This document shows positions 1-64,000 of a stretch of 64,000 nucleotides of DNA, piece by piece. The notes under the pieces were generated by a model, which was given only the letters and a program-made list of their open reading frames with translations, ran no database searches and was not told the origin of the DNA. The translations under genes and the position numbers were made by a program. Position 1 is the stretch's first letter. Each line of letters starts with the position of its first letter. The DNA is taken from contig NZ_JARKOZ010000061.1 in NCBI RefSeq assembly GCF_029978005.1, positions 1-64,000 on the forward strand. The letters are read 5' to 3'. The stretch comes from Solidesulfovibrio sp. Lineage in GTDB: Bacteria; Desulfobacterota; Desulfovibrionia; Desulfovibrionales; Desulfovibrionaceae.

Positions 1-65
1 GCAAAGCCGGCCAGCACGTCCGGGCCAATTCCCTGACCCCGGGCGCCAGCGGCGAAGCGCCGCAT
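1..65 (-). CDS. N-terminal fragment of an unidentified gene cut by the window edge
   Basis: An ATG on the minus strand at 65 opens a frame that stays open to the edge of the window, 21 codons, beginning MRRFAAGARG. It starts 36 bases after the tgt stop codon and runs the same way, so it could be the next gene of that operon. No convincing ribosome-binding site precedes it and too little is visible to assign a family. It could equally be chance. Confidence 0.3.
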   Translation of the reverse strand, partial: MRRFAAGARGQGIGPDVLAGF

Positions 66-100
66 TTTAAGATGACTTGGGTGAAAAGAGGGCTTTGGAA

Positions 101-3024
<2,924 letters not shown>

Positions 3025-3181
3025 CCCTGGCAAGCGGAATAAATCGAATTGTAATACATTATGTGTTTCAATTTATGTCACATATCGTCATCGAAACACT
3101 GGCTTTCTCAGGCTAAAGGGACGGAGAGGCGACGCGACCGGGGCCATCGGGCAAAAATAAACTTCAACATACTGTTATATA

Positions 3182-3346
3182 ATGAATATTGAAAACGATT
3201 TGATTTGTCATTGTTTCGGCTACACAGCCCGGGACATCGAGGCGGATGTGCTGGCCCATGGCCGGTCGTTGATCCTGGAGCGCATCATCGCGGCGAAATC
3301 CGCCGGCGGCTGCCGGTGCGGCGAGACGAATCCCTCGGGACGCTGA
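3182..3346 (+). CDS. small BFD/CopZ-like [2Fe-2S] protein
   Basis: A 54-residue frame starting MNIENDLICHCFGYTARDIE and ending in NPSGR. Four cysteines (residues 9, 11, 44, 46) form CHC near the N terminus and CRC near the C terminus, with a charged helix-like middle. This matches the BFD-like [2Fe-2S] fold seen in bacterioferritin-associated ferredoxin and in the [2Fe-2S] half of CopZ, where the cluster segment also ends with NPSGR. The likely role is iron-sulfur or redox/metal delivery, but the partner is unknown. No Shine-Dalgarno is obvious before the ATG; a TATAAT-like string overlaps it. It stands alone in an AT-richer spacer and is short enough to be missed by gene finders. Confidence 0.75.
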   Translation: MNIENDLICHCFGYTARDIEADVLAHGRSLILERIIAAKSAGGCRCGETNPSGR

Positions 3347-3920
3347 TGCCTGCCGGAAGTCCGCCAGGTGGCGGAGAGTTGGCTGCGACGGCACGGCGTT
3401 TTCCCTGATTTTTCCTGACGGCAGGGGCATTGTCCAAGGCGTCGGGGCCTGCGGGCAGGCGCCGGGCCGTTCCTTGCCTGTCTCCGCACTTGTCTCATAA
3501 TGTAAATTATGTTAACTTTACTCCGTCAGTCACTGCCACAGCCAGGAAAATTCTGCCCCACGCGCCGGATCGGCTCCTGGATGCCTTGCCCGTCTCGTCC
3601 TGGATCGCAGCCTCATACGAGACGCTCGGCACTACGCTTCACGGCCAAGTCGGTTGTTTGCCCAACGAGGAAACAATTCGCCGCAGTCCTTTGAATTGTT
3701 CTCGGCCACTTCCAAAAGCCTGCGCTCAAGCCGGTTCCCGGAGCTCGATTTTCCTCGGCTTTCGGGAGTCCGCCGGCAACCGACCCGTTTCGTTGCCCAT
3801 GCGAGTTCTGAGGCTTGAAAGACATCGGTTAAGCGCTCGCGTATTGCTTTCTTTGGCGACATCACGATCGCATAACGTAACTATCTATTATTAAAAGTTA
3901 TTATTTAACTATGCGACAAC
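3347..3920. other. long intergenic stretch without a convincing gene
   Basis: About 570 bases between the small [2Fe-2S] gene and the typA terminator. The ends are AT-rich. An inverted repeat CATAAT-GTAA-ATTATG lies at 3496-3511. Short frames exist on both strands: 3430-3894 plus (154 codons), and 3632-3865 minus (77 codons, starting MMSPKKAIRERLTDVF). The minus frame looks the more protein-like, but it has no ribosome-binding site and no family I recognise. A decayed gene is possible. No transposase, tRNA or repeat array was seen. Confidence 0.5.
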
Positions 3921-3953
3921 AATAAAAAAAAGCCCGGTCACCCGGGCTTTGGA
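3921..3953 (-). terminator. intrinsic terminator of typA
   Basis: Read on the minus strand, AAAGCCCGG and CCGGGCTTT pair around a short loop and are followed by a run of eight T residues. It begins about 20 bases after the typA stop codon. This is a textbook Rho-independent terminator. Confidence 0.9.
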
Positions 3954-3974
3954 GTTCCTTGTGCGGCCGGCGGC

Positions 3975-5816
<1,842 letters not shown>

Positions 5817-5894
5817 GCGGGGGGTTCCTTGAGAAAACGTTGGCGGCGCGGGGCTTCGCCGCGCCGGGGCGGGGACATACCGCAACGGGCGGCG

Positions 5895-7613
5895 TTAGGC
5901 AATCGGCAGGGTGAAGGTGAAGGTGCTGCCCGCGCCGGGCTTTGATACGAAGAAAATGCGACCGCCGTGTGACTCCACGATGTGTTTGCAGATGGGAAGC
6001 CCCAGTCCCGTGCCCTTGGGCTTGTTGGTCAGGGTCGAGCCGATCTGGTTGAACTTCTCGAACACCTTGTGCTGTTCGGATTCCGGAATGCCGATGCCCG
6101 TGTCCGTCACCTCAACGACAAGGTAATGCCCCTCGGCCCGGGCCCGGCAGGTGACCGAGCCGCGCTCTGTGAATTTGAGCGCGTTGGAGACGAGATTGAC
6201 CAGCACCTGGATGATCCGGTCCCGGTCGCCCGCGACCTCGGGCAGGCGGCCCTCGATGCGGGTGTTGAGGGAAACGCCCTTCTTGGTGGCTAAAAGGCCC
6301 GCCGAGGCGGACATGACCCGCCGCACCACCTCGGCCGGGTCCACCCGTTCGCTCTTGAACTCCATCCGGCCCGCCTCGAGCTTGGCCAGGTCGAGCACGT
6401 CGTTGATGAGGTGCTTGAGGCGCTCGCCCTCGGACACGATGATGCGCAGATTGTCCATGACCTGGCCGGCCTGGCGGCGCCGGCGCGGGTCGTCGTCGAG
6501 GATCTTTTCAAAGAGCTCTTCCAGGCGTTTTTCGATGATGACCGCGAAACCCAGCACCGAGGTCAGGGGCGTGCGAATCTCGTGGGAGACCATGGACAGA
6601 AAGTCCGATTTGGCCCGGTTGGCCGCTTCGGCCGCCTCCTCGGCCCGTTTGCGGATGGTCACCTCGTGGGTGAGGCGCTCGTTGGTCCGGGTGAGTTCGG
6701 CCGTACGCTCGGCCACGCGCTGCTCCAGTTCGTCCTGGTAGCGCTGGAGCGTCTGCTCGGCCTTCTTGCGCATGGTGACGTCCTGGAGCGAACCGTCGAA
6801 GCGCTCGGGTTCGACGCCGGCGGCGCGGATGCGCCGGGCGTTGATGAGCCCCCAGATCAGGCTGCCGGACTTGGTGCGCAGTTCGATCTCGAGGTTTTTC
6901 ACCTCGTCGTAGCGCGCCAGTTGGGACCGGATGCGCTGCCGGTCCTCCTCGTGGGGCACCACCTCTTCCACGATGTTCTTGATGTGCCGCATGAGGTCGC
7001 GGGGCGAAGCGTAGCCGAGAATGGCGGCCATGGCCGGGTTGGCGCTGACCAGCCGCCCTTCCATCGTCGATTGGAAAATGCCCTCGGCGGCGTTTTCCAC
7101 GATGCTGCGGTATTTCTCCTCGGCACGCTTGAGGGCCAGCTCGTTTTTTTTGCGTTCGGTCACGTCCCGGGCCACGATGACGGCGATGGCCCCGTCCTCG
7201 CCGCTGGCCAGGCGGAAGGTTACCTCCACCGACAGCCCGCCCGCCTTGCCGCCCGGCCCGGACAAAACCGTCTCCATGCGGCCGGCCGCGAAATCGCCGC
7301 AGAAAAGCCCGCGCAGATGCTCCACGGCCTCGGCGGGCCAGAAGTCGGCGAAAAGCCGGCCCACCAGCTCCTCCCGCGGCCGGCCGAGCATGAAGGCGGC
7401 CGCGCCGGCCGTGTCCGCGATGCGCCCTGTGACCGCATCCACGAGGAAGATGCCCTCCCCGGTCTGGTCGAGCAGGGAACGGAAGCGCTCCAGCTCGTCG
7501 AGACGGCGCTTGAGTTCCGGGTAGTAGCTCTTGCTGACGGACTGTTCGCCGAAGCCCAGCAGCCGGGCCCGGCGGACGTCGGCGTCAGGCGCCGGCGCGT
7601 CTGGCTTCTTCAT
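5895..7613 (-). CDS. PAS-domain sensor histidine kinase (ErcS-like)
   Basis: A 572-residue soluble two-component kinase. Two PAS domains come first (about residues 42-156 and 165-285, each ending in a D-V-T-x-R-K-K type linker), then a coiled coil (about 285-335). A HisKA domain follows with phosphoacceptor His344 in SHEIRTPL, and last an ATPase domain with N477 in NLVSNALKF, DTGIGIP (504-510) and GTGLGL (534-539). No membrane segment or receiver domain is present, so it senses a cytoplasmic signal and its response regulator lies elsewhere. The start overlaps the end of the ErcA-like dehydrogenase gene by 29 bases, so the two are translationally coupled. That pairing recalls the ErcA/ErcS ethanol-oxidation regulators of Pseudomonas; the link is inference. 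Confidence 0.9.
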   Translation of the reverse strand: MKKPDAPAPDADVRRARLLGFGEQSVSKSYYPELKRRLDELERFRSLLDQTGEGIFLVDAVTGRIADTAGAAAFMLGRPREELVGRLFADFWPAEAVEHLRGLFCGDFAAGRMETVLSGPGGKAGGLSVEVTFRLASGEDGAIAVIVARDVTERKKNELALKRAEEKYRSIVENAAEGIFQSTMEGRLVSANPAMAAILGYASPRDLMRHIKNIVEEVVPHEEDRQRIRSQLARYDEVKNLEIELRTKSGSLIWGLINARRIRAAGVEPERFDGSLQDVTMRKKAEQTLQRYQDELEQRVAERTAELTRTNERLTHEVTIRKRAEEAAEAANRAKSDFLSMVSHEIRTPLTSVLGFAVIIEKRLEELFEKILDDDPRRRRQAGQVMDNLRIIVSEGERLKHLINDVLDLAKLEAGRMEFKSERVDPAEVVRRVMSASAGLLATKKGVSLNTRIEGRLPEVAGDRDRIIQVLVNLVSNALKFTERGSVTCRARAEGHYLVVEVTDTGIGIPESEQHKVFEKFNQIGSTLTNKPKGTGLGLPICKHIVESHGGRIFFVSKPGAGSTFTFTLPIA

Positions 7614-8766
7614 AGATGGCCACGATGTCGTCGAGGCTCGGTTGCCTGGGGTTGGTCAGAAGGCAGGGGTCGGCCATGGCGTTTCGGGCCAGGGCGGCGA
7701 TGTCCGTCGCGGCGACGCCGATGTCGGCCAGCCCCTGGGTCACGCCGAGCTCCCGCTTGAAGCCGATGATCGCATCGAGCACGGCCGTCTTTTTTTCCAC
7801 CATCGGCGCGGCCGCGTCCCAGCGCGCTCCGAGCAGTCTCCCCAGCGCCTCGTAGCGGCCGGGCTCGGCCTCGTAATTGAAGCGCACGACATGGTCGAGG
7901 AGGATGGCGTTGCAAAGCCCGTGGGGCAGGTCGAGCAGCCCGCCGAGGCTGTGGGCCATGGCGTGGACCGCGCCCAGGATGGCGTTGGAGAGCGCCATGC
8001 CGGCATAAAGGCTCGCCAGGAGCATGCCGCCCCGGGCGTCCACATCGTCCGGAGCCTCGGCGGCGCGCGCCAGATGAGCGCGGATGAGCCGCACCGCCTC
8101 CAGGGCCAGCAGGTCGGTCATGGGGCCGTGGGCGTTGGAGACGTAGGCCTCCACGGCGTGGGTCAGGGCGTCGAGGCCGGTGTTGACCGTGAGTTCCCGG
8201 GGCATGGTCATAGTCACGTCGGGGTCGATGAGCGCGGCGTCGGGAACCAGCGTCTTGCTGGCGATGGCGATCTTGACCCGTCGGGTAGTGTCCGTGACGA
8301 TGGCGAACTGGGAGACCTCGGCCCCGGTGCCGGCCGTAGTCGGCACGCACAAAAGCGGCGGACCCGGCCGCGGGACGTTGTCTACGCCCTCGAAATCGAG
8401 GATATGGCCCTTGTTGGCCGAAATGATGCCGATGGCCTTGGCGCAGTCCATGGCCGAGCCGCCGCCCACGGCCACCAGGGCGTCGCAGGAGCAGTCCTCG
8501 AAGGCCGCCGCTCCGGCCATGACCTCGTGGTCCCGTGGATTGGAGGAGAGTTCGGTGAAAAACTTGTAGTCGATGCCGGAGGCTTCCAGGCTTTCGGCGA
8601 CCGCTTCGGGCAGGCCGAAGGCGAAGAGGCCCGGATCGGCCACGAGCAGGGCGCGGCGCACGCCAAGGCCCGCCGCCTGACGGCCGGCCAGACGCAACGC
8701 CCCCCGGCCGAAGACGAATTCCGGCGCGACGAACTTGCGCAGGGAAAGCAGAAGTCGTTGCGGCAT
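7585..8766 (-). CDS. ercA: iron-containing alcohol dehydrogenase, ErcA-like
   Basis: A 393-residue group III (Fe-dependent) alcohol dehydrogenase. It shows the NAD-binding GGGSAMDCAKAIG and PTTAGTGAEVS stretches. All four metal ligands are present: Asp and His in LDALTHAVEAYVS, and two His in HAMAHSLGGLLDLPHG. The N terminus LRKFVAPEFVFGRGA and the SSNPRDHEVMAGA segment resemble Pseudomonas ErcA, a dehydrogenase-like protein that acts in control of ethanol oxidation, more than ordinary fermentative enzymes. Start chosen at 8766 because GGGAGGAG precedes it; the longer frame adds 30 arginine-rich residues. Its stop lies inside the start of a PAS histidine kinase. It may be a catalytic dehydrogenase, a sensor, or both. 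Confidence 0.85.
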   Translation of the reverse strand: MPQRLLLSLRKFVAPEFVFGRGALRLAGRQAAGLGVRRALLVADPGLFAFGLPEAVAESLEASGIDYKFFTELSSNPRDHEVMAGAAAFEDCSCDALVAVGGGSAMDCAKAIGIISANKGHILDFEGVDNVPRPGPPLLCVPTTAGTGAEVSQFAIVTDTTRRVKIAIASKTLVPDAALIDPDVTMTMPRELTVNTGLDALTHAVEAYVSNAHGPMTDLLALEAVRLIRAHLARAAEAPDDVDARGGMLLASLYAGMALSNAILGAVHAMAHSLGGLLDLPHGLCNAILLDHVVRFNYEAEPGRYEALGRLLGARWDAAAPMVEKKTAVLDAIIGFKRELGVTQGLADIGVAATDIAALARNAMADPCLLTNPRQPSLDDIVAIYEEARRAGA

Positions 8767-8830
8767 GTCTCCTCCCGGCGGCGTGGCTGCGCGGCGGCCT
8801 TCCCTGGCGGGCCGTCGCGGGAACGCCCTC

Positions 8831-9610
8831 TTAAGCCGTTGGGGGCTTCCCGACAAGCGCCGGGCCGACGGATTCGATGCCCCGGGCGGCCAGCGCCCCG
8901 GCCAGTTCCGGACCGGTCAGGGCGTCGAGCTCCCGCTCCCGGCCGTCGGCGTAGGTGCTGATGGCCGCGAGAGCGGCGTCGGCATGGCCCGGGTGGCACA
9001 TGACCTCCACGGTCCCCTCTCCGCCGAGGTCGGCGAAGGCCGCCTCCACGAGGCAGAGCAGGGTCTCCCAGGTGACTTCCTCGCCGTAGAAGCGCGTGAG
9101 GCAGCCATCGGCATGGGGCACGCCGGCCGCGTCCAGGGCCTGGCGCATGTCGCCCGAGAGCGCCCGGGCCGGCACGCCCAGCTCCCGGGCCAGCTCAAGG
9201 AAGACCGGAAACACGTCCGGCCGCTTGTGGATGTGGTGGTGGGAATCCAGATGGCTCGGCTCCAGGCCCGATTCGCGGAACCGGGCCAGTTGGGCGCGCC
9301 ATTCCCAGCGCACCTCGTCCGCCGAGACGGCGGCCACGTCGATCTTTTTCCGGGGGAACCGGCCGTCCGGGCCGACGAGGCTCGGCACGACGTCCGGCGG
9401 CAGGCACGGCGCGCCGCCCGTGAGCTGCAGGTGCAGCCCCACCCGGCCGGAAAGCGCGCCGCCCAGGCGGGCAAGACGCGAAACGCCGCCGGCCGCGCAG
9501 ACCATGGCCGTGGTCCCGCCGACGACGCCCGCCGCCATGGCCTGGGTGATGCCAAGACTTATGCCCTCGGTGAGCGCGAAATCGTCCGCATTGATGAAAA
9601 GCCGGCGCAT
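8831..9610 (-). CDS. YdjC/ChbG-family carbohydrate deacetylase
   Basis: A 259-residue protein of the YdjC family (ChbG, HpnK relatives), metal-dependent enzymes that remove acetyl groups from sugar amides such as diacetylchitobiose or hopanoid N-acetylglucosamine. The metal site is visible: NADDFALTEG near the N terminus (Asp pair), SHLDSHHHIHKRPDV in the middle (His ligands) and EVMCHPGHAD near residue 210. An AGGAGG ribosome-binding site precedes the ATG. It sits between elbB and the ErcA-like gene, all on the minus strand with short gaps. ElbB is an isoprenoid-linked gene, so an HpnK-like role in hopanoid maturation is conceivable, but nothing else here supports it. Confidence 0.85.
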   Translation of the reverse strand: MRRLFINADDFALTEGISLGITQAMAAGVVGGTTAMVCAAGGVSRLARLGGALSGRVGLHLQLTGGAPCLPPDVVPSLVGPDGRFPRKKIDVAAVSADEVRWEWRAQLARFRESGLEPSHLDSHHHIHKRPDVFPVFLELARELGVPARALSGDMRQALDAAGVPHADGCLTRFYGEEVTWETLLCLVEAAFADLGGEGTVEVMCHPGHADAALAAISTYADGRERELDALTGPELAGALAARGIESVGPALVGKPPTA

Positions 9611-9646
9611 CTGCCCTCCTCGTCCCTTATGTAATGACGTGCCGGG

Positions 9647-10306
9647 CTAGGCGGCCTTGACCCGGGCGAGCACCGCGTCCACGAGCTTTTCGATGCCCTT
9701 GGCGATATCGGCGATGCCGGGGCCCAGCATGTAGGCCGGGGTGGTGACGAGGTTGTTTTTCGCGTCCACCTGGATTTCGTCCACGGCCCGGACCACGTGC
9801 CTGGCTCCGGCGACCTCAAGGGCCTGGGCCGTGCCCGGGTCGTCGCCGATGGTCAGTTCCGGGAAAAATTCGCCGAGCGCCAGGGCCAGGACGGCCGGGG
9901 CGATGCAGATGGCACCGATGGGCTTGCCCGCGGCGTGCATGGCCCGGATCAGGGCGGCGACCGAAGGAAAAACCGTGCCTTTGGCCCCGTTTATGGCGAA
10001 ATCGCACAGGTTCTTGGCCGCGCCGAAGCCACCGGGCAGGATCAACCCGTCGAGGTCGGCGGCGCGGACCTCGGCCGCGTCGGCCACCGGCCCCCGGGCG
10101 AGGCGGGCCGCCTCGACGCGGACGTTGCGTTTTTGGCCGCTCGGGGCCTTGGTCGCATGGTTCACGGCCTCGACATCCATTTCCGGGGCCAGGCACACGA
10201 CCTTGGCGCCGGCCTTGTTCAGGAAATACAAGGTCAGCGTGGCCTCGTGGATTTCCGACCCGTCCAGGACGCCGCAACCGGACAGCATGACCCCGATGGT
10301 GGCCAT
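9647..10306 (-). CDS. elbB: isoprenoid biosynthesis glyoxalase ElbB
   Basis: A 219-residue DJ-1/PfpI-superfamily protein of the ElbB type, reported to have glyoxalase activity and to influence early isoprenoid synthesis. The ElbB signatures are present: GVMLSGCGVLDGSEIHEA at the N terminus, LILPGGFGAAKNLCDFA around residue 95, and the nucleophile region GAICIAPAVLA. Start chosen at 10306 with GGGAGGAAG upstream; the longer frame adds 14 residues with no ribosome-binding site. It diverges from the downstream plus-strand operon at 10460 and leads the minus-strand run elbB-deacetylase-ercA-kinase. Confidence 0.93.
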   Translation of the reverse strand: MATIGVMLSGCGVLDGSEIHEATLTLYFLNKAGAKVVCLAPEMDVEAVNHATKAPSGQKRNVRVEAARLARGPVADAAEVRAADLDGLILPGGFGAAKNLCDFAINGAKGTVFPSVAALIRAMHAAGKPIGAICIAPAVLALALGEFFPELTIGDDPGTAQALEVAGARHVVRAVDEIQVDAKNNLVTTPAYMLGPGIADIAKGIEKLVDAVLARVKAA

Positions 10307-10459
10307 AGGGCTTCCTCCCGCCTGAAAAAGGCTGTTTTCTCCCACCAAACCTGGAAAACTTACCCTTTGCCCCGGGCTTCGTCAAATTGCCGGGTTCACC
10401 AAAACCCCAGGAAACGCGCCGCGTTGCCTTTGGGGCCAAAAGGGCGCATGAGAGGGCGC

Positions 10460-11662
10460 ATGTCCACTTTCCTTAAGGAATCCTCCCGGAGCGGCGACAG
10501 GCCGCTCATCATCTCCGACACCACCTTGCGCGACGGGGCGCAGATGCCCGGCGTGCATTTTTCCGTGGACGACAAGGTCGCCATCGCCAAGGCCCTGGCC
10601 GAGGCCGGGGTGGACGTGGTCGAGGCCGGCTTTCCGGCCGTTTCCGAACGCGAGGTCGAGGCGGTGCGGCGCATCTGCGCCGAGGCGGACGTGCCGCGCG
10701 TCATGGTCCTGTGCCGGGCCGTGGCCGGCGACATCGAGGCCGCCTGGCGCGCCCTGGCCGAGGCCGACCCCGACCGGCGCGGCGTGGGCGTCTTTCTGGC
10801 CACGAGCCCCTTGCACCGGCGCTATAAGCTCGGCAAGTCCAAGGACGAGTGCCTGCGCATGATCGACGCCGCCGTGGTCCAGGCCCGTCGGCGCTTCGAC
10901 AAGGTGACCTTCAGCTGCGAGGACGGCAGCCGCACCGAGCCGGCCTTTTTGCGCCGGGCCTACGGCGTGGCCATGGACGCCGGGGCCACGGGCATCGGCT
11001 TTCCCGACACCCTGGGCGTGCTCACGCCCGAGGCCGTCAAACGGCGGGTGCGCATGCTCGTCACCCTGGCCCATCCGCGCGGGGTCAAGCTGCGGGTGCA
11101 CTTCCACGACGACCTTGGCCTGGCCACGGCCAACACCCTGGCTGCCGTGGCCGCCGGCGCGGACATCGTGCACCTGACCGTGGGCGGCATCGGCGAACGG
11201 GCCGGCAACGCCGCCCTGGAAGAGACGGTCATGGCCCTGCGGCTGCACGCAAGGCAGTACCGACGGGCCGTGGGCGTGGACCCGGCCCGGCTGACATCTC
11301 TGTGCCGGCTGGTCTCGCGCCTTTCCGGCGTGCCGCTGCCGGCCAACAAGGCCGTGGTCGGCGGCAACGTCTTCGCCACCTCGGCCGGCGTGCACCAGGA
11401 CGGTCTGCTCAAGCACCCGGACACCTACCTGCCCTTTCGGCCGGAAACGGTCGGGGCCGAGGGCATCCGCCTGCCCCTTTCGGCCATGTCCGGCAAGGCC
11501 GCCCTGGCCCTTCGTCTGACCGAACTCGGCATCGCCCTTTCCGGGGCGGAACTGGCCGCCGCCAGCCGGCTGGTCAAAAACGCCGACCCGTCGGAATGGG
11601 CCGACGAGGAGGCGCTCCTGCGCCGGGCCGCGGCCATGGCCCGGGGGAAAGGCGCGGCGTGA
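10460..11662 (+). CDS. 2-isopropylmalate / homocitrate synthase family enzyme
   Basis: A 400-residue DRE-TIM metallolyase that condenses acetyl-CoA with a 2-oxo acid. Visible are SDTTLRDGAQMPGV with its metal Asp, the TIM-barrel HFHDDLGLATANTLAA with metal His, GGIGERAGNAALEE, and a C-terminal GVHQDGLLKHPDTY. Full-length LeuA proteins (about 500 residues) end in a leucine-sensing regulatory domain, which is missing here. The protein therefore resembles NifV/short-LeuA enzymes and would not be leucine-inhibited in the usual way. The HQDG motif favours a LeuA-like substrate; no nif genes are near. An ATG four codons upstream (10448) is an alternative start. Its stop overlaps the next start by 4 bases (GTGA). 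Confidence 0.85.
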   Translation: MSTFLKESSRSGDRPLIISDTTLRDGAQMPGVHFSVDDKVAIAKALAEAGVDVVEAGFPAVSEREVEAVRRICAEADVPRVMVLCRAVAGDIEAAWRALAEADPDRRGVGVFLATSPLHRRYKLGKSKDECLRMIDAAVVQARRRFDKVTFSCEDGSRTEPAFLRRAYGVAMDAGATGIGFPDTLGVLTPEAVKRRVRMLVTLAHPRGVKLRVHFHDDLGLATANTLAAVAAGADIVHLTVGGIGERAGNAALEETVMALRLHARQYRRAVGVDPARLTSLCRLVSRLSGVPLPANKAVVGGNVFATSAGVHQDGLLKHPDTYLPFRPETVGAEGIRLPLSAMSGKAALALRLTELGIALSGAELAAASRLVKNADPSEWADEEALLRRAAAMARGKGAA

Positions 11663-12384
11663 TCCTGGCCACGGGTCTGCTCGCCCTGCTCCTGGCCGCC
11701 GTCCATCTCGAAGTGCGTCTGCTCGCCCCGGCCCTGGACGCGCCGCGAAGCCCCTGGCTGTCCCTGGCCGGCGGCGCGGCCGCGGCGTACGTCTTCGTGC
11801 ACGTCTTTCCGGACCTGTGCCAGGGCCAGGAGACCCTGCGCCGCACGGGCTGGGCGCTGGTCGCCGTGCTCGACCGCCACGTCTTTCTCATCGCCCTGGC
11901 CGGGCTTTTGGTCTTCTACGGCCTGGAGCGCGCCGCCCTGGCCGCCCGGGGCGGACGGGACGGACCGCCCGTGGGCCGAGGCTCCGGGGTCTTCCGGCTG
12001 CACCTCGTCTCCTTCGCCCTGTACAACTTCCTTATCGGCTACCTGCTGGTCAACCGCGAGCGCCCCGGCCTGGCGAGCCTGGCCAGCTACGGCGCGGCCA
12101 TGGCCCTGCACATGGCCGCCAACGACGACGGCCTGCGCCGCCATTTCACGGCCGCCTACCGGCGGCTCGGCCGCAAGATCCTGGCCGGGGCGGTTGTGGC
12201 CGGCTGGGCTTTCGGTGTAGTCTTTCGCGTCCACGAAGCCGTGCTGGCCGTGCTGTTCGCCTTCCTGGCCGGGGGCGTGGTCATGAACACCATGAAGGAC
12301 GAAATTCCCCTGGACGGCTCGGGCAACTTCCCGGCCTTCGCCGCGGGCGCGGCGGGCTACGCCGCCCTGCTCCTCCTGTTATGA
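11659..12384 (+). CDS. multi-pass membrane protein, ZIP-transporter-like
   Basis: A 241-residue, very hydrophobic protein starting with GTG inside the stop of the preceding gene. About seven membrane segments can be read: one near residues 3-23, one around AAAYVFVHVFPDL, then HVFLIALAGLLVFYG, LVSFALYNFLIGYLL, GAVVAGWAFGVVF, EAVLAVLFAFLAGGVV and a C-terminal helix. The short HVFPDL motif after a glycine-rich helix recalls ZIP-type metal transporters and an uncharacterised bacterial family annotated that way, but the canonical His/Asp pairs of helix IV-V are not obvious. Substrate unknown. It is translationally coupled to both neighbours (4-bp overlaps), including an ABC exporter. Confidence 0.8.
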   Translation: MILATGLLALLLAAVHLEVRLLAPALDAPRSPWLSLAGGAAAAYVFVHVFPDLCQGQETLRRTGWALVAVLDRHVFLIALAGLLVFYGLERAALAARGGRDGPPVGRGSGVFRLHLVSFALYNFLIGYLLVNRERPGLASLASYGAAMALHMAANDDGLRRHFTAAYRRLGRKILAGAVVAGWAFGVVFRVHEAVLAVLFAFLAGGVVMNTMKDEIPLDGSGNFPAFAAGAAGYAALLLLL

Positions 12385-14162
12385 AACACGCCGCCGCATC
12401 CGCCCACCCCCTGTTCGGTCGCCACGTCTGGACGCTTTACGCTTTCCTGCGCCCGTACAAGGCGGCGCTGGCCGCCGGGCTCGTGCTCAATATCCTGGCC
12501 CGGGTCTGCGACCTGCTGCCCCTGGCCCTGGCCGGCCGGGTCATCGACGTGGCCGCTTCCGGCCAGGCCGCGCCCGCCGTCTACGTCCACTACGGCCTGG
12601 CCATCCTGGCGAGCTTTCTCTTCCTGTCCGTCTTCCAGAGCGGGTCGGACTACATCCTGGCCGCCATGGCCCAGAAGACCCGCCACGACATCCGCATGGC
12701 CCTCTACGGCCACCTCCAGTCCCTGGACCCGGCCTTTTTCGAGGACCGGCAAACCGGGGACATCATGTCCGTGGTCGTGGCCGACGTGGACACCTTGGAG
12801 AGCTTCCTCACCGACGCCTCCACCTCCATCATCCGGCTGGTGGTCACGTTCCTCGGCATCTACGGCTACCTGTTCTTCCTGGAATGGCGGCTGGCCCTGC
12901 TGCTTTTCATGCCGCTCCCCCTGGCGATCTTCGCCGTGCGCCGGTTCGTCACCCGGGTGCAGCCGCGCTACCGCGAGACGCGCCGGGCCGTGGGGGCCAT
13001 CGCCGGGCTGCTCGAGAACAACATTGCCGGCATGGGCGTCATCCAGGCCTACACCGCCGAAGACAGGCTCCATGCCGCCGTGGCCGCCCGTTCGGCCGGC
13101 TACCGCGACGAGGCCATCGCCGCCGAGGGCGAGCGCGCCCGCTTCATCCCGGCCATCTACGCCGTGGCCGGCATCTCCTTCGGCGCGGTCTTCGCCGGCG
13201 GCGGCTACCTGGTGGCCGGCGGACACGGGCCGACCGTCGGCGACTACACCACCTTCGTGCTCTTCGCCGCCCGCCTGGTGCTGCCGCTTTTCGTCTTCGG
13301 CATGCTGATCAACCAGATCCAGCGGGCCGAGGCCGCGGCCGGGCGCATCGCCGAGCTGCTGGATGTGGTCCCCCGCGTGGCCGACAAGCCCGGGGCCGCG
13401 GTCCTCGACCACCGACCGCGTGCCATCGAATTCCGGGACGTGCGCTTCGCCTACCCCTCGCGCGGGCCGGTGATAAACGGCGTGCGCCTCACCCTGCGCC
13501 AGGGCGAGGTGACGGGCGTGGTCGGCCCCACGGGCGCGGGCAAATCCACCCTGGTCAAGCTTCTTTTGCGCTACTACGAGCCCACGGGCGGCGCGATCCT
13601 CCTCGACGGCGAACCGCTTGACGCCTTCACGCTCAAAAGCTGGCGCGGCCTGCTCGGCTACGTGTCCCAGGAGGCGTTTCTTTTTCACGGCACGGTGGCG
13701 GAAAACATTCTCCTCGGCCGGCCCGAGGCCGATCTGGCCGCGGTGCGCCGGGCTGCGGCCGTGGCCGGGGCCGACGACTTCGTCATGAAGCTGCCCCAGG
13801 GCTACGACACGCTCATCGGCGAGCGCGGCATGAAGCTTTCCGGCGGCGAGCGCCAGCGCGTGTCCCTGGCCCGGGCCATCCTACGCGACCCGGCCGTGCT
13901 CATCCTCGACGAGGCCACCTCGGCCGTGGACACCCGCACCGAGGCCGTCATCCAGCAAAACCTCCACGCCTTCCGCGAGGGCCGCCTCACCCTGGCCGTG
14001 GCCCACCGGCTTTCCACCGTGCGCCAGTGCGCCGAGATCCTCGTGGTCGTGGACGGGTACGTGGTCGAGCGCGGCGACCACGAGGCCCTCATCGCGGCCG
14101 GCGGGGTCTATGCCGGCATGTGGGCCGTGCAAAGCGGCCTGGAGTCGCCCCTTGACCTTTGA
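12381..14162 (+). CDS. ABC transporter, fused permease-ATPase (MsbA/exporter type)
   Basis: A 593-residue half-transporter expected to work as a homodimer in the inner membrane. Six membrane helices occupy about residues 25-320, followed by an ATPase domain with Walker A GPTGAGKST, the Q loop in YVSQEAFLF, the signature LSGGERQRV, Walker B AVLILDEAT and the H loop in VAHRLS. The type IV exporter fold is used for lipids, drugs or peptides, and substrate cannot be told from sequence. The ATG overlaps the preceding stop (ATGA). The gene end overlaps the start of a small CxxC protein by 11 bases. The operon continues into selD, so its co-expression with selenium metabolism is worth noting. Confidence 0.93.
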   Translation: MKHAAASAHPLFGRHVWTLYAFLRPYKAALAAGLVLNILARVCDLLPLALAGRVIDVAASGQAAPAVYVHYGLAILASFLFLSVFQSGSDYILAAMAQKTRHDIRMALYGHLQSLDPAFFEDRQTGDIMSVVVADVDTLESFLTDASTSIIRLVVTFLGIYGYLFFLEWRLALLLFMPLPLAIFAVRRFVTRVQPRYRETRRAVGAIAGLLENNIAGMGVIQAYTAEDRLHAAVAARSAGYRDEAIAAEGERARFIPAIYAVAGISFGAVFAGGGYLVAGGHGPTVGDYTTFVLFAARLVLPLFVFGMLINQIQRAEAAAGRIAELLDVVPRVADKPGAAVLDHRPRAIEFRDVRFAYPSRGPVINGVRLTLRQGEVTGVVGPTGAGKSTLVKLLLRYYEPTGGAILLDGEPLDAFTLKSWRGLLGYVSQEAFLFHGTVAENILLGRPEADLAAVRRAAAVAGADDFVMKLPQGYDTLIGERGMKLSGGERQRVSLARAILRDPAVLILDEATSAVDTRTEAVIQQNLHAFREGRLTLAVAHRLSTVRQCAEILVVVDGYVVERGDHEALIAAGGVYAGMWAVQSGLESPLDL

Positions 14163-14376
14163 TCCCGACGCCGCCACCGTCCTCGACCTCGTGGCCGCCC
14201 ATCCGGCCGTCGAGGCGGTCTTTCGGGCCTGGGACGGCCGGGCCGGCCGCTGCATCCTCTGCCAGGGGCTCTTCGAGACCGTTTCCGGGCTGGCCGCGCG
14301 CTTCGGCCTTGACCGGGAGGCCCTGGTGCATGATCTTTCTCAGGCCATCGCCACGGAACAAAAGGAGCAGCCATGA
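14152..14376 (+). CDS. small DUF1858-like CxxC protein
   Basis: A 74-residue protein, most likely starting at a TTG (14152), inside the 3' end of the ABC transporter gene. An ATG at 14110 would give 88 residues but extends deeper into that gene. The pattern TVLDLVAAHPAVEAVF, then GRCILCQGLFETVSGLAARFGLD, matches DUF1858 proteins: a helical domain with one CxxC pair in front of a helix, often linked to redox or hybrid-cluster proteins. Its stop overlaps the selD ATG by 4 bases, so it is translated directly upstream of a selenoprotein. A redox or sulfur/selenium-relay role is plausible but unproven. Confidence 0.65.
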   Translation: MTFDPDAATVLDLVAAHPAVEAVFRAWDGRAGRCILCQGLFETVSGLAARFGLDREALVHDLSQAIATEQKEQP

Positions 14377-15416
14377 GCATCGAGCTGGTCAAGACCGTCA
14401 CCGCCGCCGGCTGAGCGGCCAAGATCGCCCCGGGGGACCTGGAGGCCGTCTTGCAGGGCTTGCCGCCCGTGTCCGATCCTCGGCTGCTGACCGCAAGCGG
14501 CGTCAACGAGGACGCGGCCGTGGTGCGCCTTCCGGACGGGCGGGGGCTGGTGCAGACCGTGGATTTCTTCACCCCCATCGTCAACGATCCCTTCCGGTTC
14601 GGCCGCATCGCCGCGGTCAACGCCCTGTCCGACGTCTACGCCATGGGCGGGACGCCGCTGGCCGCCATGAACATCGTCTGCTTCCCGATAAAGACCATGG
14701 ACCGGGAAATCCTGGCCGAGATCCTGCGCGGCGGGCTGGAGGCCGTGCTTGAGGCCGGGGCCGTGCCGGCCGGCGGCCACAGCGTCGAGGACAAGGAGAT
14801 CAAGTACGGCCTGGCCGTCTCGGGGCTGGTCGAGGCGGACGCCTTCGCCTCCAACACGGGGCTCGCCCCGGGCGACGTGCTCATCCTGACCAAACCGCTC
14901 GGCACAGGCGTTTTGGCCACGGCCCTCAAGGGCGGCTTCGGCGACGCCCAGGCCCTCGAAGACCTGCTTTTCCGCTGGGCCGGCCGGCTCAACGCCGCTC
15001 CGGGCCGGGTCATCCGGGAACTGAAGCTCAAGGCGGCCACGGACGTGACCGGCTTTGGCCTGGGCGGGCATTTGCTGGAGATGGCGGCCGGCTCGAAGGT
15101 GGCCGTGGAGGTCGAGGTGGCCGCCGTGCCCTTGCTGCCCGAGGCCGTGGAACTGGCCGGACTCGGCATGCTGCCGGCCGGGAGCTTCGCCAACCGCGAG
15201 CACTGCGCCAATACGGTATCCGTGGCCGACGGGATCGACCCCATCCGGCGCGACCTCGTTTTCGACGCCCAGACCTCGGGCGGCATGGTGCTGGCCGTGC
15301 CCGAGGACAAGGTGGCGCAGGCCCGGCGCATGCTCGAAGACGCCGGCGACCTGGCCGTGGTCGTCGGCCGGGTGGTCGCGGCGCGGGAAGGGATGGCGCG
15401 GCTGCGCCTCGTGTGA
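14373..15416 (+). CDS. selD: selenide, water dikinase, a selenocysteine protein (UGA at codon 14)
   Basis: Makes selenophosphate from selenide and ATP, the selenium donor for selenocysteine tRNA. Translation from the ATG at 14373 meets an in-frame TGA at 14412-14414 that sits exactly where the family has its catalytic Cys/Sec: VTAAG-U-AAK, with the essential Lys three residues on. The frame then continues open to 15416, 347 residues in all, full family length. Typical downstream segments include GVNEDAAVV, VDFFTPIVNDPF, AGGHSVEDKEIKYGL and TDVTGFGLGGHLLEM. A stem-loop immediately follows the UGA, as bacterial SECIS elements require. A start after the UGA would lose the active site, so this is recoding, not a broken gene. 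Confidence 0.95.
14412..14449 (+). promoter_or_regulatory. UGA selenocysteine codon with SECIS-like hairpin
   Basis: The TGA codon (14412-14414) is followed at once by GCGGCC (14415-14420), which pairs with GGCCGT (14444-14449). Further pairing is possible inside the 23-base loop (AG..TC with GA..CT). Bacterial SECIS hairpins lie within the coding sequence directly 3' of the UGA and bind SelB. The pairing is by eye and was not folded computationally. Confidence 0.65.
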
Positions 15417-15438
15417 AGAAGGAACCCGGAGGACGCCC

Positions 15439-15780
15439 ATGCATTTCGACGTGGTCTTTCACGTGGACCAGGACGCGGCGGCGCTCAATATGGCGCTGAG
15501 CAACATTGCCAACTACTTCGCCGCCCTGCCCCACGAGGGCTGCACGGCGGTGCTGCTGGTCAACGGCGCGGCCATCCGGCTCATGACCGCCGACGGCGAG
15601 CACGCCAAGGGCATCGGCGAGCTGGCGGCCAAGGGGCTGCGGGTGCGCGTGTGCCAAAACGCCATGCGCCATTTCGACGTCGCCCCGGAGGCGCTCCACC
15701 CGGCCTGCGAGATCGTGCCGGCCGGCGTGGTGGAGCTTGTGGACCTCCAGGGCAAGGGGTTCGCCTACATCAAGCCCTGA
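15439..15780 (+). CDS. DsrE-family protein
   Basis: A 113-residue single-domain DsrE/YchN-like protein, a fold used in sulfur relay (DsrE, TusD) and, fused to TusA, in the selenium-associated YedF. Typical features are the N-terminal VVFHVDQD strand, ALSNIANYF helix, VLLVNGAAIRLM strand, a Cys in RVRVCQNAMRHF at the position of the DsrE active cysteine, and the terminal VVELVDLQGKGFAYIKP. GGAGGA precedes the ATG, 22 bases after selD. As last gene of the selD operon, it may handle sulfur or selenium; this is inference from position and fold. Confidence 0.87.
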   Translation: MHFDVVFHVDQDAAALNMALSNIANYFAALPHEGCTAVLLVNGAAIRLMTADGEHAKGIGELAAKGLRVRVCQNAMRHFDVAPEALHPACEIVPAGVVELVDLQGKGFAYIKP

Positions 15781-15796
15781 CAGGACGTCCGTCGCC

Positions 15797-16318
15797 TCAC
15801 GGCCCGCAGCGCACGCGATCCAGTTTCCACACCCCGTCCTCATGCACGAGATCGTATCGCGCGGCGGTTTTTGTTTCCGTCGGCCAACGGTAGGCGATCG
15901 CTGCATGCGTCGCATCCTGCGACTGGGTCATGAACAGATACCCCTCCATCGCATCCTGGGCGCAGGTCAACGGATTGTGATCCGTGCCGCAGAGTTCGCC
16001 GGGGAGGTATTTGCCACGGCAATTCTCCCTGACCGTCGCCCGCTCCATGGCCGCCATGTCGGATAAAAGTCTCCGGGTGAAGAAGCGGGCATATCCCTTG
16101 CCGGCCTTGGCTTTGTAAAACGGTGTACGCAACACGAATTCCAGGAGATTCTGGTCTTTTTCCGAAAGGCGCAGCACCTTGGCCAAAGCCTTTTCAGCGT
16201 CCGTTTCGGGCTGATGCCAGGATTTCGGGGAGACGTCGCCGGCCGCGGCGGTTTTGGGGAGGGGCAACAAGGCAAGGCCCATGGCCAATGCCGTGGGTAG
16301 AAAAATGCCGCGCGTCAT
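15797..16318 (-). CDS. exported protein of unknown function
   Basis: A 173-residue protein with a clear Sec signal peptide (MTRGIFLPTALAMGLALLPL, cleavage likely after the AAA around residue 26). The mature part holds two or three cysteines (RENCRGKYLPGELC and TCAQDAMEGYLF) that could form disulfides, and ends in a compact KLDRVRCG segment. Start chosen at 16318 with GGGAGG upstream, rather than 6 codons earlier. It converges with the DsrE gene, the stops only 16 bases apart. I do not recognise a family. Confidence 0.75.
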   Translation of the reverse strand: MTRGIFLPTALAMGLALLPLPKTAAAGDVSPKSWHQPETDAEKALAKVLRLSEKDQNLLEFVLRTPFYKAKAGKGYARFFTRRLLSDMAAMERATVRENCRGKYLPGELCGTDHNPLTCAQDAMEGYLFMTQSQDATHAAIAYRWPTETKTAARYDLVHEDGVWKLDRVRCGP

Positions 16319-16459
16319 ACGAGCCTCCCGGATCAAGCGATACGGTTCCCTATAGCCAAAGCCGCTTCGCCTGTCATGCCGCAGCGGCTTTTCCCGCTGT
16401 GCCCTTGAACAAATCGCGGCTCCGGTCTACAGAGAAAAAAACACAATGCCGACGGTTCC

Positions 16460-17653
16460 ATGCGCTACCTGACCCTGTGCTGCATCGCCAAGGACGAGAA
16501 CGCCCGCATCGTTGAGTGGGCGGCCTTTCACGCGCTTCGCGGCGTCGAGCGCATCGTGGTCTACGACAACGGCTCGCGCCTGCCCCTGGCCGAAACCCTT
16601 GCGCCGCTGACGGACCGCATCGACATCGTGGTCCACGAGCTGCCCGGCCCGGCCCGGCAGCTCGAGGCCTACGCCCACTGCCTGGAGGTCCACGGCCCGC
16701 GAACCAAATGGCTGGCCTGCATCGACGTGGACGAGTTCCTCCTCCCCCGCCGTGAGGACGACCTGCGCCAGGTGCTCACGGATTTCGAGGAGTTCGCGGG
16801 CCTTGGCGTCAACTGGGTCATGTTCGGCTCCAGCGGCCACGAAACGCCGCCGCCGGGCCTGCTGATCGAGGCCTTCACCAGGCGCGCCCCCTACGAGTTC
16901 CCCACCAACCATCACATCAAAAGCATCGTGCGGCCGGCCTACGTGCAAGGGCCGCTTTCGCCGCACCATTTCGCCTACGCGCCGGGGCGGCACTGCGTCA
17001 GCGAACGCGGCTTCCCCCTGCCCGGCCCCTACGGCCCCCACCACAACGCGCGCATCCAGCTCAACCACTACTTCTTCCGCTCGCGGCAGGAGTTCGCCGA
17101 GAAAGTCGAACGCGGCCGGGGCGACATGACCACGGACCAGTTCCGGCATTCCATGCGGGATTTCGAGCAGCAGCTGGGCTACTGCTCGGTCGAGGACACG
17201 GAGATGGCGCGCTTCGCCCCGGCCGTGCGCGTCGTGTGCGACGGCGGTCCGGTCAGGGCGGCGGACACGGCGGACCTGGGCGCCGAAAGCGAAAAGATCG
17301 CTTTGCTCCTTTCGCGAAACCGCCTCGATCTGGCCGAGGCCCTGTCGCGGGAGTGCGTCGTGGCCCACAACGGAGCCAGCGCCGCCTGGAGCCTGCGCGG
17401 GCTGGTCCTGGCCCGGGCCGGGCGGCATCCAGAGGCGCTGTCCGCCCTGGCGACCTCCCTTCGCATCGAGCAGACGGTGGAGAATTTGACCACGCTCTTT
17501 CGCGTGCAGCAACTCTGCGGCGACCGCGACGAGGCCCGGCGCACGGCCCGCTATCTGCTGTGGCGGCTCAACGGCGTGGACGCAGACCTCAAGGAAGAAT
17601 GCGCCGCCATCCTTGCGGAAATCAGGACGTTGTTAAGCGACGCCGCCTACTGA
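16460..17653 (+). CDS. glycosyltransferase family 2/92-like protein
   Basis: A 397-residue protein. The first 270 residues look like the DUF23/GT92 or 'glycosyltransferase family 2-like' group: CCIAKDENARIVEWAAFH at the N terminus, VVYDNGS, then ACIDVDEFLLP carrying the DxD metal-sugar motif, and HHIKSIVRP further on. The last 120 residues (ALLLSRNRLDLAEALSREC onward) are helical and TPR-like. No signal peptide or membrane helix is seen, so it is cytoplasmic, transferring a sugar to an unknown acceptor, perhaps surface polysaccharide. It stands alone between a minus-strand exported protein and rpsT; a single-gene transcript is likely. Confidence 0.8.
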   Translation: MRYLTLCCIAKDENARIVEWAAFHALRGVERIVVYDNGSRLPLAETLAPLTDRIDIVVHELPGPARQLEAYAHCLEVHGPRTKWLACIDVDEFLLPRREDDLRQVLTDFEEFAGLGVNWVMFGSSGHETPPPGLLIEAFTRRAPYEFPTNHHIKSIVRPAYVQGPLSPHHFAYAPGRHCVSERGFPLPGPYGPHHNARIQLNHYFFRSRQEFAEKVERGRGDMTTDQFRHSMRDFEQQLGYCSVEDTEMARFAPAVRVVCDGGPVRAADTADLGAESEKIALLLSRNRLDLAEALSRECVVAHNGASAAWSLRGLVLARAGRHPEALSALATSLRIEQTVENLTTLFRVQQLCGDRDEARRTARYLLWRLNGVDADLKEECAAILAEIRTLLSDAAY

Positions 17654-17735
17654 ACGCGGTTCGCGCACCCGCTCCGACCGCATGACGATCAGCGATCCGT
17701 GGTCCGGTCCCGGCCATGACCATGACCCGAACGCC

Positions 17736-17766
17736 AAAAAGCCCGTCGCGGCGAACCGCGACGGGC
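17736..17766 (-). terminator. intrinsic terminator of rpsT
   Basis: GCCCGTCGCGG and CCGCGACGGGC pair perfectly around a 4-base CGAA/TTCG loop. On the minus strand it is followed by TTTTT. It begins about 30 bases after the rpsT stop codon and also faces the end of the glycosyltransferase gene, which it could terminate from the other side. Confidence 0.92.
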
Positions 17767-17794
17767 GAAAACAGACTGGCCGGGCGCTTGGCGC

Positions 17795-18064
17795 TTAGGC
17801 CTGCTTGCTCTTGTTGACGGCCGTGGACAGGCGGGAAATGTTGCGGGCGGCGGTCTTCCAGTGGATGACCTTCTTGGTGGCGGCCTTGTCCAGGACCTTG
17901 GTGGCGGCCAGCAGCGCGGTCTCGGCGGCGGCGGCGTCGCCGGCGGTAAGGGCGACGCGCACGGCCTTGATGACGTTGCGCACGCGGGTTTTCACCGCCC
18001 GGTTGCGAGCCCGGGCCAAAAGGCTTTGACGGTGCCGTTTGATGGCGGATTTATGGTTGGCCAA
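17795..18064 (-). CDS. rpsT: 30S ribosomal protein S20
   Basis: An 89-residue basic protein that binds 16S rRNA in the body of the small subunit. It has the family signature [12 protein letters not shown] at the N terminus and a helical, alanine- and lysine-rich remainder ending in NKSKQA. The start codon is TTG (18064-18062), preceded by GGAGGAACGATCC. E. coli rpsT also starts with UUG, where the weak codon takes part in translational autoregulation; the same may hold here. It is followed by a strong terminator and preceded by glyS on the same strand, 180 bases away. Confidence 0.97.
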
Positions 18065-18174
18065 GGATCGTTCCTCCGTGTAGTGTTCGCTGAAGCAGAG
18101 TTAGCTATCTCGATAACTCCACCCCGTCAAGCAATAAATACGCTCTCCCCCATATTCCCCCCCTTTCGGGAGGT

Positions 18175-18200
18175 CCAGGAGGGGCCGTCGCCCCTCCTGG
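18175..18200. terminator. perfect 10-bp hairpin between glyS and rpsT
   Basis: CCAGGAGGGG (18175-18184) and CCCCTCCTGG (18191-18200) pair around a 6-base loop. It lies just downstream of the glyS stop and upstream of rpsT. There is no T run on either side, so it may be a weak or Rho-assisted terminator or an RNA-stability element. Confidence 0.45.
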
Positions 18201-18243
18201 CCGCCGGAGGCATCTTCTCTTCCCTCTTCCTTCTTCCCGTTCC

Positions 18244-20337
18244 CTAGACCTGCAGCGCGGCGAAGTCCGCCACGCGGCCCAGGCGGTCGACCAGTGACTT
18301 GAGGAGATTGAGGCGATTGAGGCGCACGTCCATGTCGTCGCACATGACCATGACGTTGTCGAAGAAGGCGTCCACGGCCGGGCGCAGCTCATAGAGGAGG
18401 TCGAGCACGGCCGGGTAGTCGCCAGCGTCGAAGAGGGCGTCGTAGCGCGGGAACACGGCCTCGCAGGCCGCGGCCAAGTCCTTGTCCGCCGGCTCGGCCA
18501 AAAGCGCGGCCTTGACCGCGCCGGTCAGCGGCACGCCGGCCCCCACGCCCTGCTTGCGGATGATGTTGGCGGCGCGCTTGAAGGTCAGCACGGCCTGGTC
18601 GAAGTCCGGCTTGGCGGCGAAGGTGGCCAGGGCGTCGATGCGGGCGGCAAGCTGGGCGATGTCGGTGTAGGACGCGCCGGCGGCCGCTTCCACCACCAGG
18701 GTGTCGAAGCCCCGGCCCGTGAAGTAGGCCTTGAGGCGCTGGCCGAAGAAGTCCAGGAGCTTGGCCAACACCCGGGTGCGGTCCACCTTGAATTTGACGT
18801 CGCCGTAGCCGTCGAGCGCCGCTTGCAGCAATTCCATGAGGTCCAGGCGCAGCCCGTGCTCAATGACGATGCGGCAGATGCCGAGCGCCGCCCGGCGCAG
18901 GGCGTAGGGGTCGGCCGCGCCGGTGGGGGCCATGTCCAGGCCGAAGCAGCCGGCCAGGGTGTCGGCCTTGTCCGCGATGGACAGGATCGCGCCGGCCAGG
19001 GTCGGCGGCACGGGGCTGTCCGGCCCGGCCGGCAGGTACTGCTCGGCGATGGCCCGGGACACGGATTTGGACTGTCCCTTGCGGCGCGCGTAGATGCCGC
19101 CCATGACGCCCTGGAGTTCGGCGAACTCGCCCACCATGTCCGAAACGAGGTCCACCTTGGCCAGCCCGCCGGCCTGGGAGGCCTCAAGCATGACCTCGGG
19201 CTTGCCGGCCATCTCGGCGACCAGACCGCACAGGCGTTCCAGGCGGCGGGCCTTGTCGCGCACGCTGCCAAGGCCGGCCAGAAAGACCACGCTTTCGAGC
19301 TTTTTCTGCCAGGTCTCGAGGTCCGTGGCCAGGTCGGCCTCCCAGAAGAAGCGGGCGTCCTCCAGGCGGGCGGTCAGCACGCGCTGCCAGCCCCGGCGCA
19401 CGAGCTCCAGGTTGCCCGGGGCCAGCCCCAGGGTGGTGAGGAACACGGGCAGCAGGCCGCCCTTGCCGTCCTCCACGGCGAAGCTCTTCTGGTGCGTCTC
19501 CATGCTGGTGATGAGCACCTCACGGGGCACGTCCAGGAATTTGGGATCCAGGCGGCCGAGGATGACCACCGGATGCTCGGTGAGCCCCGTGACCTCGACG
19601 AGCAGCGACGGGTTGACGACCGCCGTGCCGCCGGCCTCCCGGGCGAGCGTCTCGGCCTGGGAACGGACCATGGACTCGCGCTCCTTGGCGTCGAGGATCA
19701 CCTTGCCCTGGTCGCGGATGATGGCGAAATAGTCCCCGGCCGCGGGCACGGAAAAGGGCCCCGGTCCCATGATGCGGTGGCCCCGGGTCTCGCGGCCCGA
19801 GGCGATGTCGTCCAGGGCGAAGGGGACGACGGCCTCGCCCAGCAGGGCCACGAACCAGTGGACCGGCCGACCGAAGGCGAAATCGCGGCTGCCCCAGCGC
19901 ATGCGCTTGGGGAAGGAGAGCTTTTTGACCAGATCCAGGCAGACGGCCGGCAGCAGCTCGGCGGCGGACTGGCCGCCGGTGGTCTTCTTGAGGGCCAGGT
20001 AGCGGCCCTTGCCGGTCTCCATGACGAAGACGTCGGCCACGTCCTTGCCCTGGCCCTTGGCGAAGCCCACGGCGGCCTGGGTCGGCGCGCCGTCCGGGCC
20101 GAAGCCCACCTTCTCGGGCGGGCCGGTGACGAGCTCCTCTTCCTGGCGGGCGGCCTCGGCCAGCTCCGGCACGCTCACCACCAGCCGCCGGGGGGTGGCG
20201 AAGGACGTCACGGCCGGGGCGTCGAGCTTGGCCTGGGCCAGGGTATCGGCGACGAAGGCCCGGGACTCGTCCACGAGGCCCGACAGGAACCGGGCCGGCA
20301 TCTCCTCGAATCCGATCTCCAGAAGAAAATGGGGCAT
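18244..20337 (-). CDS. glyS: glycyl-tRNA synthetase beta subunit
   Basis: The 697-residue tRNA-binding subunit of the bacterial alpha2beta2 glycyl-tRNA synthetase. It begins HFLLEIGFEEMPARFL, the family's hallmark, and carries the internal ITSMETHQKSFAVED and the HD-like and ADPYALRRAALGI segments before an anticodon-binding C terminus (FFDNVMVMCDD). It is not catalytic alone, since the alpha subunit makes glycyl-adenylate. It is encoded 13 bases after glyQ on the same transcript, so the two subunits are produced together. Confidence 0.97.
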   Translation of the reverse strand: MPHFLLEIGFEEMPARFLSGLVDESRAFVADTLAQAKLDAPAVTSFATPRRLVVSVPELAEAARQEEELVTGPPEKVGFGPDGAPTQAAVGFAKGQGKDVADVFVMETGKGRYLALKKTTGGQSAAELLPAVCLDLVKKLSFPKRMRWGSRDFAFGRPVHWFVALLGEAVVPFALDDIASGRETRGHRIMGPGPFSVPAAGDYFAIIRDQGKVILDAKERESMVRSQAETLAREAGGTAVVNPSLLVEVTGLTEHPVVILGRLDPKFLDVPREVLITSMETHQKSFAVEDGKGGLLPVFLTTLGLAPGNLELVRRGWQRVLTARLEDARFFWEADLATDLETWQKKLESVVFLAGLGSVRDKARRLERLCGLVAEMAGKPEVMLEASQAGGLAKVDLVSDMVGEFAELQGVMGGIYARRKGQSKSVSRAIAEQYLPAGPDSPVPPTLAGAILSIADKADTLAGCFGLDMAPTGAADPYALRRAALGICRIVIEHGLRLDLMELLQAALDGYGDVKFKVDRTRVLAKLLDFFGQRLKAYFTGRGFDTLVVEAAAGASYTDIAQLAARIDALATFAAKPDFDQAVLTFKRAANIIRKQGVGAGVPLTGAVKAALLAEPADKDLAAACEAVFPRYDALFDAGDYPAVLDLLYELRPAVDAFFDNVMVMCDDMDVRLNRLNLLKSLVDRLGRVADFAALQV

Positions 20338-20350
20338 GTCGTTTGGTCCT

Positions 20351-21226
20351 TTATGCGGTGGGCGTGAGGAGGGGGTAGCCGAGTTCCTTGCGCTGGGCGG
20401 CGTAGAGGCGGGCCAGGCTCGAGGCCAGGTTGCGCACCCGGCCGATGTAGCCGGTGCGCTCGGTGATGGAGATGGCCCCCCGGGCTTCGAGCATGTTGAA
20501 GGCGTGGGAGCACTTCAGGCAGTAGTCGTAGGCCGGCCAGGGCAGCCCGAGCTCGCACAGGCGCTTGCATTCCTTTTCGCAGGCGTTGAAGTGGGTCAGG
20601 AGCATGCCGGCGTCGGACTCCTCGAAGTTGTAGCGGGAATGTTCGTATTCGCCGCGCTGGTGCACCTGTCCGTAGGTCACCCGGTCGTTCCAGGCCAGGT
20701 CGTAGACCGATTCCTTCTGCTGCAGGTACATGCTGATGCGCTCGAGGCCGTAGGTGATCTCCACGGACACGGGGTGGAGATCAATGCCGCCGACCTGCTG
20801 GAAATAGGTGAACTGGGTCACTTCCATGCCGTCGAGCCAGACTTCCCAACCCAGGCCCCAGGCCCCGAGGGTCGGGGACTCCCAGTCGTCCTCCACGAAG
20901 CGGATGTCGTGGTCCGCGGCCGAGACGCCGAGCGCGGCCAGGCTCTCCAGGTACAGGTCCTGGACGTTGTCCGGCGAGGGCTTGAGGATGACCTGGAACT
21001 GGTAATAGTGCTGCAGGCGGTTGGGATTCTCGCCGTAGCGGCCGTCGGTGGGGCGGCGGGAGGGCTCGACGTAGGCGGCCTTCCAGGGCTCGGGGCCGAT
21101 GACCCGGAAGAAGGTGGCCGGGTTGAAGGTGCCGGCTCCGACCTCGGTGTCGTAGGGCTGGACCACGAGGCAGCCGGACTTGGCCCAGAAGTTTTGCAGC
21201 GTCAAGATGACATCCTGAAAATGCAT
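20351..21226 (-). CDS. glyQ: glycyl-tRNA synthetase alpha subunit
   Basis: The 291-residue catalytic subunit of the tetrameric bacterial glycyl-tRNA synthetase. It has the class II core: [13 protein letters not shown] at the start, the [16 protein letters not shown] motif, [19 protein letters not shown] (motif 2 region) and [10 protein letters not shown] (motif 3). The short length and absence of an anticodon domain distinguish it from the single-chain enzyme. It is immediately upstream of glyS and downstream of recO, all on the minus strand. Confidence 0.97.
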
Positions 21227-21315
21227 GGTCGCTCCGATTTCAAGGTTGCGCCGTCAGTCGGACCGCGGCGTTTGCGGCGCGGCAAGGCAAGGCGGAAAAC
21301 AAAGACCCGGAAGCC

Positions 21316-22065
21316 TCAGGCGCGCACGAAGCCGCCTCGCTCCCAGGCCAATCCCATGTGGTAGCGCACGAGCAGGTCCACGACGCGGGAGAATTCCCGC
21401 GCCGCCGCCGCCTCGGGGCGGCAGTGCGCCCAAGCCCGTGCGTCGCCGGCCACGCCCGACGCCAGCAGGGCCAGCGCCCCGGCCCCCAGGCGCTGGCGCA
21501 CGCCCGGGGCGTTCTCGTCCCGGCAGGCGGAACAGGTCAAGCGCCCTGCTTCCACGTGGCACACGGCCTCCCCGTCGCCAAGGGGCGCGCCGCAGACGGC
21601 GCAGCGGCCGCAGACCGGAAAGACGCCCTGCAGCGACGCCATCCGCGCCCGAAAAAGGAGAGGGAAAAGCGGCGACGGCGCGTCGGCTTCCTCCAGGGCG
21701 GCCAGCATGTCGCGCAAGAGCGCGTAGGCCTCGGCCGCGCCCTGGGGCCCGATCTGTACGGCCTCGAAAAACTTCAGGCAGTTGACGGCCATGCCCAGGC
21801 GCCCCGGGTCGCGGCGCAGGCGCATGGGCGCGTCAAGGAGCCTGGCCTCGGTCAGGCAATGGTAGCCGCCGTGCCCCGTGCGGCGCACCTTGAAGTTCAC
21901 GTGGTTGAGGGGGTCGAGGCAGCCCAGGAAACGGCGGCGGCTTTTGAGCCCCCCGAAGGCGAAGGCCGTATAGACGCCGCGCTGAGGGGAAATCAGGCGC
22001 ACCCAGGCGTCGATCTCGCGAAACCGCCCCACCTTGAGCACGAGCGCCTGTTCGGAAAATTCCAT
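21316..22065 (-). CDS. recO: DNA repair protein RecO
   Basis: The 249-residue RecFOR-pathway mediator that loads RecA onto SSB-coated gaps. An N-terminal OB fold is visible (EFSEQALVLKVGRFREIDAWVRL, then GVYTAFAFGG), followed by a helical part. A zinc-knuckle lies near residue 155-185 with four Cys in CGRCAVCGAPL and CSACRDE. Start chosen at 22065 with GGCGGGA upstream; the longer frame adds 19 residues. The order recO-glyQ-glyS is common in this phylum. A 271-base spacer with a large GC hairpin separates it from the RodZ-like gene, so it probably has its own promoter. Confidence 0.92.
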   Translation of the reverse strand: MEFSEQALVLKVGRFREIDAWVRLISPQRGVYTAFAFGGLKSRRRFLGCLDPLNHVNFKVRRTGHGGYHCLTEARLLDAPMRLRRDPGRLGMAVNCLKFFEAVQIGPQGAAEAYALLRDMLAALEEADAPSPLFPLLFRARMASLQGVFPVCGRCAVCGAPLGDGEAVCHVEAGRLTCSACRDENAPGVRQRLGAGALALLASGVAGDARAWAHCRPEAAAAREFSRVVDLLVRYHMGLAWERGGFVRA

Positions 22066-22136
22066 TCCCGCCCCGCCGTCCACTACATTGCGATCAAGCG
22101 CCGTTCCCGTCTTTCGATCCACCCGGCCAGGGAAAC

Positions 22137-22186
22137 GCGGCCGCGCCCCGGCCGGGCCCGCGTCGCCTCGCCCGGGGCGCGGCCGC
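22137..22186. repeat. 15-bp perfect GC-rich inverted repeat
   Basis: GCGGCCGCGCCCCGG (22137-22151) and its exact complement (22172-22186) are separated by 20 bases, between the RodZ-like gene and recO. No T run follows on either strand. It may terminate the upstream gene with Rho help or act in RNA processing. The rest of the 271-base spacer (22066-22336) shows nothing else that I can assign. Confidence 0.5.
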
Positions 22187-22336
22187 AGCCTGCCGTTGCG
22201 GAGGCGACCCGTCCCTTCTGCCGCGCGCCAGGGCGCACCGGCCCGTCCCGGGCGGAGGTCACGATGGATCGCCTTCCCTGGCGCGCGCCCGGGTTTTCCC
22301 GCGCCGCGCCCGTGGCCGCCTTCCCGGGAAAGCAGC

Positions 22337-23770
22337 CTACGGGAACCGGATGGACTTGCTCTCGCCCTTTTCCGTGACGACCGCCGTTTCCTTGCCGTCG
22401 TACCGGAAGACCACGTTGCTCGGATTGCCGAGCTTGATGTCGATCCTTTCGCCGAAGGGGACGGTCAGCCGCTGCCCCTTTTTCACGTAAATTTCCTTGG
22501 CCGGGCCCTTGTCGGGGGTGACGATGACCCAGCTGCCGTCCTGGCCGTAGATCTCCACTTCGCGGCCGCCGCTTGGCTGGGCCGTTTCGCCGCCGCCGGT
22601 CGGGACCGCCGGAGCCGGGCTCGTCGCCACGGCCGGGGCCGGAGCCGAGGGCACGGGCGTGGCGACCGGCGCGGGGGAAGGCATCGGCGAAGGGGCCGCA
22701 GTCGACGCGGCGGGCTTGCTCGGCGTTCCTTCCTCGCCCTTTTTCGCCACGAACTTGAGGGTTTTGACCGAGCCCTTGCCGGCCTGGAGCGGATAGAGCT
22801 TGTTGTCGAAGCGGATCTCCACCGCTCCGGCGTTGCCCAGGCGCACGAGCATATAGTCGGCGAAGCGGCCGGTGAAGGCGTCGCCCTTTTCGAGCATGGT
22901 CTCGTGCATGGCCCCGCCGTCCGCGCCGGCCTGCAGCCAGCAGCGGTCGTTGGCCACGATGGTGACCACGTGGGTTCCCGTGTCGCCCACGGTGAATGTC
23001 TTGGCTGCGGGCGCGCCGGGCGCGGCCACGGGTTCGGGCGCGGGCGGAATGGCCGACGGCGCGGCGGGAGTGGCCGGGCCGCTGTTGGCGATGTCCTGGG
23101 CGACCTGGTCGTCGGGGCTCAGCGCCGGCTGCGGCCTGGTCTCGACGAGCGGCCTGGCTTCGGGCGCGGGGGCCGGCTTCGTTTCGGCCACGGCCGGCGT
23201 CTGCGGGGCCGGCGGAGTCTCGAGGGGTTTCTGGGCCGGCACGACCGGCACGGGACGCGGCGGAACCTCCGGCTCGCTTTTGGCAGGCACGGGTTCGCTC
23301 CGGGTCACGGGCGCGGCCTTGTCGGCCACATCATTGGGCTTGGAAAAGACGTGGGTCCACAGGTACCAGACGAGGCCGACGACCGCGACGACGAGCCCCA
23401 GGCAGATGAGCGCCGGCACCAAGGGGACGCGCGGCCTGGGCGCGGACCGGCGGCCCCGGGTCTGGGCGCAGTCGCACTCGTCGTCCGGGAGGTCCTTTAC
23501 CAGCGGCACTTCCCGCACGGGCGTCTCCTCGAGCTGGTAGACCTCGGCCAGCCGTTTGGAGAAATCTTCCTGGTCGACGCCAAGCAGCTTGGCGTAATTC
23601 TTGATGAAACCCCTGGCATAGACAGGATGGGGCAAGACGCTTTCGTTGCCGTCCTCGATGGCGGACAGGCAACTGCGCGTGATTTTGATCCTGTCCGATA
23701 CGTCCTCGATGGACAGGCCCTGCCGCTCCCGCTCCTCGCGCAGCATCGCCCCTAACTCACGCAAGTCCAT
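22337..23770 (-). CDS. RodZ-like cytoskeletal membrane protein with two DUF4115 domains
   Basis: A 477-residue protein laid out like RodZ, the MreB-linked cell-shape protein. A cytoplasmic HTH domain comes first (about residues 3-65: LREERERQGLSIEDVSDRIKI, then HPVYARGFIKNYAKLLGVD), then a basic juxtamembrane stretch and one membrane helix (about 114-138). A long Pro/Ala linker and periplasmic beta domains follow. Ordinary RodZ has one C-terminal DUF4115 domain. Here one lies at about 255-350 and another at 402-477 (SWVIVTPDKGP, YVKKGQRLTVPF, NPSNVVFRYDG). Start chosen at 23770 with GGAGGAATTT upstream. A gene two positions upstream carries a homologous third copy. Confidence 0.87.
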   Translation of the reverse strand: MDLRELGAMLREERERQGLSIEDVSDRIKITRSCLSAIEDGNESVLPHPVYARGFIKNYAKLLGVDQEDFSKRLAEVYQLEETPVREVPLVKDLPDDECDCAQTRGRRSAPRPRVPLVPALICLGLVVAVVGLVWYLWTHVFSKPNDVADKAAPVTRSEPVPAKSEPEVPPRPVPVVPAQKPLETPPAPQTPAVAETKPAPAPEARPLVETRPQPALSPDDQVAQDIANSGPATPAAPSAIPPAPEPVAAPGAPAAKTFTVGDTGTHVVTIVANDRCWLQAGADGGAMHETMLEKGDAFTGRFADYMLVRLGNAGAVEIRFDNKLYPLQAGKGSVKTLKFVAKKGEEGTPSKPAASTAAPSPMPSPAPVATPVPSAPAPAVATSPAPAVPTGGGETAQPSGGREVEIYGQDGSWVIVTPDKGPAKEIYVKKGQRLTVPFGERIDIKLGNPSNVVFRYDGKETAVVTEKGESKSIRFP

Positions 23771-23847
23771 AAACGAAATTCCTCCGTGGCCGCGTCGTCG
23801 TGGGCGGGAGCCCCCCGGCGGCGGGCGGGACAAGCTACTGTGGCGTT

Positions 23848-23877
23848 CCCTAAAAAATATGGTAATCTTTTTTAGGG
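23848..23877. repeat. AT-rich perfect inverted repeat upstream of the RodZ-like gene
   Basis: CCCTAAAAAA and TTTTTTAGGG (10-bp arms) are separated by 10 bases, between surA and the RodZ-like gene, about 80 bases before the latter's ATG. It has too few GC pairs for a standard terminator and resembles a protein-binding site or leader structure. Confidence 0.5.
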
Positions 23878-23900
23878 GAAAAAATAGTCATGCAATAATG

Positions 23901-23934
23901 GTTCTCGAAACGCGCAGAGGCGGATTTCGAGAAC
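23901..23934 (-). terminator. hairpin directly downstream of surA
   Basis: GTTCTCGAAA and TTTCGAGAAC pair perfectly (10 bp) around a 14-base loop, starting 6 bases after the surA stop. On the minus strand an AT-rich tract containing TTTTTT follows about 15 bases later. It is probably a partial terminator or a 3'-end stabilising structure for the surA message. Confidence 0.55.
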
Positions 23935-23940
23935 GCGGCA

Positions 23941-24930
23941 CTACAGCTTGACCTCGACGACCGCCTTGGACCGCAGGTTGTCGATGTACTCCTGGAAGAG
24001 CTTGTCGAATTTCTGTTTGTACAAGGTTTCCTGAATCTGTTCCTTGGCGCCCTCGTACGAAGGGCCGGCCGGAGCGACCGGGGCGGCCTTCGGAGTCGCA
24101 GCGGCCGCGCCGGGCGTGCGCATACTCAAAAGAACGGCCTTGCCGTCCACCATGACCGGCGCGCTGACCTTGCCCGGGGGCACGGCCTGCAGGGCCGAGC
24201 GCAACGCCGGGGCCAGGTCCTTGGCCTGCACGTCGCCCAGGTCGCCGCCCTGGTCCCGGCCGGGACCGATGGAAAACTTCTTGGCCGCCTCGGCGAAGGT
24301 CATGGCTCCGGAATCGATCTTGGAACGCAGTTCTTCGGCCTGCTTGGCGTTCGCCACCATGATGAAGCCGATATTGCCGGAAACTTTCGGGCCGAGAATG
24401 GATTTCGTGGACGAGAGGCTGTCCTTGTTCTTCTCGTAGTAGTCGCGGATCTCGTCGTCGGTGACGAGGACCTTGCGGTGCACCATGTAGCCGAGGAGGC
24501 GCTTTTTCATGCTCTCCTCGCGCATGCGCTTGCGGAACTCGGCCAGCGTCATGCCTTCCTTGGCCAGTTCGGCCACGAACTGCTGCTGACTCAGGTTGTT
24601 CTTCTTCTTGATTTCCTCGATCTGGTTGTCGAGGTCCGTTTCCGAAACCGAAATCTTGAGCCGCGTGGCTTCGGACTCGATGAGCAGATCGTTGATCATG
24701 CTGTCGAGGACCTGCCGGCGCAGATCGACCATCATGGGATCGTCGGGCTTCACGGACACGCCCTGGGAGCGTTGCAGGAAGTCGGACACGCGGGCGTTGA
24801 GGTCGAACAGGGTGATGAGTTTGCCGTTGACCACGGCCACCACCCGGTCCACCAGTTCCGCCGCCTGGGCGGTTCCGGCCAGGGCCAGCAGCAGGGCAAT
24901 CACAATGCTGAGTTTGGACAGACGGGGCAA
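23941..24930 (-). CDS. surA: periplasmic peptidyl-prolyl isomerase / chaperone SurA-like
   Basis: A 329-residue exported chaperone for outer-membrane protein folding. A signal peptide (cleavage after AQA at about residue 23) is followed by the SurA N-terminal domain: ELVDRVVAVVNGKLITLFDL, then VLDSMINDLLIESEA and helices to about 170. A single parvulin (rotamase) domain follows, with AKQAEELRSKIDSGAMTFAE, DQGGDLGD and the last strand KAVLLSMRT, and a C-terminal helix returns. E. coli SurA has two parvulin domains; one is common in deltaproteobacteria. A good promoter lies in the 183-base gap before it. It follows the PpiC-like lipoprotein gene on the same strand. Confidence 0.92.
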   Translation of the reverse strand: MPRLSKLSIVIALLLALAGTAQAAELVDRVVAVVNGKLITLFDLNARVSDFLQRSQGVSVKPDDPMMVDLRRQVLDSMINDLLIESEATRLKISVSETDLDNQIEEIKKKNNLSQQQFVAELAKEGMTLAEFRKRMREESMKKRLLGYMVHRKVLVTDDEIRDYYEKNKDSLSSTKSILGPKVSGNIGFIMVANAKQAEELRSKIDSGAMTFAEAAKKFSIGPGRDQGGDLGDVQAKDLAPALRSALQAVPPGKVSAPVMVDGKAVLLSMRTPGAAAATPKAAPVAPAGPSYEGAKEQIQETLYKQKFDKLFQEYIDNLRSKAVVEVKL

Positions 24931-25055
24931 GGCATCCTCCGTGAGGGCGTTGGGGCAAGACGGCAGTTGCGGCCCGACCGCGCGACGGGTCGCGGCCCGG
25001 GGCTTCCCGCGACGCGCCGCCTCGCTCCCAGGCCGACGCGCCGACGCATCCGGGG

Positions 25056-25084
25056 CCTATAAACGTTTTTACAAGCACAGGCAA
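25056..25084 (-). promoter_or_regulatory. sigma70-type promoter for surA
   Basis: On the minus strand TTGCCT (25079-25084) and TATAGG (25056-25061) are spaced 17 bases apart, in an AT-rich patch within the 183-base gap ahead of surA. It suggests surA is transcribed independently of the mfd-lipoprotein pair. Confidence 0.6.
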
Positions 25085-25113
25085 TCGCGCCTGGGCCGGC
25101 CCATCCCGGTTCC

Positions 25114-26778
25114 TTAAGGGAATTCGAGGACACGGCTTTCTTTTTTTCCGACGACCACCGTGGTTTCCCGGCCGCCGTGGCTGTAGGACACTTCGCTCGG
25201 GCTGCCAGGGCGCACCACGAGCTTTCGCGTAAAATCCAGCCGAAACGGCTTGCCGGGCTTGAGGTAGACGCGTTGCTCCTGGCCGTCGTCCACGGTGTAC
25301 AGCAGCCAGCTCGCCTTGATGGCCGTGAATTCCACCGCGTCGCCGGCGCTTTTTTCCACTGCCGGCGCGGGCGTGGCCGCCGTTCCCGAAGCCGGGGGCG
25401 CTTCGGCGGACGCGGACGACGCGCCCTGAGCCGACGCGGCCTGGGCCGCTGGAGCGGCTTCGGCGGACGCGTCTTGGCGCGGCGTCTCCTGGGAAGCCGG
25501 CGCGGCGTCCACGGGGGAGGCCGGCGCCGCCTCGGACGCGACGACTGGGACGGGGCTTTCCGGCGCGGCCTCTTTCCCGGGCGCGGACGGCCCAGGCGCG
25601 CCCGGAGCCGGCGGCGCGACGGATGCATTTTGCTCCGGGCCTGCCGGTGACGCTGGGGCCGGCGACGGGGCCGGTTGGACCGGCGGCGCGGCAGGCGCGG
25701 GTTCGGGCTCGGCGCGCCGCGACTCCACGGCCTTCTTGGCCTCCCGGGCCAGGCGTTCCCGGCCGGCCGCCTCCTCCCGGGCCAGGGCCAGCTCGTCCGG
25801 GCCGGGCGCGGGTTCCGCCTTGGGGGCTTCCTGCCGGTCGGCCAAAAGCAGCGGCGTGACGGTGATCTTCGTTCCGGCCACGGCCGCGTCGAGCCAGGCG
25901 GCGAAGGCGGCGTCGAGCTTCTTGGCGGCCAGGGTCGCCTCGACCCGGGCGTAGGCCTTGGCCGGATCGAGCACCGTGGCCGGGCGTCGTTCGAGCAGGA
26001 CGAAGAAATCCCCGCCCTTGCCGTTTTTCCCGTCCTTTCCGTCTGAAACCACGGCCGAGGCCTCGCCGGGCTTGAGCGCTTTGAGCGCCTCGCGCCACGG
26101 GGCCGGCAGGTTGGCCTCGGGCAGGTCGAGCTCCGTGGCAGCGACGCCGGACAAGCCGTTCAGGGCGGTCTGCCCGCCCTTTTTCGCCGCCGCCTGGGCC
26201 GCTTTGAGGGCCTCGACGGTTTCGCCCTGCACGCGGACGAGGCGCACCCGGGCCGGCATGGCAAAGTCCGCCACGTGTTCCTTGTAAAAGTTGGCAGCCT
26301 CGGTCACGTCCACGCGCACGCCCGGCCGCAGCACCTCACGGGAGAGCTTCTCCAGGGCCAGTCGGTCGGCCAGGAGTTCCCGCCAGCGGACCGGGTCGAT
26401 GCGCTCCTCGAGCAGCATGCGGGAGAAGGCCTCGTCGGAATAATCGGCTCGGGCCTTGGCCTCGGCCGCGTCGATCTCGGCCTTGGACACGGCCTGACCG
26501 CGTTTGGCCAGTTCCTGGGCGGCGAGCCTGGCCACGATCATCTCGGCCAGCACCGCGCCGTACTCGGCGCGAAGCCGCTCCACGGCGGGATTGTCCATGG
26601 CCGGCGCGCCGATCTGGCCCATGTCGTGGCGGGCGCGCACGTCGGCCAGACGGATGGGCTCCTGACCGACCACGGCCACCACGCCCGGCTCCTCGCCGGG
26701 CTCGCCCCGGCAGCCGCCAAGGCCGAGCCCCAGGCCGACCGCCAGGGCGAAAGCCAGGGTGCGCCGCGCCGTGCTCAC
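25114..26778 (-). CDS. SurA/PpiC-like lipoprotein with a C-terminal RodZ-type DUF4115 domain
   Basis: A 554-residue lipoprotein. A signal peptide ends in the lipobox LGGC (Cys near residue 23). Residues 30-180 form a SurA-type chaperone region (VVAVVGQEPIRLADVRAR, then LAEMIVARLAAQEL). A divergent parvulin-like part follows (RVQGETVEALKAAQ, then FFVLLERRPAT). After it comes a long Ala/Pro-rich linker (about 335-475) and a terminal DUF4115 domain (about 480-554). That domain aligns by eye with the last domain of the RodZ-like protein nearby: SW, then the YLKPGK, GSPSEVSY and GRETTVV segments, and a final FP. Such a fusion is unusual. Its ATG overlaps the mfd stop by 4 bases. Confidence 0.85.
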   Translation of the reverse strand: MSTARRTLAFALAVGLGLGLGGCRGEPGEEPGVVAVVGQEPIRLADVRARHDMGQIGAPAMDNPAVERLRAEYGAVLAEMIVARLAAQELAKRGQAVSKAEIDAAEAKARADYSDEAFSRMLLEERIDPVRWRELLADRLALEKLSREVLRPGVRVDVTEAANFYKEHVADFAMPARVRLVRVQGETVEALKAAQAAAKKGGQTALNGLSGVAATELDLPEANLPAPWREALKALKPGEASAVVSDGKDGKNGKGGDFFVLLERRPATVLDPAKAYARVEATLAAKKLDAAFAAWLDAAVAGTKITVTPLLLADRQEAPKAEPAPGPDELALAREEAAGRERLAREAKKAVESRRAEPEPAPAAPPVQPAPSPAPASPAGPEQNASVAPPAPGAPGPSAPGKEAAPESPVPVVASEAAPASPVDAAPASQETPRQDASAEAAPAAQAASAQGASSASAEAPPASGTAATPAPAVEKSAGDAVEFTAIKASWLLYTVDDGQEQRVYLKPGKPFRLDFTRKLVVRPGSPSEVSYSHGGRETTVVVGKKESRVLEFP

Positions 26779-29700
26779 GCCGCCGCACCCTCCCCGGCCA
26801 ATCCGGCCAGTTCCACGGTCCAGACGGCCACGGCCTCGGGAAAGGCCAGGCCGGCGTCAAGCGGCAGGGCCAATCGGCCCGGGGGCAAGAGCTTCACGCC
26901 GCCACCGGCGCGCGCGGCGGCGAAGTCCACCAGGCGCTCGGGCGAAACGGCCGCGTCCTCGGCCTCGAAGGAGACCACCAGGCGCGTGGGCGCGACCTCG
27001 GCCTTGCGCGCCCCGAGCCTGGCCAGCGCCTGCTTGAAGGCGAGCACGGCCCGGAAATTCTCCACTTCCACCGGCGGCGGACCGAAGCGGTCGCGCATCT
27101 CGGCCATGCGCTCGGCCAGCCCGGCCTCGGTGCGGGCCGTGGACAGGGCCTTGTAGAGGCGCAGACGGTCCGAGGCCTCGGGCACGTAGCGCTCGGGGAT
27201 GCGGGCCGCCACACCGAGCGTCAGTTCCGGCTCGGTGCGCTCCTTGACCGGCTCGCCCTTGAGCCGCCCCACTTCCTCGGCCAGCATCTCGAGGAACATG
27301 TCCAGGCCGATGCGGGCGATGTGGCCGGACTGGGCCTCACCCAGGATGTTGCCCGCGCCGCGCAGGCGCAGGTCCTCCATGGCCACCTGGAAGCCGGCCC
27401 CGAGGTAGTCCATGTCCAGGATGACGCGCAGGCGCTTTCGGGCCAGTTCCGGCACCTTCTCGATGCTCGGCACCACGAAGTAGGCGTAGGCCTGGCGCGG
27501 CGAGCGCCCCACCCGGCCGCGCAGCTGGTAGAGCTGGCCCAGGCCGAACATGTGGGCGTTGTCCACGACAAGCGTATTGGCCCGGGGAAAATCCAGGCCC
27601 GACTCGATGATGGAGGTGCACACCAGGATGTCCGTCTCGCCGTGCCAGAAGCCGTGCATGGCCTCCTCCAGGGCGGTCTCGGACATCTGGCCGTGGGCCA
27701 TGGCCACCTTTGCGCCCGGGGCCAGCGTCTTGACGAAGGCGGCCACGTCCTCCAGGCCCTGGACCCGGTTGTGGACCCAGAACACCTGGCCCTGGCGCTC
27801 GAGCTCCCGGCGCAGCACCTCGCGCAGGAAGGCCTCGTCGCGCTCGACCAGGGCCGTTTCCACGGTCTTGCGCTCGGCCGGCGGGGTCTCGATGACGGAC
27901 AGGCCGCGCACGCCGGAAAGGGACAGTTGCAGGGTGCGCGGAATGGGCGTGGCCGTCAGCGTCAAGGCGTCGATGTTCTTCTTGAAGGCCTTGAGCCGCT
28001 CCTTGTGCTTGACGCCGAAGCGCTGCTCCTCGTCGAGGATAAGGAGGCCAATGTTGGGGATGGTCACGTCGCTCGACAGGATGCGGTGGGTGCCGACCAG
28101 GATGTCCACCTCGCCGCGCGACACGGCGTCGAGGACCACCTTGCGCCGCTTGGGCGTGACGAAGCGCGAGAGCATCTCCACGCGCACCGGAAAGCCTTCC
28201 AATCGGGCGGCGAAATTCTGAAAGTGCTGCTCGGCCAGCACCGTGGTCGGACACAGCATTGCCACCTGCTTGCCGTCGAGCACAGCCCGGAAGGCGGCGC
28301 GCAAGGCCACCTCGGTCTTGCCGAAGCCCACGTCGCCGCAGACCAGCCGGTCCATGGGCTCGGGCCGTTCCATGTCGGCCAGCACGTCGGCGATGGCCTT
28401 TTCCTGGTCCGGCGTCTCCTCGAAGCCGAAGGTGGCTTCGAACTCCAGGTACAGCTCGTTGGTGGGGCCGTAGGCGTAGCCCTTGGCCACCTGGCGGTAG
28501 GCGTACATCTCGACCAGATCGGCGGCGATGCGCTCGATGGCTTTTTTCGCCCGCTCGCGCACGGACTTCCAGCGCGCCCCGCCCAGGCGGTCCAAGGGCG
28601 GCGCGACGCCCTCCGGACCCTTGTAGCGCTGGAGCAGCCCCAGCCGGTCGGCCGGCAGGTACAGCTTGTCCTCGTCGGCGAAGACCAGCAGCAGGTAGTC
28701 GCCGCCGGTGGCGTCCACGGTCATGCGCGTGAGCCCCTCGAAGGAGCCGACGCCGTAGTCGCGGTGCACGACCAGGTCGCCGGGGCGGATGTCGTCGAAA
28801 GAGGTCAGGCCCTTGAAATCCTTGTCGCGGCCGCGCCCGGCCTCGCCGCCCGAGGACTCGGGGTGCAGAATGTCCTCGGCCAGGATGCGGGTGTCGCGCC
28901 AGGAGAGCTCCATGCCGTGGCGAAGCCCCGAAAGGAGCGCGAAAAGCCCCGTCTCGCCCGGGCTGTAGCTCGTGCGAAAGACCAGCCCCTCGGGCTCGAT
29001 CATCTGGAGGAATTTTTTGCGGGAGCGCTCGCCGTGAAAGGACAGGATGGTCTGGCCGTGGCCGTTCCATTCCTTGAGCGCGGCCGTGAGCGTGGTCCAG
29101 GGCCGCTTGTCCGAGCCGGGCTTCCAGAAGAGGTCGCCGAAGCGCTCCAGGGATTTCTCGGCCAGGTCCGGGCCGTGCCGGCCCCGGCCCATGACCAGAT
29201 CCTCGAAGAGGATGCGCCGGCCGGAGACCAGGGCCTTGCGGGCCATGTTCTCGGGCCAGAGCACCCGGGCATTGGGCCAGGGATGGCCCTGCTCCTTGGT
29301 CTGGGCCTCGAAAAAACGCCGCCAGGCGTGCTCGGCCTCCTCCAGGCGTTCCTTGACCCGGGCGGCGTCGCACACGATCCAGGCCGCGTCCCCGGGCAGC
29401 CAGTCGGACAGGGCGGCGGGCTTTTCGTAGAAAAGCCCCGGCCACATGCCGCCGTCGCCGGCCGCGATGGCGGCCTCAAGGCGCGCTTTGGCCGCGCGGT
29501 GCAGCTCCCCGGTGCCGGCGATGGTCTCCCACAGGGCCGCGGCCTCTTCCTTGAAGGTCTCCGAGAGCACGGCCGGGGCGGCGGGCACGAGCACGGCTTC
29601 GGACAGCTCGGCCAGGGAGCGCTGGGAGCCGGCGTCGAAGCGCCGGGCGGCCTCCACCGTGTCGCCGAAGAATTCCAGGCGCAGCGGGTCGTCGTAGCCC

Positions 29701-30269
29701 GGGGGAAAGATGTCCAGGATGTCGCCGCGAAGGGAGAATTCCCCGGGCCCGGTGACCATGGGGGCGCGCTTGTAGCCCCAGAGCACGGCCTGCTCGGCCA
29801 CCAGGTCGCGCGGCAGTTCCTCGCCCACGGCAAGGGTGAGCACGTTGCCGTCCAGGGCTCGGCGGCACGGCCATTTGGGCAGCAGGTTGTCGGCGGAAAA
29901 GAGGAAGGCGCGCGGCCCGGAGCCCAAGGCGGCCTGGGCCAGGAAGGCCATGCGCCTGGCCCAGAACGCGCCGCTTGGCAGGCCCGGGGCGTAGGACGGC
30001 AGGGTCATGACGGCGCGGCCCCAGAGGGTGCCGGGCCCGGGCGGCACGAGCAGCTCCAGGAGGGCGGCGATGCGCGTCAGTTCGTTGTGTCCGGGTGCGA
30101 CCACGGCCACGGACTGCCCGCGGGAAAGGGCCTCGGCGGCCAGGAAGGCCAGGGTGGCCGGGCCGCTTTTGTAGACCGAAACGGAGTCGGGGCTCTCCAG
30201 GAGCGCGGCAAGGGGGGATGTGCGGGACAAAACGGGCCTCGTGGAAATACGGGATGGCCGCCGCCACAT
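26775..30269 (-). CDS. mfd: transcription-repair coupling factor Mfd
   Basis: A 1164-residue superfamily 2 translocase that removes RNA polymerase stalled at lesions and recruits UvrA. The N-terminal UvrB-homology region is present, then the RNA-polymerase-interacting domain (GDLVVHRDYGVGSFEGLTRM at about 505). The RecG-like motor has Walker A CGDVGFGKTEVALRA, the DEEQ box and ATPIPRTLQLSLSGVR, and a TRCF C-terminal domain closes the protein. The start is uncertain. The ATG at 30269 lies in the loop of a GC hairpin with no ribosome-binding site. A TTG 13 codons on (30230), preceded by ACGAGG, is an attractive alternative giving 1151 residues. The stop overlaps the lipoprotein gene start. Confidence 0.95.
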   Translation of the reverse strand: MWRRPSRISTRPVLSRTSPLAALLESPDSVSVYKSGPATLAFLAAEALSRGQSVAVVAPGHNELTRIAALLELLVPPGPGTLWGRAVMTLPSYAPGLPSGAFWARRMAFLAQAALGSGPRAFLFSADNLLPKWPCRRALDGNVLTLAVGEELPRDLVAEQAVLWGYKRAPMVTGPGEFSLRGDILDIFPPGYDDPLRLEFFGDTVEAARRFDAGSQRSLAELSEAVLVPAAPAVLSETFKEEAAALWETIAGTGELHRAAKARLEAAIAAGDGGMWPGLFYEKPAALSDWLPGDAAWIVCDAARVKERLEEAEHAWRRFFEAQTKEQGHPWPNARVLWPENMARKALVSGRRILFEDLVMGRGRHGPDLAEKSLERFGDLFWKPGSDKRPWTTLTAALKEWNGHGQTILSFHGERSRKKFLQMIEPEGLVFRTSYSPGETGLFALLSGLRHGMELSWRDTRILAEDILHPESSGGEAGRGRDKDFKGLTSFDDIRPGDLVVHRDYGVGSFEGLTRMTVDATGGDYLLLVFADEDKLYLPADRLGLLQRYKGPEGVAPPLDRLGGARWKSVRERAKKAIERIAADLVEMYAYRQVAKGYAYGPTNELYLEFEATFGFEETPDQEKAIADVLADMERPEPMDRLVCGDVGFGKTEVALRAAFRAVLDGKQVAMLCPTTVLAEQHFQNFAARLEGFPVRVEMLSRFVTPKRRKVVLDAVSRGEVDILVGTHRILSSDVTIPNIGLLILDEEQRFGVKHKERLKAFKKNIDALTLTATPIPRTLQLSLSGVRGLSVIETPPAERKTVETALVERDEAFLREVLRRELERQGQVFWVHNRVQGLEDVAAFVKTLAPGAKVAMAHGQMSETALEEAMHGFWHGETDILVCTSIIESGLDFPRANTLVVDNAHMFGLGQLYQLRGRVGRSPRQAYAYFVVPSIEKVPELARKRLRVILDMDYLGAGFQVAMEDLRLRGAGNILGEAQSGHIARIGLDMFLEMLAEEVGRLKGEPVKERTEPELTLGVAARIPERYVPEASDRLRLYKALSTARTEAGLAERMAEMRDRFGPPPVEVENFRAVLAFKQALARLGARKAEVAPTRLVVSFEAEDAAVSPERLVDFAAARAGGGVKLLPPGRLALPLDAGLAFPEAVAVWTVELAGLAGEGAAA

Positions 30270-30282
30270 CCGTGGCGGCGGC
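30256..30282. repeat. GC hairpin between cheW and mfd
   Basis: GCCGCCGCCAC and GTGGCGGCGGC flank a short ATCC loop. It follows the cheW stop on the minus strand by about 60 bases and encloses the most upstream mfd ATG. No T run follows, so it may be a weak terminator or a structure affecting mfd initiation. Confidence 0.45.
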
Positions 30283-30340
30283 CGCGATGACGATAGGACT
30301 CGACGCCGGGAGCCGTCGGAAGAACGGCCTTCCAGCGCGC

Positions 30341-30817
30341 CTAGAAGGAACCGAGCATGTCGCGCTCTTCGCCGGAAAGGAGCTTGTTGAGGTCGAGCAG
30401 GATCAGCAGACGATCCTCGAGCTTGCCCACGCCGCTGATGTATTCCGACTCCAGGCCGGACACCACGGGTGGCGGCGGCTCCACCGTGCTGGCGGGTATG
30501 CGCAGCACCTCGGAGACGGAATCGACCACGAATCCGACGATCATGTTGTTGATTTCGATGACGATGATCCGTGTGTGCTTGTCATGGTCCCGGGTGGACA
30601 AGCCGAAACGCCGGCGCAGGTCGATGATGGGTATGACCTTGCCCCGCAGGTTGATGACGCCCTCGACGAACTCCGGGGCGCGCGGGACCTTGGTGATATC
30701 CATCATGCGGATGATCTCCTGCACGCTCAGGATATCGACGCCGAACTCTTCCTCGCCAATACTGAATGTGACGAGTTGGAGCAGTTCGGCATCCTGTTTC
30801 TTGAGGGTTTCCTCCAT
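30341..30817 (-). CDS. cheW: chemotaxis coupling protein CheW
   Basis: A 158-residue scaffold that links chemoreceptors to the CheA kinase. It has the SH3-like CheW fold markers: LLQLVTFSIGEEEFGVDILSVQEI, the KVPRAPEFVEGVINLRGKVIPIIDLRRRFGL core, IVGFVVDSVSEVLRI, and LLILLDLNKLL at the end. A GGGAG ribosome-binding site precedes the ATG. No other chemotaxis genes lie in this window, so it is an orphan CheW serving arrays encoded elsewhere. Confidence 0.95.
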   Translation of the reverse strand: MEETLKKQDAELLQLVTFSIGEEEFGVDILSVQEIIRMMDITKVPRAPEFVEGVINLRGKVIPIIDLRRRFGLSTRDHDKHTRIIVIEINNMIVGFVVDSVSEVLRIPASTVEPPPPVVSGLESEYISGVGKLEDRLLILLDLNKLLSGEERDMLGSF

Positions 30818-30932
30818 GCGGCAAGCTCCCGTTTTGATTTTGACCGCGCCGCCGACGGCGCATGCGAGCCTATGCTTTCCTATCTACCCAAATTTGCCCG
30901 GGTTGGGCAAGTGCGCGGCAAGGGGAAATCGC

Positions 30933-31418
30933 CTAGTCTTCGGAAGATTCGGCCTTTCGCTGCTCGGGCGTCATGCTCCAGAACGGAAAGCCGTCCTTGG
31001 TGCGCCGGACCTTGAGTTGGATGTCCTCGCCCTTTTTCACCTTGACGGCCAGAAGGACGTCGTGCCCGTCCATTTCGGCCCAGGCCCCGGCCACCTTGAC
31101 CTGGTCGCCCTCCTTGAGCCCGATGGACCCGAGGTCCACGAAATCCTTGGGCCCCAGGTGCACGATCTCCATGGTCTTGTCCTTCTTGTCCTCGATCTGC
31201 AGGGCGATGCCCGTGGCCATGCCGTCGATGGGCTTGATGTCCATGATCTTGACCACGCGGCCCTTGAGGGAATCGGCTTCCTTGGGGTCGAAGAGCCGGT
31301 CGTATTCGCTGCCCTTTTCCCAGCCCTTGATGTCCGGGTTGGCCTTGGGGCCGGCGAAGGCGGGCGCAGCGGCGGCGACGAGGGCCGCGACCAGAAACGA
31401 AAGAAAAAGGGCGCGCAT
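30933..31418 (-). CDS. small exported protein, OB-fold-like, function unknown
   Basis: A 161-residue protein with a signal peptide (MRALFLSFLVAALVAAAAPAFA). The mature part, beginning GPKANPDIKGWEKGSEYDRL, has a run of alternating strands (SLKGRVVKIMDI, then GIALQIEDK, KVAGAWAEMDG, DVLLAVKVKKGEDIQLK), which suggests a small OB-fold-like barrel. It ends FPFWSMTPEQRKA. The start at 31418 places AAGGAG six bases upstream; an ATG two codons before is too close to it. No family recognised with certainty; likely periplasmic. It lies between an aminopeptidase gene and cheW on the same strand. Confidence 0.75.
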   Translation of the reverse strand: MRALFLSFLVAALVAAAAPAFAGPKANPDIKGWEKGSEYDRLFDPKEADSLKGRVVKIMDIKPIDGMATGIALQIEDKKDKTMEIVHLGPKDFVDLGSIGLKEGDQVKVAGAWAEMDGHDVLLAVKVKKGEDIQLKVRRTKDGFPFWSMTPEQRKAESSED

Positions 31419-31497
31419 GGGCATCTCCTTGAAACCGTTCCGCTTGTCTTTCATACGGTTCCGACACCGCCGCGATTACGGCTCCTGGCCGGCGGCG

Positions 31498-32697
31498 TCA
31501 ATAGAGGAAGCAGCCGTTTTCGTAAATCGTGGTTTCCCGGCCGTCGGTCAGCCGGGCGCGCACCCGCTTGGGCTCGGTGTTGACCAGGTCCCAGTGCAGG
31601 GCGGAATCGTTGAAACCCAGGGCCTCCTTGCGCTCGCCGTCCAGGGTGGCCGGATCGCCGTCGAAGGTGTCGGAGTAGGAGCTTCCCACGGCCACGTGGC
31701 AGTTGCCGTGCGGTCCGCCGAAGTTTTCGTCATAGAGCGTGTTGGCCATGAAGCGGTCGATCTTGGAGAAACGCTTGTCCGTGAGCGAGAATTCGCCCAG
31801 GCGCGAGGCCCCGGGATCCATGGCCAGCTGCTTGCGCACGAAATCCTCGCCCTGCTCGGCGGCGATCTCCGTGACCGCGCCGTCCTTGAAGGTCAGGCGC
31901 ACGCCTCGCACGTAGTTGCCGCTGCGGTAGGAGGGCTGGTCGGCGAAGTAGCGGCCGGTGGTGCCGCGCCAGTCCGGGGAGGTGAAGATCTCGAAGCTCG
32001 GTATGTTGTGGCCGGAGAGGCCGAGCCAGCGGCGGTGCTCGCCGGGCGTGACCGTGAGGTCCACGTTGTCGGATTCGATGCGAAGGGAGGCGGCCTTGAT
32101 GGAATTGAGCCAGGCCTTGATCTCGCGGGCGTTTTCGTAAAGCCCCCGCCACACGGCCACGGGCTCGGGGTCCTTGAGGAAGCAGGCGGCCGTCACCTGG
32201 GCGGCGTATTCCTTGGCCGTCATGCCGGCCTTTTGGGCCAGTTCGCGGGTGGGGTACAGGCACAGGGTCCAGCCGAACTCGCCCTTCTCCTCCCGGCGCA
32301 CCAGGATGTCGCGCAGGGGTTTGCGGGCCACGGCCGCGGCCGCGATGCGCTTGGAGTCGATGCCGCTTAAGTGGGTCAGGCTTTCCGGGGCGAGCAGGTG
32401 CATGGCCCCGTGGACGTTTTCGTGCAGCACGGCCTGGCCCGGAGGCTGGAAGACGAGCTGGGCCTCGTCGGCCGTGCCGTAGAAGGCGGTCTCCATGCTC
32501 GGGGTGAGCGCCAGGCGCGGCACGGGATTGAGCCCCCGGCCGAGCAGCTTGGCGTAGACCGCCTCGGCCAGGCGCAGGGCGGGCAGTTCGAACTGGACGA
32601 GCACCACGTCCCCGGGCTTGTACGGCTCGACCCGGGACGTGGTCAGGCCCCAGAGCAGGACATCGGCGTATTTTTCGAGTTGGGAGCGCGTGAGCAC
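31498..32697 (-). CDS. M29-family metallo-aminopeptidase
   Basis: A 399-residue cytoplasmic aminopeptidase of the thermophilic/AmpS (M29) family, which uses two metal ions to remove N-terminal residues. Recognisable family segments are NIPSFEIFTSPDWRGTTG, the LTFKDGAVTEIAAEQGED strand, LGEFSLTDKRF with a metal Glu, LYDENFGGPHGNCHVAVGSSY with Glu and His ligands, and a terminal LHWDLVNTE. The start is GTG at 32697 with AAAAAGG upstream. The frame runs open far upstream past this point, but that extension overlaps the opposite-strand infA and is spurious. Confidence 0.9.
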   Translation of the reverse strand: MLTRSQLEKYADVLLWGLTTSRVEPYKPGDVVLVQFELPALRLAEAVYAKLLGRGLNPVPRLALTPSMETAFYGTADEAQLVFQPPGQAVLHENVHGAMHLLAPESLTHLSGIDSKRIAAAAVARKPLRDILVRREEKGEFGWTLCLYPTRELAQKAGMTAKEYAAQVTAACFLKDPEPVAVWRGLYENAREIKAWLNSIKAASLRIESDNVDLTVTPGEHRRWLGLSGHNIPSFEIFTSPDWRGTTGRYFADQPSYRSGNYVRGVRLTFKDGAVTEIAAEQGEDFVRKQLAMDPGASRLGEFSLTDKRFSKIDRFMANTLYDENFGGPHGNCHVAVGSSYSDTFDGDPATLDGERKEALGFNDSALHWDLVNTEPKRVRARLTDGRETTIYENGCFLY

Positions 32698-32889
32698 GGT
32701 TTTTCCTTTTTCCCGAAAGCATAGACCGAAAGGCGCCCGGGCGGCAAGGACCCGGGCCGGACTCGCCGGGCGGCCGCGCCGTCTCCCGGGCCCCTTGCCA
32801 ACCCGTGAAAAAACGGCTATCCGGCTACGTTCACGAGAAAATGATCGCGCGGTCGGGATTTCTCCCGCGCCGCCAGGAGGATATCGTTC

Positions 32890-33108
32890 ATGGCCAAAGA
32901 AGGCGCCATCGAGGTCGACGGCAAGGTGCAGGAAGCCCTGCCCAACGCCATGTTTCGCGTGGAGCTGGAGAACGGGCACGAGGTTCTGGCCCACATCTCC
33001 GGGAAAATGCGCAAGTTCTACATCCGCATCCTGCCCGGCGACCGGGTCAAGGTCGAACTCTCCCCCTACGACCTCACCCGCGGCCGCATCACCTACCGCC
33101 TCAAGTAG
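32890..33108 (+). CDS. infA: translation initiation factor IF-1
   Basis: A 72-residue single OB-fold protein that fills the ribosomal A site during initiation. The sequence has the family's full length and signature: [20 protein letters not shown], then [21 protein letters not shown], and [26 protein letters not shown] lies 10 bases before the ATG. It is a lone plus-strand gene between two minus-strand genes, and a hairpin follows the stop. Confidence 0.97.
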
Positions 33109-33139
33109 CGCCGCCCGGCCCAGTCTTCGCGGGCGGCGC
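33108..33139. terminator. hairpin between convergent infA and nuclease genes
   Basis: GCGCCGCCCG (33108-33117) pairs with CGGGCGGCGC (33130-33139) around 12 bases. It begins at the last base of the infA stop and lies before the stop of the convergent nuclease gene. There is no T run, but its position fits a bidirectional terminator. Confidence 0.5.
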
Positions 33140-33170
33140 GGCCGGTTTCCCGACCGCGCCGGTTCCCGGC

Positions 33171-34778
33171 TCACATTTCCGAGAGCAGCCTGAGCAAGTC
33201 CCCGTCCACGGCCGCCAGCCGTTGACTCCATTCCGCCTGTTCCTCGGGCGAACGGGCGGCCAGGGCGTCCTTTTGGGCGCGCATGCGCTCGACGCGGCCG
33301 GCCAGCTCCGCAAGCAGCACGTCCCAGTCGATGCGCGGCCGGGCCTTGGCCTCGTCCACGGCCACGGAAGGCTCGGTCCCGGGCTCCAGGGTGTATTCCT
33401 CCAGGTATTGGGGGATGCGCACCTTGAGCCCGAAGCGTTCCTTGATGAGCCCCGAAAGGATGGTCAGGGCCTTCTGCTCGCCGTGGACCAGAAACACCTG
33501 CGGATGGTTGACCTTGAAGTGGGTGAGCCACTTGAGGATCTGGCTCTGGCCGGCGTGGGAGGAAAAGCCGCCGATGGTGAACACCTTGGCCGCGACGTTG
33601 ATCTCCTCGCCGAGGAGGCGGATCGACCTCGCGCCGTCCACGATCTTGCGCCCGGGCGTGCCCATGGCCTGGAAGCCCACGAAGACCACGCAGGATTCGG
33701 GCCGCCAGAGGTTGTGGCGCAGGTGGTGCTTGATGCGCCCGGCGTTGCACATGCCGCTGGCCGCGATGACGATGGCCGGGCCGTTTAGGGTGTTGATCTC
33801 CCGGGACTGGTCCGTGGACTCGGTGAAGCGCAGGTGCGGCAGGGACAGGGGGTCTTCGCCCCGGCCGAAGTAGTCTCTCGTCTCGTCGTCCATGTATTCG
33901 GGATGGCGGCGGAAGATCTCCGTGGCCTTGATGGCCAGGGGGCTGTCCACGAAGACCGGCATGTCGGCCGGGATCTTGCCGTCCTTTTGCAGCAGATGCA
34001 GGCAGAAGAGCACCTCCTGGGTGCGCTCCACGGCGAAGGCCGGAATGATGACCTTGCCGCCGCCCTTGGAGGCGTAGGCGATGGCCTGGGCCAGCTCGTC
34101 GCGGCTTTGCTCCACGTCCTTGTGGTCGCGGTCGCCGTAAGTGCCTTCCAGGAACAGGTAGTCCGCGTCCACGGGCTGGTCCGGGTCGTTGACCAGCAGC
34201 TGGTCCGGGCGGCCGAGGTCGCCGGAGAAGAGCATGCGGGTGCGGCGGCCGCCCTCCTCCAACGAAAGCTCGATGAAGGCCGAGCCCAGGATGTGGCCTG
34301 CGTCGTGGTAGATGGCCGTCACCCCGGGGGCGGGCGAGAAGGCCTCGCCGTAGGGCACGGCCACCAGGCGCCTCACCGCCGCGGCGGCGTCGGCCCGGGT
34401 GTAGAGGGCCTCCACCGCACGTCCGCCGTGGCGCTTGTTCTTGCGGCTGGCCCACTCGGCCTCCATCTCCTGGATGTGGGCGCTGTCCTCGAGCATGATG
34501 CCGAGCAGGTCGCGAGTGGGCGGCGTGCAGTAGACCTTGCCCGAAAATCCGGTCTTGACCATGCGCGGCAACAGCCCGGAATGGTCGATGTGGGCGTGGG
34601 TGAGCAGGAAAAAATCCATGCCCCGGGGCTCGTAGACCCCGACGTCGAGGTTGCGGCGCTCGATGACGTCGCTGCCCTGGTGCATGCCGCAATCCACGGC
34701 GAAACGGACGGCGTCCGTGGACACGACGTGGCAGGAGCCGGTGACGGTGCCGGCGGCCCCCAGGAATTTGACCTTCAT
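33171..34778 (-). CDS. beta-CASP metallo-beta-lactamase-fold RNase / hydrolase
   Basis: A 535-residue protein of the CPSF/Ysh1-like bacterial group, thought to be RNA-processing nucleases. The metallo-beta-lactamase part has LLTHAHIDHSGLLPRM (HxHxDH), a second metal His in YHDAGHILGSAFIEL, FSGDLGRPD and ELEGTYGDR-like FLEGTYGDRDHKD. The beta-CASP cap follows with VIIPAFAVERTQE, ASGMCNAGRIKHHL and the RNA-specificity segment FTIGGFSSHAGQ. Full family length. It diverges from the LOG-family gene across 155 bases and converges on infA. Confidence 0.92.
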   Translation of the reverse strand: MKVKFLGAAGTVTGSCHVVSTDAVRFAVDCGMHQGSDVIERRNLDVGVYEPRGMDFFLLTHAHIDHSGLLPRMVKTGFSGKVYCTPPTRDLLGIMLEDSAHIQEMEAEWASRKNKRHGGRAVEALYTRADAAAAVRRLVAVPYGEAFSPAPGVTAIYHDAGHILGSAFIELSLEEGGRRTRMLFSGDLGRPDQLLVNDPDQPVDADYLFLEGTYGDRDHKDVEQSRDELAQAIAYASKGGGKVIIPAFAVERTQEVLFCLHLLQKDGKIPADMPVFVDSPLAIKATEIFRRHPEYMDDETRDYFGRGEDPLSLPHLRFTESTDQSREINTLNGPAIVIAASGMCNAGRIKHHLRHNLWRPESCVVFVGFQAMGTPGRKIVDGARSIRLLGEEINVAAKVFTIGGFSSHAGQSQILKWLTHFKVNHPQVFLVHGEQKALTILSGLIKERFGLKVRIPQYLEEYTLEPGTEPSVAVDEAKARPRIDWDVLLAELAGRVERMRAQKDALAARSPEEQAEWSQRLAAVDGDLLRLLSEM

Positions 34779-34933
34779 GCATCCTCCGCAAAGGGCCGCG
34801 GCGAGGCCGGGCCTTGATTATCGTTGCCCAACGGGGCACGATGCGCCGATGGGCATTTGGCCGAGGCCGCCGTGTACTGCGTTTGGCCGCGCCTGGGAAG
34901 TCCCGCCGCGAACGAACCGTCAAGGAGCGCCGT

Positions 34934-35590
34934 TTGAGCACCTCGCACCAGTACCTCATCGACGACCTGTCCGTTTCCGAATCCTGGCGGCTTTTCCGCA
35001 TCATGGCCGAAATCGTGGACGGCTTCGAGGTGCTGGGGGAGATCAAGCCGGCGGTCTCGATCTTCGGATCGGCCCGGGTGCGGCCCACGGAACCCCTTTA
35101 CGCCGACACGGTCAAGCTGGCCTCGCTGCTGTGCAAGGCCGGCTACTCGGTCATCACCGGCGGCGGCCCCGGGCTCATGGAAGCGGCCAACAAGGGGGCC
35201 AGCGAAGCCGGGGGCGAGTCCATCGGCCTGCACATCCACCTGCCCTTGGAGCAGAAGCCCAACCCCTACCTGACCCTGCGTAGCGACTACCGCTATTTCT
35301 TCATCCGCAAGCTCATGTTCGTCAAATACGCCATGGCCTACATCGCCATGCCCGGCGGCTTCGGCACCCTGGACGAGCTGTCCGAAGCCTTGGTCCTCAT
35401 CCAGACGCGGCGCATCAAGCCCTTTCCCATCATTTTCCTCGGCAAGGAGTTCTGGGGAGGCCTCGTGGACTGGTTCCGCCGCTCCCTGCTGGAACGGGGG
35501 TTCCTGTCTCCGGACGACCTGGAGCTCTTCACGGTCATGGACACGCCCGAGGAGGCTGTGGCCTACATCCGCCGCCATGTGATCGTCTAG
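34934..35590 (+). CDS. LOG-family protein (TIGR00730 type)
   Basis: A 218-residue Rossmann-fold protein of the LOG/YgdH family, whose characterised members cleave nucleoside 5'-monophosphates to free bases (cytokinin-activating phosphoribohydrolase in plants). The signatures ITGGGPGLMEAANKGA and MPGGFGTLDELSEAL are present, together with SIFGSARV at the N-terminal side. The likely start is a TTG at 34934 with AAGGAG eight bases upstream, which gives STSHQYLIDDLSV as the N terminus; the frame is open further upstream but without a ribosome-binding site. A GNAT acetyltransferase gene follows after 24 bases, probably co-transcribed. Confidence 0.88.
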   Translation: MSTSHQYLIDDLSVSESWRLFRIMAEIVDGFEVLGEIKPAVSIFGSARVRPTEPLYADTVKLASLLCKAGYSVITGGGPGLMEAANKGASEAGGESIGLHIHLPLEQKPNPYLTLRSDYRYFFIRKLMFVKYAMAYIAMPGGFGTLDELSEALVLIQTRRIKPFPIIFLGKEFWGGLVDWFRRSLLERGFLSPDDLELFTVMDTPEEAVAYIRRHVIV

Positions 35591-35614
35591 CCGCACACCG
35601 CCCAAGGAGAAGCC

Positions 35615-36106
35615 ATGACCGAAAACGCCCCTTCACACGCCCTGCGCCTGGGCACGGGCATCGCCCCGGCCACGGACATGGCCGTGGCGCGCCTGCTGTT
35701 CCAGGAATACGCGAACGGCCTGGGCTTCGATCTGTGCTTCCAGCGTTTCGACGAGGAGCTGGCCGGGCTGCCGGGCTGCTACGCCGAACCGGCCGGCGGG
35801 ATATGGCTGGCCTGGCTCGAGGGCATGCCGGCGGGCTGCGTGGCCTTGCGGCCCCTTGGGGACGGCCTGGCGGAAATGAAGCGGCTCTATGTGCGGCCGG
35901 CCTACGCCGGCCAGGGCCTGGGCCGCAAACTGGCCGAGGCGGCCGTAGCCGGAGCCCGACAGCGCGGCTACGCGGCCGTGCGCCTGGACACCCTTTCTTC
36001 CATGACCGCGGCCAACGCGCTCTACGCCAAGCTCGGCTTCGGGCGCATCGACGCCTACTGCGAAAATCCCCTGCCCGGAGCGTTGTATTACGAACTGCGG
36101 CTGTGA
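35615..36106 (+). CDS. GNAT-family N-acetyltransferase
   Basis: A 163-residue acetyl-CoA-dependent acetyltransferase. Motif A is clear: LAEMKRLYVRPAYAGQGLGRKLAEAAVAGARQ in outline, with the R/Q-x-x-G-x-G/A pyrophosphate loop (AGQGLGRKL) near residue 105. The C-terminal RLDTLSSMTAANALYAKLGF is typical of small-molecule or amino-acid acetyltransferases. The acceptor cannot be inferred. AAGGAG precedes the ATG, 24 bases after the LOG-family gene. Confidence 0.9.
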   Translation: MTENAPSHALRLGTGIAPATDMAVARLLFQEYANGLGFDLCFQRFDEELAGLPGCYAEPAGGIWLAWLEGMPAGCVALRPLGDGLAEMKRLYVRPAYAGQGLGRKLAEAAVAGARQRGYAAVRLDTLSSMTAANALYAKLGFGRIDAYCENPLPGALYYELRL

Positions 36107-36137
36107 GAGGCCGCCGGAAAACGGCCCTCCGCCGCCC

Positions 36138-36488
36138 CTATTTCCCTTCCAGCACGTCCTTCAGACAGAGGGCATTGTTGCGCTGCGTGTCCCTGGCCGA
36201 ATACAGCAGCGTTACAACGTCTTCCTCGCCCTCGGCGCGCAGCCTTTCCAGGAGCGGCGCGACGGCCGGGGCGGCCAGCTCCTCCCGGTAGCGCCGCCGG
36301 AATTCCTCCCAGGCGGCCGGCTCGTGGTGGTACCAGCGCCGCAGGGCGTCGCTTGGGGCCAGATCCTTGAGCCACCCGTCCAGCCCGGCCTTCTCCCTGG
36401 TCAGGCCGCGCGGCCAGAGCCGGTCCACCAGGTAACGCCGGCCGTCCCGGGGCGACGCCTCTTCGTAGATGCGCTTGGTCGTGAACAT
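36138..36488 (-). CDS. DUF488-family protein
   Basis: A 116-residue protein of the short DUF488 (YeaO-like) family of unknown function. It begins MFTTKRIYEEASPRDG, then has the invariant LVDRLWPRGLTREKAGLDGW and the WYHHEPAAWEEFRRRYREEL helix. It ends with VVTLLYSARDTQRNNALCLKDVL, where the family has a conserved S-A-R/K-D. Start set by family alignment; the frame is open for another 296 codons upstream but that overlaps the methyltransferase gene. It is downstream of that gene by 20 bases, same strand, and converges on the GNAT gene. Confidence 0.9.
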   Translation of the reverse strand: MFTTKRIYEEASPRDGRRYLVDRLWPRGLTREKAGLDGWLKDLAPSDALRRWYHHEPAAWEEFRRRYREELAAPAVAPLLERLRAEGEEDVVTLLYSARDTQRNNALCLKDVLEGK

Positions 36489-36508
36489 GTCCGCCTCCGT
36501 CGCGCCGG

Positions 36509-37519
36509 CTACCAGCGCCGGCCCAGGGCCTCGCGCCAGGGCGGGGCGAGCAGGCCGGCGTGCTCCTCCCCTGTCCCGTCCGCCGGGAAGCGTCTTCCGC
36601 CAAGCTCCACGTCGGCCATGTAATACAGGCGCGCCGGCTTGCCCGGCCCTTCGCCGGCAAAAGCGTTCTCCGGGGCCAAGCGCAGCCACGACCGCCCCTG
36701 CCTGTCCGCGACCCAGACCGCCTCGGGCAGGAAGACCGCGCCGGCGAGCCGCTTGCCGAGGCTCGCGAACAGGGCGGCGCTTATGCGCGGGAAAGGCTCC
36801 TTGTAGAGCCGCCGCCCCCGCGACGGCAGGGTCTCGTTGGTCAGGCAGGCCAGGTTGCCTTGGGGAAGGTTGTTGTAGATTGCGGAAACCGTGGCGTCGC
36901 CGGACAGCACCCGGCCGACGCCGAGGGACCGCAGCAGCCCGTCGGCCTGGGCGGCCACATGGGGCAGGTGCTCCACGCCCCAAAGCGACGTGGCCTCCCA
37001 GCCGCGCCGCCTGGCCAGCAGATGCTGGCCCAGGAGCAGGATGCCCGTGCCCGAGCCCAGGTCGCAACCGAGAAAGGGCCGCCCGGGATCGGTCCGGGGC
37101 GTGCCGGCCAGAAGCGCCGCGAGCAGGTGCACGGTCTTGGGCAGGTCCAGCAGCATCTGCAAAGCGAAGCCGTGGTGCAACAGCAGCCGGCGCAGGGCGT
37201 CGCGCCCTTCCAGGGAACGGCAGCCACTGCGGCGGCGCACGAAGCGGCCGCAAAGAAGCGTCGCCTCCTCCAGGGAAACGTCCTCGTGGGCCCGATCCGG
37301 GTGCACGTAGGCAAAGGCGTACTTGAGGCACAGGCTGGCCAGGGCCGGGCCGTCGGCGGGCACGTCCGGCCGGCAAAGCCTTGCCAGGCAGGCGGGCAGG
37401 CTGCCGGGCTGGTAGCGCCCCGGCTCCATGACCGGCCCCCGGGGCGGCTCGCGTTCGAGCAGCCGCAGAGCCAGGGCCGCGAGCCCCGCCTGTCCCGCCT
37501 CGACCGTTCCGGGCTGCAT
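36509..37519 (-). CDS. SAM-dependent methyltransferase-like protein
   Basis: A 336-residue protein with a Rossmann methyltransferase core in its middle: FLGCDLGSGTGILLLGQHLL near residue 160 (motif I), SLWGVEHLPH (acidic end of strand 2 replaced by Glu), and VGRVLSGDATVS. The NLACLTNETLPSRG segment may stand in for the catalytic motif IV. The N-terminal 140 residues are helical with several cysteines and no known domain. No acceptor can be named. Start at 37519 has GGAGG upstream. It is the middle of a short minus-strand series of lipoprotein, methyltransferase and DUF488 genes. Confidence 0.72.
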   Translation of the reverse strand: MQPGTVEAGQAGLAALALRLLEREPPRGPVMEPGRYQPGSLPACLARLCRPDVPADGPALASLCLKYAFAYVHPDRAHEDVSLEEATLLCGRFVRRRSGCRSLEGRDALRRLLLHHGFALQMLLDLPKTVHLLAALLAGTPRTDPGRPFLGCDLGSGTGILLLGQHLLARRRGWEATSLWGVEHLPHVAAQADGLLRSLGVGRVLSGDATVSAIYNNLPQGNLACLTNETLPSRGRRLYKEPFPRISAALFASLGKRLAGAVFLPEAVWVADRQGRSWLRLAPENAFAGEGPGKPARLYYMADVELGGRRFPADGTGEEHAGLLAPPWREALGRRW

Positions 37520-37541
37520 GCCGGCCTCCGCCTGGCGGCCC

Positions 37542-37826
37542 CTAGAACTGGTAGAGGGCGTCGTAACAGGTGAACACGTCGGTCGCGCCGTTCTGGTAGC
37601 AGATCTGGGAGGCGTCATCGAGATAGTATACGTCGTCCATGGGGATGGCGTGGCGCTTGCCGGCGATCCACATGGAATAGACGCCGGTTTCGGTGTCGAG
37701 GACCAGGGGCGGATCGACGTAGAAGGTCTTTCCGTCGTTGAGCTCCACGCGGTAGGTGTGGCGGGCGCAGCCGCCGAGGCACAGGCCGCCGAGGAGCAGG
37801 CAGCAAAGGATTGGGACGACGCGCAT
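37542..37826 (-). CDS. small YgdI/YgdR-like (DUF903) lipoprotein
   Basis: A 94-residue lipoprotein with signal peptide MRVVPILCCLLLGGLCLGGC (lipobox LGGC, Cys20). The mature domain HTYRVELNDGKTFYVDPPL, then the strand-rich IAGKRHAIPMDDVYYLDD, resembles the small SH3-like YgdI/YgdR domain. Two further Cys near the C terminus (ICYQNG, FTCYDA) may form a disulfide. Start at 37826 has GGGGAGG upstream; the longer frame adds 16 residues. Function of the family is unknown. Confidence 0.75.
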   Translation of the reverse strand: MRVVPILCCLLLGGLCLGGCARHTYRVELNDGKTFYVDPPLVLDTETGVYSMWIAGKRHAIPMDDVYYLDDASQICYQNGATDVFTCYDALYQF

Positions 37827-37970
37827 CACGGCCTCCCCGCGTCCGTCGGGACGCGCCGGGTCAGGTTGTTGCATCGAAACGTCAGGGCCCCATGGCCGAA
37901 ACCGGACAAGGGGCGCGACGCCTCTCCCCTCCCCGTCTCGCCGGACGACGCGCGGCCGTCGGCGGCCCCG

Positions 37971-38603
37971 CTACTTGGCCGCCGGCTGCCCCGTCCCGCT
38001 CCCGCCCGGCGGGGCGAAAAGCGCGGCCGTCTGGCGAAACGAGGCAACGGCGGCCAGAATGTCCTTGCGGGCTTGCGTCAGCTCCACGCTCACGGGCTGG
38101 TCGCCGACGTTTCTCTCGGTCAGGCCCAGCCATTCCAGTTCCTTTTCCAGCTTGCCGGCGATGACGCCAAGCCCCCGGTGCACCAGGTCGCCGATCTTGG
38201 CCACGGTCTCCGGGCAGTTCGCGTCGACCTGATCGTAGATGTAGACCATGTCCCCGCCGTTGAGAAAAAGCTCCCAGCAGGCCGAGAGCGAGGCGCGAAG
38301 GGCCAGGGCGTCCTTGACGCGGGCCGCGTCGCCCTCCTTGGCCAGGGAGGCGTAGTAGTCCTGGATCTTGAGCAGGTGGTCGTACATTTTGCCGGACTGG
38401 CTGGCGAAGGTAGCGTTGAAGGCCCGGGTGTCCACCTTGCCGGCGGCCCGGCCGAGCCCGATCAGCGCCAGGAAAAAGCAGACCGCGAACACCGGGACGG
38501 ACGCCGCCAAGGACCAGCGCCCGCTCCCGCGCGGGGGGCGGCGAATCGGGCCGGATGTCGGCATCCGGTCGCAGGCGGGACGCGCCGACGGAAAGGGTCG
38601 CAT
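37971..38603 (-). CDS. membrane-anchored or exported helical protein, unknown
   Basis: A 210-residue protein with a basic N terminus and one hydrophobic segment (about residues 31-53, SLAASVPVFAVCFFLALIGL) that could be a signal anchor or late signal peptide. The remainder is helical with heptad-like spacing (ATFASQSGKMYDHLLKIQDYY, then ELEWLGLTERN). Two cysteines (SACWELF, DANCPETV) may pair in the periplasm. An ATG 13 codons downstream (38564) is an alternative start; neither has a strong ribosome-binding site. I recognise no family. It lies 43 bases after a Sel1-repeat gene on the same strand. Confidence 0.6.
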   Translation of the reverse strand: MRPFPSARPACDRMPTSGPIRRPPRGSGRWSLAASVPVFAVCFFLALIGLGRAAGKVDTRAFNATFASQSGKMYDHLLKIQDYYASLAKEGDAARVKDALALRASLSACWELFLNGGDMVYIYDQVDANCPETVAKIGDLVHRGLGVIAGKLEKELEWLGLTERNVGDQPVSVELTQARKDILAAVASFRQTAALFAPPGGSGTGQPAAK

Positions 38604-38646
38604 GGCTTTGTGATGGGAAATCCGCGCGCCCGCGTCAAGGGGCGGC

Positions 38647-39165
38647 TCAGTTGCCGGCCACGGCGTCCAGGGGAGCCAGGGCGGCCTTGGCCTGGAGTCC
38701 GGCCACTTCGGACGGCGTCAGACGCTTGGCGCTGGCGTTTCGCAGCTTCACGGCCCGCTCGCGGTAGTTCTCGGCCAAAGACGACGAAGCCGCGGCCAGG
38801 GAGGCGAAGTAGTAGGCCTGGGCGTCGTTGACCGGCACCCCGCCGTAGCCCCGGCTGTAGAGGTCGGCCAGCACGTAGCGGGCGTAGCCGAACCCGGACT
38901 CGGAGGACCGGTGCAGCCAGTGCAGGCCTTGGCGGAAATCCTGGGGCACGCTCGTGCCGTTGACGTAGGCCACGCCCAGGGCGCACTGGGCCCGGGGATC
39001 GCCGGACTGGGCCTTGGCCAGCTTGACGGTGAAGGGTTCCGGGCCGTCGAGGCCCTTGGGGGCGGCGTCCGGGGAGGCCGGGGAGGCGGCCCGGGCCAGG
39101 GGCGCGGCCAGGAAGGACAGGCACAATACGGAAAAAACCAGCGCCGGGCGCAAGCGGATGAACAT
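38647..39165 (-). CDS. exported Sel1/TPR-repeat protein
   Basis: A 172-residue periplasmic protein. The signal peptide (MFIRLRPALVFSVLCLSFLA, cleavage after ARA near residue 26) is followed by two Sel1-like repeats: GDPRAQCALGVAYVNGTSVPQD and SGFGYARYVLADLYSRGYGGVP in outline, then a helical tail. Sel1 proteins act as protein-protein scaffolds. AGGAGG precedes the ATG. It lies downstream of ilvC but across a strong GC hairpin, so it is probably a separate unit. Confidence 0.85.
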   Translation of the reverse strand: MFIRLRPALVFSVLCLSFLAAPLARAASPASPDAAPKGLDGPEPFTVKLAKAQSGDPRAQCALGVAYVNGTSVPQDFRQGLHWLHRSSESGFGYARYVLADLYSRGYGGVPVNDAQAYYFASLAAASSSLAENYRERAVKLRNASAKRLTPSEVAGLQAKAALAPLDAVAGN

Positions 39166-39182
39166 CGGCTCCTCCTGTGAGT

Positions 39183-39215
39183 GCGGCCGCGCCCGGCTGG
39201 TCCGGGCGCGGCCGC
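39183..39215. terminator. 14-bp GC hairpin after ilvC
   Basis: GCGGCCGCGCCCGG (39183-39196) and its exact complement (39202-39215) enclose a 5-base loop, 8 bases after the ilvC stop on the minus strand. No T run follows, but its strength and position mark the likely end of the ilv operon message. Confidence 0.6.
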
Positions 39216-39223
39216 GTCAAAGG

Positions 39224-40709
<1,486 letters not shown>

Positions 40710-40718
40710 GGACGGCTC

Positions 40719-42416
40719 CTAGACGAGGATCATCTCGGTTATGGACTTGCCGGCCGGGACCATGGGCGCGACGTTTTCCTCGCGGTCGATGACCACGTCC
40801 ACGATGACGGTCTTGGGCAGGGCGAAGGCTTCGGCCAGCACGGCTTCGACCTGGGCCGGGTCGGTGACCCGGAAGCCGGCCGCGCCGTAGGCCTCGGCCA
40901 GTTTGACGAAATCCGGGGCCACGTCAAGGCAGGTGGCGCAGTAGTTCTTCGCGTAGAAAAGCTCCTGCCACTGGCGGACCATGCCGAGATAGCCGTTGTT
41001 GAGGATGACGATCTTGACCGGCAGGTCGTAGCACACGGCCGTGGCCAGCTCCTGGATGCACATCTGGATGGAGCCGTCGCCGGCCACGTCGATGACCAGG
41101 CGGTCGGGGCAGGCCATCTGCGCGCCGATGGCGGCCGGGAAGCCGAAGCCCATGGTGCCGAGCCCCCCGGAACTGATGAACGAGCGCGGCCGCAGGAACT
41201 GGTAGAACTGGGCGGCCCACATCTGGTTCTGACCCACCTCGGTGGTGATGACCGCCTCGCCCCTGGTCAGGCGCGAGATCGTCTCGACCACGTACTGGGG
41301 CTTGATCACCTTGTCGTCCTGGGCGTAGGTCAACGGCTTTTCGGCCTTCCACTCGGCGACCTTCTCCAGCCAGGCGGCGTGGCGTTCGGCCGGGGGCGGC
41401 CCGGCCTCGGCCGGCGCGTCCTCCAGATGGCGACGCAGGGCGGCCAGGAAGCTCTTGCAGTCGGCCACCACCGGAATCTGCACGGCCACGTTCTTTTGGA
41501 TGGAAGTCGGGTCGATGTCGATGTGGACGATCTTGGCGTTTTTCGCGAATTCGCTGAGCTTGCCCGTGACCCGGTCGTCGAAGCGGGTGCCGATGGCGAG
41601 GATCAGGTCGGCGTGGCTGATGGCCATGTTGGCGGCGTAGGTGCCGTGCATGCCGAGCATGCCGACCCACCGGGGGTCGTCGGCCGGAAAGCAGCCGAGG
41701 GCCATGAGGGTGGCCGTGACCGGGATGTCCTGGGACCGGGAAAGCCAGACGAGGTCCTCGGCGGCGGTGGAGGCGATGACGCCGCCGCCGGCGTAAATGA
41801 TGGGTTTTTTGGCCTTGCGCACGACCTCCGCCACCTTGGCCACCTGCTTGGGGTTGGGGGCGTAGGTGGGGTTGTAGCTGCGCATCTTGATCGTCTTGGG
41901 GTACTTGTACTCGCACCTGGCCTGCTGCACGTCTTTCGGCAGGTCGATGAGCACGGGGCCCGGGCGGCCGGTGGCGGCCAGATAGAAGGCCTCCTTGATG
42001 ACCCGGGCCAGGTCGCGCACGTCCTTGATCAGGTAGTTGTGCTTGGTGCAGGGGCGCGTGATGCCGACGATGTCGACTTCCTGGAAGGCGTCGTTGCCGA
42101 TAAGCGGCGTCGGCACCTGGCCGGTGATGACGACCACCGGCACGGAGTCCATGTAGGCGGTGGCAATGCCGGTCACGGCATTGGTGGCGCCGGGGCCCGA
42201 AGTCACCAGACATACGCCTACCCTGCCCGAGGCCCGGGCATAGCCGTCGGCGGCGTGGATGGCTCCCTGCTCATGGCGCGCGAGCACGTGGCGCAGGGGG
42301 TAGTGCGGCAACTGGTCGTAAATGTCGATGACCGCACCTCCGGGGAAGCCGAAAACGACGTCCACGTCCTCGCGGCGCAAGGACTCCAGGAGGATCTGGG
42401 CCCCGGTCAGTTCCAT
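40719..42416 (-). CDS. ilvB: acetolactate synthase catalytic (large) subunit
   Basis: The 565-residue thiamine-diphosphate enzyme that condenses two pyruvates, or pyruvate and 2-oxobutyrate, to start branched-chain amino acid synthesis. It begins [26 protein letters not shown] and holds the catalytic Glu region [18 protein letters not shown]. The FAD/CoA-like central domain follows, then the ThDP motif [19 protein letters not shown] with its closing [18 protein letters not shown]-like leader features are absent immediately upstream. The DUF465 gene ends 1 base before the ATG, indicating tight coupling to that small gene. Confidence 0.97.
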
Positions 42417-42417
42417 G

Positions 42418-42651
42418 CTAGTGGACCTCCGCCTTGCGGTATTTCATGAGGAGGGTTTCGATGCGCGTCTTGCCGGACAATTTCTTCTTCTTGATTTCCT
42501 TGAGTTCGGTTTCTTCCGAAGGGGTCAGGAAGGGTTTGCCTTCCATCTTCTCCAGAATCTTTTCAAACGCGACGTGCTCCTCGTAGAGACTCTTGAGCTC
42601 CGGGTCCGCCTCGGCGTATTTGGCGATGAGCTCGAGATCGCGCTGGTCCAT
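42418..42651 (-). CDS. DUF465 (YdcH-like) small helical protein
   Basis: A 77-residue, highly charged protein made of two predicted helices: [21 protein letters not shown], then [22 protein letters not shown]. The pattern [18 protein letters not shown]-x-x-K-x-x-I matches the DUF465 family, which is found widely in proteobacteria with no known role. Its stop is separated from the ilvB ATG by one base. Its presence in the ilv operon is recurrent in this lineage as far as I know, and is not evidence of a role in amino acid synthesis. Confidence 0.85.
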
Positions 42652-42681
42652 GGCAAAGACTCCTTGTTAACGGTTCTCGTC

Positions 42682-43026
42682 TTATCCCGTGCCGGCCGCG
42701 AAGGACCAGTCGGGTTCGGACTCCGCTTCGACGCGAATCGTTTTTTTCCGGGACTTCTGCCCGGAAACGATGGCCACCTGCCTGGCCCGAAGCCCCAGGC
42801 AGGCGGCCAGAAACTCCGTCAGGGCGGCGTTGGCCCGGCCTTCCACGGCCTTGGCCCGCAGCCGTACGCGCAGCCTGTCCTCGGCAAGCCCGGCCAGGGC
42901 GTCCTTGGCCCCGCCCGGGGTCACGGCCACGCGCAACGTCCAGGCCCCCTCCCCGGCCGGCGTCACGAAGACCGGAAGCCCGGCGTCGCCCGGCCGGCTC
43001 TCCCGGCCCTTCGCCGCCCCGGCCAT
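42682..43026 (-). CDS. DUF167 (YggU-family) protein
   Basis: A 114-residue protein of the YggU family, small alpha/beta proteins of unknown function often encoded beside yggT. The core is recognisable: LRVAVTPGGAKDALAG, then LRVRLRAKAVEGRANAALTEFLAACLGL (the family's K-x-x-E/D-G-x-A-N box) and VAIVSGQKSRKKTIRV. The start is uncertain: I use the ATG at 43026, because the frame further upstream to a GTG at 43110 is Arg/Pro-rich and unlike the family. yggT follows the usual order, 232 bases upstream. Confidence 0.87.
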   Translation of the reverse strand: MAGAAKGRESRPGDAGLPVFVTPAGEGAWTLRVAVTPGGAKDALAGLAEDRLRVRLRAKAVEGRANAALTEFLAACLGLRARQVAIVSGQKSRKKTIRVEAESEPDWSFAAGTG

Positions 43027-43258
43027 ATCAGCGCCATCCCCGGGGCGCGCGGAAAAACACGGCGGCCGCCGCGCCGGTCTCCGTGCGGTCCCCGTCGTGC
43101 CGGCGTTCACCGGTCGGGAATGGAAAAGGCATCCGTGAAGCGGGCGCGACGCATCGGCTGCTCACGGCCGTCGCGCCCCTGGCCGCGGCGGTGGTCCCGC
43201 CGGTGCGACGTTGTCTCCCTGGGGTCGTGCATCCATGCACAGGGTCCCTTCTTCCCGC

Positions 43259-43579
43259 CTAGAGCCGTCCGACGCCCATGCCGCCCATGCCGCCCAGGCG
43301 CAACAGCGTCGGCACCAGGAACCATTGCAGGAACTGCACGGCAAGGATCACGACGATGGGCGAAAGGTCCACGCCGCCGATGGTGAGGAACGGAAACCAG
43401 CGCCGGACGCGGTAGAAGACCGGGTCGGTCACGGCCCGCAGGAAACGCACCACCGGGTTGTAGGGATCGGGCCGTACCCAGGACAGCAGGGCGGCGATGA
43501 TGATGACCCAGAAGTACAGGGAAAGGACGATATCCAGGACCCTGGCCACTGCGACGAAAAAAAACCCAATAATATCCAT
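43259..43579 (-). CDS. yggT: YggT-family membrane protein
   Basis: A 106-residue inner-membrane protein with two hydrophobic hairpins: helix FFFVAVARVLDIVLSLYFWV and a second around SPIVVILAVQFLQWFLVP. Between them lies the family box SWVRPDPYNPVVRFLRAVTDPVFYRVRRWFP in outline. YggT proteins have been tied to osmotic tolerance and, in cyanobacteria and chloroplasts, to division or nucleoid placement; the role here is unknown. It is the first gene of the run that leads into ilvBNC and is served by the promoter at 43823-43851. Confidence 0.93.
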   Translation of the reverse strand: MDIIGFFFVAVARVLDIVLSLYFWVIIIAALLSWVRPDPYNPVVRFLRAVTDPVFYRVRRWFPFLTIGGVDLSPIVVILAVQFLQWFLVPTLLRLGGMGGMGVGRL

Positions 43580-43744
43580 GCAACATCCTTCTTACAGGAC
43601 CGACCGAGCAGACGTGCCGTTACTTGAAAATGGCACAGCGCCTGCGTTTAATCAAGTCCATTCGCGACCGGCAAGGGCCGCAGGTCGCCCGCCAGGCCGG
43701 TTTGCGGCCATGGGCGCGCCGCGTCGGGGGGCCTGGCTCCGCGC

Positions 43745-43790
43745 CGCGCCCCCTCCCGGGGCCGGAAGGTCCAAGCGCGCCCCCTCCCGG
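43745..43790. repeat. 15-bp direct repeat in the yggT-ilv leader
   Basis: CGCGCCCCCTCCCGG occurs exactly at 43745-43759 and again at 43776-43790, a spacing of 31 bases, about three helical turns. Both copies lie in the untranslated leader between the promoter and yggT. Chance similarity of GC-rich strings is possible, but the 15-base identity is notable. Confidence 0.6.
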
Positions 43791-43806
43791 TGCGCCATTT
43801 GATGAA

Positions 43807-43821
43807 CATGTTATTTACATG
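43807..43821. promoter_or_regulatory. palindrome at the predicted yggT-ilv start site
   Basis: CATGT-TATTT-ACATG is a perfect 5-bp-arm palindrome with a 5-base spacer. It covers the position where transcription from the adjacent TATAAT box should begin, the usual place for a repressor site. The binding protein is not known. Confidence 0.4.
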
Positions 43822-43822
43822 A

Positions 43823-43851
43823 ATTATACCGCAGGGTTCTCCCGCTGGCAA
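43823..43851 (-). promoter_or_regulatory. near-consensus sigma70 promoter for the yggT-ilv operon
   Basis: On the minus strand TTGCCA (43846-43851) and a perfect TATAAT (43823-43828) are 17 bases apart. It lies just after the stop of the HAD gene and points to yggT, giving a leader of about 235 bases. A second, weaker TTGATT-17-CATTTT lies closer to yggT. The remaining leader has no recognisable leader peptide with runs of branched-chain codons, so classical ilv attenuation is not apparent. Confidence 0.7.
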
Positions 43852-43859
43852 GCCGGGAC

Positions 43860-44525
43860 CTAGCCGGTCGGCAGGCCGCCCAGGCAGGCGAGCAGCGTGG
43901 GGAAGTCCGGGATGTACATGGACGCGGCCAGGGCCGGGTTCTTGTAGGCCCAGAAGGACACCCCGGCGGCATGGGCCGAGCGCTCGTCCAGGGCCGAGTC
44001 GCCGATGTAGGCCACGACGTCTGGCGGCAGGTCCCAGGCGGACAGGATCATGTGGACGCCCTCGGGATCGGGCTTGGGCCGCTTGAGGCTGCCGGCGCTC
44101 ACGACCGGATCAAAGTAGTCCCGAATCTCGAGGTGCTCGAGCAACGCGTCGGTGGTGTTGGTGCGGTTGGTGTGCACGCCCAGGCGCACGCCGCGGCGGC
44201 GCAGGGCCTCAAGCAGGTCCGTCAGGCCGTCCTCGAGGTAGATGTAGGGGTAGATGTCGGCGTAGTCGAGGTTGCGCCGCACCTCTTGCGCCTCGTCCAT
44301 GCGCTCGGGCGGGATGATGCGGGCCAGGCATTCGTTGACGGAATGCATGTGCACGTAGTCTTCCTCTTCCGGGGTGATGGGCAGCATGCCGATCCCTTCC
44401 CGGATGAGGTTGTAGTACATGCGGTTGGCGTCGTGGGAATCGACCAGCACGCCGTCGCAGTCGAAGACGACGCCCTTTATGCGGGCGAGAAAATCCGGCG
44501 GGGAGGCGGGATTGCAGACGTACAC
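43860..44525 (-). CDS. HAD-superfamily phosphatase, beta-phosphoglucomutase/Gph-like
   Basis: A 221-residue haloacid-dehalogenase-type hydrolase. Motif I is VVFDCDGVLVDS near residue 20 (both catalytic Asp present), motif II the Thr in VHTNRTNT, motif III the Lys in SLKRPKPDPEG, and motif IV YIGDSALDERSAHAAG. A helical cap lies between motifs I and II, as in phosphoglycolate phosphatase and beta-phosphoglucomutase. Substrate is not predictable. It follows an unknown gene by 9 bases and is separated from the ilv promoter by only a few bases. Confidence 0.9.
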   Translation of the reverse strand: MYVCNPASPPDFLARIKGVVFDCDGVLVDSHDANRMYYNLIREGIGMLPITPEEEDYVHMHSVNECLARIIPPERMDEAQEVRRNLDYADIYPYIYLEDGLTDLLEALRRRGVRLGVHTNRTNTTDALLEHLEIRDYFDPVVSAGSLKRPKPDPEGVHMILSAWDLPPDVVAYIGDSALDERSAHAAGVSFWAYKNPALAASMYIPDFPTLLACLGGLPTG

Positions 44526-44534
44526 GGATGCTCC

Positions 44535-45350
44535 TTAGGGTTTGGCCACGACCACGGACCGGGTGACGTCGAGCCAGGGGGCCTCGGGGTCGGGACGGGT
44601 GTGGCCGAGCAGCCGCCAGCCGGTTGACCGGGCCACCTCCAGGCCGCCCGCCGGCGCGCCGTCCGGAAACCAGACGGCCAGATCGGCCTCGGCCGCCGGG
44701 GCGAAGGCGACGCCGGCATCGCGCCAGGTCTCCACGATCTGCGCGTCGACCGTGAAAATTCCGGCTCCGGCCGGAGCCACGGTCCAGAAGGCCGGCAGGA
44801 TCCGCCGCCAGGACGGACGGAATTCGTCGGCCAGAGTTTCGGCCCGTGGCAGCGCCCCGGCTTCGGCCAGGGCGGCGGCCAGCTCCTCGGCGTCGTCGTC
44901 GGCCTCCAGCCCCAGGCTCTCGGCCATGGCCAGGCGGAAGCGCGCGTCGAGCTCCCCTGCCCCGGCCAGGTCGCACAGGGTCTCCTCGACCATGTAGGCC
45001 AGGCACAGGGAAAGCTGGGCGGCCTTGGCCCGGCGCAGGGCCACGCGCTGCGGCTCCAGGGCGTCCTCCAGCTCCCGGCGGGCGGCAAAGGAGGTGTCGG
45101 CGAAGAAATAGCCGCCGGAGGCGCCGCCAAGCAGGGCGAGGTCCTTGGGATTTTTCACTTCCCGGCGCAGCCGGTCGAATTCCCGCAGGCAGCCGGCCAA
45201 CTCCTCGCCGCCAAGGGGCAGATCGTCCGGGGCCAGGCGCAGGGACGGGTCCTTGGGGCCGAGCCCCGGGTCCAGGAGCCGCACGCCGGCGGGCAGGCCC
45301 TGCGGGGCCAGGGCCGGGAAAAGATGCGGAAACAGCAGCAGACCGTTCAT
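44535..45350 (-). CDS. lineage-specific hypothetical protein
   Basis: A 271-residue soluble protein starting MNGLLLFPHLFPALAPQGLP. It is rich in Leu, Ala and Glu and mostly helical (EFDRLRREVKNPKDLALLGG, then LEPQRVALRRAKAAQLSLCLAYMVEE), ending in a strand-rich part with SVVVAKP. No signal peptide, membrane helix or known motif is visible. AAGGA lies before the ATG at 45350; the longer frame is Arg/Pro-rich. It is flanked by the HAD phosphatase gene (9 bases) and a small Cys-rich gene (25 bases) on the same strand, probably one operon. Confidence 0.7.
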   Translation of the reverse strand: MNGLLLFPHLFPALAPQGLPAGVRLLDPGLGPKDPSLRLAPDDLPLGGEELAGCLREFDRLRREVKNPKDLALLGGASGGYFFADTSFAARRELEDALEPQRVALRRAKAAQLSLCLAYMVEETLCDLAGAGELDARFRLAMAESLGLEADDDAEELAAALAEAGALPRAETLADEFRPSWRRILPAFWTVAPAGAGIFTVDAQIVETWRDAGVAFAPAAEADLAVWFPDGAPAGGLEVARSTGWRLLGHTRPDPEAPWLDVTRSVVVAKP

Positions 45351-45375
45351 GGACAACCATCCTTGGCGCTTGACG

Positions 45376-45759
45376 TTACATCGCGGCGGCCTGCCGCCTG
45401 GCGAAACGCGCACAGACGCCGGCGCAGGCCGGCAGGGCCAGCAGGCAGAGGTCCCCGGCGGCGCTGGGGCAATCCGGGAACGACGTCGTATCACCGGGCC
45501 CACGCTTCCGACAATAGGCTTCCCGGGCCAAGGCCGCCGGGAAGCGGGCCTCCCAGGCGGCTTGGGCCTGCTCCTCGGTCATGCCCAGGTTCTCGGCCCG
45601 CAGGGCGAAGTCGTCGAAGGCCCGGCCGAGCCGCGCGAGCACGACGCACTGATACTCCTCGTGCAGCCCCGGGTTGCGGCGCTCCTCGTACAGGCAGCGG
45701 CCGGACAGGTAAAACCGGCAACCGTGGCCCGGCAGGCGGCTGATCCTGGCCGCCGTCAC
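45376..45759 (-). CDS. small cysteine-rich hypothetical protein
   Basis: A 127-residue protein starting with GTG at 45759 (GGAAGGA upstream). A compact motif GCRFYLSGRCLYEERRNPGLHEEYQC near residue 13 to 38, in which three Cys and a His could bind a metal, is followed by a helix (FALRAENLGMTEEQAQAAWEA) and a Cys-rich tail (CRKRG, then CPSAAGDLCLLALPACAGVC). This looks like a zinc-finger or iron-sulfur site. I cannot assign a family. It diverges from tatA over 84 bases and leads into the downstream unknown/HAD pair. Confidence 0.68.
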   Translation of the reverse strand: MTAARISRLPGHGCRFYLSGRCLYEERRNPGLHEEYQCVVLARLGRAFDDFALRAENLGMTEEQAQAAWEARFPAALAREAYCRKRGPGDTTSFPDCPSAAGDLCLLALPACAGVCARFARRQAAAM

Positions 45760-45843
45760 GCGTCCTTCCCGGCGCGCGCCCTTCCTTGACCTGCCGTGGG
45801 GCGGCGTGTATAGCCTCGGCCAACCCACTCGCGGAGGCATCGC

Positions 45844-46038
45844 ATGTTTGGAATCGGATTCCCCGAGCTTATCATTATCCTGGTCATCGTGATCATCATT
45901 TTCGGAGCCAACAAGCTTCCCGAGATCGGGGCCGGCATGGGCAAGGCGATCAAGAACTTCAAGAAGGCCACCAACGAGCCCGACGAGATCGACGTGACGC
46001 CCGGCAAACCCAAGGACGACACGCCCGAAAAGCACTAG
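45844..46038 (+). CDS. tatA: twin-arginine translocase subunit TatA
   Basis: A 64-residue pore-forming component of the Tat system, which exports folded proteins such as periplasmic hydrogenases and formate dehydrogenases. It has the short N terminus [12 protein letters not shown], one membrane helix (about residues 6-20), the invariant [23 protein letters not shown] amphipathic helix in outline, and an acidic tail. GGAGG precedes the ATG. tatC is not in this window, and a terminator follows directly, so it is a single-gene unit. Confidence 0.95.
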
Positions 46039-46058
46039 TCCGCCCTTCCCGCAAGCGC

Positions 46059-46093
46059 AAGGCCCCGAAGGTTCGCCTCCGGGGCCTTTTTCA
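46059..46093 (+). terminator. intrinsic terminator of tatA
   Basis: AAGGCCCCG and CGGGGCCTT pair around an inner partial stem (AAGG/CCT), followed by TTTT on the plus strand. It lies 20 bases after the tatA stop and just overlaps the end of the convergent amidase gene. Confidence 0.88.
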
Positions 46094-47245
46094 TGGCGTC
46101 CTGGCGGACTGCCCGGCCACGGCCAGCACGGCCCGGCCCAGCGCCTCGGCCAGGGCCTGCCGCTTTTCCGGCACGGCCAGGGCGGCGGCGTCGGCCGCGT
46201 TGGAGAGAAAGCCCGCCTCCACCAGCACGGCCGGAGCGTCGGCCTCGTCGAGGAGGCGAAACGGCCCCGCCCCCGCCCCGCGAAGAGGCAAAGGCGACCC
46301 GGAAGCCATGGCCGCGGCCATGGTCCTGGCCGCCTGGCCGGCGGCCAGGACGTCGCGCGCGCCGGCCGATCGGCGCGCGGCCGCGTGGAAGCTCTGGGTG
46401 TCCATGCGGCCGGCCTGGGCGGCCAGGCTCTCGTGGGCCGCGTTTTCCACCCGCACGGCGGCGGCGGCCACGGCGTCGGACGGGGCGCCGGCGAAGGCGT
46501 AGAAGGCCACGCCCCCGGCGGCGGGATCGGGCGCGCGGGCGGCGTGGACGGAGACCACGAGGTCCGCGTCGTAGAACCCGGCCAGGGCGGCCCGGGCCCA
46601 GCCCGGCAGGGAAACGTCGGCCGTGCGGGTGAGGCTCACGGACACGTCTTCGCCCCTGGCGGCCAGCACCCGGGCCAGGCGCAGGGCGACGTCCAGGGCC
46701 ACGTTCGCTTCCCGAAGCCCGAGCCCTGGCGTCCCGGCGTCCATGCCGCCGTGGCCGGGGTCGATGACCACCCGAAACGGCCCTCCCCTGTCCTTTCCAG
46801 CCGCCTTGCCCGCCTGGCCTGCCTGGCCCGACAGGGCCTCGCGCTCGGCCTTGGCCTCGGCGGAAAGGGCGCGGGAGCGGCCCGGCGTCGCGGCGGCCTT
46901 GCCGTCGCCGGCGGGCAGCGGAAACTGGCCGATGGTCTCGGCCATCATCCGCGACAGGGTGTCCTCGGGATTGAGCCGGGTGGCCTGGGTGAAATGCGAA
47001 AACGCCTCCCGGGCGTCGCCGCGCTGCAAATAGGCCCGGCCGAGCAGGGCCTGGACGCGGTCGTTTCGGACGTCCTTGGCCTGGGCCTCGCGCAGCAGGG
47101 CGATGGCCTGGTCCACCTCGCCGCCGGTCAGGGCGGCCTGGGCCTCCCGAGCCAGCTCGTCGGCGCTCTCGGCCCGGGCGATTCCGCCAAGGGCCAGCGA
47201 CATGGCCAGAAAAAGGCCGAACAACACGATCGGACATCGCGTCAT
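46091..47245 (-). CDS. N-acetylmuramoyl-L-alanine amidase (AmiC-like) with TPR region
   Basis: A 384-residue exported zinc amidase that cleaves the peptide from the glycan in peptidoglycan during cell separation. A signal peptide (about residues 1-24, ending ARA) is followed by a TPR-like helical region (QAALTGGEVDQAIALLREAQAK, then GRAYLQRGDAREAFSHFTQA). The Amidase_3 domain starts near residue 158: VVIDPGHGGMDAGTPG (zinc His), LREANVALDVALRLARVL (zinc Glu), VVSVHAARAPD (zinc His) and AVLVEAGFLSN (catalytic Glu). Start at 47245 overlaps the miaA stop by 4 bases. The TPR/amidase arrangement in one chain is typical of deltaproteobacteria. Confidence 0.9.
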   Translation of the reverse strand: MTRCPIVLFGLFLAMSLALGGIARAESADELAREAQAALTGGEVDQAIALLREAQAKDVRNDRVQALLGRAYLQRGDAREAFSHFTQATRLNPEDTLSRMMAETIGQFPLPAGDGKAAATPGRSRALSAEAKAEREALSGQAGQAGKAAGKDRGGPFRVVIDPGHGGMDAGTPGLGLREANVALDVALRLARVLAARGEDVSVSLTRTADVSLPGWARAALAGFYDADLVVSVHAARAPDPAAGGVAFYAFAGAPSDAVAAAAVRVENAAHESLAAQAGRMDTQSFHAAARRSAGARDVLAAGQAARTMAAAMASGSPLPLRGAGAGPFRLLDEADAPAVLVEAGFLSNAADAAALAVPEKRQALAEALGRAVLAVAGQSARTP

Positions 47246-48168
47246 GCCGCGCCCTCCTCCCGCCAACGTGCCACGGCGTCCCGCATGCCGGCGACGTCGT
47301 CCGGAGAAAACCAGCGCACGTCCGGCTCCTTGCGAAACCAGGTCAACTGGCGTTTGGCGTAGGCCCGGGTGGCCGCGAGCCAAGCGGCCTTGGCTTCCTC
47401 CAGGCTACGTTCGCCGCAAAGATGGGCCGCCAGCTCCGGCCCGCCGATGCCGGAAAGCCCGGGCGCGTCGGCGGGGTGACGGGTCAGGGCGGCGCGGACC
47501 TCCTCCACGGCCCCGCTGCGGGCCATGGCCTCGATGCGCGCGGCCAGGCGCGGGGCAAGGGTCTCCAGGGTCGCCTCCAGGCCGATCTTGAGCACGTCCC
47601 AGCCGGGTGCGTCCGGGTCGCCCTTCTCGTGCCATTCGGTCATGGTGCGTCCCGTGGCCGCCCGGACCTCCAGGGCCCGGGTCACGCGCTGGCGGTCGGC
47701 CGGGGCGAGCCGGCCGGCGCAGTCCGGGTCCAGGACGGCCAGGCGCTCGTGCATGACTGCCGGGCCCAGGGCGTCCCAGTCGCGGGCCACGGCCCGACGG
47801 ACCTCCTCGGGCACGGGCGGGATGGGAGCCAGCCCGCCGAGGATGGCCCGGAAATAAAGCCCTGTGCCGCCGACCAGAAGCGGCAGCAGGCCGCGCTCCA
47901 GGACGGAGGCGACCACGAACCTGGCCCGCTTGGCGTAGCCCCCCGCCGTGACGGCGAAATCCGGCGGCGTGTCGCCGTAGAGGAAATGCGGGCAGCGCCC
48001 CTGCTCCTCGGGCGTGGGCTGGGCGGTCAGCACGGCCAGCCCGGCGTAGACCTGACGGGAATCGACGTTGACCACCGCCCCGCCGAAGGCCTCGGCCAGG
48101 GCCAGGGCCGCCGCCGTCTTGCCGGTCCCCGTGGCCCCGAGCAGGCAGACGACCTGTGCGCCGGCCAT
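47242..48168 (-). CDS. miaA: tRNA dimethylallyltransferase
   Basis: A 308-residue enzyme that adds the dimethylallyl group to A37 of tRNAs reading UNN codons. Visible motifs are the P loop LLGATGTGKTAAAL, the VNVDSRQVYAGL segment (DSxQ/RxY), LLVGGTGLYFRAIL, and the C-terminal GLSGIGGPELAAHL and AYAKRQLTWFRKEPDVRWF. GGAAGG precedes the ATG at 48168. coaD ends 2 bases upstream and the amidase gene starts within its stop codon. Confidence 0.96.
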   Translation of the reverse strand: MAGAQVVCLLGATGTGKTAAALALAEAFGGAVVNVDSRQVYAGLAVLTAQPTPEEQGRCPHFLYGDTPPDFAVTAGGYAKRARFVVASVLERGLLPLLVGGTGLYFRAILGGLAPIPPVPEEVRRAVARDWDALGPAVMHERLAVLDPDCAGRLAPADRQRVTRALEVRAATGRTMTEWHEKGDPDAPGWDVLKIGLEATLETLAPRLAARIEAMARSGAVEEVRAALTRHPADAPGLSGIGGPELAAHLCGERSLEEAKAAWLAATRAYAKRQLTWFRKEPDVRWFSPDDVAGMRDAVARWREEGAA

Positions 48169-48170
48169 GC

Positions 48171-48683
48171 TCAACCTTCCCGCTCCGGGCCGAAGCCGTA
48201 TTTCTCGAGCACGCGCTCGCGCACGAATTCCGGCACCATGCCCCGTATCTCGCCGCCGTGCTTGGCCACTTCCTTGACGATGGTGGAGCTGATGTAGAGC
48301 CACTGGTAGTCGGTCATGATGAAGACCGTCTCGATGGTGCGGTCGAGCTTGCGGTTCATGAGCGCCATCTGGAACTCGAACTCGAAGTCGGACACGGCGC
48401 GCATGCCGCGCAGGATGACGTTGGCCCGGCGGTGCTTGACGTAGTTGACCAGCAAGCCGCGAAAACCCTCGACCATGACGCTCGCGTCGTGGTCGAAGAC
48501 GGCCTCGGCGATGGCCACGCGCTCGTCGAGGGAGAAAAGCGGCGTCTTGTGGGAGTCGCCGGCCACGGCCACGATGACCGAGCCGAAGATCTTGGCCGCC
48601 CGGCGCACCAGCGAGACGTGGCCGTTGGTCAGGGGGTCGAAGGTTCCGGGATAGACGGCGACGCAGTTTCGCATGGCGTCCAT
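48171..48683 (-). CDS. coaD: phosphopantetheine adenylyltransferase
   Basis: A 170-residue nucleotidyltransferase that makes dephospho-CoA, the penultimate CoA step. It has the nucleotide-binding VYPGTFDPLTNGHVSLVRRA motif near the N terminus, the conserved VILRGMRAVSDFEFEFQMALMNR, and ISSTIVKEVAKHGG. The ATG at 48683 follows GAGGATC; an ATG three codons later also fits. The start lies 55 bases inside the 3' end of rsmD, a longer overlap than usual. The rsmD-coaD pair is a widespread arrangement. Confidence 0.96.
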   Translation of the reverse strand: MDAMRNCVAVYPGTFDPLTNGHVSLVRRAAKIFGSVIVAVAGDSHKTPLFSLDERVAIAEAVFDHDASVMVEGFRGLLVNYVKHRRANVILRGMRAVSDFEFEFQMALMNRKLDRTIETVFIMTDYQWLYISSTIVKEVAKHGGEIRGMVPEFVRERVLEKYGFGPEREG

Positions 48684-49243
48684 AGAATGATCCTCGTTTG
48701 TCCGTAGGCGCGGTCGGCCACGAGCTCCAGGCCGGCCGGCACGTCCGTTGCGGCCAGGACGGCCGTGGACTCGATTTCCGCCGCCAGCGCCCCGCCCGGG
48801 GCGAGCAGGCCACCCACGACGACGGCGGCCAGGGTCGGCGGCACGAGCCCGAAACCGTAGGGCGGATCCACGGCGATGAGGTCGAAGGGCCGCTCCTTTT
48901 GGCCCAGGCGCGGCAAGGCCCTGGCCACGTCGGCCTCGACCACCCTGGCCTCGGTCGGCGACAGTCCCAAGGCGCGCAGGTTTTCCCGCAGCACCCGGGC
49001 CACGGCCGGGTTTTTCTCCACGAAAACACATTCCCCGGCTCCGCGCGACAGGGCCTCGATGCCCACGCTCCCCGCGCCGGCGAACAGGTCGAGCACTCGC
49101 GCCCCGGGGAAGAAGACCTCCCGGGCGGCCAGCATGGAGAACAGGGCCTCGCGCACGCGGCCCGTGGCCGGCCGCAGCCCGGCCGCCTCCATGACCTTGA
49201 TGCGCCGGCCGCCGAAACGGCCGGCGATGACGCGCATGCTCAT
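48629..49243 (-). CDS. rsmD: 16S rRNA (guanine966-N2)-methyltransferase
   Basis: A 204-residue methyltransferase of the small ribosomal subunit. It begins MRVIAGRFGGRRIKV, then has VREALFSML, motif I LDLFAGAGSVGIEALSRGA, CVFVEKNPAVARVLRENL, and the catalytic motif IV in AVDPPYGFG (DPPY). The C-terminal tail (WTPCETASPSIPEPSTP) runs 55 bases into coaD and is longer than the family norm. The ATG overlaps the stop of the acyltransferase gene by 4 bases; a second ATG two codons later (49237) is equally possible. Confidence 0.95.
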   Translation of the reverse strand: MSMRVIAGRFGGRRIKVMEAAGLRPATGRVREALFSMLAAREVFFPGARVLDLFAGAGSVGIEALSRGAGECVFVEKNPAVARVLRENLRALGLSPTEARVVEADVARALPRLGQKERPFDLIAVDPPYGFGLVPPTLAAVVVGGLLAPGGALAAEIESTAVLAATDVPAGLELVADRAYGQTRIILWTPCETASPSIPEPSTP

Positions 49244-50301
49244 CGCTGCCGCGACCCCGTGGCCGCGGCGAAGACCGCCGGGGCGAAGCGCAAAAGCAGC
49301 ATGGCCAGCCAGGTGCACAGGGCGAAGGTGGCGGCCATGAGCAGCGCCATGTAGCCGATGCCCACCCAGGTCCCGGACGTGGGGTGGAAGAGGTAGCGCG
49401 TGGCGTAGATGAGGTAGGACAGGACCGGCTCGTGGGTGAGATACACGAAAAAGGAGATGCCGGACAACCCCAGCAGAAACTTCGAGCGGCCAAGCCAGGG
49501 ATAGCCGGTGAGCAGCCACAGGGCCAGGGTGCCGAAGATCATGTCGTGGCGGTAGAAGAGATGGTAGTACGGCGGATAGCCCTGAAAATACTCCACCCAG
49601 CTGACCGCGCCCAGGGCGGCGACGCCGAGGGCGATGCCGAGCCAGGCGTAGGGCCGGGCCGCGTCCAGGTCGGCCCGGGCGCGGGCGAGCAGACCGCCAG
49701 TGTAGAAGAAGAACGCGCCGCTCAACTCCACGGCCAGTCCCTCCTGCGGCACGAACATCCACAAGGCCCAGAACACCAGGACGCCGAGCCTGGGGATCTC
49801 CTCACTGACGACATAAAAGGCCGGAGCCAGCAGGAAGTAGACATAGAGGTCGCGCAGAAACCACAGGGGATAGACGGCCGGAAAGCGGTAGACGCCGAGG
49901 AGGTACTTGAGGATGCCGTCGGCGCGCAGGCCGTGGATGTCGCCCATGTAGGGGGCCTTGTTGAAGATGAGGATGAGCGCGATGGTGACGGCGTTGAAGA
50001 GCAGATACGGGAAAAGGATGGTGCGGGTCTTTTTGACCACCATCTTGCCGTAGGCGGCCAGCGTCGGCTTGTAGGTCAGGTAGAAGAGATAGCCAGAAAT
50101 GCCGAAGAAGACGGGCACGCACAGGCGGAAGATGTTGTGATTGATCACGATGCACACGGCGCGAAGGGCGTCGGGAATCTCCGTGAAATAGGCCTGCAAA
50201 CCCTTTTCGGCGTGGACGCCGATGACAAAGACGACGAGCAGCGTGCGCAGCACGTCGAAACGCTTGGAAATATCCGGCGGGACCAGGGCACGTGTGGACA
50301 T
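49240..50301 (-). CDS. membrane acyltransferase (acyltransferase family 3)
   Basis: A 353-residue integral membrane protein of the OafA/NolL/AlgI-like acyltransferase_3 family, which acylates surface sugars or other exported substrates. About ten membrane helices are visible, starting with FDVLRTLLVVFVIGVHA, which holds the family's first-helix R and the catalytic-site His. Then comes the CVPVFFGISGYLFYL signature, WFLRDLYVYFLLAPAFYVV and GISFFVYLTHEPVLSYLIYA, with a second conserved His. The substrate is unknown. It sits between an EF-G paralogue (17-base gap) and rsmD (4-base overlap). Confidence 0.92.
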   Translation of the reverse strand: MSTRALVPPDISKRFDVLRTLLVVFVIGVHAEKGLQAYFTEIPDALRAVCIVINHNIFRLCVPVFFGISGYLFYLTYKPTLAAYGKMVVKKTRTILFPYLLFNAVTIALILIFNKAPYMGDIHGLRADGILKYLLGVYRFPAVYPLWFLRDLYVYFLLAPAFYVVSEEIPRLGVLVFWALWMFVPQEGLAVELSGAFFFYTGGLLARARADLDAARPYAWLGIALGVAALGAVSWVEYFQGYPPYYHLFYRHDMIFGTLALWLLTGYPWLGRSKFLLGLSGISFFVYLTHEPVLSYLIYATRYLFHPTSGTWVGIGYMALLMAATFALCTWLAMLLLRFAPAVFAAATGSRQR

Positions 50302-50318
50302 ACGGGAAGATCGGGCGG

Positions 50319-52370
50319 CTACTGCAGCAGGTCGAATTTGGAAAAACGCATGGTGAGCCCGGCCCGGCCCTGGGTGGCCGAGCGCAGATCCGTGGAAAAG
50401 CCGAACATCTGGCGAAGCGGCGCCAGCGCCGTCACGGTCTTGTGCCCGCCCCGGTCCGACATGTTCTCGATCTTGGCCCCCTTGGAGCCGAGCAGGCCGG
50501 CCACGTCGCCGACGAAGGCGTCGGGCACGCCGATTTCGAGTTCCATGATGGGTTCGAGCAGGGCCGGCCGGGCAGCGGCCAGGGCGTTTCTAAGCGCCAA
50601 TGAGGCGGCCATGCGGCAGCCCACGGCCGTGGTCTTGCCCTCGACCGGGAAAACGCCCGTCAGGCGCACGCGCACGTCCTGGACCGGATAGCCCTTGACC
50701 GGCCCGCTTTGCAGGCCGTCCTCCAGCCCTTCGGCGATGGCGTCCAGCCAGGCTTGCGGATATTGGGATGCGTCCACGGCCAGGGAGATCTCGCGCCCGG
50801 CCTCGCGCGGCAGGGGCGAGACCACCAGGGAGACTTTGCCGTGGTGGACGCGGTCGCCGAGCTCCCGGTCGAACTCGCCCTCCCCCGCCCCCTCGGCCGT
50901 GACCGTCTCCTGGAAGACCACCTGCGGCTTGCCGGCGCGCGGCGACACGCCGTACTCGCGACGGGCCCGTTCGAGCACCACGTCGAGGTGCAGCTCGCCC
51001 ATGCCGGAGAGGATCCTCTGGTCGGTGTCGGCGTCGTGGACCAGGGTCAGGGTGGGGTCCTCCTCAAGGAGTTTGTCCAGGACTTCCTTGAGCTTGTCGG
51101 ACTCCTCGGCGTTTCGCGGCTCGAGCGCCAGGCTGATGACCGGCTTATAGGCAGCGATGGTCTCGAGCACGATGGGGTCGGCCCGGTCGCACAGGGTGTC
51201 GCCCGTGGCCGCGAAGCGCAGGCCGGAGACGGCCACGATTTCGCCGGGGCCGGCGACCTCGGCCTTCTCGCGGTGGCCGGCGTGCAGTCGGAAAAGCCGG
51301 GCCGGACGCTCCACGGCGTCGCGCCGGGGGTTGTAGACGTCCTTGCCTGCCTCCAGGCGGCCGGAATAGACCCGCACGAACACCTGCCTGCGCCCGGTTT
51401 CCATGCTGACCTTGAAGGCCAGGGCGGCAAGGGGCGCGGCCGGGTCGGGCTCGAAGCGCTTCTCGTCCTTGGTCCTGGGGTCGTGGCCGACCACCGCGCC
51501 CCGGTCCAGCGGGCTCGGCAGGAAGGCCAGCACGCCGTCGAGCAGCGGCTGCACGCCGATGTTTTTCAGCGCCGAAGCGGCATAGACCGGCACGACGGCA
51601 TGATTCAAGGTGGCGGCGCGAAGCCCGGCCCCGAGCCGCCCCGGGTCGATGTCGCCGCCGGAAAGATAGGCTTCCATGAGTGCCTCGTCGTATTCGCAGG
51701 CCGCCTCCACGAGCTGCTCGCGCCAGGGTGCAGCGTAGGCTGCCTCGGCCTCGGTCAGCGGCCGGCGGGCGATCTCCTCTCCCTGGGTGGCCTGGTCGAA
51801 GTCCAGGCGCTCCATGGCGAGCAGGTCGATGATGCCGGCAAAATCAGCCCCCTGCCCCACGGGAACGGTCACGGGCACGGGGTTGGCGGCGAGCTTCTCG
51901 CGCATGGCGGCCAGCGTCCCCTCGAAATCCGCGCCCAGGCGGTCGAGCTTGTTGACGCAGGCAAGCTTGGGCACGCGATAAGCCACGGACTGGCGCCAGA
52001 CCGTCTCGGACTGGGGCTCCACCCCGGCCACGGCGCAAAAGACGCCCACGGCCCCGTCGAGGACGCGCAGGGAGCGCTCGACCTCAATGGTGAAGTCCAC
52101 GTGCCCAGGGGTGTCGATGATATTGATGGAATGGTCTTTCCAGGCGCAGGTGGTGCAGGCCGAGGTGATGGTGATGCCCCGCTCCTGCTCCTCGGGCATG
52201 AAGTCCATGGTGGCCGTGCCGTCGTGCACCTCGCCCATGCGGTGGATGCGGCCGGTGTAATAGAGGATGCGTTCGGTCAGCGTCGTCTTGCCGGCGTCGA
52301 TGTGGGCAATGATGCCGATGTTGCGAAGGCTCTGGAGCCTGCTTTTGCCGGGCCCTTTCTTGGCGCTCAT
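50319..52370 (-). CDS. fusA: elongation factor G paralogue (spdEF-G2-like)
   Basis: A 683-residue translational GTPase. The G domain has [42 protein letters not shown] and [12 protein letters not shown]. Domains II-V follow with [40 protein letters not shown] and the domain IV/V segment [19 protein letters not shown]. The genomic setting, away from the str operon of rpsL-rpsG-fusA-tuf, and several departures from standard EF-G (a short insert after [16 protein letters not shown]) suggest the second EF-G that deltaproteobacteria and spirochaetes carry, whose spirochaetal homologue works in ribosome recycling. The canonical EF-G would be elsewhere. Full length, no defect seen. Confidence 0.85.
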
Positions 52371-52401
52371 AAACGCTCCCTGTACTGGCTCGAAAGTCGG
52401 G

Positions 52402-53268
52402 TCAGGCGTCGTCGCCCCGGCGAAAGGCCGCTGCGCGCCGACGGCGAAAGGCCTCGGGCGAAAGGTGCGGCCACAGCCAGAAGGTCTCCCGGCCCGGGCC
52501 GAGGATCAGGGGAACGTCCTGCCCCTGCCGGCCGTCTGCCGGATCGCCGTAGACGGCGTCATAGCCGGAATCGGCGGTCCTTGCCAGGGCGTCGGGGGCG
52601 CCGGGCGCGTCCGACGCTTCGATGATCGCCAGGTCGGGCTGGGCGAAGGCCAGGGCGTCGCGGTCCAATACCGGGTCCGCCGCCTGGCGCACGAGGACCC
52701 GGCCCGCGACCTTGGCCTCATGGACCACGAGCCGGCCGGCCAGGTCCCCGGCCGGGCGCGGCGCGCCGTCGAGGAGCACCGCTGCTCCCTGGCCTTTCGC
52801 GGCCAGTCCGGCCCACAGGGAGGTCAGGCCGCGCGGTCCCACCCGGCAGGCGGTCTCCACGCCGCAAAGCTCGAGCGCGGTCAGAAGGGCCTCGGGCCAG
52901 GGGCCGCCCAGGCGCACGGCGGCAACTTCGGGCGTGCGGGCGCACAGGGCCGGCAGCACGGCGGCGGCGAGCCTGGCCGGCGAGGCGAAGCCCGGGCCGC
53001 AGACGATCACGACGAAATCGAGGGGAACGTCCTCCCGGGTCAGGACGAGATCGTGGCCGAGGACGGTTTCGCTGCGCCGCGCCAGGGGCATGGGGCCGCC
53101 GCAGGCGGCGAAGATGGCGGCTACGCCCGTCTTGATGCGGGCCCGGCCGAGGTCGCCGACACGGCCGTAGGCTCTGGCGAAGGCGGCGTCGGACACCCTG
53201 CCCCGCTCCATGGCTTCGGGCCAAGACGGGACGGGAGCTTGGGCGTGGTCGTCCGTGTCGGTGCGCAT
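52402..53268 (-). CDS. hypothetical protein, weakly histidinol-dehydrogenase-like
   Basis: A 288-residue soluble protein. The middle part ([26 protein letters not shown], then [23 protein letters not shown], and [15 protein letters not shown]) follows the order of histidinol dehydrogenase (nucleotide-binding strand, ILAAAKLAGVDE-type helix, and the G-A-Q-A-I-A-A-L helix). The zinc ligands and catalytic His pair of that enzyme are not recognisable. It may be a degenerate paralogue with another role, or the likeness may be chance. It is 31 bases upstream of the EF-G paralogue on the same strand, and could be the first gene of that long operon or follow bamD. Confidence 0.6.
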
Positions 53269-53324
53269 GACGGGCGGGGCGTGATGGCGCGGGACGGACT
53301 TTGCGTCCGTCCCGCGCCGAGGTG

Positions 53325-54062
53325 TTACAGCCAGCGTTTGGCCCAGTTGCGCCAGCTGCCTTCGATCTTGCGCCGTTCGTCCTCGGTCAGGGTCTTCTGA
53401 TACTCGAGATAGGACAGCTCGGCGCGCAGCTTGGCGTATTCAAGGACCTCCTCGAGGTCCTTGAAGTTCTCGGCCGTGTACATGTAGCGCTTCCAGGCCG
53501 CGCCGAACTGATCCGTGCGCCAGTAGAAATCGGCCACGAACAGCTCGTGCTCGGCCATGCGCTTGCGGCAGCGCCGGATGTATTCCCCGGCTTCCTTGCC
53601 GTATTCGGTGTCCGGGAAGGTCTGCTCCAGGAGGTAGAAGTACTGGAGCGCCTCCTGGAGGTTGCCTTGCGGCATATCGATGGATTCGGAACGCTTGAAG
53701 TTGGAGACGCCGATCTGGTACAGAACGTAGGGAATCTCTTCGCTGCGCGGATGCACGGATTCGAATTCCTTGTACGTTTCGGCGGCGGCGGCGTAATCCT
53801 CGGTCAGGAAGTAGGCGTCGGCCAGGGCGATGGTGCCCATGGGCGTGTAGGGGCTGAAGGGATAGCGGTCCTTGAGTTTGACGAAGTAGCCGACGGCTCC
53901 GTAGTAGTCCTTCTGCGACATGGCGTCGCGTCCGGCTTCGTAGAGTTCCTGGGCGGTGTCCTCGGGCGGGGGCAGAAAGTAGTAGTCCATGAGTCCGGCG
54001 CAACCGCCGAGGAACAGCAGCAGGCAGGACAGGGGCAAAAAGCGGCGCAACATCGCATTCAT
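53325..54062 (-). CDS. bamD: outer membrane assembly lipoprotein BamD
   Basis: A 245-residue lipoprotein of the BAM complex, which folds outer-membrane beta-barrels. The signal peptide ends in the lipobox LGGC (Cys near residue 20). The mature chain is a series of TPR helices: ELYEAGRDAMSQKDYYGAVGYF, RYPFSPYTPMGTIALADAYFL, DYAAAAETYKEFESVHPRSE, then AEYGKEAGEYIRRCRKRMAEHE-like and the BamD VADFYWRTDQFGAAWKRY. Start at 54062 with CGGGAAC upstream; the longer frame adds 21 residues. A trxB terminator separates it from the thioredoxin genes upstream. Confidence 0.92.
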   Translation of the reverse strand: MNAMLRRFLPLSCLLLFLGGCAGLMDYYFLPPPEDTAQELYEAGRDAMSQKDYYGAVGYFVKLKDRYPFSPYTPMGTIALADAYFLTEDYAAAAETYKEFESVHPRSEEIPYVLYQIGVSNFKRSESIDMPQGNLQEALQYFYLLEQTFPDTEYGKEAGEYIRRCRKRMAEHELFVADFYWRTDQFGAAWKRYMYTAENFKDLEEVLEYAKLRAELSYLEYQKTLTEDERRKIEGSWRNWAKRWL

Positions 54063-54193
54063 GGTATGTTCCCGGATATGGCCCGGTTCCGGCCGGGCGG
54101 CATGCGTCGGACGCGACGCCGCCAAGGGGGCGACGGCCGGTCAGGCGTTTTGATGCGCGTCCTCTTACCAGATGGGTCGGAGGCGCACAATGG

Positions 54194-54260
54194 AAAAAAC
54201 CGAACCCGTCCGGCCGCCTCGCGCGCCCGATGGCATGGCGAGGCCGGGACGGGTCCGGCC
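54194..54260 (-). terminator. intrinsic terminator of the trxA-trxB unit
   Basis: On the minus strand GGCCGGACCCGTCC-type and GGACGGGTTCGG-type arms pair with a few mismatches around a loop of about 30 bases and are followed by TTTTTT. It starts directly after the trxB stop codon. Confidence 0.75.
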
Positions 54261-54261
54261 G

Positions 54262-55191
54262 TCAACCTTGCGTGAAGCGCGAACTGATGTAGGCGTAGGC
54301 GGCATGGGCGGCGGTGGCGCCGTCGCCCACGGCCGTGGCCACCTGGCGGCAGGATTTGGACCGGATGTCCCCGGCCGCGAAGATGCCCGGAATGGACGTG
54401 CGCATCTCGTCGTCCGTCTTGATGAACCCTCCGGAATCCCGGTCCAGGCCGTCGGGATAGAAGTCGCCCTGGGGCTCGAAGCCCACGAAGACGAACACGC
54501 CGTCCACGGGGATGGTGTGGCAGTCGCCGCTTTTGACGTCGCGCACCTCGATCCCGCTGACGCTGTCCGTGCCGCTGATGGAGCACACCACCGTGGAACG
54601 CAGGATCTCGATGACCGGACTGACGGAGCAGCGGTCCTGGTAGCACTTCTGGCCACGGAAGTCGTCCCGGCGGTGGATGAGGTAGAGCTTTTTGACCAGC
54701 CGCGACAGGTACAACGATTCCTCCAGGGCCGAATTGCCGCCGCCGATGACGGCGACGGTCTGGCCCCGGAAGAAGTTGCCGTCGCACAGGGCGCAGTAGG
54801 AAACGCCCTTGCCGGCGAATTCCTTCTCGCCCGGGATGCCCACTCGCTTGTAGCGGGCGCCGGTGCACAGCACCAGGGCCGTGGCTTCGATGGTCTCGCC
54901 GCCGACGGTGACGCGGTGCTTGCCGTCCACGGTCTCGATGGCCCGGACCTCGTCGCCGATGCGGTCCACGGCGTAATGGCCGAGGTGGGCGGCCATGAGG
55001 TCGGCCAGCTTCCAGCCCTCGATGCCTTCCGGGAAGCCCGGATAGTTCTCGATCAGATGCGTCATGAGCATCTGGCCGCCCGGGGACAGCTTCTCCACCA
55101 GAGCCACGGACACGTCCGACCGGGCCAGATACAGGGCGGCCGTGATGCCGGCCGGGCCGCCCCCGATCACGACGGCGTCATACTCTTTCAT
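54262..55191 (-). CDS. trxB: thioredoxin reductase
   Basis: A 309-residue FAD/NADPH flavoenzyme that reduces thioredoxin. The FAD-binding GGGPAGITAALYLARSD lies near residue 10, the redox-active disulfide is in SYCALCDGNFF (CALC, versus the common CATC) near 136, and the NADPH-binding GGGNSALEESLYLSRL follows at about 153. GIFAAGDIRSKSCRQVATAVGDGATAA is the FAD-tail motif. It is encoded 3 bases after trxA, an arrangement that couples reductase and substrate. The pair also suits a strict anaerobe that uses thioredoxin with sulfite-reductase DsrC or selenium chemistry. Confidence 0.96.
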   Translation of the reverse strand: MKEYDAVVIGGGPAGITAALYLARSDVSVALVEKLSPGGQMLMTHLIENYPGFPEGIEGWKLADLMAAHLGHYAVDRIGDEVRAIETVDGKHRVTVGGETIEATALVLCTGARYKRVGIPGEKEFAGKGVSYCALCDGNFFRGQTVAVIGGGNSALEESLYLSRLVKKLYLIHRRDDFRGQKCYQDRCSVSPVIEILRSTVVCSISGTDSVSGIEVRDVKSGDCHTIPVDGVFVFVGFEPQGDFYPDGLDRDSGGFIKTDDEMRTSIPGIFAAGDIRSKSCRQVATAVGDGATAAHAAYAYISSRFTQG

Positions 55192-55194
55192 GGA

Positions 55195-55515
55195 TTACAG
55201 GGCCTTCTGGGAAAGCATTTCCTTGATGCTGCTCTTGGACACCGCGCCGGTGATTTGCTCGACCACTTCACCACCCTTGAACAGGATCAGGGTGGGGATG
55301 GCGCGGATGCCGTACTTGCTCGGGGTGCTCGGATTCTCGTCCACGTTCATCTTGGCCACTTTGACCTGGCCGGTGTATTCGTTGGCCAATTCGTCGATGA
55401 CCGGCCCCATGGCCCGGCAGGGCCCGCACCAGGGAGCCCAGAAGTCCACCAGGACCGGCAGGTCGCACTGCAGGGCTTCGGCCTCGAAATTCGCGTCGCT
55501 GAGTTGAATGGCCAT
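55195..55515 (-). CDS. trxA: thioredoxin
   Basis: A 106-residue protein-disulfide reductant. The active site DFWAPWCGPCRAMGP is complete, with the cis-Pro in IRAIPTLILFKGGEVV and the C-terminal helix. Start at 55515 places AAGGAG seven bases upstream; an ATG two codons earlier is too close to it. A 119-base gap to tsaD upstream suggests the trxA-trxB pair is a separate transcription unit. Confidence 0.96.
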   Translation of the reverse strand: MAIQLSDANFEAEALQCDLPVLVDFWAPWCGPCRAMGPVIDELANEYTGQVKVAKMNVDENPSTPSKYGIRAIPTLILFKGGEVVEQITGAVSKSSIKEMLSQKAL

Positions 55516-55634
55516 GGGCATGCTCCTTTTGTGTGATGGCCGGCCGCCGGAGCGGCCGGGTTTTCCGCTGACTTGACGCTGGCGAACGGCGGCGGCGCGC
55601 AAGAAACGCCCGCGCAGTCCGCAACCATGAAAAT

Positions 55635-56753
55635 CTATTGCGCCCCGGGCCGGCTGTCAACCGATGCCGGGCCGACAGCCGGCATCCGGCGGTAGTCCCA
55701 AGGCACCTTGCGGCCCCTGGGCACGGCGTCCAGGGAGAGGTCGTGGCAAAGCCCCGCCTCGAAAAGCCTGCAGCCGGCGGCGGCGATCATGGTGGCGTTG
55801 TCGGCGCAAAGCGCCGGCGGCGGCAGGTTGAGGGGCAGGCCGCGCCGGCCGGCCACGTCGGCCAGCATGGCCCGGATGCGGCTGTTGGCGGCCACGCCCC
55901 CGGCGGCCAGGATCGAGGTTGCGCCCGAGGCCGGGCCGGCCAGCGCCCGCTCGATCTTGACGCGCAGGGTGTCGGCGATGGCGAAATTGACGGCCGCGCA
56001 CACCCGCCGCAGCTCAAGGGGCCAGGCCGCCGCGTCGATGGGCCCGGGCCGGGTGGGCATGACCGGCAACCGCAGGCCGGGATTGGCCTCCACGTGGACG
56101 GCCACGGCGGTCTTGAGCCCGCTGAAGCTGAAGTCGAGATTCCGGTTGTCGAGATAGGGCCTGGGGAAAAGGGTCCGGTCGGCCTCGATCCCCTGTCCCA
56201 GCACGTCGAGATAGGCCCCGCCGGGATACGGCAGGTTGAGGGATTTGGCCGCCTTGTCGAAGGCCTCGCCGGCGGCGTCGTCCAGGGTGCGGCCCAGAAG
56301 TTCCAGGGAAAGGGGCGAACGCATGAGCGTCAGCTGGGTGTGCCCCCCGGAAACCAGGAGCCCCAGGGCGGGATAGGCCACGTCGTCGCGGCCGATGGTC
56401 GCGGCCAGCAGGTGGGCGTGGAGGTGGTCCACGCCGATAAGCGGCTTGCCGGCGGCCAGGGCCAGCCCCTTGGCCGTGGCCAGGCCGATGAGCAGGCTGC
56501 CGAGAAGCCCCGGCCCCCGGGCCACGGCCACGGCGTCCACATCGGCAAGGCGAAGGCCCGCTTCGTCGAAAAGAGCGCGCAAAAGCGGCCCCATGCGACG
56601 CAAGTGCTCGCGCGAGGCGAGTTCCGGCACCACCCCGCCGAACAGGGCGTGGACGTCGATTTGCGAGGCGAGCTTCTCCAGCACGGGACGGCCGTCGCGG
56701 CAAAGCGCCACGGCCGTCTCGTCGCAGGACGTCTCGATGCCAAGACAAAGCAT
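55635..56753 (-). CDS. tsaD: tRNA N6-adenosine threonylcarbamoyltransferase
   Basis: A 372-residue catalytic subunit (with TsaB, TsaE, TsaC elsewhere) that transfers threonylcarbamoyl to A37 of ANN-decoding tRNAs. It begins LCLGIETSCDETAVALCRDG, has the iron/zinc-ligand His pair in VDHLHAHLLAAT, GLLVSGGHTQLTL, the FDKAAKSLNLPYPGG segment and the ATP-binding ILAAGGVAANSRIRAML. The ribosome-binding site before the ATG at 56753 is weak (CCTCCCTCC runs the wrong way), so translational coupling to fbp, which ends 11 bases upstream, may matter. Confidence 0.95.
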   Translation of the reverse strand: MLCLGIETSCDETAVALCRDGRPVLEKLASQIDVHALFGGVVPELASREHLRRMGPLLRALFDEAGLRLADVDAVAVARGPGLLGSLLIGLATAKGLALAAGKPLIGVDHLHAHLLAATIGRDDVAYPALGLLVSGGHTQLTLMRSPLSLELLGRTLDDAAGEAFDKAAKSLNLPYPGGAYLDVLGQGIEADRTLFPRPYLDNRNLDFSFSGLKTAVAVHVEANPGLRLPVMPTRPGPIDAAAWPLELRRVCAAVNFAIADTLRVKIERALAGPASGATSILAAGGVAANSRIRAMLADVAGRRGLPLNLPPPALCADNATMIAAAGCRLFEAGLCHDLSLDAVPRGRKVPWDYRRMPAVGPASVDSRPGAQ

Positions 56754-56764
56754 GGAGGGAGGGG

Positions 56765-57778
56765 TTACGCCTTGCGGGCCCGGGCGTAGATCTCCACCAC
56801 CTTGGCCACGTCGTTTTTGCTGCCGATGAAAAGGGGCACGCGCTGGTGCAGCTCCTCGGGCTCGATGGACAGGATGGGGCGCTCGCCGTCGCTGCCCGCG
56901 CCGCCGGCCTGCTCGCACACGAAGGACAGCGGCGAGGCCTCGCACAGAAGCCGCAGCTTGCCCTTGGGCTTTTTGGGGTCGCGGTGGTCGGCGGGATAGA
57001 GGAAGATGCCGCCGTAGAGCAGGTTGCGGTGGAAGTCGGCCACGAGCGACCCGATGTAGCGGCCGCCGTAGGGCTCGCCGCGCAGGTTGTCCGAACCCTT
57101 GAAATAGTTGATGATCTCCTTGGTCGGCTCGTTCCAGTAGTTCCAGTAGGCTTCGTTGACGGAATAGACCCTGCCGGTCTCGGGAATCCGGATGTCGGGA
57201 TGGGAAAGCAGGAATTCGCCCACGCTCGGGTCCAGGGTGAAGCCGTGGACGCCCTTGCCGGTGGTGTACACCATCATGGTGGAGGTGCCGTAGAGGAAGT
57301 AGCCCGCCGCCACCTGTTCGGAGCCGCGCTGGAGCAGGTCGCACAGTTTGTCGCCGGAGCAGCCGGCCTTGGTGCGGTAGATGGAGAAGATGGTGCCCAC
57401 GTTGACGTTGGCGTCGATGTTGGACGAGCCGTCGAGGGGGTCGAAGATGAGGAAGTAATCGCCCTTGGGGAACTGGTCCGGGATGCGCACGAGGTCGGCG
57501 TTCTCCTCTGAGGCGATGGCGCACAGCACCCCCGCCCGCTCCATGCGGTGGATGAGGACCTTGTTGGCGTACTCGTCGAGCTTCTGGACCTGCTCGCCCT
57601 GGACGTTGATTTCGCCGGTGAAGCCGAGGACGTCCACCAGGCCGGCCTTGCGCACTTCCCGGGAGATGATCTTGGCCGCCAGGATCAGTTCGTTGAGCAG
57701 CCGGGTGAACCGGCCCGAGGCCATGGGGGATTCTTTCTGGTGCAAAAGCAGGTGTTCGGTGACGGTGACTTGCGGCAT
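56765..57778 (-). CDS. fbp: fructose-1,6-bisphosphatase class I
   Basis: A 337-residue Mg2+-dependent phosphatase that makes fructose 6-phosphate in gluconeogenesis. The metal and phosphate site [23 protein letters not shown] lies at about residue 116, with [39 protein letters not shown] and the closing region. Start at 57778 has GGGAGGAG upstream; the longer frame adds 9 residues. A promoter with TTGTGG-17-TAGATA lies about 80 bases upstream. tsaD follows after 11 bases. Confidence 0.95.
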
Positions 57779-57854
57779 GTCTGGCTCCTCCCGCCGACTC
57801 GGCATGCGGGCATGGACCGCTGCTTGGCCCGTTGGTGTGAGGCGGCTGTCGGTC

Positions 57855-57883
57855 TATCTACAATGGCGGCACGGTTCCCACAA
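57855..57883 (-). promoter_or_regulatory. possible sigma70 promoter for fbp with an overlapping inverted repeat
   Basis: On the minus strand TTGTGG (57878-57883) and TAGATA (57855-57860) are 17 bases apart. A small inverted repeat CCCAC-N9-GTGGG (57877-57895) overlaps the -35 box and could bind a regulator. Both hexamers match the consensus only partly. Confidence 0.4.
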
Positions 57884-57904
57884 GATTTTCGTGGGTTGCG
57901 AATG

Positions 57905-57934
57905 AAAAAAGCCGGCGGCCGCAGCCGCCGGCTT
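57905..57934 (-). terminator. intrinsic terminator of the Cache-like lipoprotein gene
   Basis: GCCGGCGGC and GCCGCCGGC pair around a short loop, followed on the minus strand by TTTTTT. It begins about 18 bases after the stop of the lipoprotein gene. Confidence 0.92.
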
Positions 57935-57951
57935 GTGGTTGCGAGCGGCGG

Positions 57952-58833
57952 CTACGAGGCCGGGGCGGCCACAGGCACGCCCGACGGCGCGGCCGGGGTT
58001 TCGGGCGCGCCCGGCGCGGCCTCGGGAGCCGGGGCCGGAGGGGCCTTGGCCGGCGCGGGCTTGGAGGCTTTGGCCTCGCGCACGTCGGTCAGGTAGACGA
58101 ATTCCATCTGGCCCACGTAGCGGGCCTGCCAGGCGTACAGGCCGCCGGCGGCGTTCATTTCGCCCTGGACCGAGCCCTTGAGGATCTCGACCCAGTTGAA
58201 GCCGGCCAGAGCCTCGCCCTGGCCGCCGTCGCCGGGCCAGACCAGGCCCCCGGTGGACACGATCACCAATGAGCCGGGTTCGGGGGAGAAGCGGGCCAGG
58301 TTGCGCGGGTCGAAGGAGGCGACCACGAGACCGGCGTACTCGTTGTTCTTGAAATACGGGGCCGCGACCATGACCACGGTGCCGAACTCGTCGGTCTTGA
58401 CCTGGGCGCCCATCTTGCGCTTGGCGTAACGGTCGGAAAATTCCAGCAGGCCGGTGTAGTCCATGGGGCGCATGGGAACGGCCGGGACCTGGGAGACCAC
58501 CGCGCCGGTCGTATCGACCACGGCCACGCCCGACAGCCAGTCGTGGCGGCTCAGGAGATCCTGGGTCCACTCGCTTTCCGGCGGCGTGTCCTGGGCGCCC
58601 AGGGCGCGCAGCATGGCCATGAGGCGTTCGTCGGCCGGCATGAACAGGGCGGCCAGGCGCTGCAGGCCCTTGTCGGTGATGCCCTGGTCGCTGAAGTCGA
58701 TGGTGGGATCGGTGTTGATGTAGCTGCGGTACAGCTTCTTCGTGTCGCGCCAGGTGGTCTTCATGGTGCCGCAACCGGTCAGGAAAGCCAGGCAGCACAG
58801 GGCCGCCAAGGCCACGTTCAGGCTTCGTTTCAA
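57952..58833 (-). CDS. lipoprotein with a Cache-like sensor domain, function unknown
   Basis: A 293-residue lipoprotein. The signal peptide ends in the lipobox FLTGC (Cys21). The mature protein has a helical stretch (DKGLQRLAALFMPADERLMAMLRALG) followed by a PAS/Cache-type fold: WLSGVAVVDTTGAVVSQVPA, MDYTGLLEFSDRYA, VVMVAAPYFKNNEYAGLVVASFDPRNLARF, and the long GSLVIVSTGGLVWPG segment. A Pro/Ala-rich tail closes it. Cache folds normally sense small ligands in receptors or kinases; here there is no signalling output, so it may bind ligands, or act in the envelope. A strong terminator follows. Confidence 0.72.
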   Translation of the reverse strand: MKRSLNVALAALCCLAFLTGCGTMKTTWRDTKKLYRSYINTDPTIDFSDQGITDKGLQRLAALFMPADERLMAMLRALGAQDTPPESEWTQDLLSRHDWLSGVAVVDTTGAVVSQVPAVPMRPMDYTGLLEFSDRYAKRKMGAQVKTDEFGTVVMVAAPYFKNNEYAGLVVASFDPRNLARFSPEPGSLVIVSTGGLVWPGDGGQGEALAGFNWVEILKGSVQGEMNAAGGLYAWQARYVGQMEFVYLTDVREAKASKPAPAKAPPAPAPEAAPGAPETPAAPSGVPVAAPAS

Positions 58834-58887
58834 GGCCGTTTCCCCTCGATGTTCCAGTGTTGGTGTCTTGTCGCGGTCCGACGGGCG

Positions 58888-59850
58888 TCAGCCCCGGGCC
58901 CGTGCGTCCAGGCGGCCGGCCAGGGCCTCGAGCAGGCTCACGAGTTTGGCCGGCCCGGGGGCTTTGCGGGGTCCGTCGTCGTCCCCGGCCGCCGGTTCGG
59001 GTGCGGCGGTCGCGGCCGCGTCATGACCGGAGACCCTGCCGGCGTCAAGGCCGGCCATGAGGGCCGCGATCTCCTCCCGTTCTGGTCCGGGAGGCAGGTG
59101 CGAAAGCAGTTCGTCATAGATCTCTCGCGCGCCGGCCACGTCGCCCTGGTTGGCGAGCAGGATCGCCATGGTCCTGGTGCGCACCACGGCGTCGCGGCCC
59201 TTGGCCGCCTTGCCGCGGCCCTTGTCGACGGGTTCGGGCGCGGCCGGGGCCAGGTCGGCGGCGAGTTCCATCACTTCCCGCGCGCCGCGCAGGGACAGGC
59301 TGTCCTCCCCGGGCGCGGACACGGTTTCGGCCGCCGGCGCGGGCTGCGGGACGGCGGGCGCGGCCGGCGCTTCCCGAACGGGTTCGACCGCGGCGGCCGT
59401 TGCGGTCGAGACGGCGACGGGCGTCCCGACCGGGACGGCCGGCTCGGCCTGACGCAGGCTGCGCAGCCCCCGCTCCATGACCTCGGCCCAGGTCAGGGAC
59501 TCGTCCTGGAAGTAATTGGCCAGAAAGAGCATGGCCAGGGCCGGGTCCTTGGACCGGGACGCGGCCGTGCGCGACCACAGCAGCCAGACCGAGGGATAGC
59601 GGGCGAGCAGGCCGCCCACGTCGGCGAAGACCGCGTCGGCCTCGCCCGAGCGGCCCAGGCGAGAAAGCAGTTCGATCAGGAAGAACTTGGCTTCCAGGTG
59701 GTCGGGGTGGAAGGCGATGCCCCGGAAAAGCACGTCGGCCGCCTCGCCCTCGCGTCCCTCCCCGGCCAGCTGGCGGGCCAGGGGGAAGAACACCTTGGAA
59801 TTGGGCTCGATCTCCAGGACTTCGCGGTAGAGTTCGATCTTACTGGCCAT
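58888..59850 (-). CDS. TPR-like protein of unknown function
   Basis: A 320-residue soluble protein. The N-terminal third is tetratricopeptide-like: IELYREVLEIEPNSKVFFPLARQLA, REGEAADVLFRGIAFHPDHLEAKFFLIELLSRLG in outline, then SKDPALAMLFLANYF. A low-complexity Ala/Pro stretch (about 160-200) is followed by a further helical pair (TMAILLANQGDVAGAREIYDELL) and a short tail. Scaffold or assembly role is likely. GGGAGGGAGG precedes the ATG at 59850; the first ten bases overlap the end of the ftsB-like gene. Confidence 0.78.
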   Translation of the reverse strand: MASKIELYREVLEIEPNSKVFFPLARQLAGEGREGEAADVLFRGIAFHPDHLEAKFFLIELLSRLGRSGEADAVFADVGGLLARYPSVWLLWSRTAASRSKDPALAMLFLANYFQDESLTWAEVMERGLRSLRQAEPAVPVGTPVAVSTATAAAVEPVREAPAAPAVPQPAPAAETVSAPGEDSLSLRGAREVMELAADLAPAAPEPVDKGRGKAAKGRDAVVRTRTMAILLANQGDVAGAREIYDELLSHLPPGPEREEIAALMAGLDAGRVSGHDAAATAAPEPAAGDDDGPRKAPGPAKLVSLLEALAGRLDARARG

Positions 59851-60166
59851 CGGCCCTGCCTCCCTCCCCTTGCCGCGCCGGGGGCGCATCCTTGGGAAAC
59901 TGGTAGAGGACTTCGTTTTCCTTGAGATAGTTCATCTGGGAACGGGCCATTTTTTCCGTGAAGGCGCGGTCGGTCTTGAGCCAGCGGATCTCCTGGCTGA
60001 GATCGAGGGAGTGTTCGTTGACGGCTTCCAGGCGCTGCTTGAGCTGTTCGTGGCGGGCCTTGAGTTCCAGATAGGCAAAAATGCCGTTGTCGCTCCATAT
60101 GAGATTATAGAGCAAAAAAATGTTGAAAAAGATCAGTCCCGTCAGAAGAAACCGTCGCCAGATCAT
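59840..60166 (-). CDS. FtsB/DivIC-family septum formation initiator
   Basis: A 108-residue single-pass membrane protein. A short cytoplasmic tail and a membrane helix (RRFLLTGLIFFNIFLLYNLIW, about residues 4-23) precede a leucine-zipper-like coiled coil (ELKARHEQLKQRLEAVNEHSLDLSQEIRWLKTD in outline). EKMARSQMNYLKENEVLYQFP matches the FtsB/DivIC ending, the E-x-x-A-R-x-x-x-x-x-x-x-x-E-x-x-Y/F pattern. It works with FtsL and FtsQ in divisome activation. The start at 60166 overlaps no gene but lies 1 base after the stop of the next upstream gene; a longer frame would add 35 residues. Confidence 0.88.
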   Translation of the reverse strand: MIWRRFLLTGLIFFNIFLLYNLIWSDNGIFAYLELKARHEQLKQRLEAVNEHSLDLSQEIRWLKTDRAFTEKMARSQMNYLKENEVLYQFPKDAPPARQGEGGRADGQ

Positions 60167-60167
60167 G

Positions 60168-60527
60168 TCATTGCACGACGTACTTTTTGAGCGGTTTGCT
60201 GTCCTGCTGCTCCAAGGGTTCCTTGAGCTCCTTGAGGAAATTTTCCGTGGCCGCCTCGATGCGGGCCACATCCTGTTCCTGGACGTCTATCTCCTCGACA
60301 TGGGACAAGAACATCTTGAGGATGTTGAAGTCGCGCAGGAGGTAGTGCCCGAACTGGAGGCGTTCGAGGTCCGGCTCGAGTTCGAGGATGGTGTGCAGGC
60401 AGTTCTCGATGCGCGCGGACAGGTTGACGTCGCGGCGGGAGGCGTTGCGCGCCGCCGGCCTGCCCAGGCCCGGGCGGACGGCGCGCACCCGGCGTCTGGA
60501 GAGCTTGGAGGTGTTCTTGGGTTTCAT
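60168..60527 (-). CDS. small conserved-looking protein of unknown function
   Basis: A 119-residue protein with an Arg-rich N terminus (NTSKLSRRRVRAVRPGLGRP) and an acidic, helical body: ENCLHTILELEPDLERLQFGHYLLRDFNILKMFLSHVEEIDVQEQDVARIE in outline. It has no signal peptide, membrane helix or known motif. Its stop is 1 base before the ftsB-like ATG and pgsA lies 25 bases upstream, so it is well embedded in an envelope-oriented operon. The position next to a division gene is the only hint at function. Confidence 0.72.
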   Translation of the reverse strand: MKPKNTSKLSRRRVRAVRPGLGRPAARNASRRDVNLSARIENCLHTILELEPDLERLQFGHYLLRDFNILKMFLSHVEEIDVQEQDVARIEAATENFLKELKEPLEQQDSKPLKKYVVQ

Positions 60528-60552
60528 GGCGCCTTGTCGTGCGGTTTCGCGG

Positions 60553-61122
60553 TCAGGCCCGATCCTTGCCGGAAGCGGCCTGGGACCACATCACTTGCTT
60601 GCCGAAGACATAAAAGTAATTGCCGCCGGATACAAGGGTCAATACCACGGCCAGGTACAAAAGGATCTGGCCCAGGGGCACGGGATCGAACCCGAACCAG
60701 GGGTAATGGAGCGTGAGCGGGCAAAGGGCCACCATCTGGATGATGGTCTTGAGCTTGCCGTAACGGTCGGCGCTGATGACCACGCCGTGGTCCACGGCCA
60801 CGGCCCGCAGCCCGGTCACCGCGATCTCCCGGCAGATGACGATCACCGTCACCCAGGCCTCCACCCAGCCCAGGCGCGTGAGCATGATGAGCAGGGAGCA
60901 CACCAGGAGCTTGTCGGCCAGGGGGTCGAGGAACTTGCCGAGCGTGGTGACGAGGTTGCGCCGCCTGGCCACCAGGCCGTCCGCGATGTCCGTCACCGAG
61001 GCGACGACGAAGACCGCCAGCGCGGCCAGGCACGTGCCCCGACCCGGAAAGTACAGGAGCACGACGAGGATCGGCACGGCCCCGATGCGGGCCAGCGTCA
61101 GGTTGTTGGCGAGGTTGAACAT
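60553..61122 (-). CDS. pgsA: CDP-diacylglycerol-glycerol-3-phosphate 3-phosphatidyltransferase
   Basis: A 189-residue integral membrane enzyme that makes phosphatidylglycerol phosphate, the committed step to acidic phospholipids. The CDP-alcohol phosphotransferase motif is present in full: VTDIADGLVARRRNLVTTLGKFLDPLADKLLV in outline, with D-x2-D-G-x2-A-R and G-x3-D-x3-D. About four to six membrane helices are visible, including VPILVVLLYF and WVTVIVICREIAVTGLRAV. Its stop is 25 bases from the next gene downstream on the minus strand, and mrp lies 89 bases upstream. Confidence 0.95.
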   Translation of the reverse strand: MFNLANNLTLARIGAVPILVVLLYFPGRGTCLAALAVFVVASVTDIADGLVARRRNLVTTLGKFLDPLADKLLVCSLLIMLTRLGWVEAWVTVIVICREIAVTGLRAVAVDHGVVISADRYGKLKTIIQMVALCPLTLHYPWFGFDPVPLGQILLYLAVVLTLVSGGNYFYVFGKQVMWSQAASGKDRA

Positions 61123-61211
61123 GCGGTTTGGCCTTTGGGGTTGAGCCTTGCTGGCAGGCGTTTAAAGCAATAGCCGGCCGGCGTAAAGCCTTGGAACGCT
61201 CATGGGCCTAC

Positions 61212-62072
61212 TTAAGGACACGGCGAAGCCGCCGCCTCCAGGCTCGAGGCGCAGGCCGCGGCCACGGCCGCGGCCAGGGCCAGGAAGGCGTTCCGGGCCG
61301 GGGTTTCGACCTCCAGGGACACCACGGGCCGGCCCATGTCGCCGGCCGCCACCGTGGCCGGATCGAGCGGCACCGCCCCGAGGAAGTCCAGGCCGTAGGC
61401 CCTGGCCAGGGCCTCGCCGCCGCCCTTTTTGAACAGTTCGATTTCTTTATGGCAATGCGGGCAGACGAGCCCGCTCATGTTCTCCACCACGCCGAGGATG
61501 TTGGCGTTGGCGTACTGGAGGAAATTGATGGTCTTGCGCACGTCGGCCAGGGAAACCTCCTGGGGCGTGGTCACCAGCAGGCACAGGGCGTCGCGCACGG
61601 TCTTGAGCACGGTCAGGTGCTCGTCGCCGTTGCCCGGGGGCGAGTCGATGACCAGGTAGTCGAGCTCCCCCCAGTCCACGTCGGCCAGGAACTGGCGGAT
61701 GGCCGTGGTGCGCATGGGGCCGCGCCACAGCACGGCCTGGTCCGGGTCGTCGAGCAGCGACTGCATGGAGACCACGAGCAGGTTCTCGCCCACCAGCTTG
61801 GGGGCCAGAGGGGCGTCGCGGCCGGCTTCCAGCGCACCCCGGATGCCGAGCATGCCGGCCACGCTCGGGCCGTGCAGATCCACGTCCAGAAGCCCCACCC
61901 GGGAGCCGGCCTGGGCCAGGGCCTGGGCCACGTTGACCGCGACGGAGCTCTTGCCCACGCCGCCCTTGCCGCTCATGACGAAGAGCTTGTAGCGGATCCT
62001 GCCAAGCGTCGCCCCGATGCGGCCGTCGCGGGCGTCGCGCCCGTCGCTTTTTCCGATGTGCAGCTCGTCCAT
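61212..62072 (-). CDS. mrp: Mrp/NBP35-family iron-sulfur carrier ATPase
   Basis: A 286-residue P-loop ATPase of the Mrp/ApbC group, which binds and transfers [4Fe-4S] clusters to target proteins. The deviant Walker A is FVMSGKGGVGKSSVAVNVA near residue 32, then LLDVDLHGPSVAGMLG, the MRTTAIRQF segment, VIDSPPGNGDEHL and NMSGLVCPHCHKEIELF, whose CxxC at about residue 210 bridges the dimer cluster. The N-terminal DUF59 domain of Mrp is absent, as in many anaerobes. Start at 62072 follows GAGCGAGG. pcm ends 23 bases upstream on the same strand. Confidence 0.92.
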   Translation of the reverse strand: MDELHIGKSDGRDARDGRIGATLGRIRYKLFVMSGKGGVGKSSVAVNVAQALAQAGSRVGLLDVDLHGPSVAGMLGIRGALEAGRDAPLAPKLVGENLLVVSMQSLLDDPDQAVLWRGPMRTTAIRQFLADVDWGELDYLVIDSPPGNGDEHLTVLKTVRDALCLLVTTPQEVSLADVRKTINFLQYANANILGVVENMSGLVCPHCHKEIELFKKGGGEALARAYGLDFLGAVPLDPATVAAGDMGRPVVSLEVETPARNAFLALAAAVAAACASSLEAAASPCP

Positions 62073-62095
62073 AGGCCTCGCTCCGTTGTCCCGCC

Positions 62096-62755
62096 CTACC
62101 AGCCGTGGGCGCCGACGAGATCGACGAACATGACGTCGCCGAGCTTTCGCGCCAGGATACGGCCGTTTTCCTTGCGCACCACATGCAGCGCCTGGCTGCG
62201 CCGGGAAGCGCCGACCGGAATGACCATGCGGCCGGGGTCGGCCAGCTGGGCGAGGAGCGGCTCCGGGATGCGCGGCCCCCCGGCCGTGACCACGATGCGG
62301 TCGAACGGGGCCTCCTCGGGCCAGCCCAGGGTGCCGTCGTCGAGCTTGAAGCGCACTTTGAGGTAGCGCAGTCCCTCCAGCCGCCGCCGCGCCGCCTCGT
62401 ACAGGGGCCGGACCCGCTCCACGGTGAAGACGTAGGCCCCGAGCTCGGCCAGCACGGCCGCCTGGTAGCCCGAGCCGGTGCCGATTTCCAGCACCCGCTG
62501 GCCCTGGGAGACCTCGAGGAGCTCGGTCATCCAGGCCACGACGTAGGGCTGGGAGATGGTCTGGCCGTGGCCGAGCGGCAGAGGGTGGTCCTCGTAGGCC
62601 TGGGGAATCAGCGCCTCTTCCACGAAGAGGTGGCGCGGCACCTTGCGCATGGCCCGCAGCACCTCGGGACTGGAGACGCCCCGGGCCTCGATCTGGTCCC
62701 GGACCATGCGGTCGCGATTGCGCTTGAGGTCGATTTTCGGCCCAGGTCCGTTCAT
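62096..62755 (-). CDS. pcm: protein-L-isoaspartate O-methyltransferase
   Basis: A 219-residue repair methyltransferase acting on isomerised Asp/Asn residues in damaged proteins. Visible features are [28 protein letters not shown] in outline, [20 protein letters not shown], motif [21 protein letters not shown] and [16 protein letters not shown], then [21 protein letters not shown] and the C-terminal [12 protein letters not shown]. Start at 62755 follows GGGCGGAG immediately; the spacing is short. A TTG 11 codons upstream is less likely. It is divergent from the CBS-pair gene. Confidence 0.93.
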
Positions 62756-62855
62756 CTCCGCCCTTTGCCCGAACCGACGCCGGGACAATGGCGCATCCGG
62801 GCGAACAATCTATTTTTGAAACCAAAATACGGCCATCAAGTCAACCGCCGCCGCC

Positions 62856-62884
62856 TTGACAGGGTCGCTCGGCAATGCCATTCC
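62856..62884 (+). promoter_or_regulatory. possible promoter of the CBS-pair gene
   Basis: A perfect TTGACA (62856-62861) is followed 17 bases later by CATTCC (62879-62884), a poor -10 box, in the divergent spacer between pcm and the CBS gene. The transcription start would be close to the ATG at 62907. Weak on the -10 side. Confidence 0.35.
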
Positions 62885-62906
62885 GACCTAATTGAAGGAG
62901 GCATCC

Positions 62907-63365
62907 ATGCTGACCACCCGCGACCTGATGACCGAAGACCTCATCGCCCTGCGCGACACCGACAGCCTGCTCGAAGCCCAGAAGGCCATGGAACAGGCCC
63001 GCATCCGCCACCTGCCCATCATCGACGCCGCCGGAGCCTTCGTGGGTCTTTTAACCCACCGCGACCTCCTGGCCGCCTCCGTTTCCCGCCTGGCCGAGAT
63101 CGACGAAGCCACCCAGGATGAAATCTACGCCGGCATTCCCATCAACGAAGTCATGCGGGCCGACGTGGCCATGGCCACGCCGGACCTGCCCCTGCGCCAG
63201 GCTGCCGAGGTTCTGCTCACCCAGAAATACGGCTGCCTGCCCGTGGTCGAGGGCGGCAAGCTCGTGGGCATCCTCACCGCCTCGGACTTCATCCGCCTGT
63301 GCCTCGACCTCATGGACGCCCTGGAGGCGAGCGAACAGCTCGAGTGCGAGGATTGCCAGGATTGA
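62907..63365 (+). CDS. CBS-domain pair protein
   Basis: A 152-residue protein made of two CBS motifs forming one Bateman module, which typically binds adenosyl nucleotides such as AMP or ATP. The first runs TTRDLMTEDLIALRDTDSLLEAQKAMEQARIRHLPIID in outline (residues 3-43) and the second INEVMRADVAMATPDLPLRQAAEVLLTQKYGCLPVV (80-118). An acidic tail with CEDC ends it. There is no fused catalytic or channel domain, so the regulated partner is unknown. GGAGG precedes the ATG at 62907. A hairpin terminator follows. Confidence 0.92.
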   Translation: MLTTRDLMTEDLIALRDTDSLLEAQKAMEQARIRHLPIIDAAGAFVGLLTHRDLLAASVSRLAEIDEATQDEIYAGIPINEVMRADVAMATPDLPLRQAAEVLLTQKYGCLPVVEGGKLVGILTASDFIRLCLDLMDALEASEQLECEDCQD

Positions 63366-63395
63366 CGACCTGAGGCGACCCGGGACGACTGCCTG

Positions 63396-63429
63396 AAAAA
63401 GCCCCTCGAGCCAATGGCCGGGGGGCTTT
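63396..63429. terminator. bidirectional-type hairpin after the CBS-pair gene
   Basis: AAAGCCCC (63398-63405 region) and GGGGGCTTT (63421-63429) pair with a 14-base loop. On the minus strand it is followed by a TTTTT run. On the plus strand, the direction of the CBS gene, no T run follows, so it may stop that message only partly. Confidence 0.55.
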
Positions 63430-63467
63430 GGCGTTTGAACGAGACAGTGTTTTTTGGGCAAAATGTG

Positions 63468-63502
63468 TTGACTTCCGACTTGTGAAATTTTACGCTTTTC
63501 AC
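63468..63502 (+). promoter_or_regulatory. promoter region of the cytochrome gene, with inverted repeat
   Basis: TTGACT (63468-63473) and TACGCT (63491-63496) are 17 bases apart on the plus strand. GTGAAA (63482-63487) and TTTCAC (63497-63502) form an inverted repeat with a 9-base spacer that covers the -10 box. An overlapping operator is plausible; the spacer is too long for the usual Rex or FNR/HcpR sites. Confidence 0.45.
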
Positions 63503-63601
63503 TTGAATTGAGGCGGCGGGGCTACGCCTGCGACTGCCGCCCGTGTATTCGCAGCGGCTAGGTCCTTTTACCGTTTCTTGGAGCTTTAAGGAGGGAGTTG
63601 G

Positions 63602-64000
63602 ATGCGTTCCAAGGTCATGTCTTCCATGTTGGTCGGTTCGATGTTCATCCTGGCCCTGGCCACTGCCGCCTTGGCCGATGGCGGCAAGTACAGCTCGATC
63701 GTCGAAGCCAAGTCCGAGCTGTGCTACCCCCTGACACTCACCTTCAAGCGTCCGTCCGGGGTGCTCAAGACCAGCTTCGCGCCGGTTTCGTTCTCCCACG
63801 GTCAGCACGCCAACATCGCCTGCGGCACCTGCCACCACATGTGGGACGGCAAGGGCAAGATCGAGGGCTGCGCCACCGAGGGTTGCCATGACAACCTCAA
63901 GGAGCGTCAGGAAGCCACCTCGTACTTCCGCGCCTTCCATGACAAGAATTCCGAGACCAGCTGCCTGGGCTGCCACATGAAGACCAACATCGTCCGCAAG
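63602..64000 (+). CDS. class III cytochrome c (cytochrome c3 family), 3' end beyond the window
   Basis: The first 133 residues of a periplasmic multihaem cytochrome. The signal peptide (MRSKVMSSMLVGSMFILALA, cleavage after LADG region near 25) is followed by three visible haem sites: CGTCH (74-78), CATEGCH with the C-x4-C-H spacing found in cytochrome c3 (90-96), and CLGCH (121-125). Axial-ligand His occur in SFSHGQH (66, 69), at 79 and in AFHDKN (113). The first site is followed by a second His. A fourth site is expected past the edge. Such type II or acidic cytochromes c3 pass electrons between hydrogenase or formate dehydrogenase and membrane complexes. GGAGGGAG precedes the ATG. Confidence 0.9.
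   Translation, partial: MRSKVMSSMLVGSMFILALATAALADGGKYSSIVEAKSELCYPLTLTFKRPSGVLKTSFAPVSFSHGQHANIACGTCHHMWDGKGKIEGCATEGCHDNLKERQEATSYFRAFHDKNSETSCLGCHMKTNIVRK

Follow-up and report, generated by a model that had tools for sequence, protein, structure and literature searches.

How growth of the outer membrane keeps step with growth of the cell wall is, to our knowledge, an open question. The described systems closest to the locus reported here are the chaperones of the SurA, PrsA, Cj1289-PEB4 and LIC12922 type and the periplasmic domain of RodZ, RodZ_C (PF13464), which we take to be the newer name of DUF4115. PMC6946637 describes the periplasmic part of RodZ from B. subtilis as disordered at first and then folded into an all-beta domain.

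We analysed a stretch of 64,000 nucleotides from a Solidesulfovibrio sp., called the window hereafter. On its minus strand, mfd is followed by a lipoprotein gene, surA and rodZ (Table 1), with 183 bases between the lipoprotein stop and surA. The lipoprotein is composed, in this order, of a signal peptide, a SurA/PrsA-like chaperone region, a Pro/Ala-rich linker and a RodZ_C-like C-terminal domain. The lipobox cysteine marks the signal peptide of bacterial lipoproteins, and the first-pass annotation of the protein as a lipoprotein agrees with an LGGC motif whose Cys23 is conserved in each of the 12 orthologues aligned from the window's genus. From this motif and its conserved cysteine we infer a putative anchoring in the membrane through a lipid. 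In E. coli, the +2 rule is the basis for sorting a lipoprotein to the outer membrane; by analogy with this rule, outer-membrane sorting would follow.

Table 1. Features of the mfd-lipoprotein-surA-rodZ region (positions in the window) and strong MreB matches of the same genome.
Feature	Position	Strand	Basis or remark
mfd	26775..30269	-	stop overlaps lipoprotein start by 4 bases (GTGA)
Lipoprotein gene, 554 aa	25114..26778	-	GTG start, stop 25114-25116; ORF exact
Cys23 codon, lipobox cysteine (LGGC, residues 20-23)	26710..26712	-	by eye
N-terminal chaperone region, residues 33-312	25843..26682	-	SurA_N_3 and Rotamase_2 matches; SurA/LIC12922/Cj1289/PrsA-like fold
Long helix, residues 327-356	25711..25800	-	predicted (AlphaFold2 model)
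Pro/Ala-rich low-confidence linker, residues 357-477	25348..25710	-	AlphaFold2 model
RodZ_C-like C-terminal domain, residues 480-554	25117..25341	-	alignment, profile comparison; predicted all-beta
surA, 329 aa	23941..24930	-	SurA_N and one rotamase region
rodZ	22337..23770	-	HTH_25, hydrophobic stretch (transmembrane by eye), two RodZ_C domains
RodZ_C copy 1, canonical, GNAG motif	22745..22960	-	Pfam
RodZ_C copy 2, GNPS motif, nearest relative of lipoprotein domain	22340..22561	-	Pfam, alignment, tree
Strong MreB matches	G000:C18:3368-4351 and G000:C31:12450-13409		profile matches in the window's genome

The N-terminal part had been read at first pass as SurA-like, and both profiles and fold are in line with this. 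SurA_N_3 (27.7 bits, Pfam cut-off 27.2) and Rotamase_2 (38.7 bits, cut-off 27) scored above cut-off, and the best solved-structure matches of the full-length AlphaFold2 model in Foldseek were SurA, PrsA and other PPIase or SurA-like proteins (3.8e-9 to 3nrk, 5.0e-9 to SurA 9hg5_F). VIA-align gave Z 13.3 and rmsd 3.1 against SurA 8pzv_F (158 aligned), and residues 33-311 of the model matched SurA, LIC12922, Cj1289 and PrsA. The model used was the best of five, with a mean pLDDT of 69.8 (50-54 for the other four). By profile and predicted fold, the lipoprotein is a SurA/PrsA-like periplasmic chaperone, its activity being putative. No HTH domain was present among the three Pfam families listed for it at E <= 10. 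Residues 357-477 lie below pLDDT 50 in the model and are taken as disordered; chaperone region and C-terminal domain are 131-224 residues apart in 12 orthologues, helix included.

In RodZ of the window, Pfam reports HTH_25 with 79.8 bits and RodZ_C with 46.6 bits for copy 1 and 29.9 bits for copy 2. The mean column identity of copy 2 is 90% within the genus, and it carries GNPSS where the other genera aligned have GNAGG. The loss of GNAGG, together with this level of conservation, suggests that copy 2 and its orthologues are probably a distinct functional subtype. Two strong MreB matches (502 and 437 bits), lying on separate contigs, are also present in the genome, as are two weak ones and one MreC.

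The C terminus of the lipoprotein had been aligned by eye at first pass with the last domain of RodZ. The alignment was recovered without gaps, with 34% identity between the lipoprotein domain and RodZ copy 2 over 73 residues (53.5 bits), versus 25% over 64 residues (27.7 bits) for copy 1. The motifs named from the letters (SW, Y-x-K-x-G, P-S-x-V-x-Y/F, G-x-E-T-x-V-V and FP) are present in both domains, as SW, YLKPG / YVKKG, PSEVSY / PSNVVF, GRETTVV / GKETAVV and a final FP. Beyond the three DUF4115 domains that the annotation had counted in the two genes around surA, the window's genome (96% complete) gave no RodZ_C match at E <= 10.

The proposed search against the DUF4115 profile succeeded between profiles and not with the single sequence. 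Scanned alone, the lipoprotein domain scored 15.4 bits (E 0.018) and did not reach the Pfam cut-off of 23.9, and RodZ_C was absent from the Pfam listing when the whole lipoprotein was scanned. Whole lipoproteins of a nearby genus, g44, gave 22.6, 19.1 and 15.2 bits (E 1e-4, 0.0013 and 0.021), all under the cut-off. When orthologous domains were scanned singly, 16 of 17 matched RodZ_C at E <= 1, the best at 1.3e-5. Comparison by hhalign of 12 lipoprotein domains with 24 RodZ_C domains of other genera gave a score of 72.6 (probability 98.4, E 9.5e-15), to be compared with a mean of 11.0 (sd 2.6) and a maximum of 22.2 in 200 column shuffles, and with 14.0 for the reversed profile. The probability was 98.3 against copy 2 (score 73.8, shuffles at most 18.9) and 82.1 against copy 1. 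An independent HMM, whose 31 RodZ_C domains all came from RodZ proteins of other genera with a single such domain, found the domain in 15/15 complete fusion lipoproteins (E 2e-13 to 1e-8) and in 0/33 of the others, 48 lipoproteins being searched. Profile comparison, by which the annotation had proposed that an unrelated domain would be recognised, thus upholds homology. The lipoprotein domain has GSPSE and Ser-Trp, versus GNAGG(V) and a Cys-Trp start typical of the other genera aligned, and copy 2 of the same genomes is likewise devoid of GNAGG(V) and of the Cys-Trp start. Since its Pfam score is below the cut-off, the domain is filed as a diverged RodZ_C homologue and not as a member by Pfam's rule. 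On these comparisons, residues 480-554 are almost certainly a diverged copy of RodZ_C, fused to a chaperone lipoprotein.

Modelled alone with AlphaFold2 (19 sequences, RodZ copies included), the domain is predicted to form eight strands with a mean pLDDT of 86.8. In the full-length prediction, made from five lipoprotein sequences alone, it reached about 87-93 pLDDT per ten-residue block in the best of five models. A predicted beta domain behind a low-confidence linker fits the description of B. subtilis RodZ in PMC6946637. Among solved structures, no relative of RodZ_C was found by sequence and no clear one by fold, and the predicted domain fold weakly resembles several unrelated beta domains. 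TRAP RNA-binding proteins gave the best VIA-align match (Z 7.6; 8.1 in the full model), which was taken as a common arrangement only.

We surveyed the occurrence of the fusion with a profile of the lipoprotein domain over 288 genomes of the family, up to 19 candidates being scored per genome. Matches of at least 87 bits were obtained in 13 of the 14 genomes of the window's genus, Solidesulfovibrio, and in all three of g44, which is the nearest among the loci compared (Mfd identity to the window 66%, versus 52-62% in other genera). The 14th Solidesulfovibrio genome (G002) is 69% complete and shows, at the end of a contig, no more than a piece resembling copy 2. Outside both genera the best of the matches listed reached 38.8 bits, and the weak family matches at the loci examined (G016, G018, G059, G060, G061, G063, G071, G078 and G084) are RodZ. 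With the same profile over 395 genomes of the phylum (up to 14 candidates scored per genome), such scores were found, among the matches listed, only in the window's genome and three of g44; two weak matches in this sample scored 26.8 and 28.3 bits (G314 and G523). A Pfam search of 197 phylum genomes at E <= 1e-4 reported RodZ_C in 105. Two RodZ_C in one frame occurred among the 197 only in the window's genome and in G085 of g44; G527 has two on separate contigs. The longest three frames with RodZ_C outside the fusion genera (G346, G481, G508) are, by eye, ordinary RodZ with HTH and RodZ_C. A scan of named genomes with a single lipoprotein sequence gave no match, and a scan with the genus alignment gave six loci, five of Solidesulfovibrio and one of Desulfovibrio sp. 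DV. No description of such a RodZ_C-lipoprotein fusion was found in openly licensed papers, in agreement with the first-pass statement that none was known.

The 51 loci then read comprise the window itself, 40 regions taken from 39 of 58 other genomes and ten further regions. All had been selected for containing a match, and the counts of gene order apply to such loci. The order mfd-lipoprotein-surA-rodZ is intact in 46 of the 51, the remaining five being cut by a contig end. Complete lipoproteins carry the domain in 15/15 cases in the two fusion genera and in 0/33 cases in the others, which answers the survey of relatives proposed at first pass. RodZ_C domains per complete RodZ follow the same partition, with two in 16/16 proteins of the fusion genera and one in 32/32 elsewhere. 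Fusion and second RodZ domain co-occur, and in the genomes searched they do so only in the two genera. The full four-gene order is also seen in 31 of the 33 unfused loci (a contig end truncates the remaining two). Because the row occurs also without the fusion, the position of the domains on either side of surA, which the annotation had noted, is not in itself evidence for a new link.

Unfused lipoproteins end near residue 320 or extend into a tail, at most about 134 residues long, that has no RodZ_C match. In a genome of another genus (G027, L059:6245-7849), the orthologous lipoprotein has two terminal PEGA domains (39.2 bits, cut-off 20.8) where the fusion has its RodZ_C-like domain, which suggests that the lipoprotein end accepts unrelated beta modules. 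Another genome, G007, has two differing versions of the surA-rodZ region (L041 and L042, on contigs C20 and C186), with lipoprotein domains 67% and 77% identical to that of the window; this assembly may be a mixture of strains.

A tree of 80 domains unites the lipoprotein domains (100/99) and places them with copy 2 (100/97), and copy 1 groups with the RodZ_C of other genera. Branches are long, and copy 2 as a group of its own has a support of 77/47 only. Of 74 columns, six are shared between copy 2 and the lipoprotein domain while being rare both in copy 1 and outside the two genera; none is exclusive to the lipoprotein domain and copy 1, and one is exclusive to copies 1 and 2. In the AU test, the grouping of the lipoprotein domain with copy 1 was not rejected (p 0.062). 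Trees were also built after dropping six long rows and one of the two groups. The lipoprotein domain stands alone when copy 2 is left out; without the lipoprotein domain, copy 2 branches with the single RodZ_C of G018 (91/77). In neither case is the remaining group placed beside copy 1. From the tree grouping and the six columns, a sister relationship between the lipoprotein domain and copy 2, both arising on the same stem, is probable.

Selection was estimated from dN/dS in seven chosen genome pairs, of 66 possible among 12 genomes; the pairs are not independent. Values were 0.02-0.18 for the domain, 0.07-0.38 for the chaperone region and 0.40-0.78 for the linker. The domain had the lowest value in 7/7 pairs, which indicates a purifying selection stronger than on the chaperone region. 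Its mean column identity within the genus is 79%, versus 57% for the whole lipoprotein. The domain is kept by selection and is not decaying.

A mechanism may be proposed on this basis. In the common ancestor of Solidesulfovibrio and g44, RodZ_C would have been duplicated within rodZ to give copy 2, and another domain of this type would have been placed at the end of the lipoprotein behind the long Pro/Ala-rich linker. With the lipid anchoring the lipoprotein in the membrane, a tether of 131-224 residues would let the domain cross much of the periplasm. There it may dock on a partner that RodZ copy 2 also binds, candidates being a protein of the Rod complex (PBP2, RodA or MreC) or nascent peptidoglycan, and docking would hold the chaperone where the wall is built. 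That the tethered domain docks on the periplasmic partner of copy 2 is the reading we tentatively favour, short of calling it probable. We counted for it the homology, the branch with copy 2 (100/97), the six columns, the co-occurrence, the dN/dS values, the chaperone fold and the presence of MreB and MreC. Counted against it are the identity to copy 2 of only about one third, the small number of columns (6/74) for a common ligand site, and the diverged motif loop, GSPSE versus GNPSS. The PEGA pair of G027, the AU p of 0.062, the 77/47 support of the copy 2 group and the long branches count in the same direction. So does the statement in PMC6946637 that E. coli can largely do without the periplasmic domain of RodZ for its rod shape.

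The PEGA pair is also the main fact in favour of a different role, in which the small beta domain would bind peptidoglycan or an abundant envelope component as a generic surface- or wall-binding module and anchor the chaperone, its RodZ origin being accidental and without link to the elongasome. The weak likeness of the predicted fold to several unrelated beta domains points the same way. However, it would then be coincidence that a second RodZ domain of the same subtype accompanies the fusion in every complete locus read and that the two domains share six derived columns, and we consider this role somewhat unlikely, though to be taken seriously. Quite unlikely is a direct pairing, where the lipoprotein domain would bind RodZ copy 2 and bridge the membranes of the two proteins. 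The two domains are probably sister copies found in the same genomes, and self-interaction of RodZ in the periplasm is reported in PMC6946637, but is attributed there to the disordered part and not to the folded domain. The domain could also cap or regulate the chaperone region of its own protein, being on the same chain in 15/15 complete fusion proteins; the fast-evolving stretch of 131-224 residues between them, mostly of low confidence in the model, and the 33 orthologues from other genera that lack the domain make this very improbable. Chance resemblance, or an unrelated beta domain, could be invoked from the single-sequence Pfam score under the cut-off and from the lack of a clear relative among solved structures, but is practically ruled out by the shuffle test, by the outside-genera profile (15/15 versus 0/33) and by the 16/17 orthologues matching RodZ_C.

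At first pass, a common periplasmic partner had been suggested, possibly linking outer-membrane protein folding to wall elongation; such a partner and such a link would both fit the co-occurrence. A new RodZ_C subtype that arose in one lineage, carried by RodZ and by a lipid-anchored OMP chaperone of the same operon and directed at the same partner, might physically couple delivery of outer-membrane proteins to the cell-wall elongation machine; this complete scheme is speculative and, in our judgement, unlikely. The 75-residue domain would make a small, separable bait in a search for what the periplasmic domain of RodZ binds. Should the partner be a generic wall component, the locus would still be a clear example of one gene capturing a domain from its neighbour in the operon.

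Compared with known systems, the locus joins two domain types, each already known, in a lineage-specific fusion. The lipoprotein domain resembles the RodZ periplasmic domain by profile homology over about 70 residues, by its C-terminal position behind a Pro-rich linker and by its predicted all-beta fold; it differs from it in scoring under the Pfam cut-off, in being carried by a lipoprotein in which no HTH was detected and in having GSPSE instead of the GNAGG typical of the other genera aligned. With SurA, PrsA, Cj1289-PEB4 and LIC12922, the lipoprotein shares SurA_N_3, Rotamase_2 and the fold matches, whereas the listed structural alignments cover its N-terminal part and not its C-terminal domain. 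It is also distinct from SurA itself, for which a separate surA is the next gene. The unfused lipoproteins of other Desulfovibrionales genera have the same N-terminal region and lie before surA in 33/33 loci; they are short, tailed or, in G027, extended by two PEGA domains, whereas the fusion carries a RodZ_C-like domain at its C terminus.
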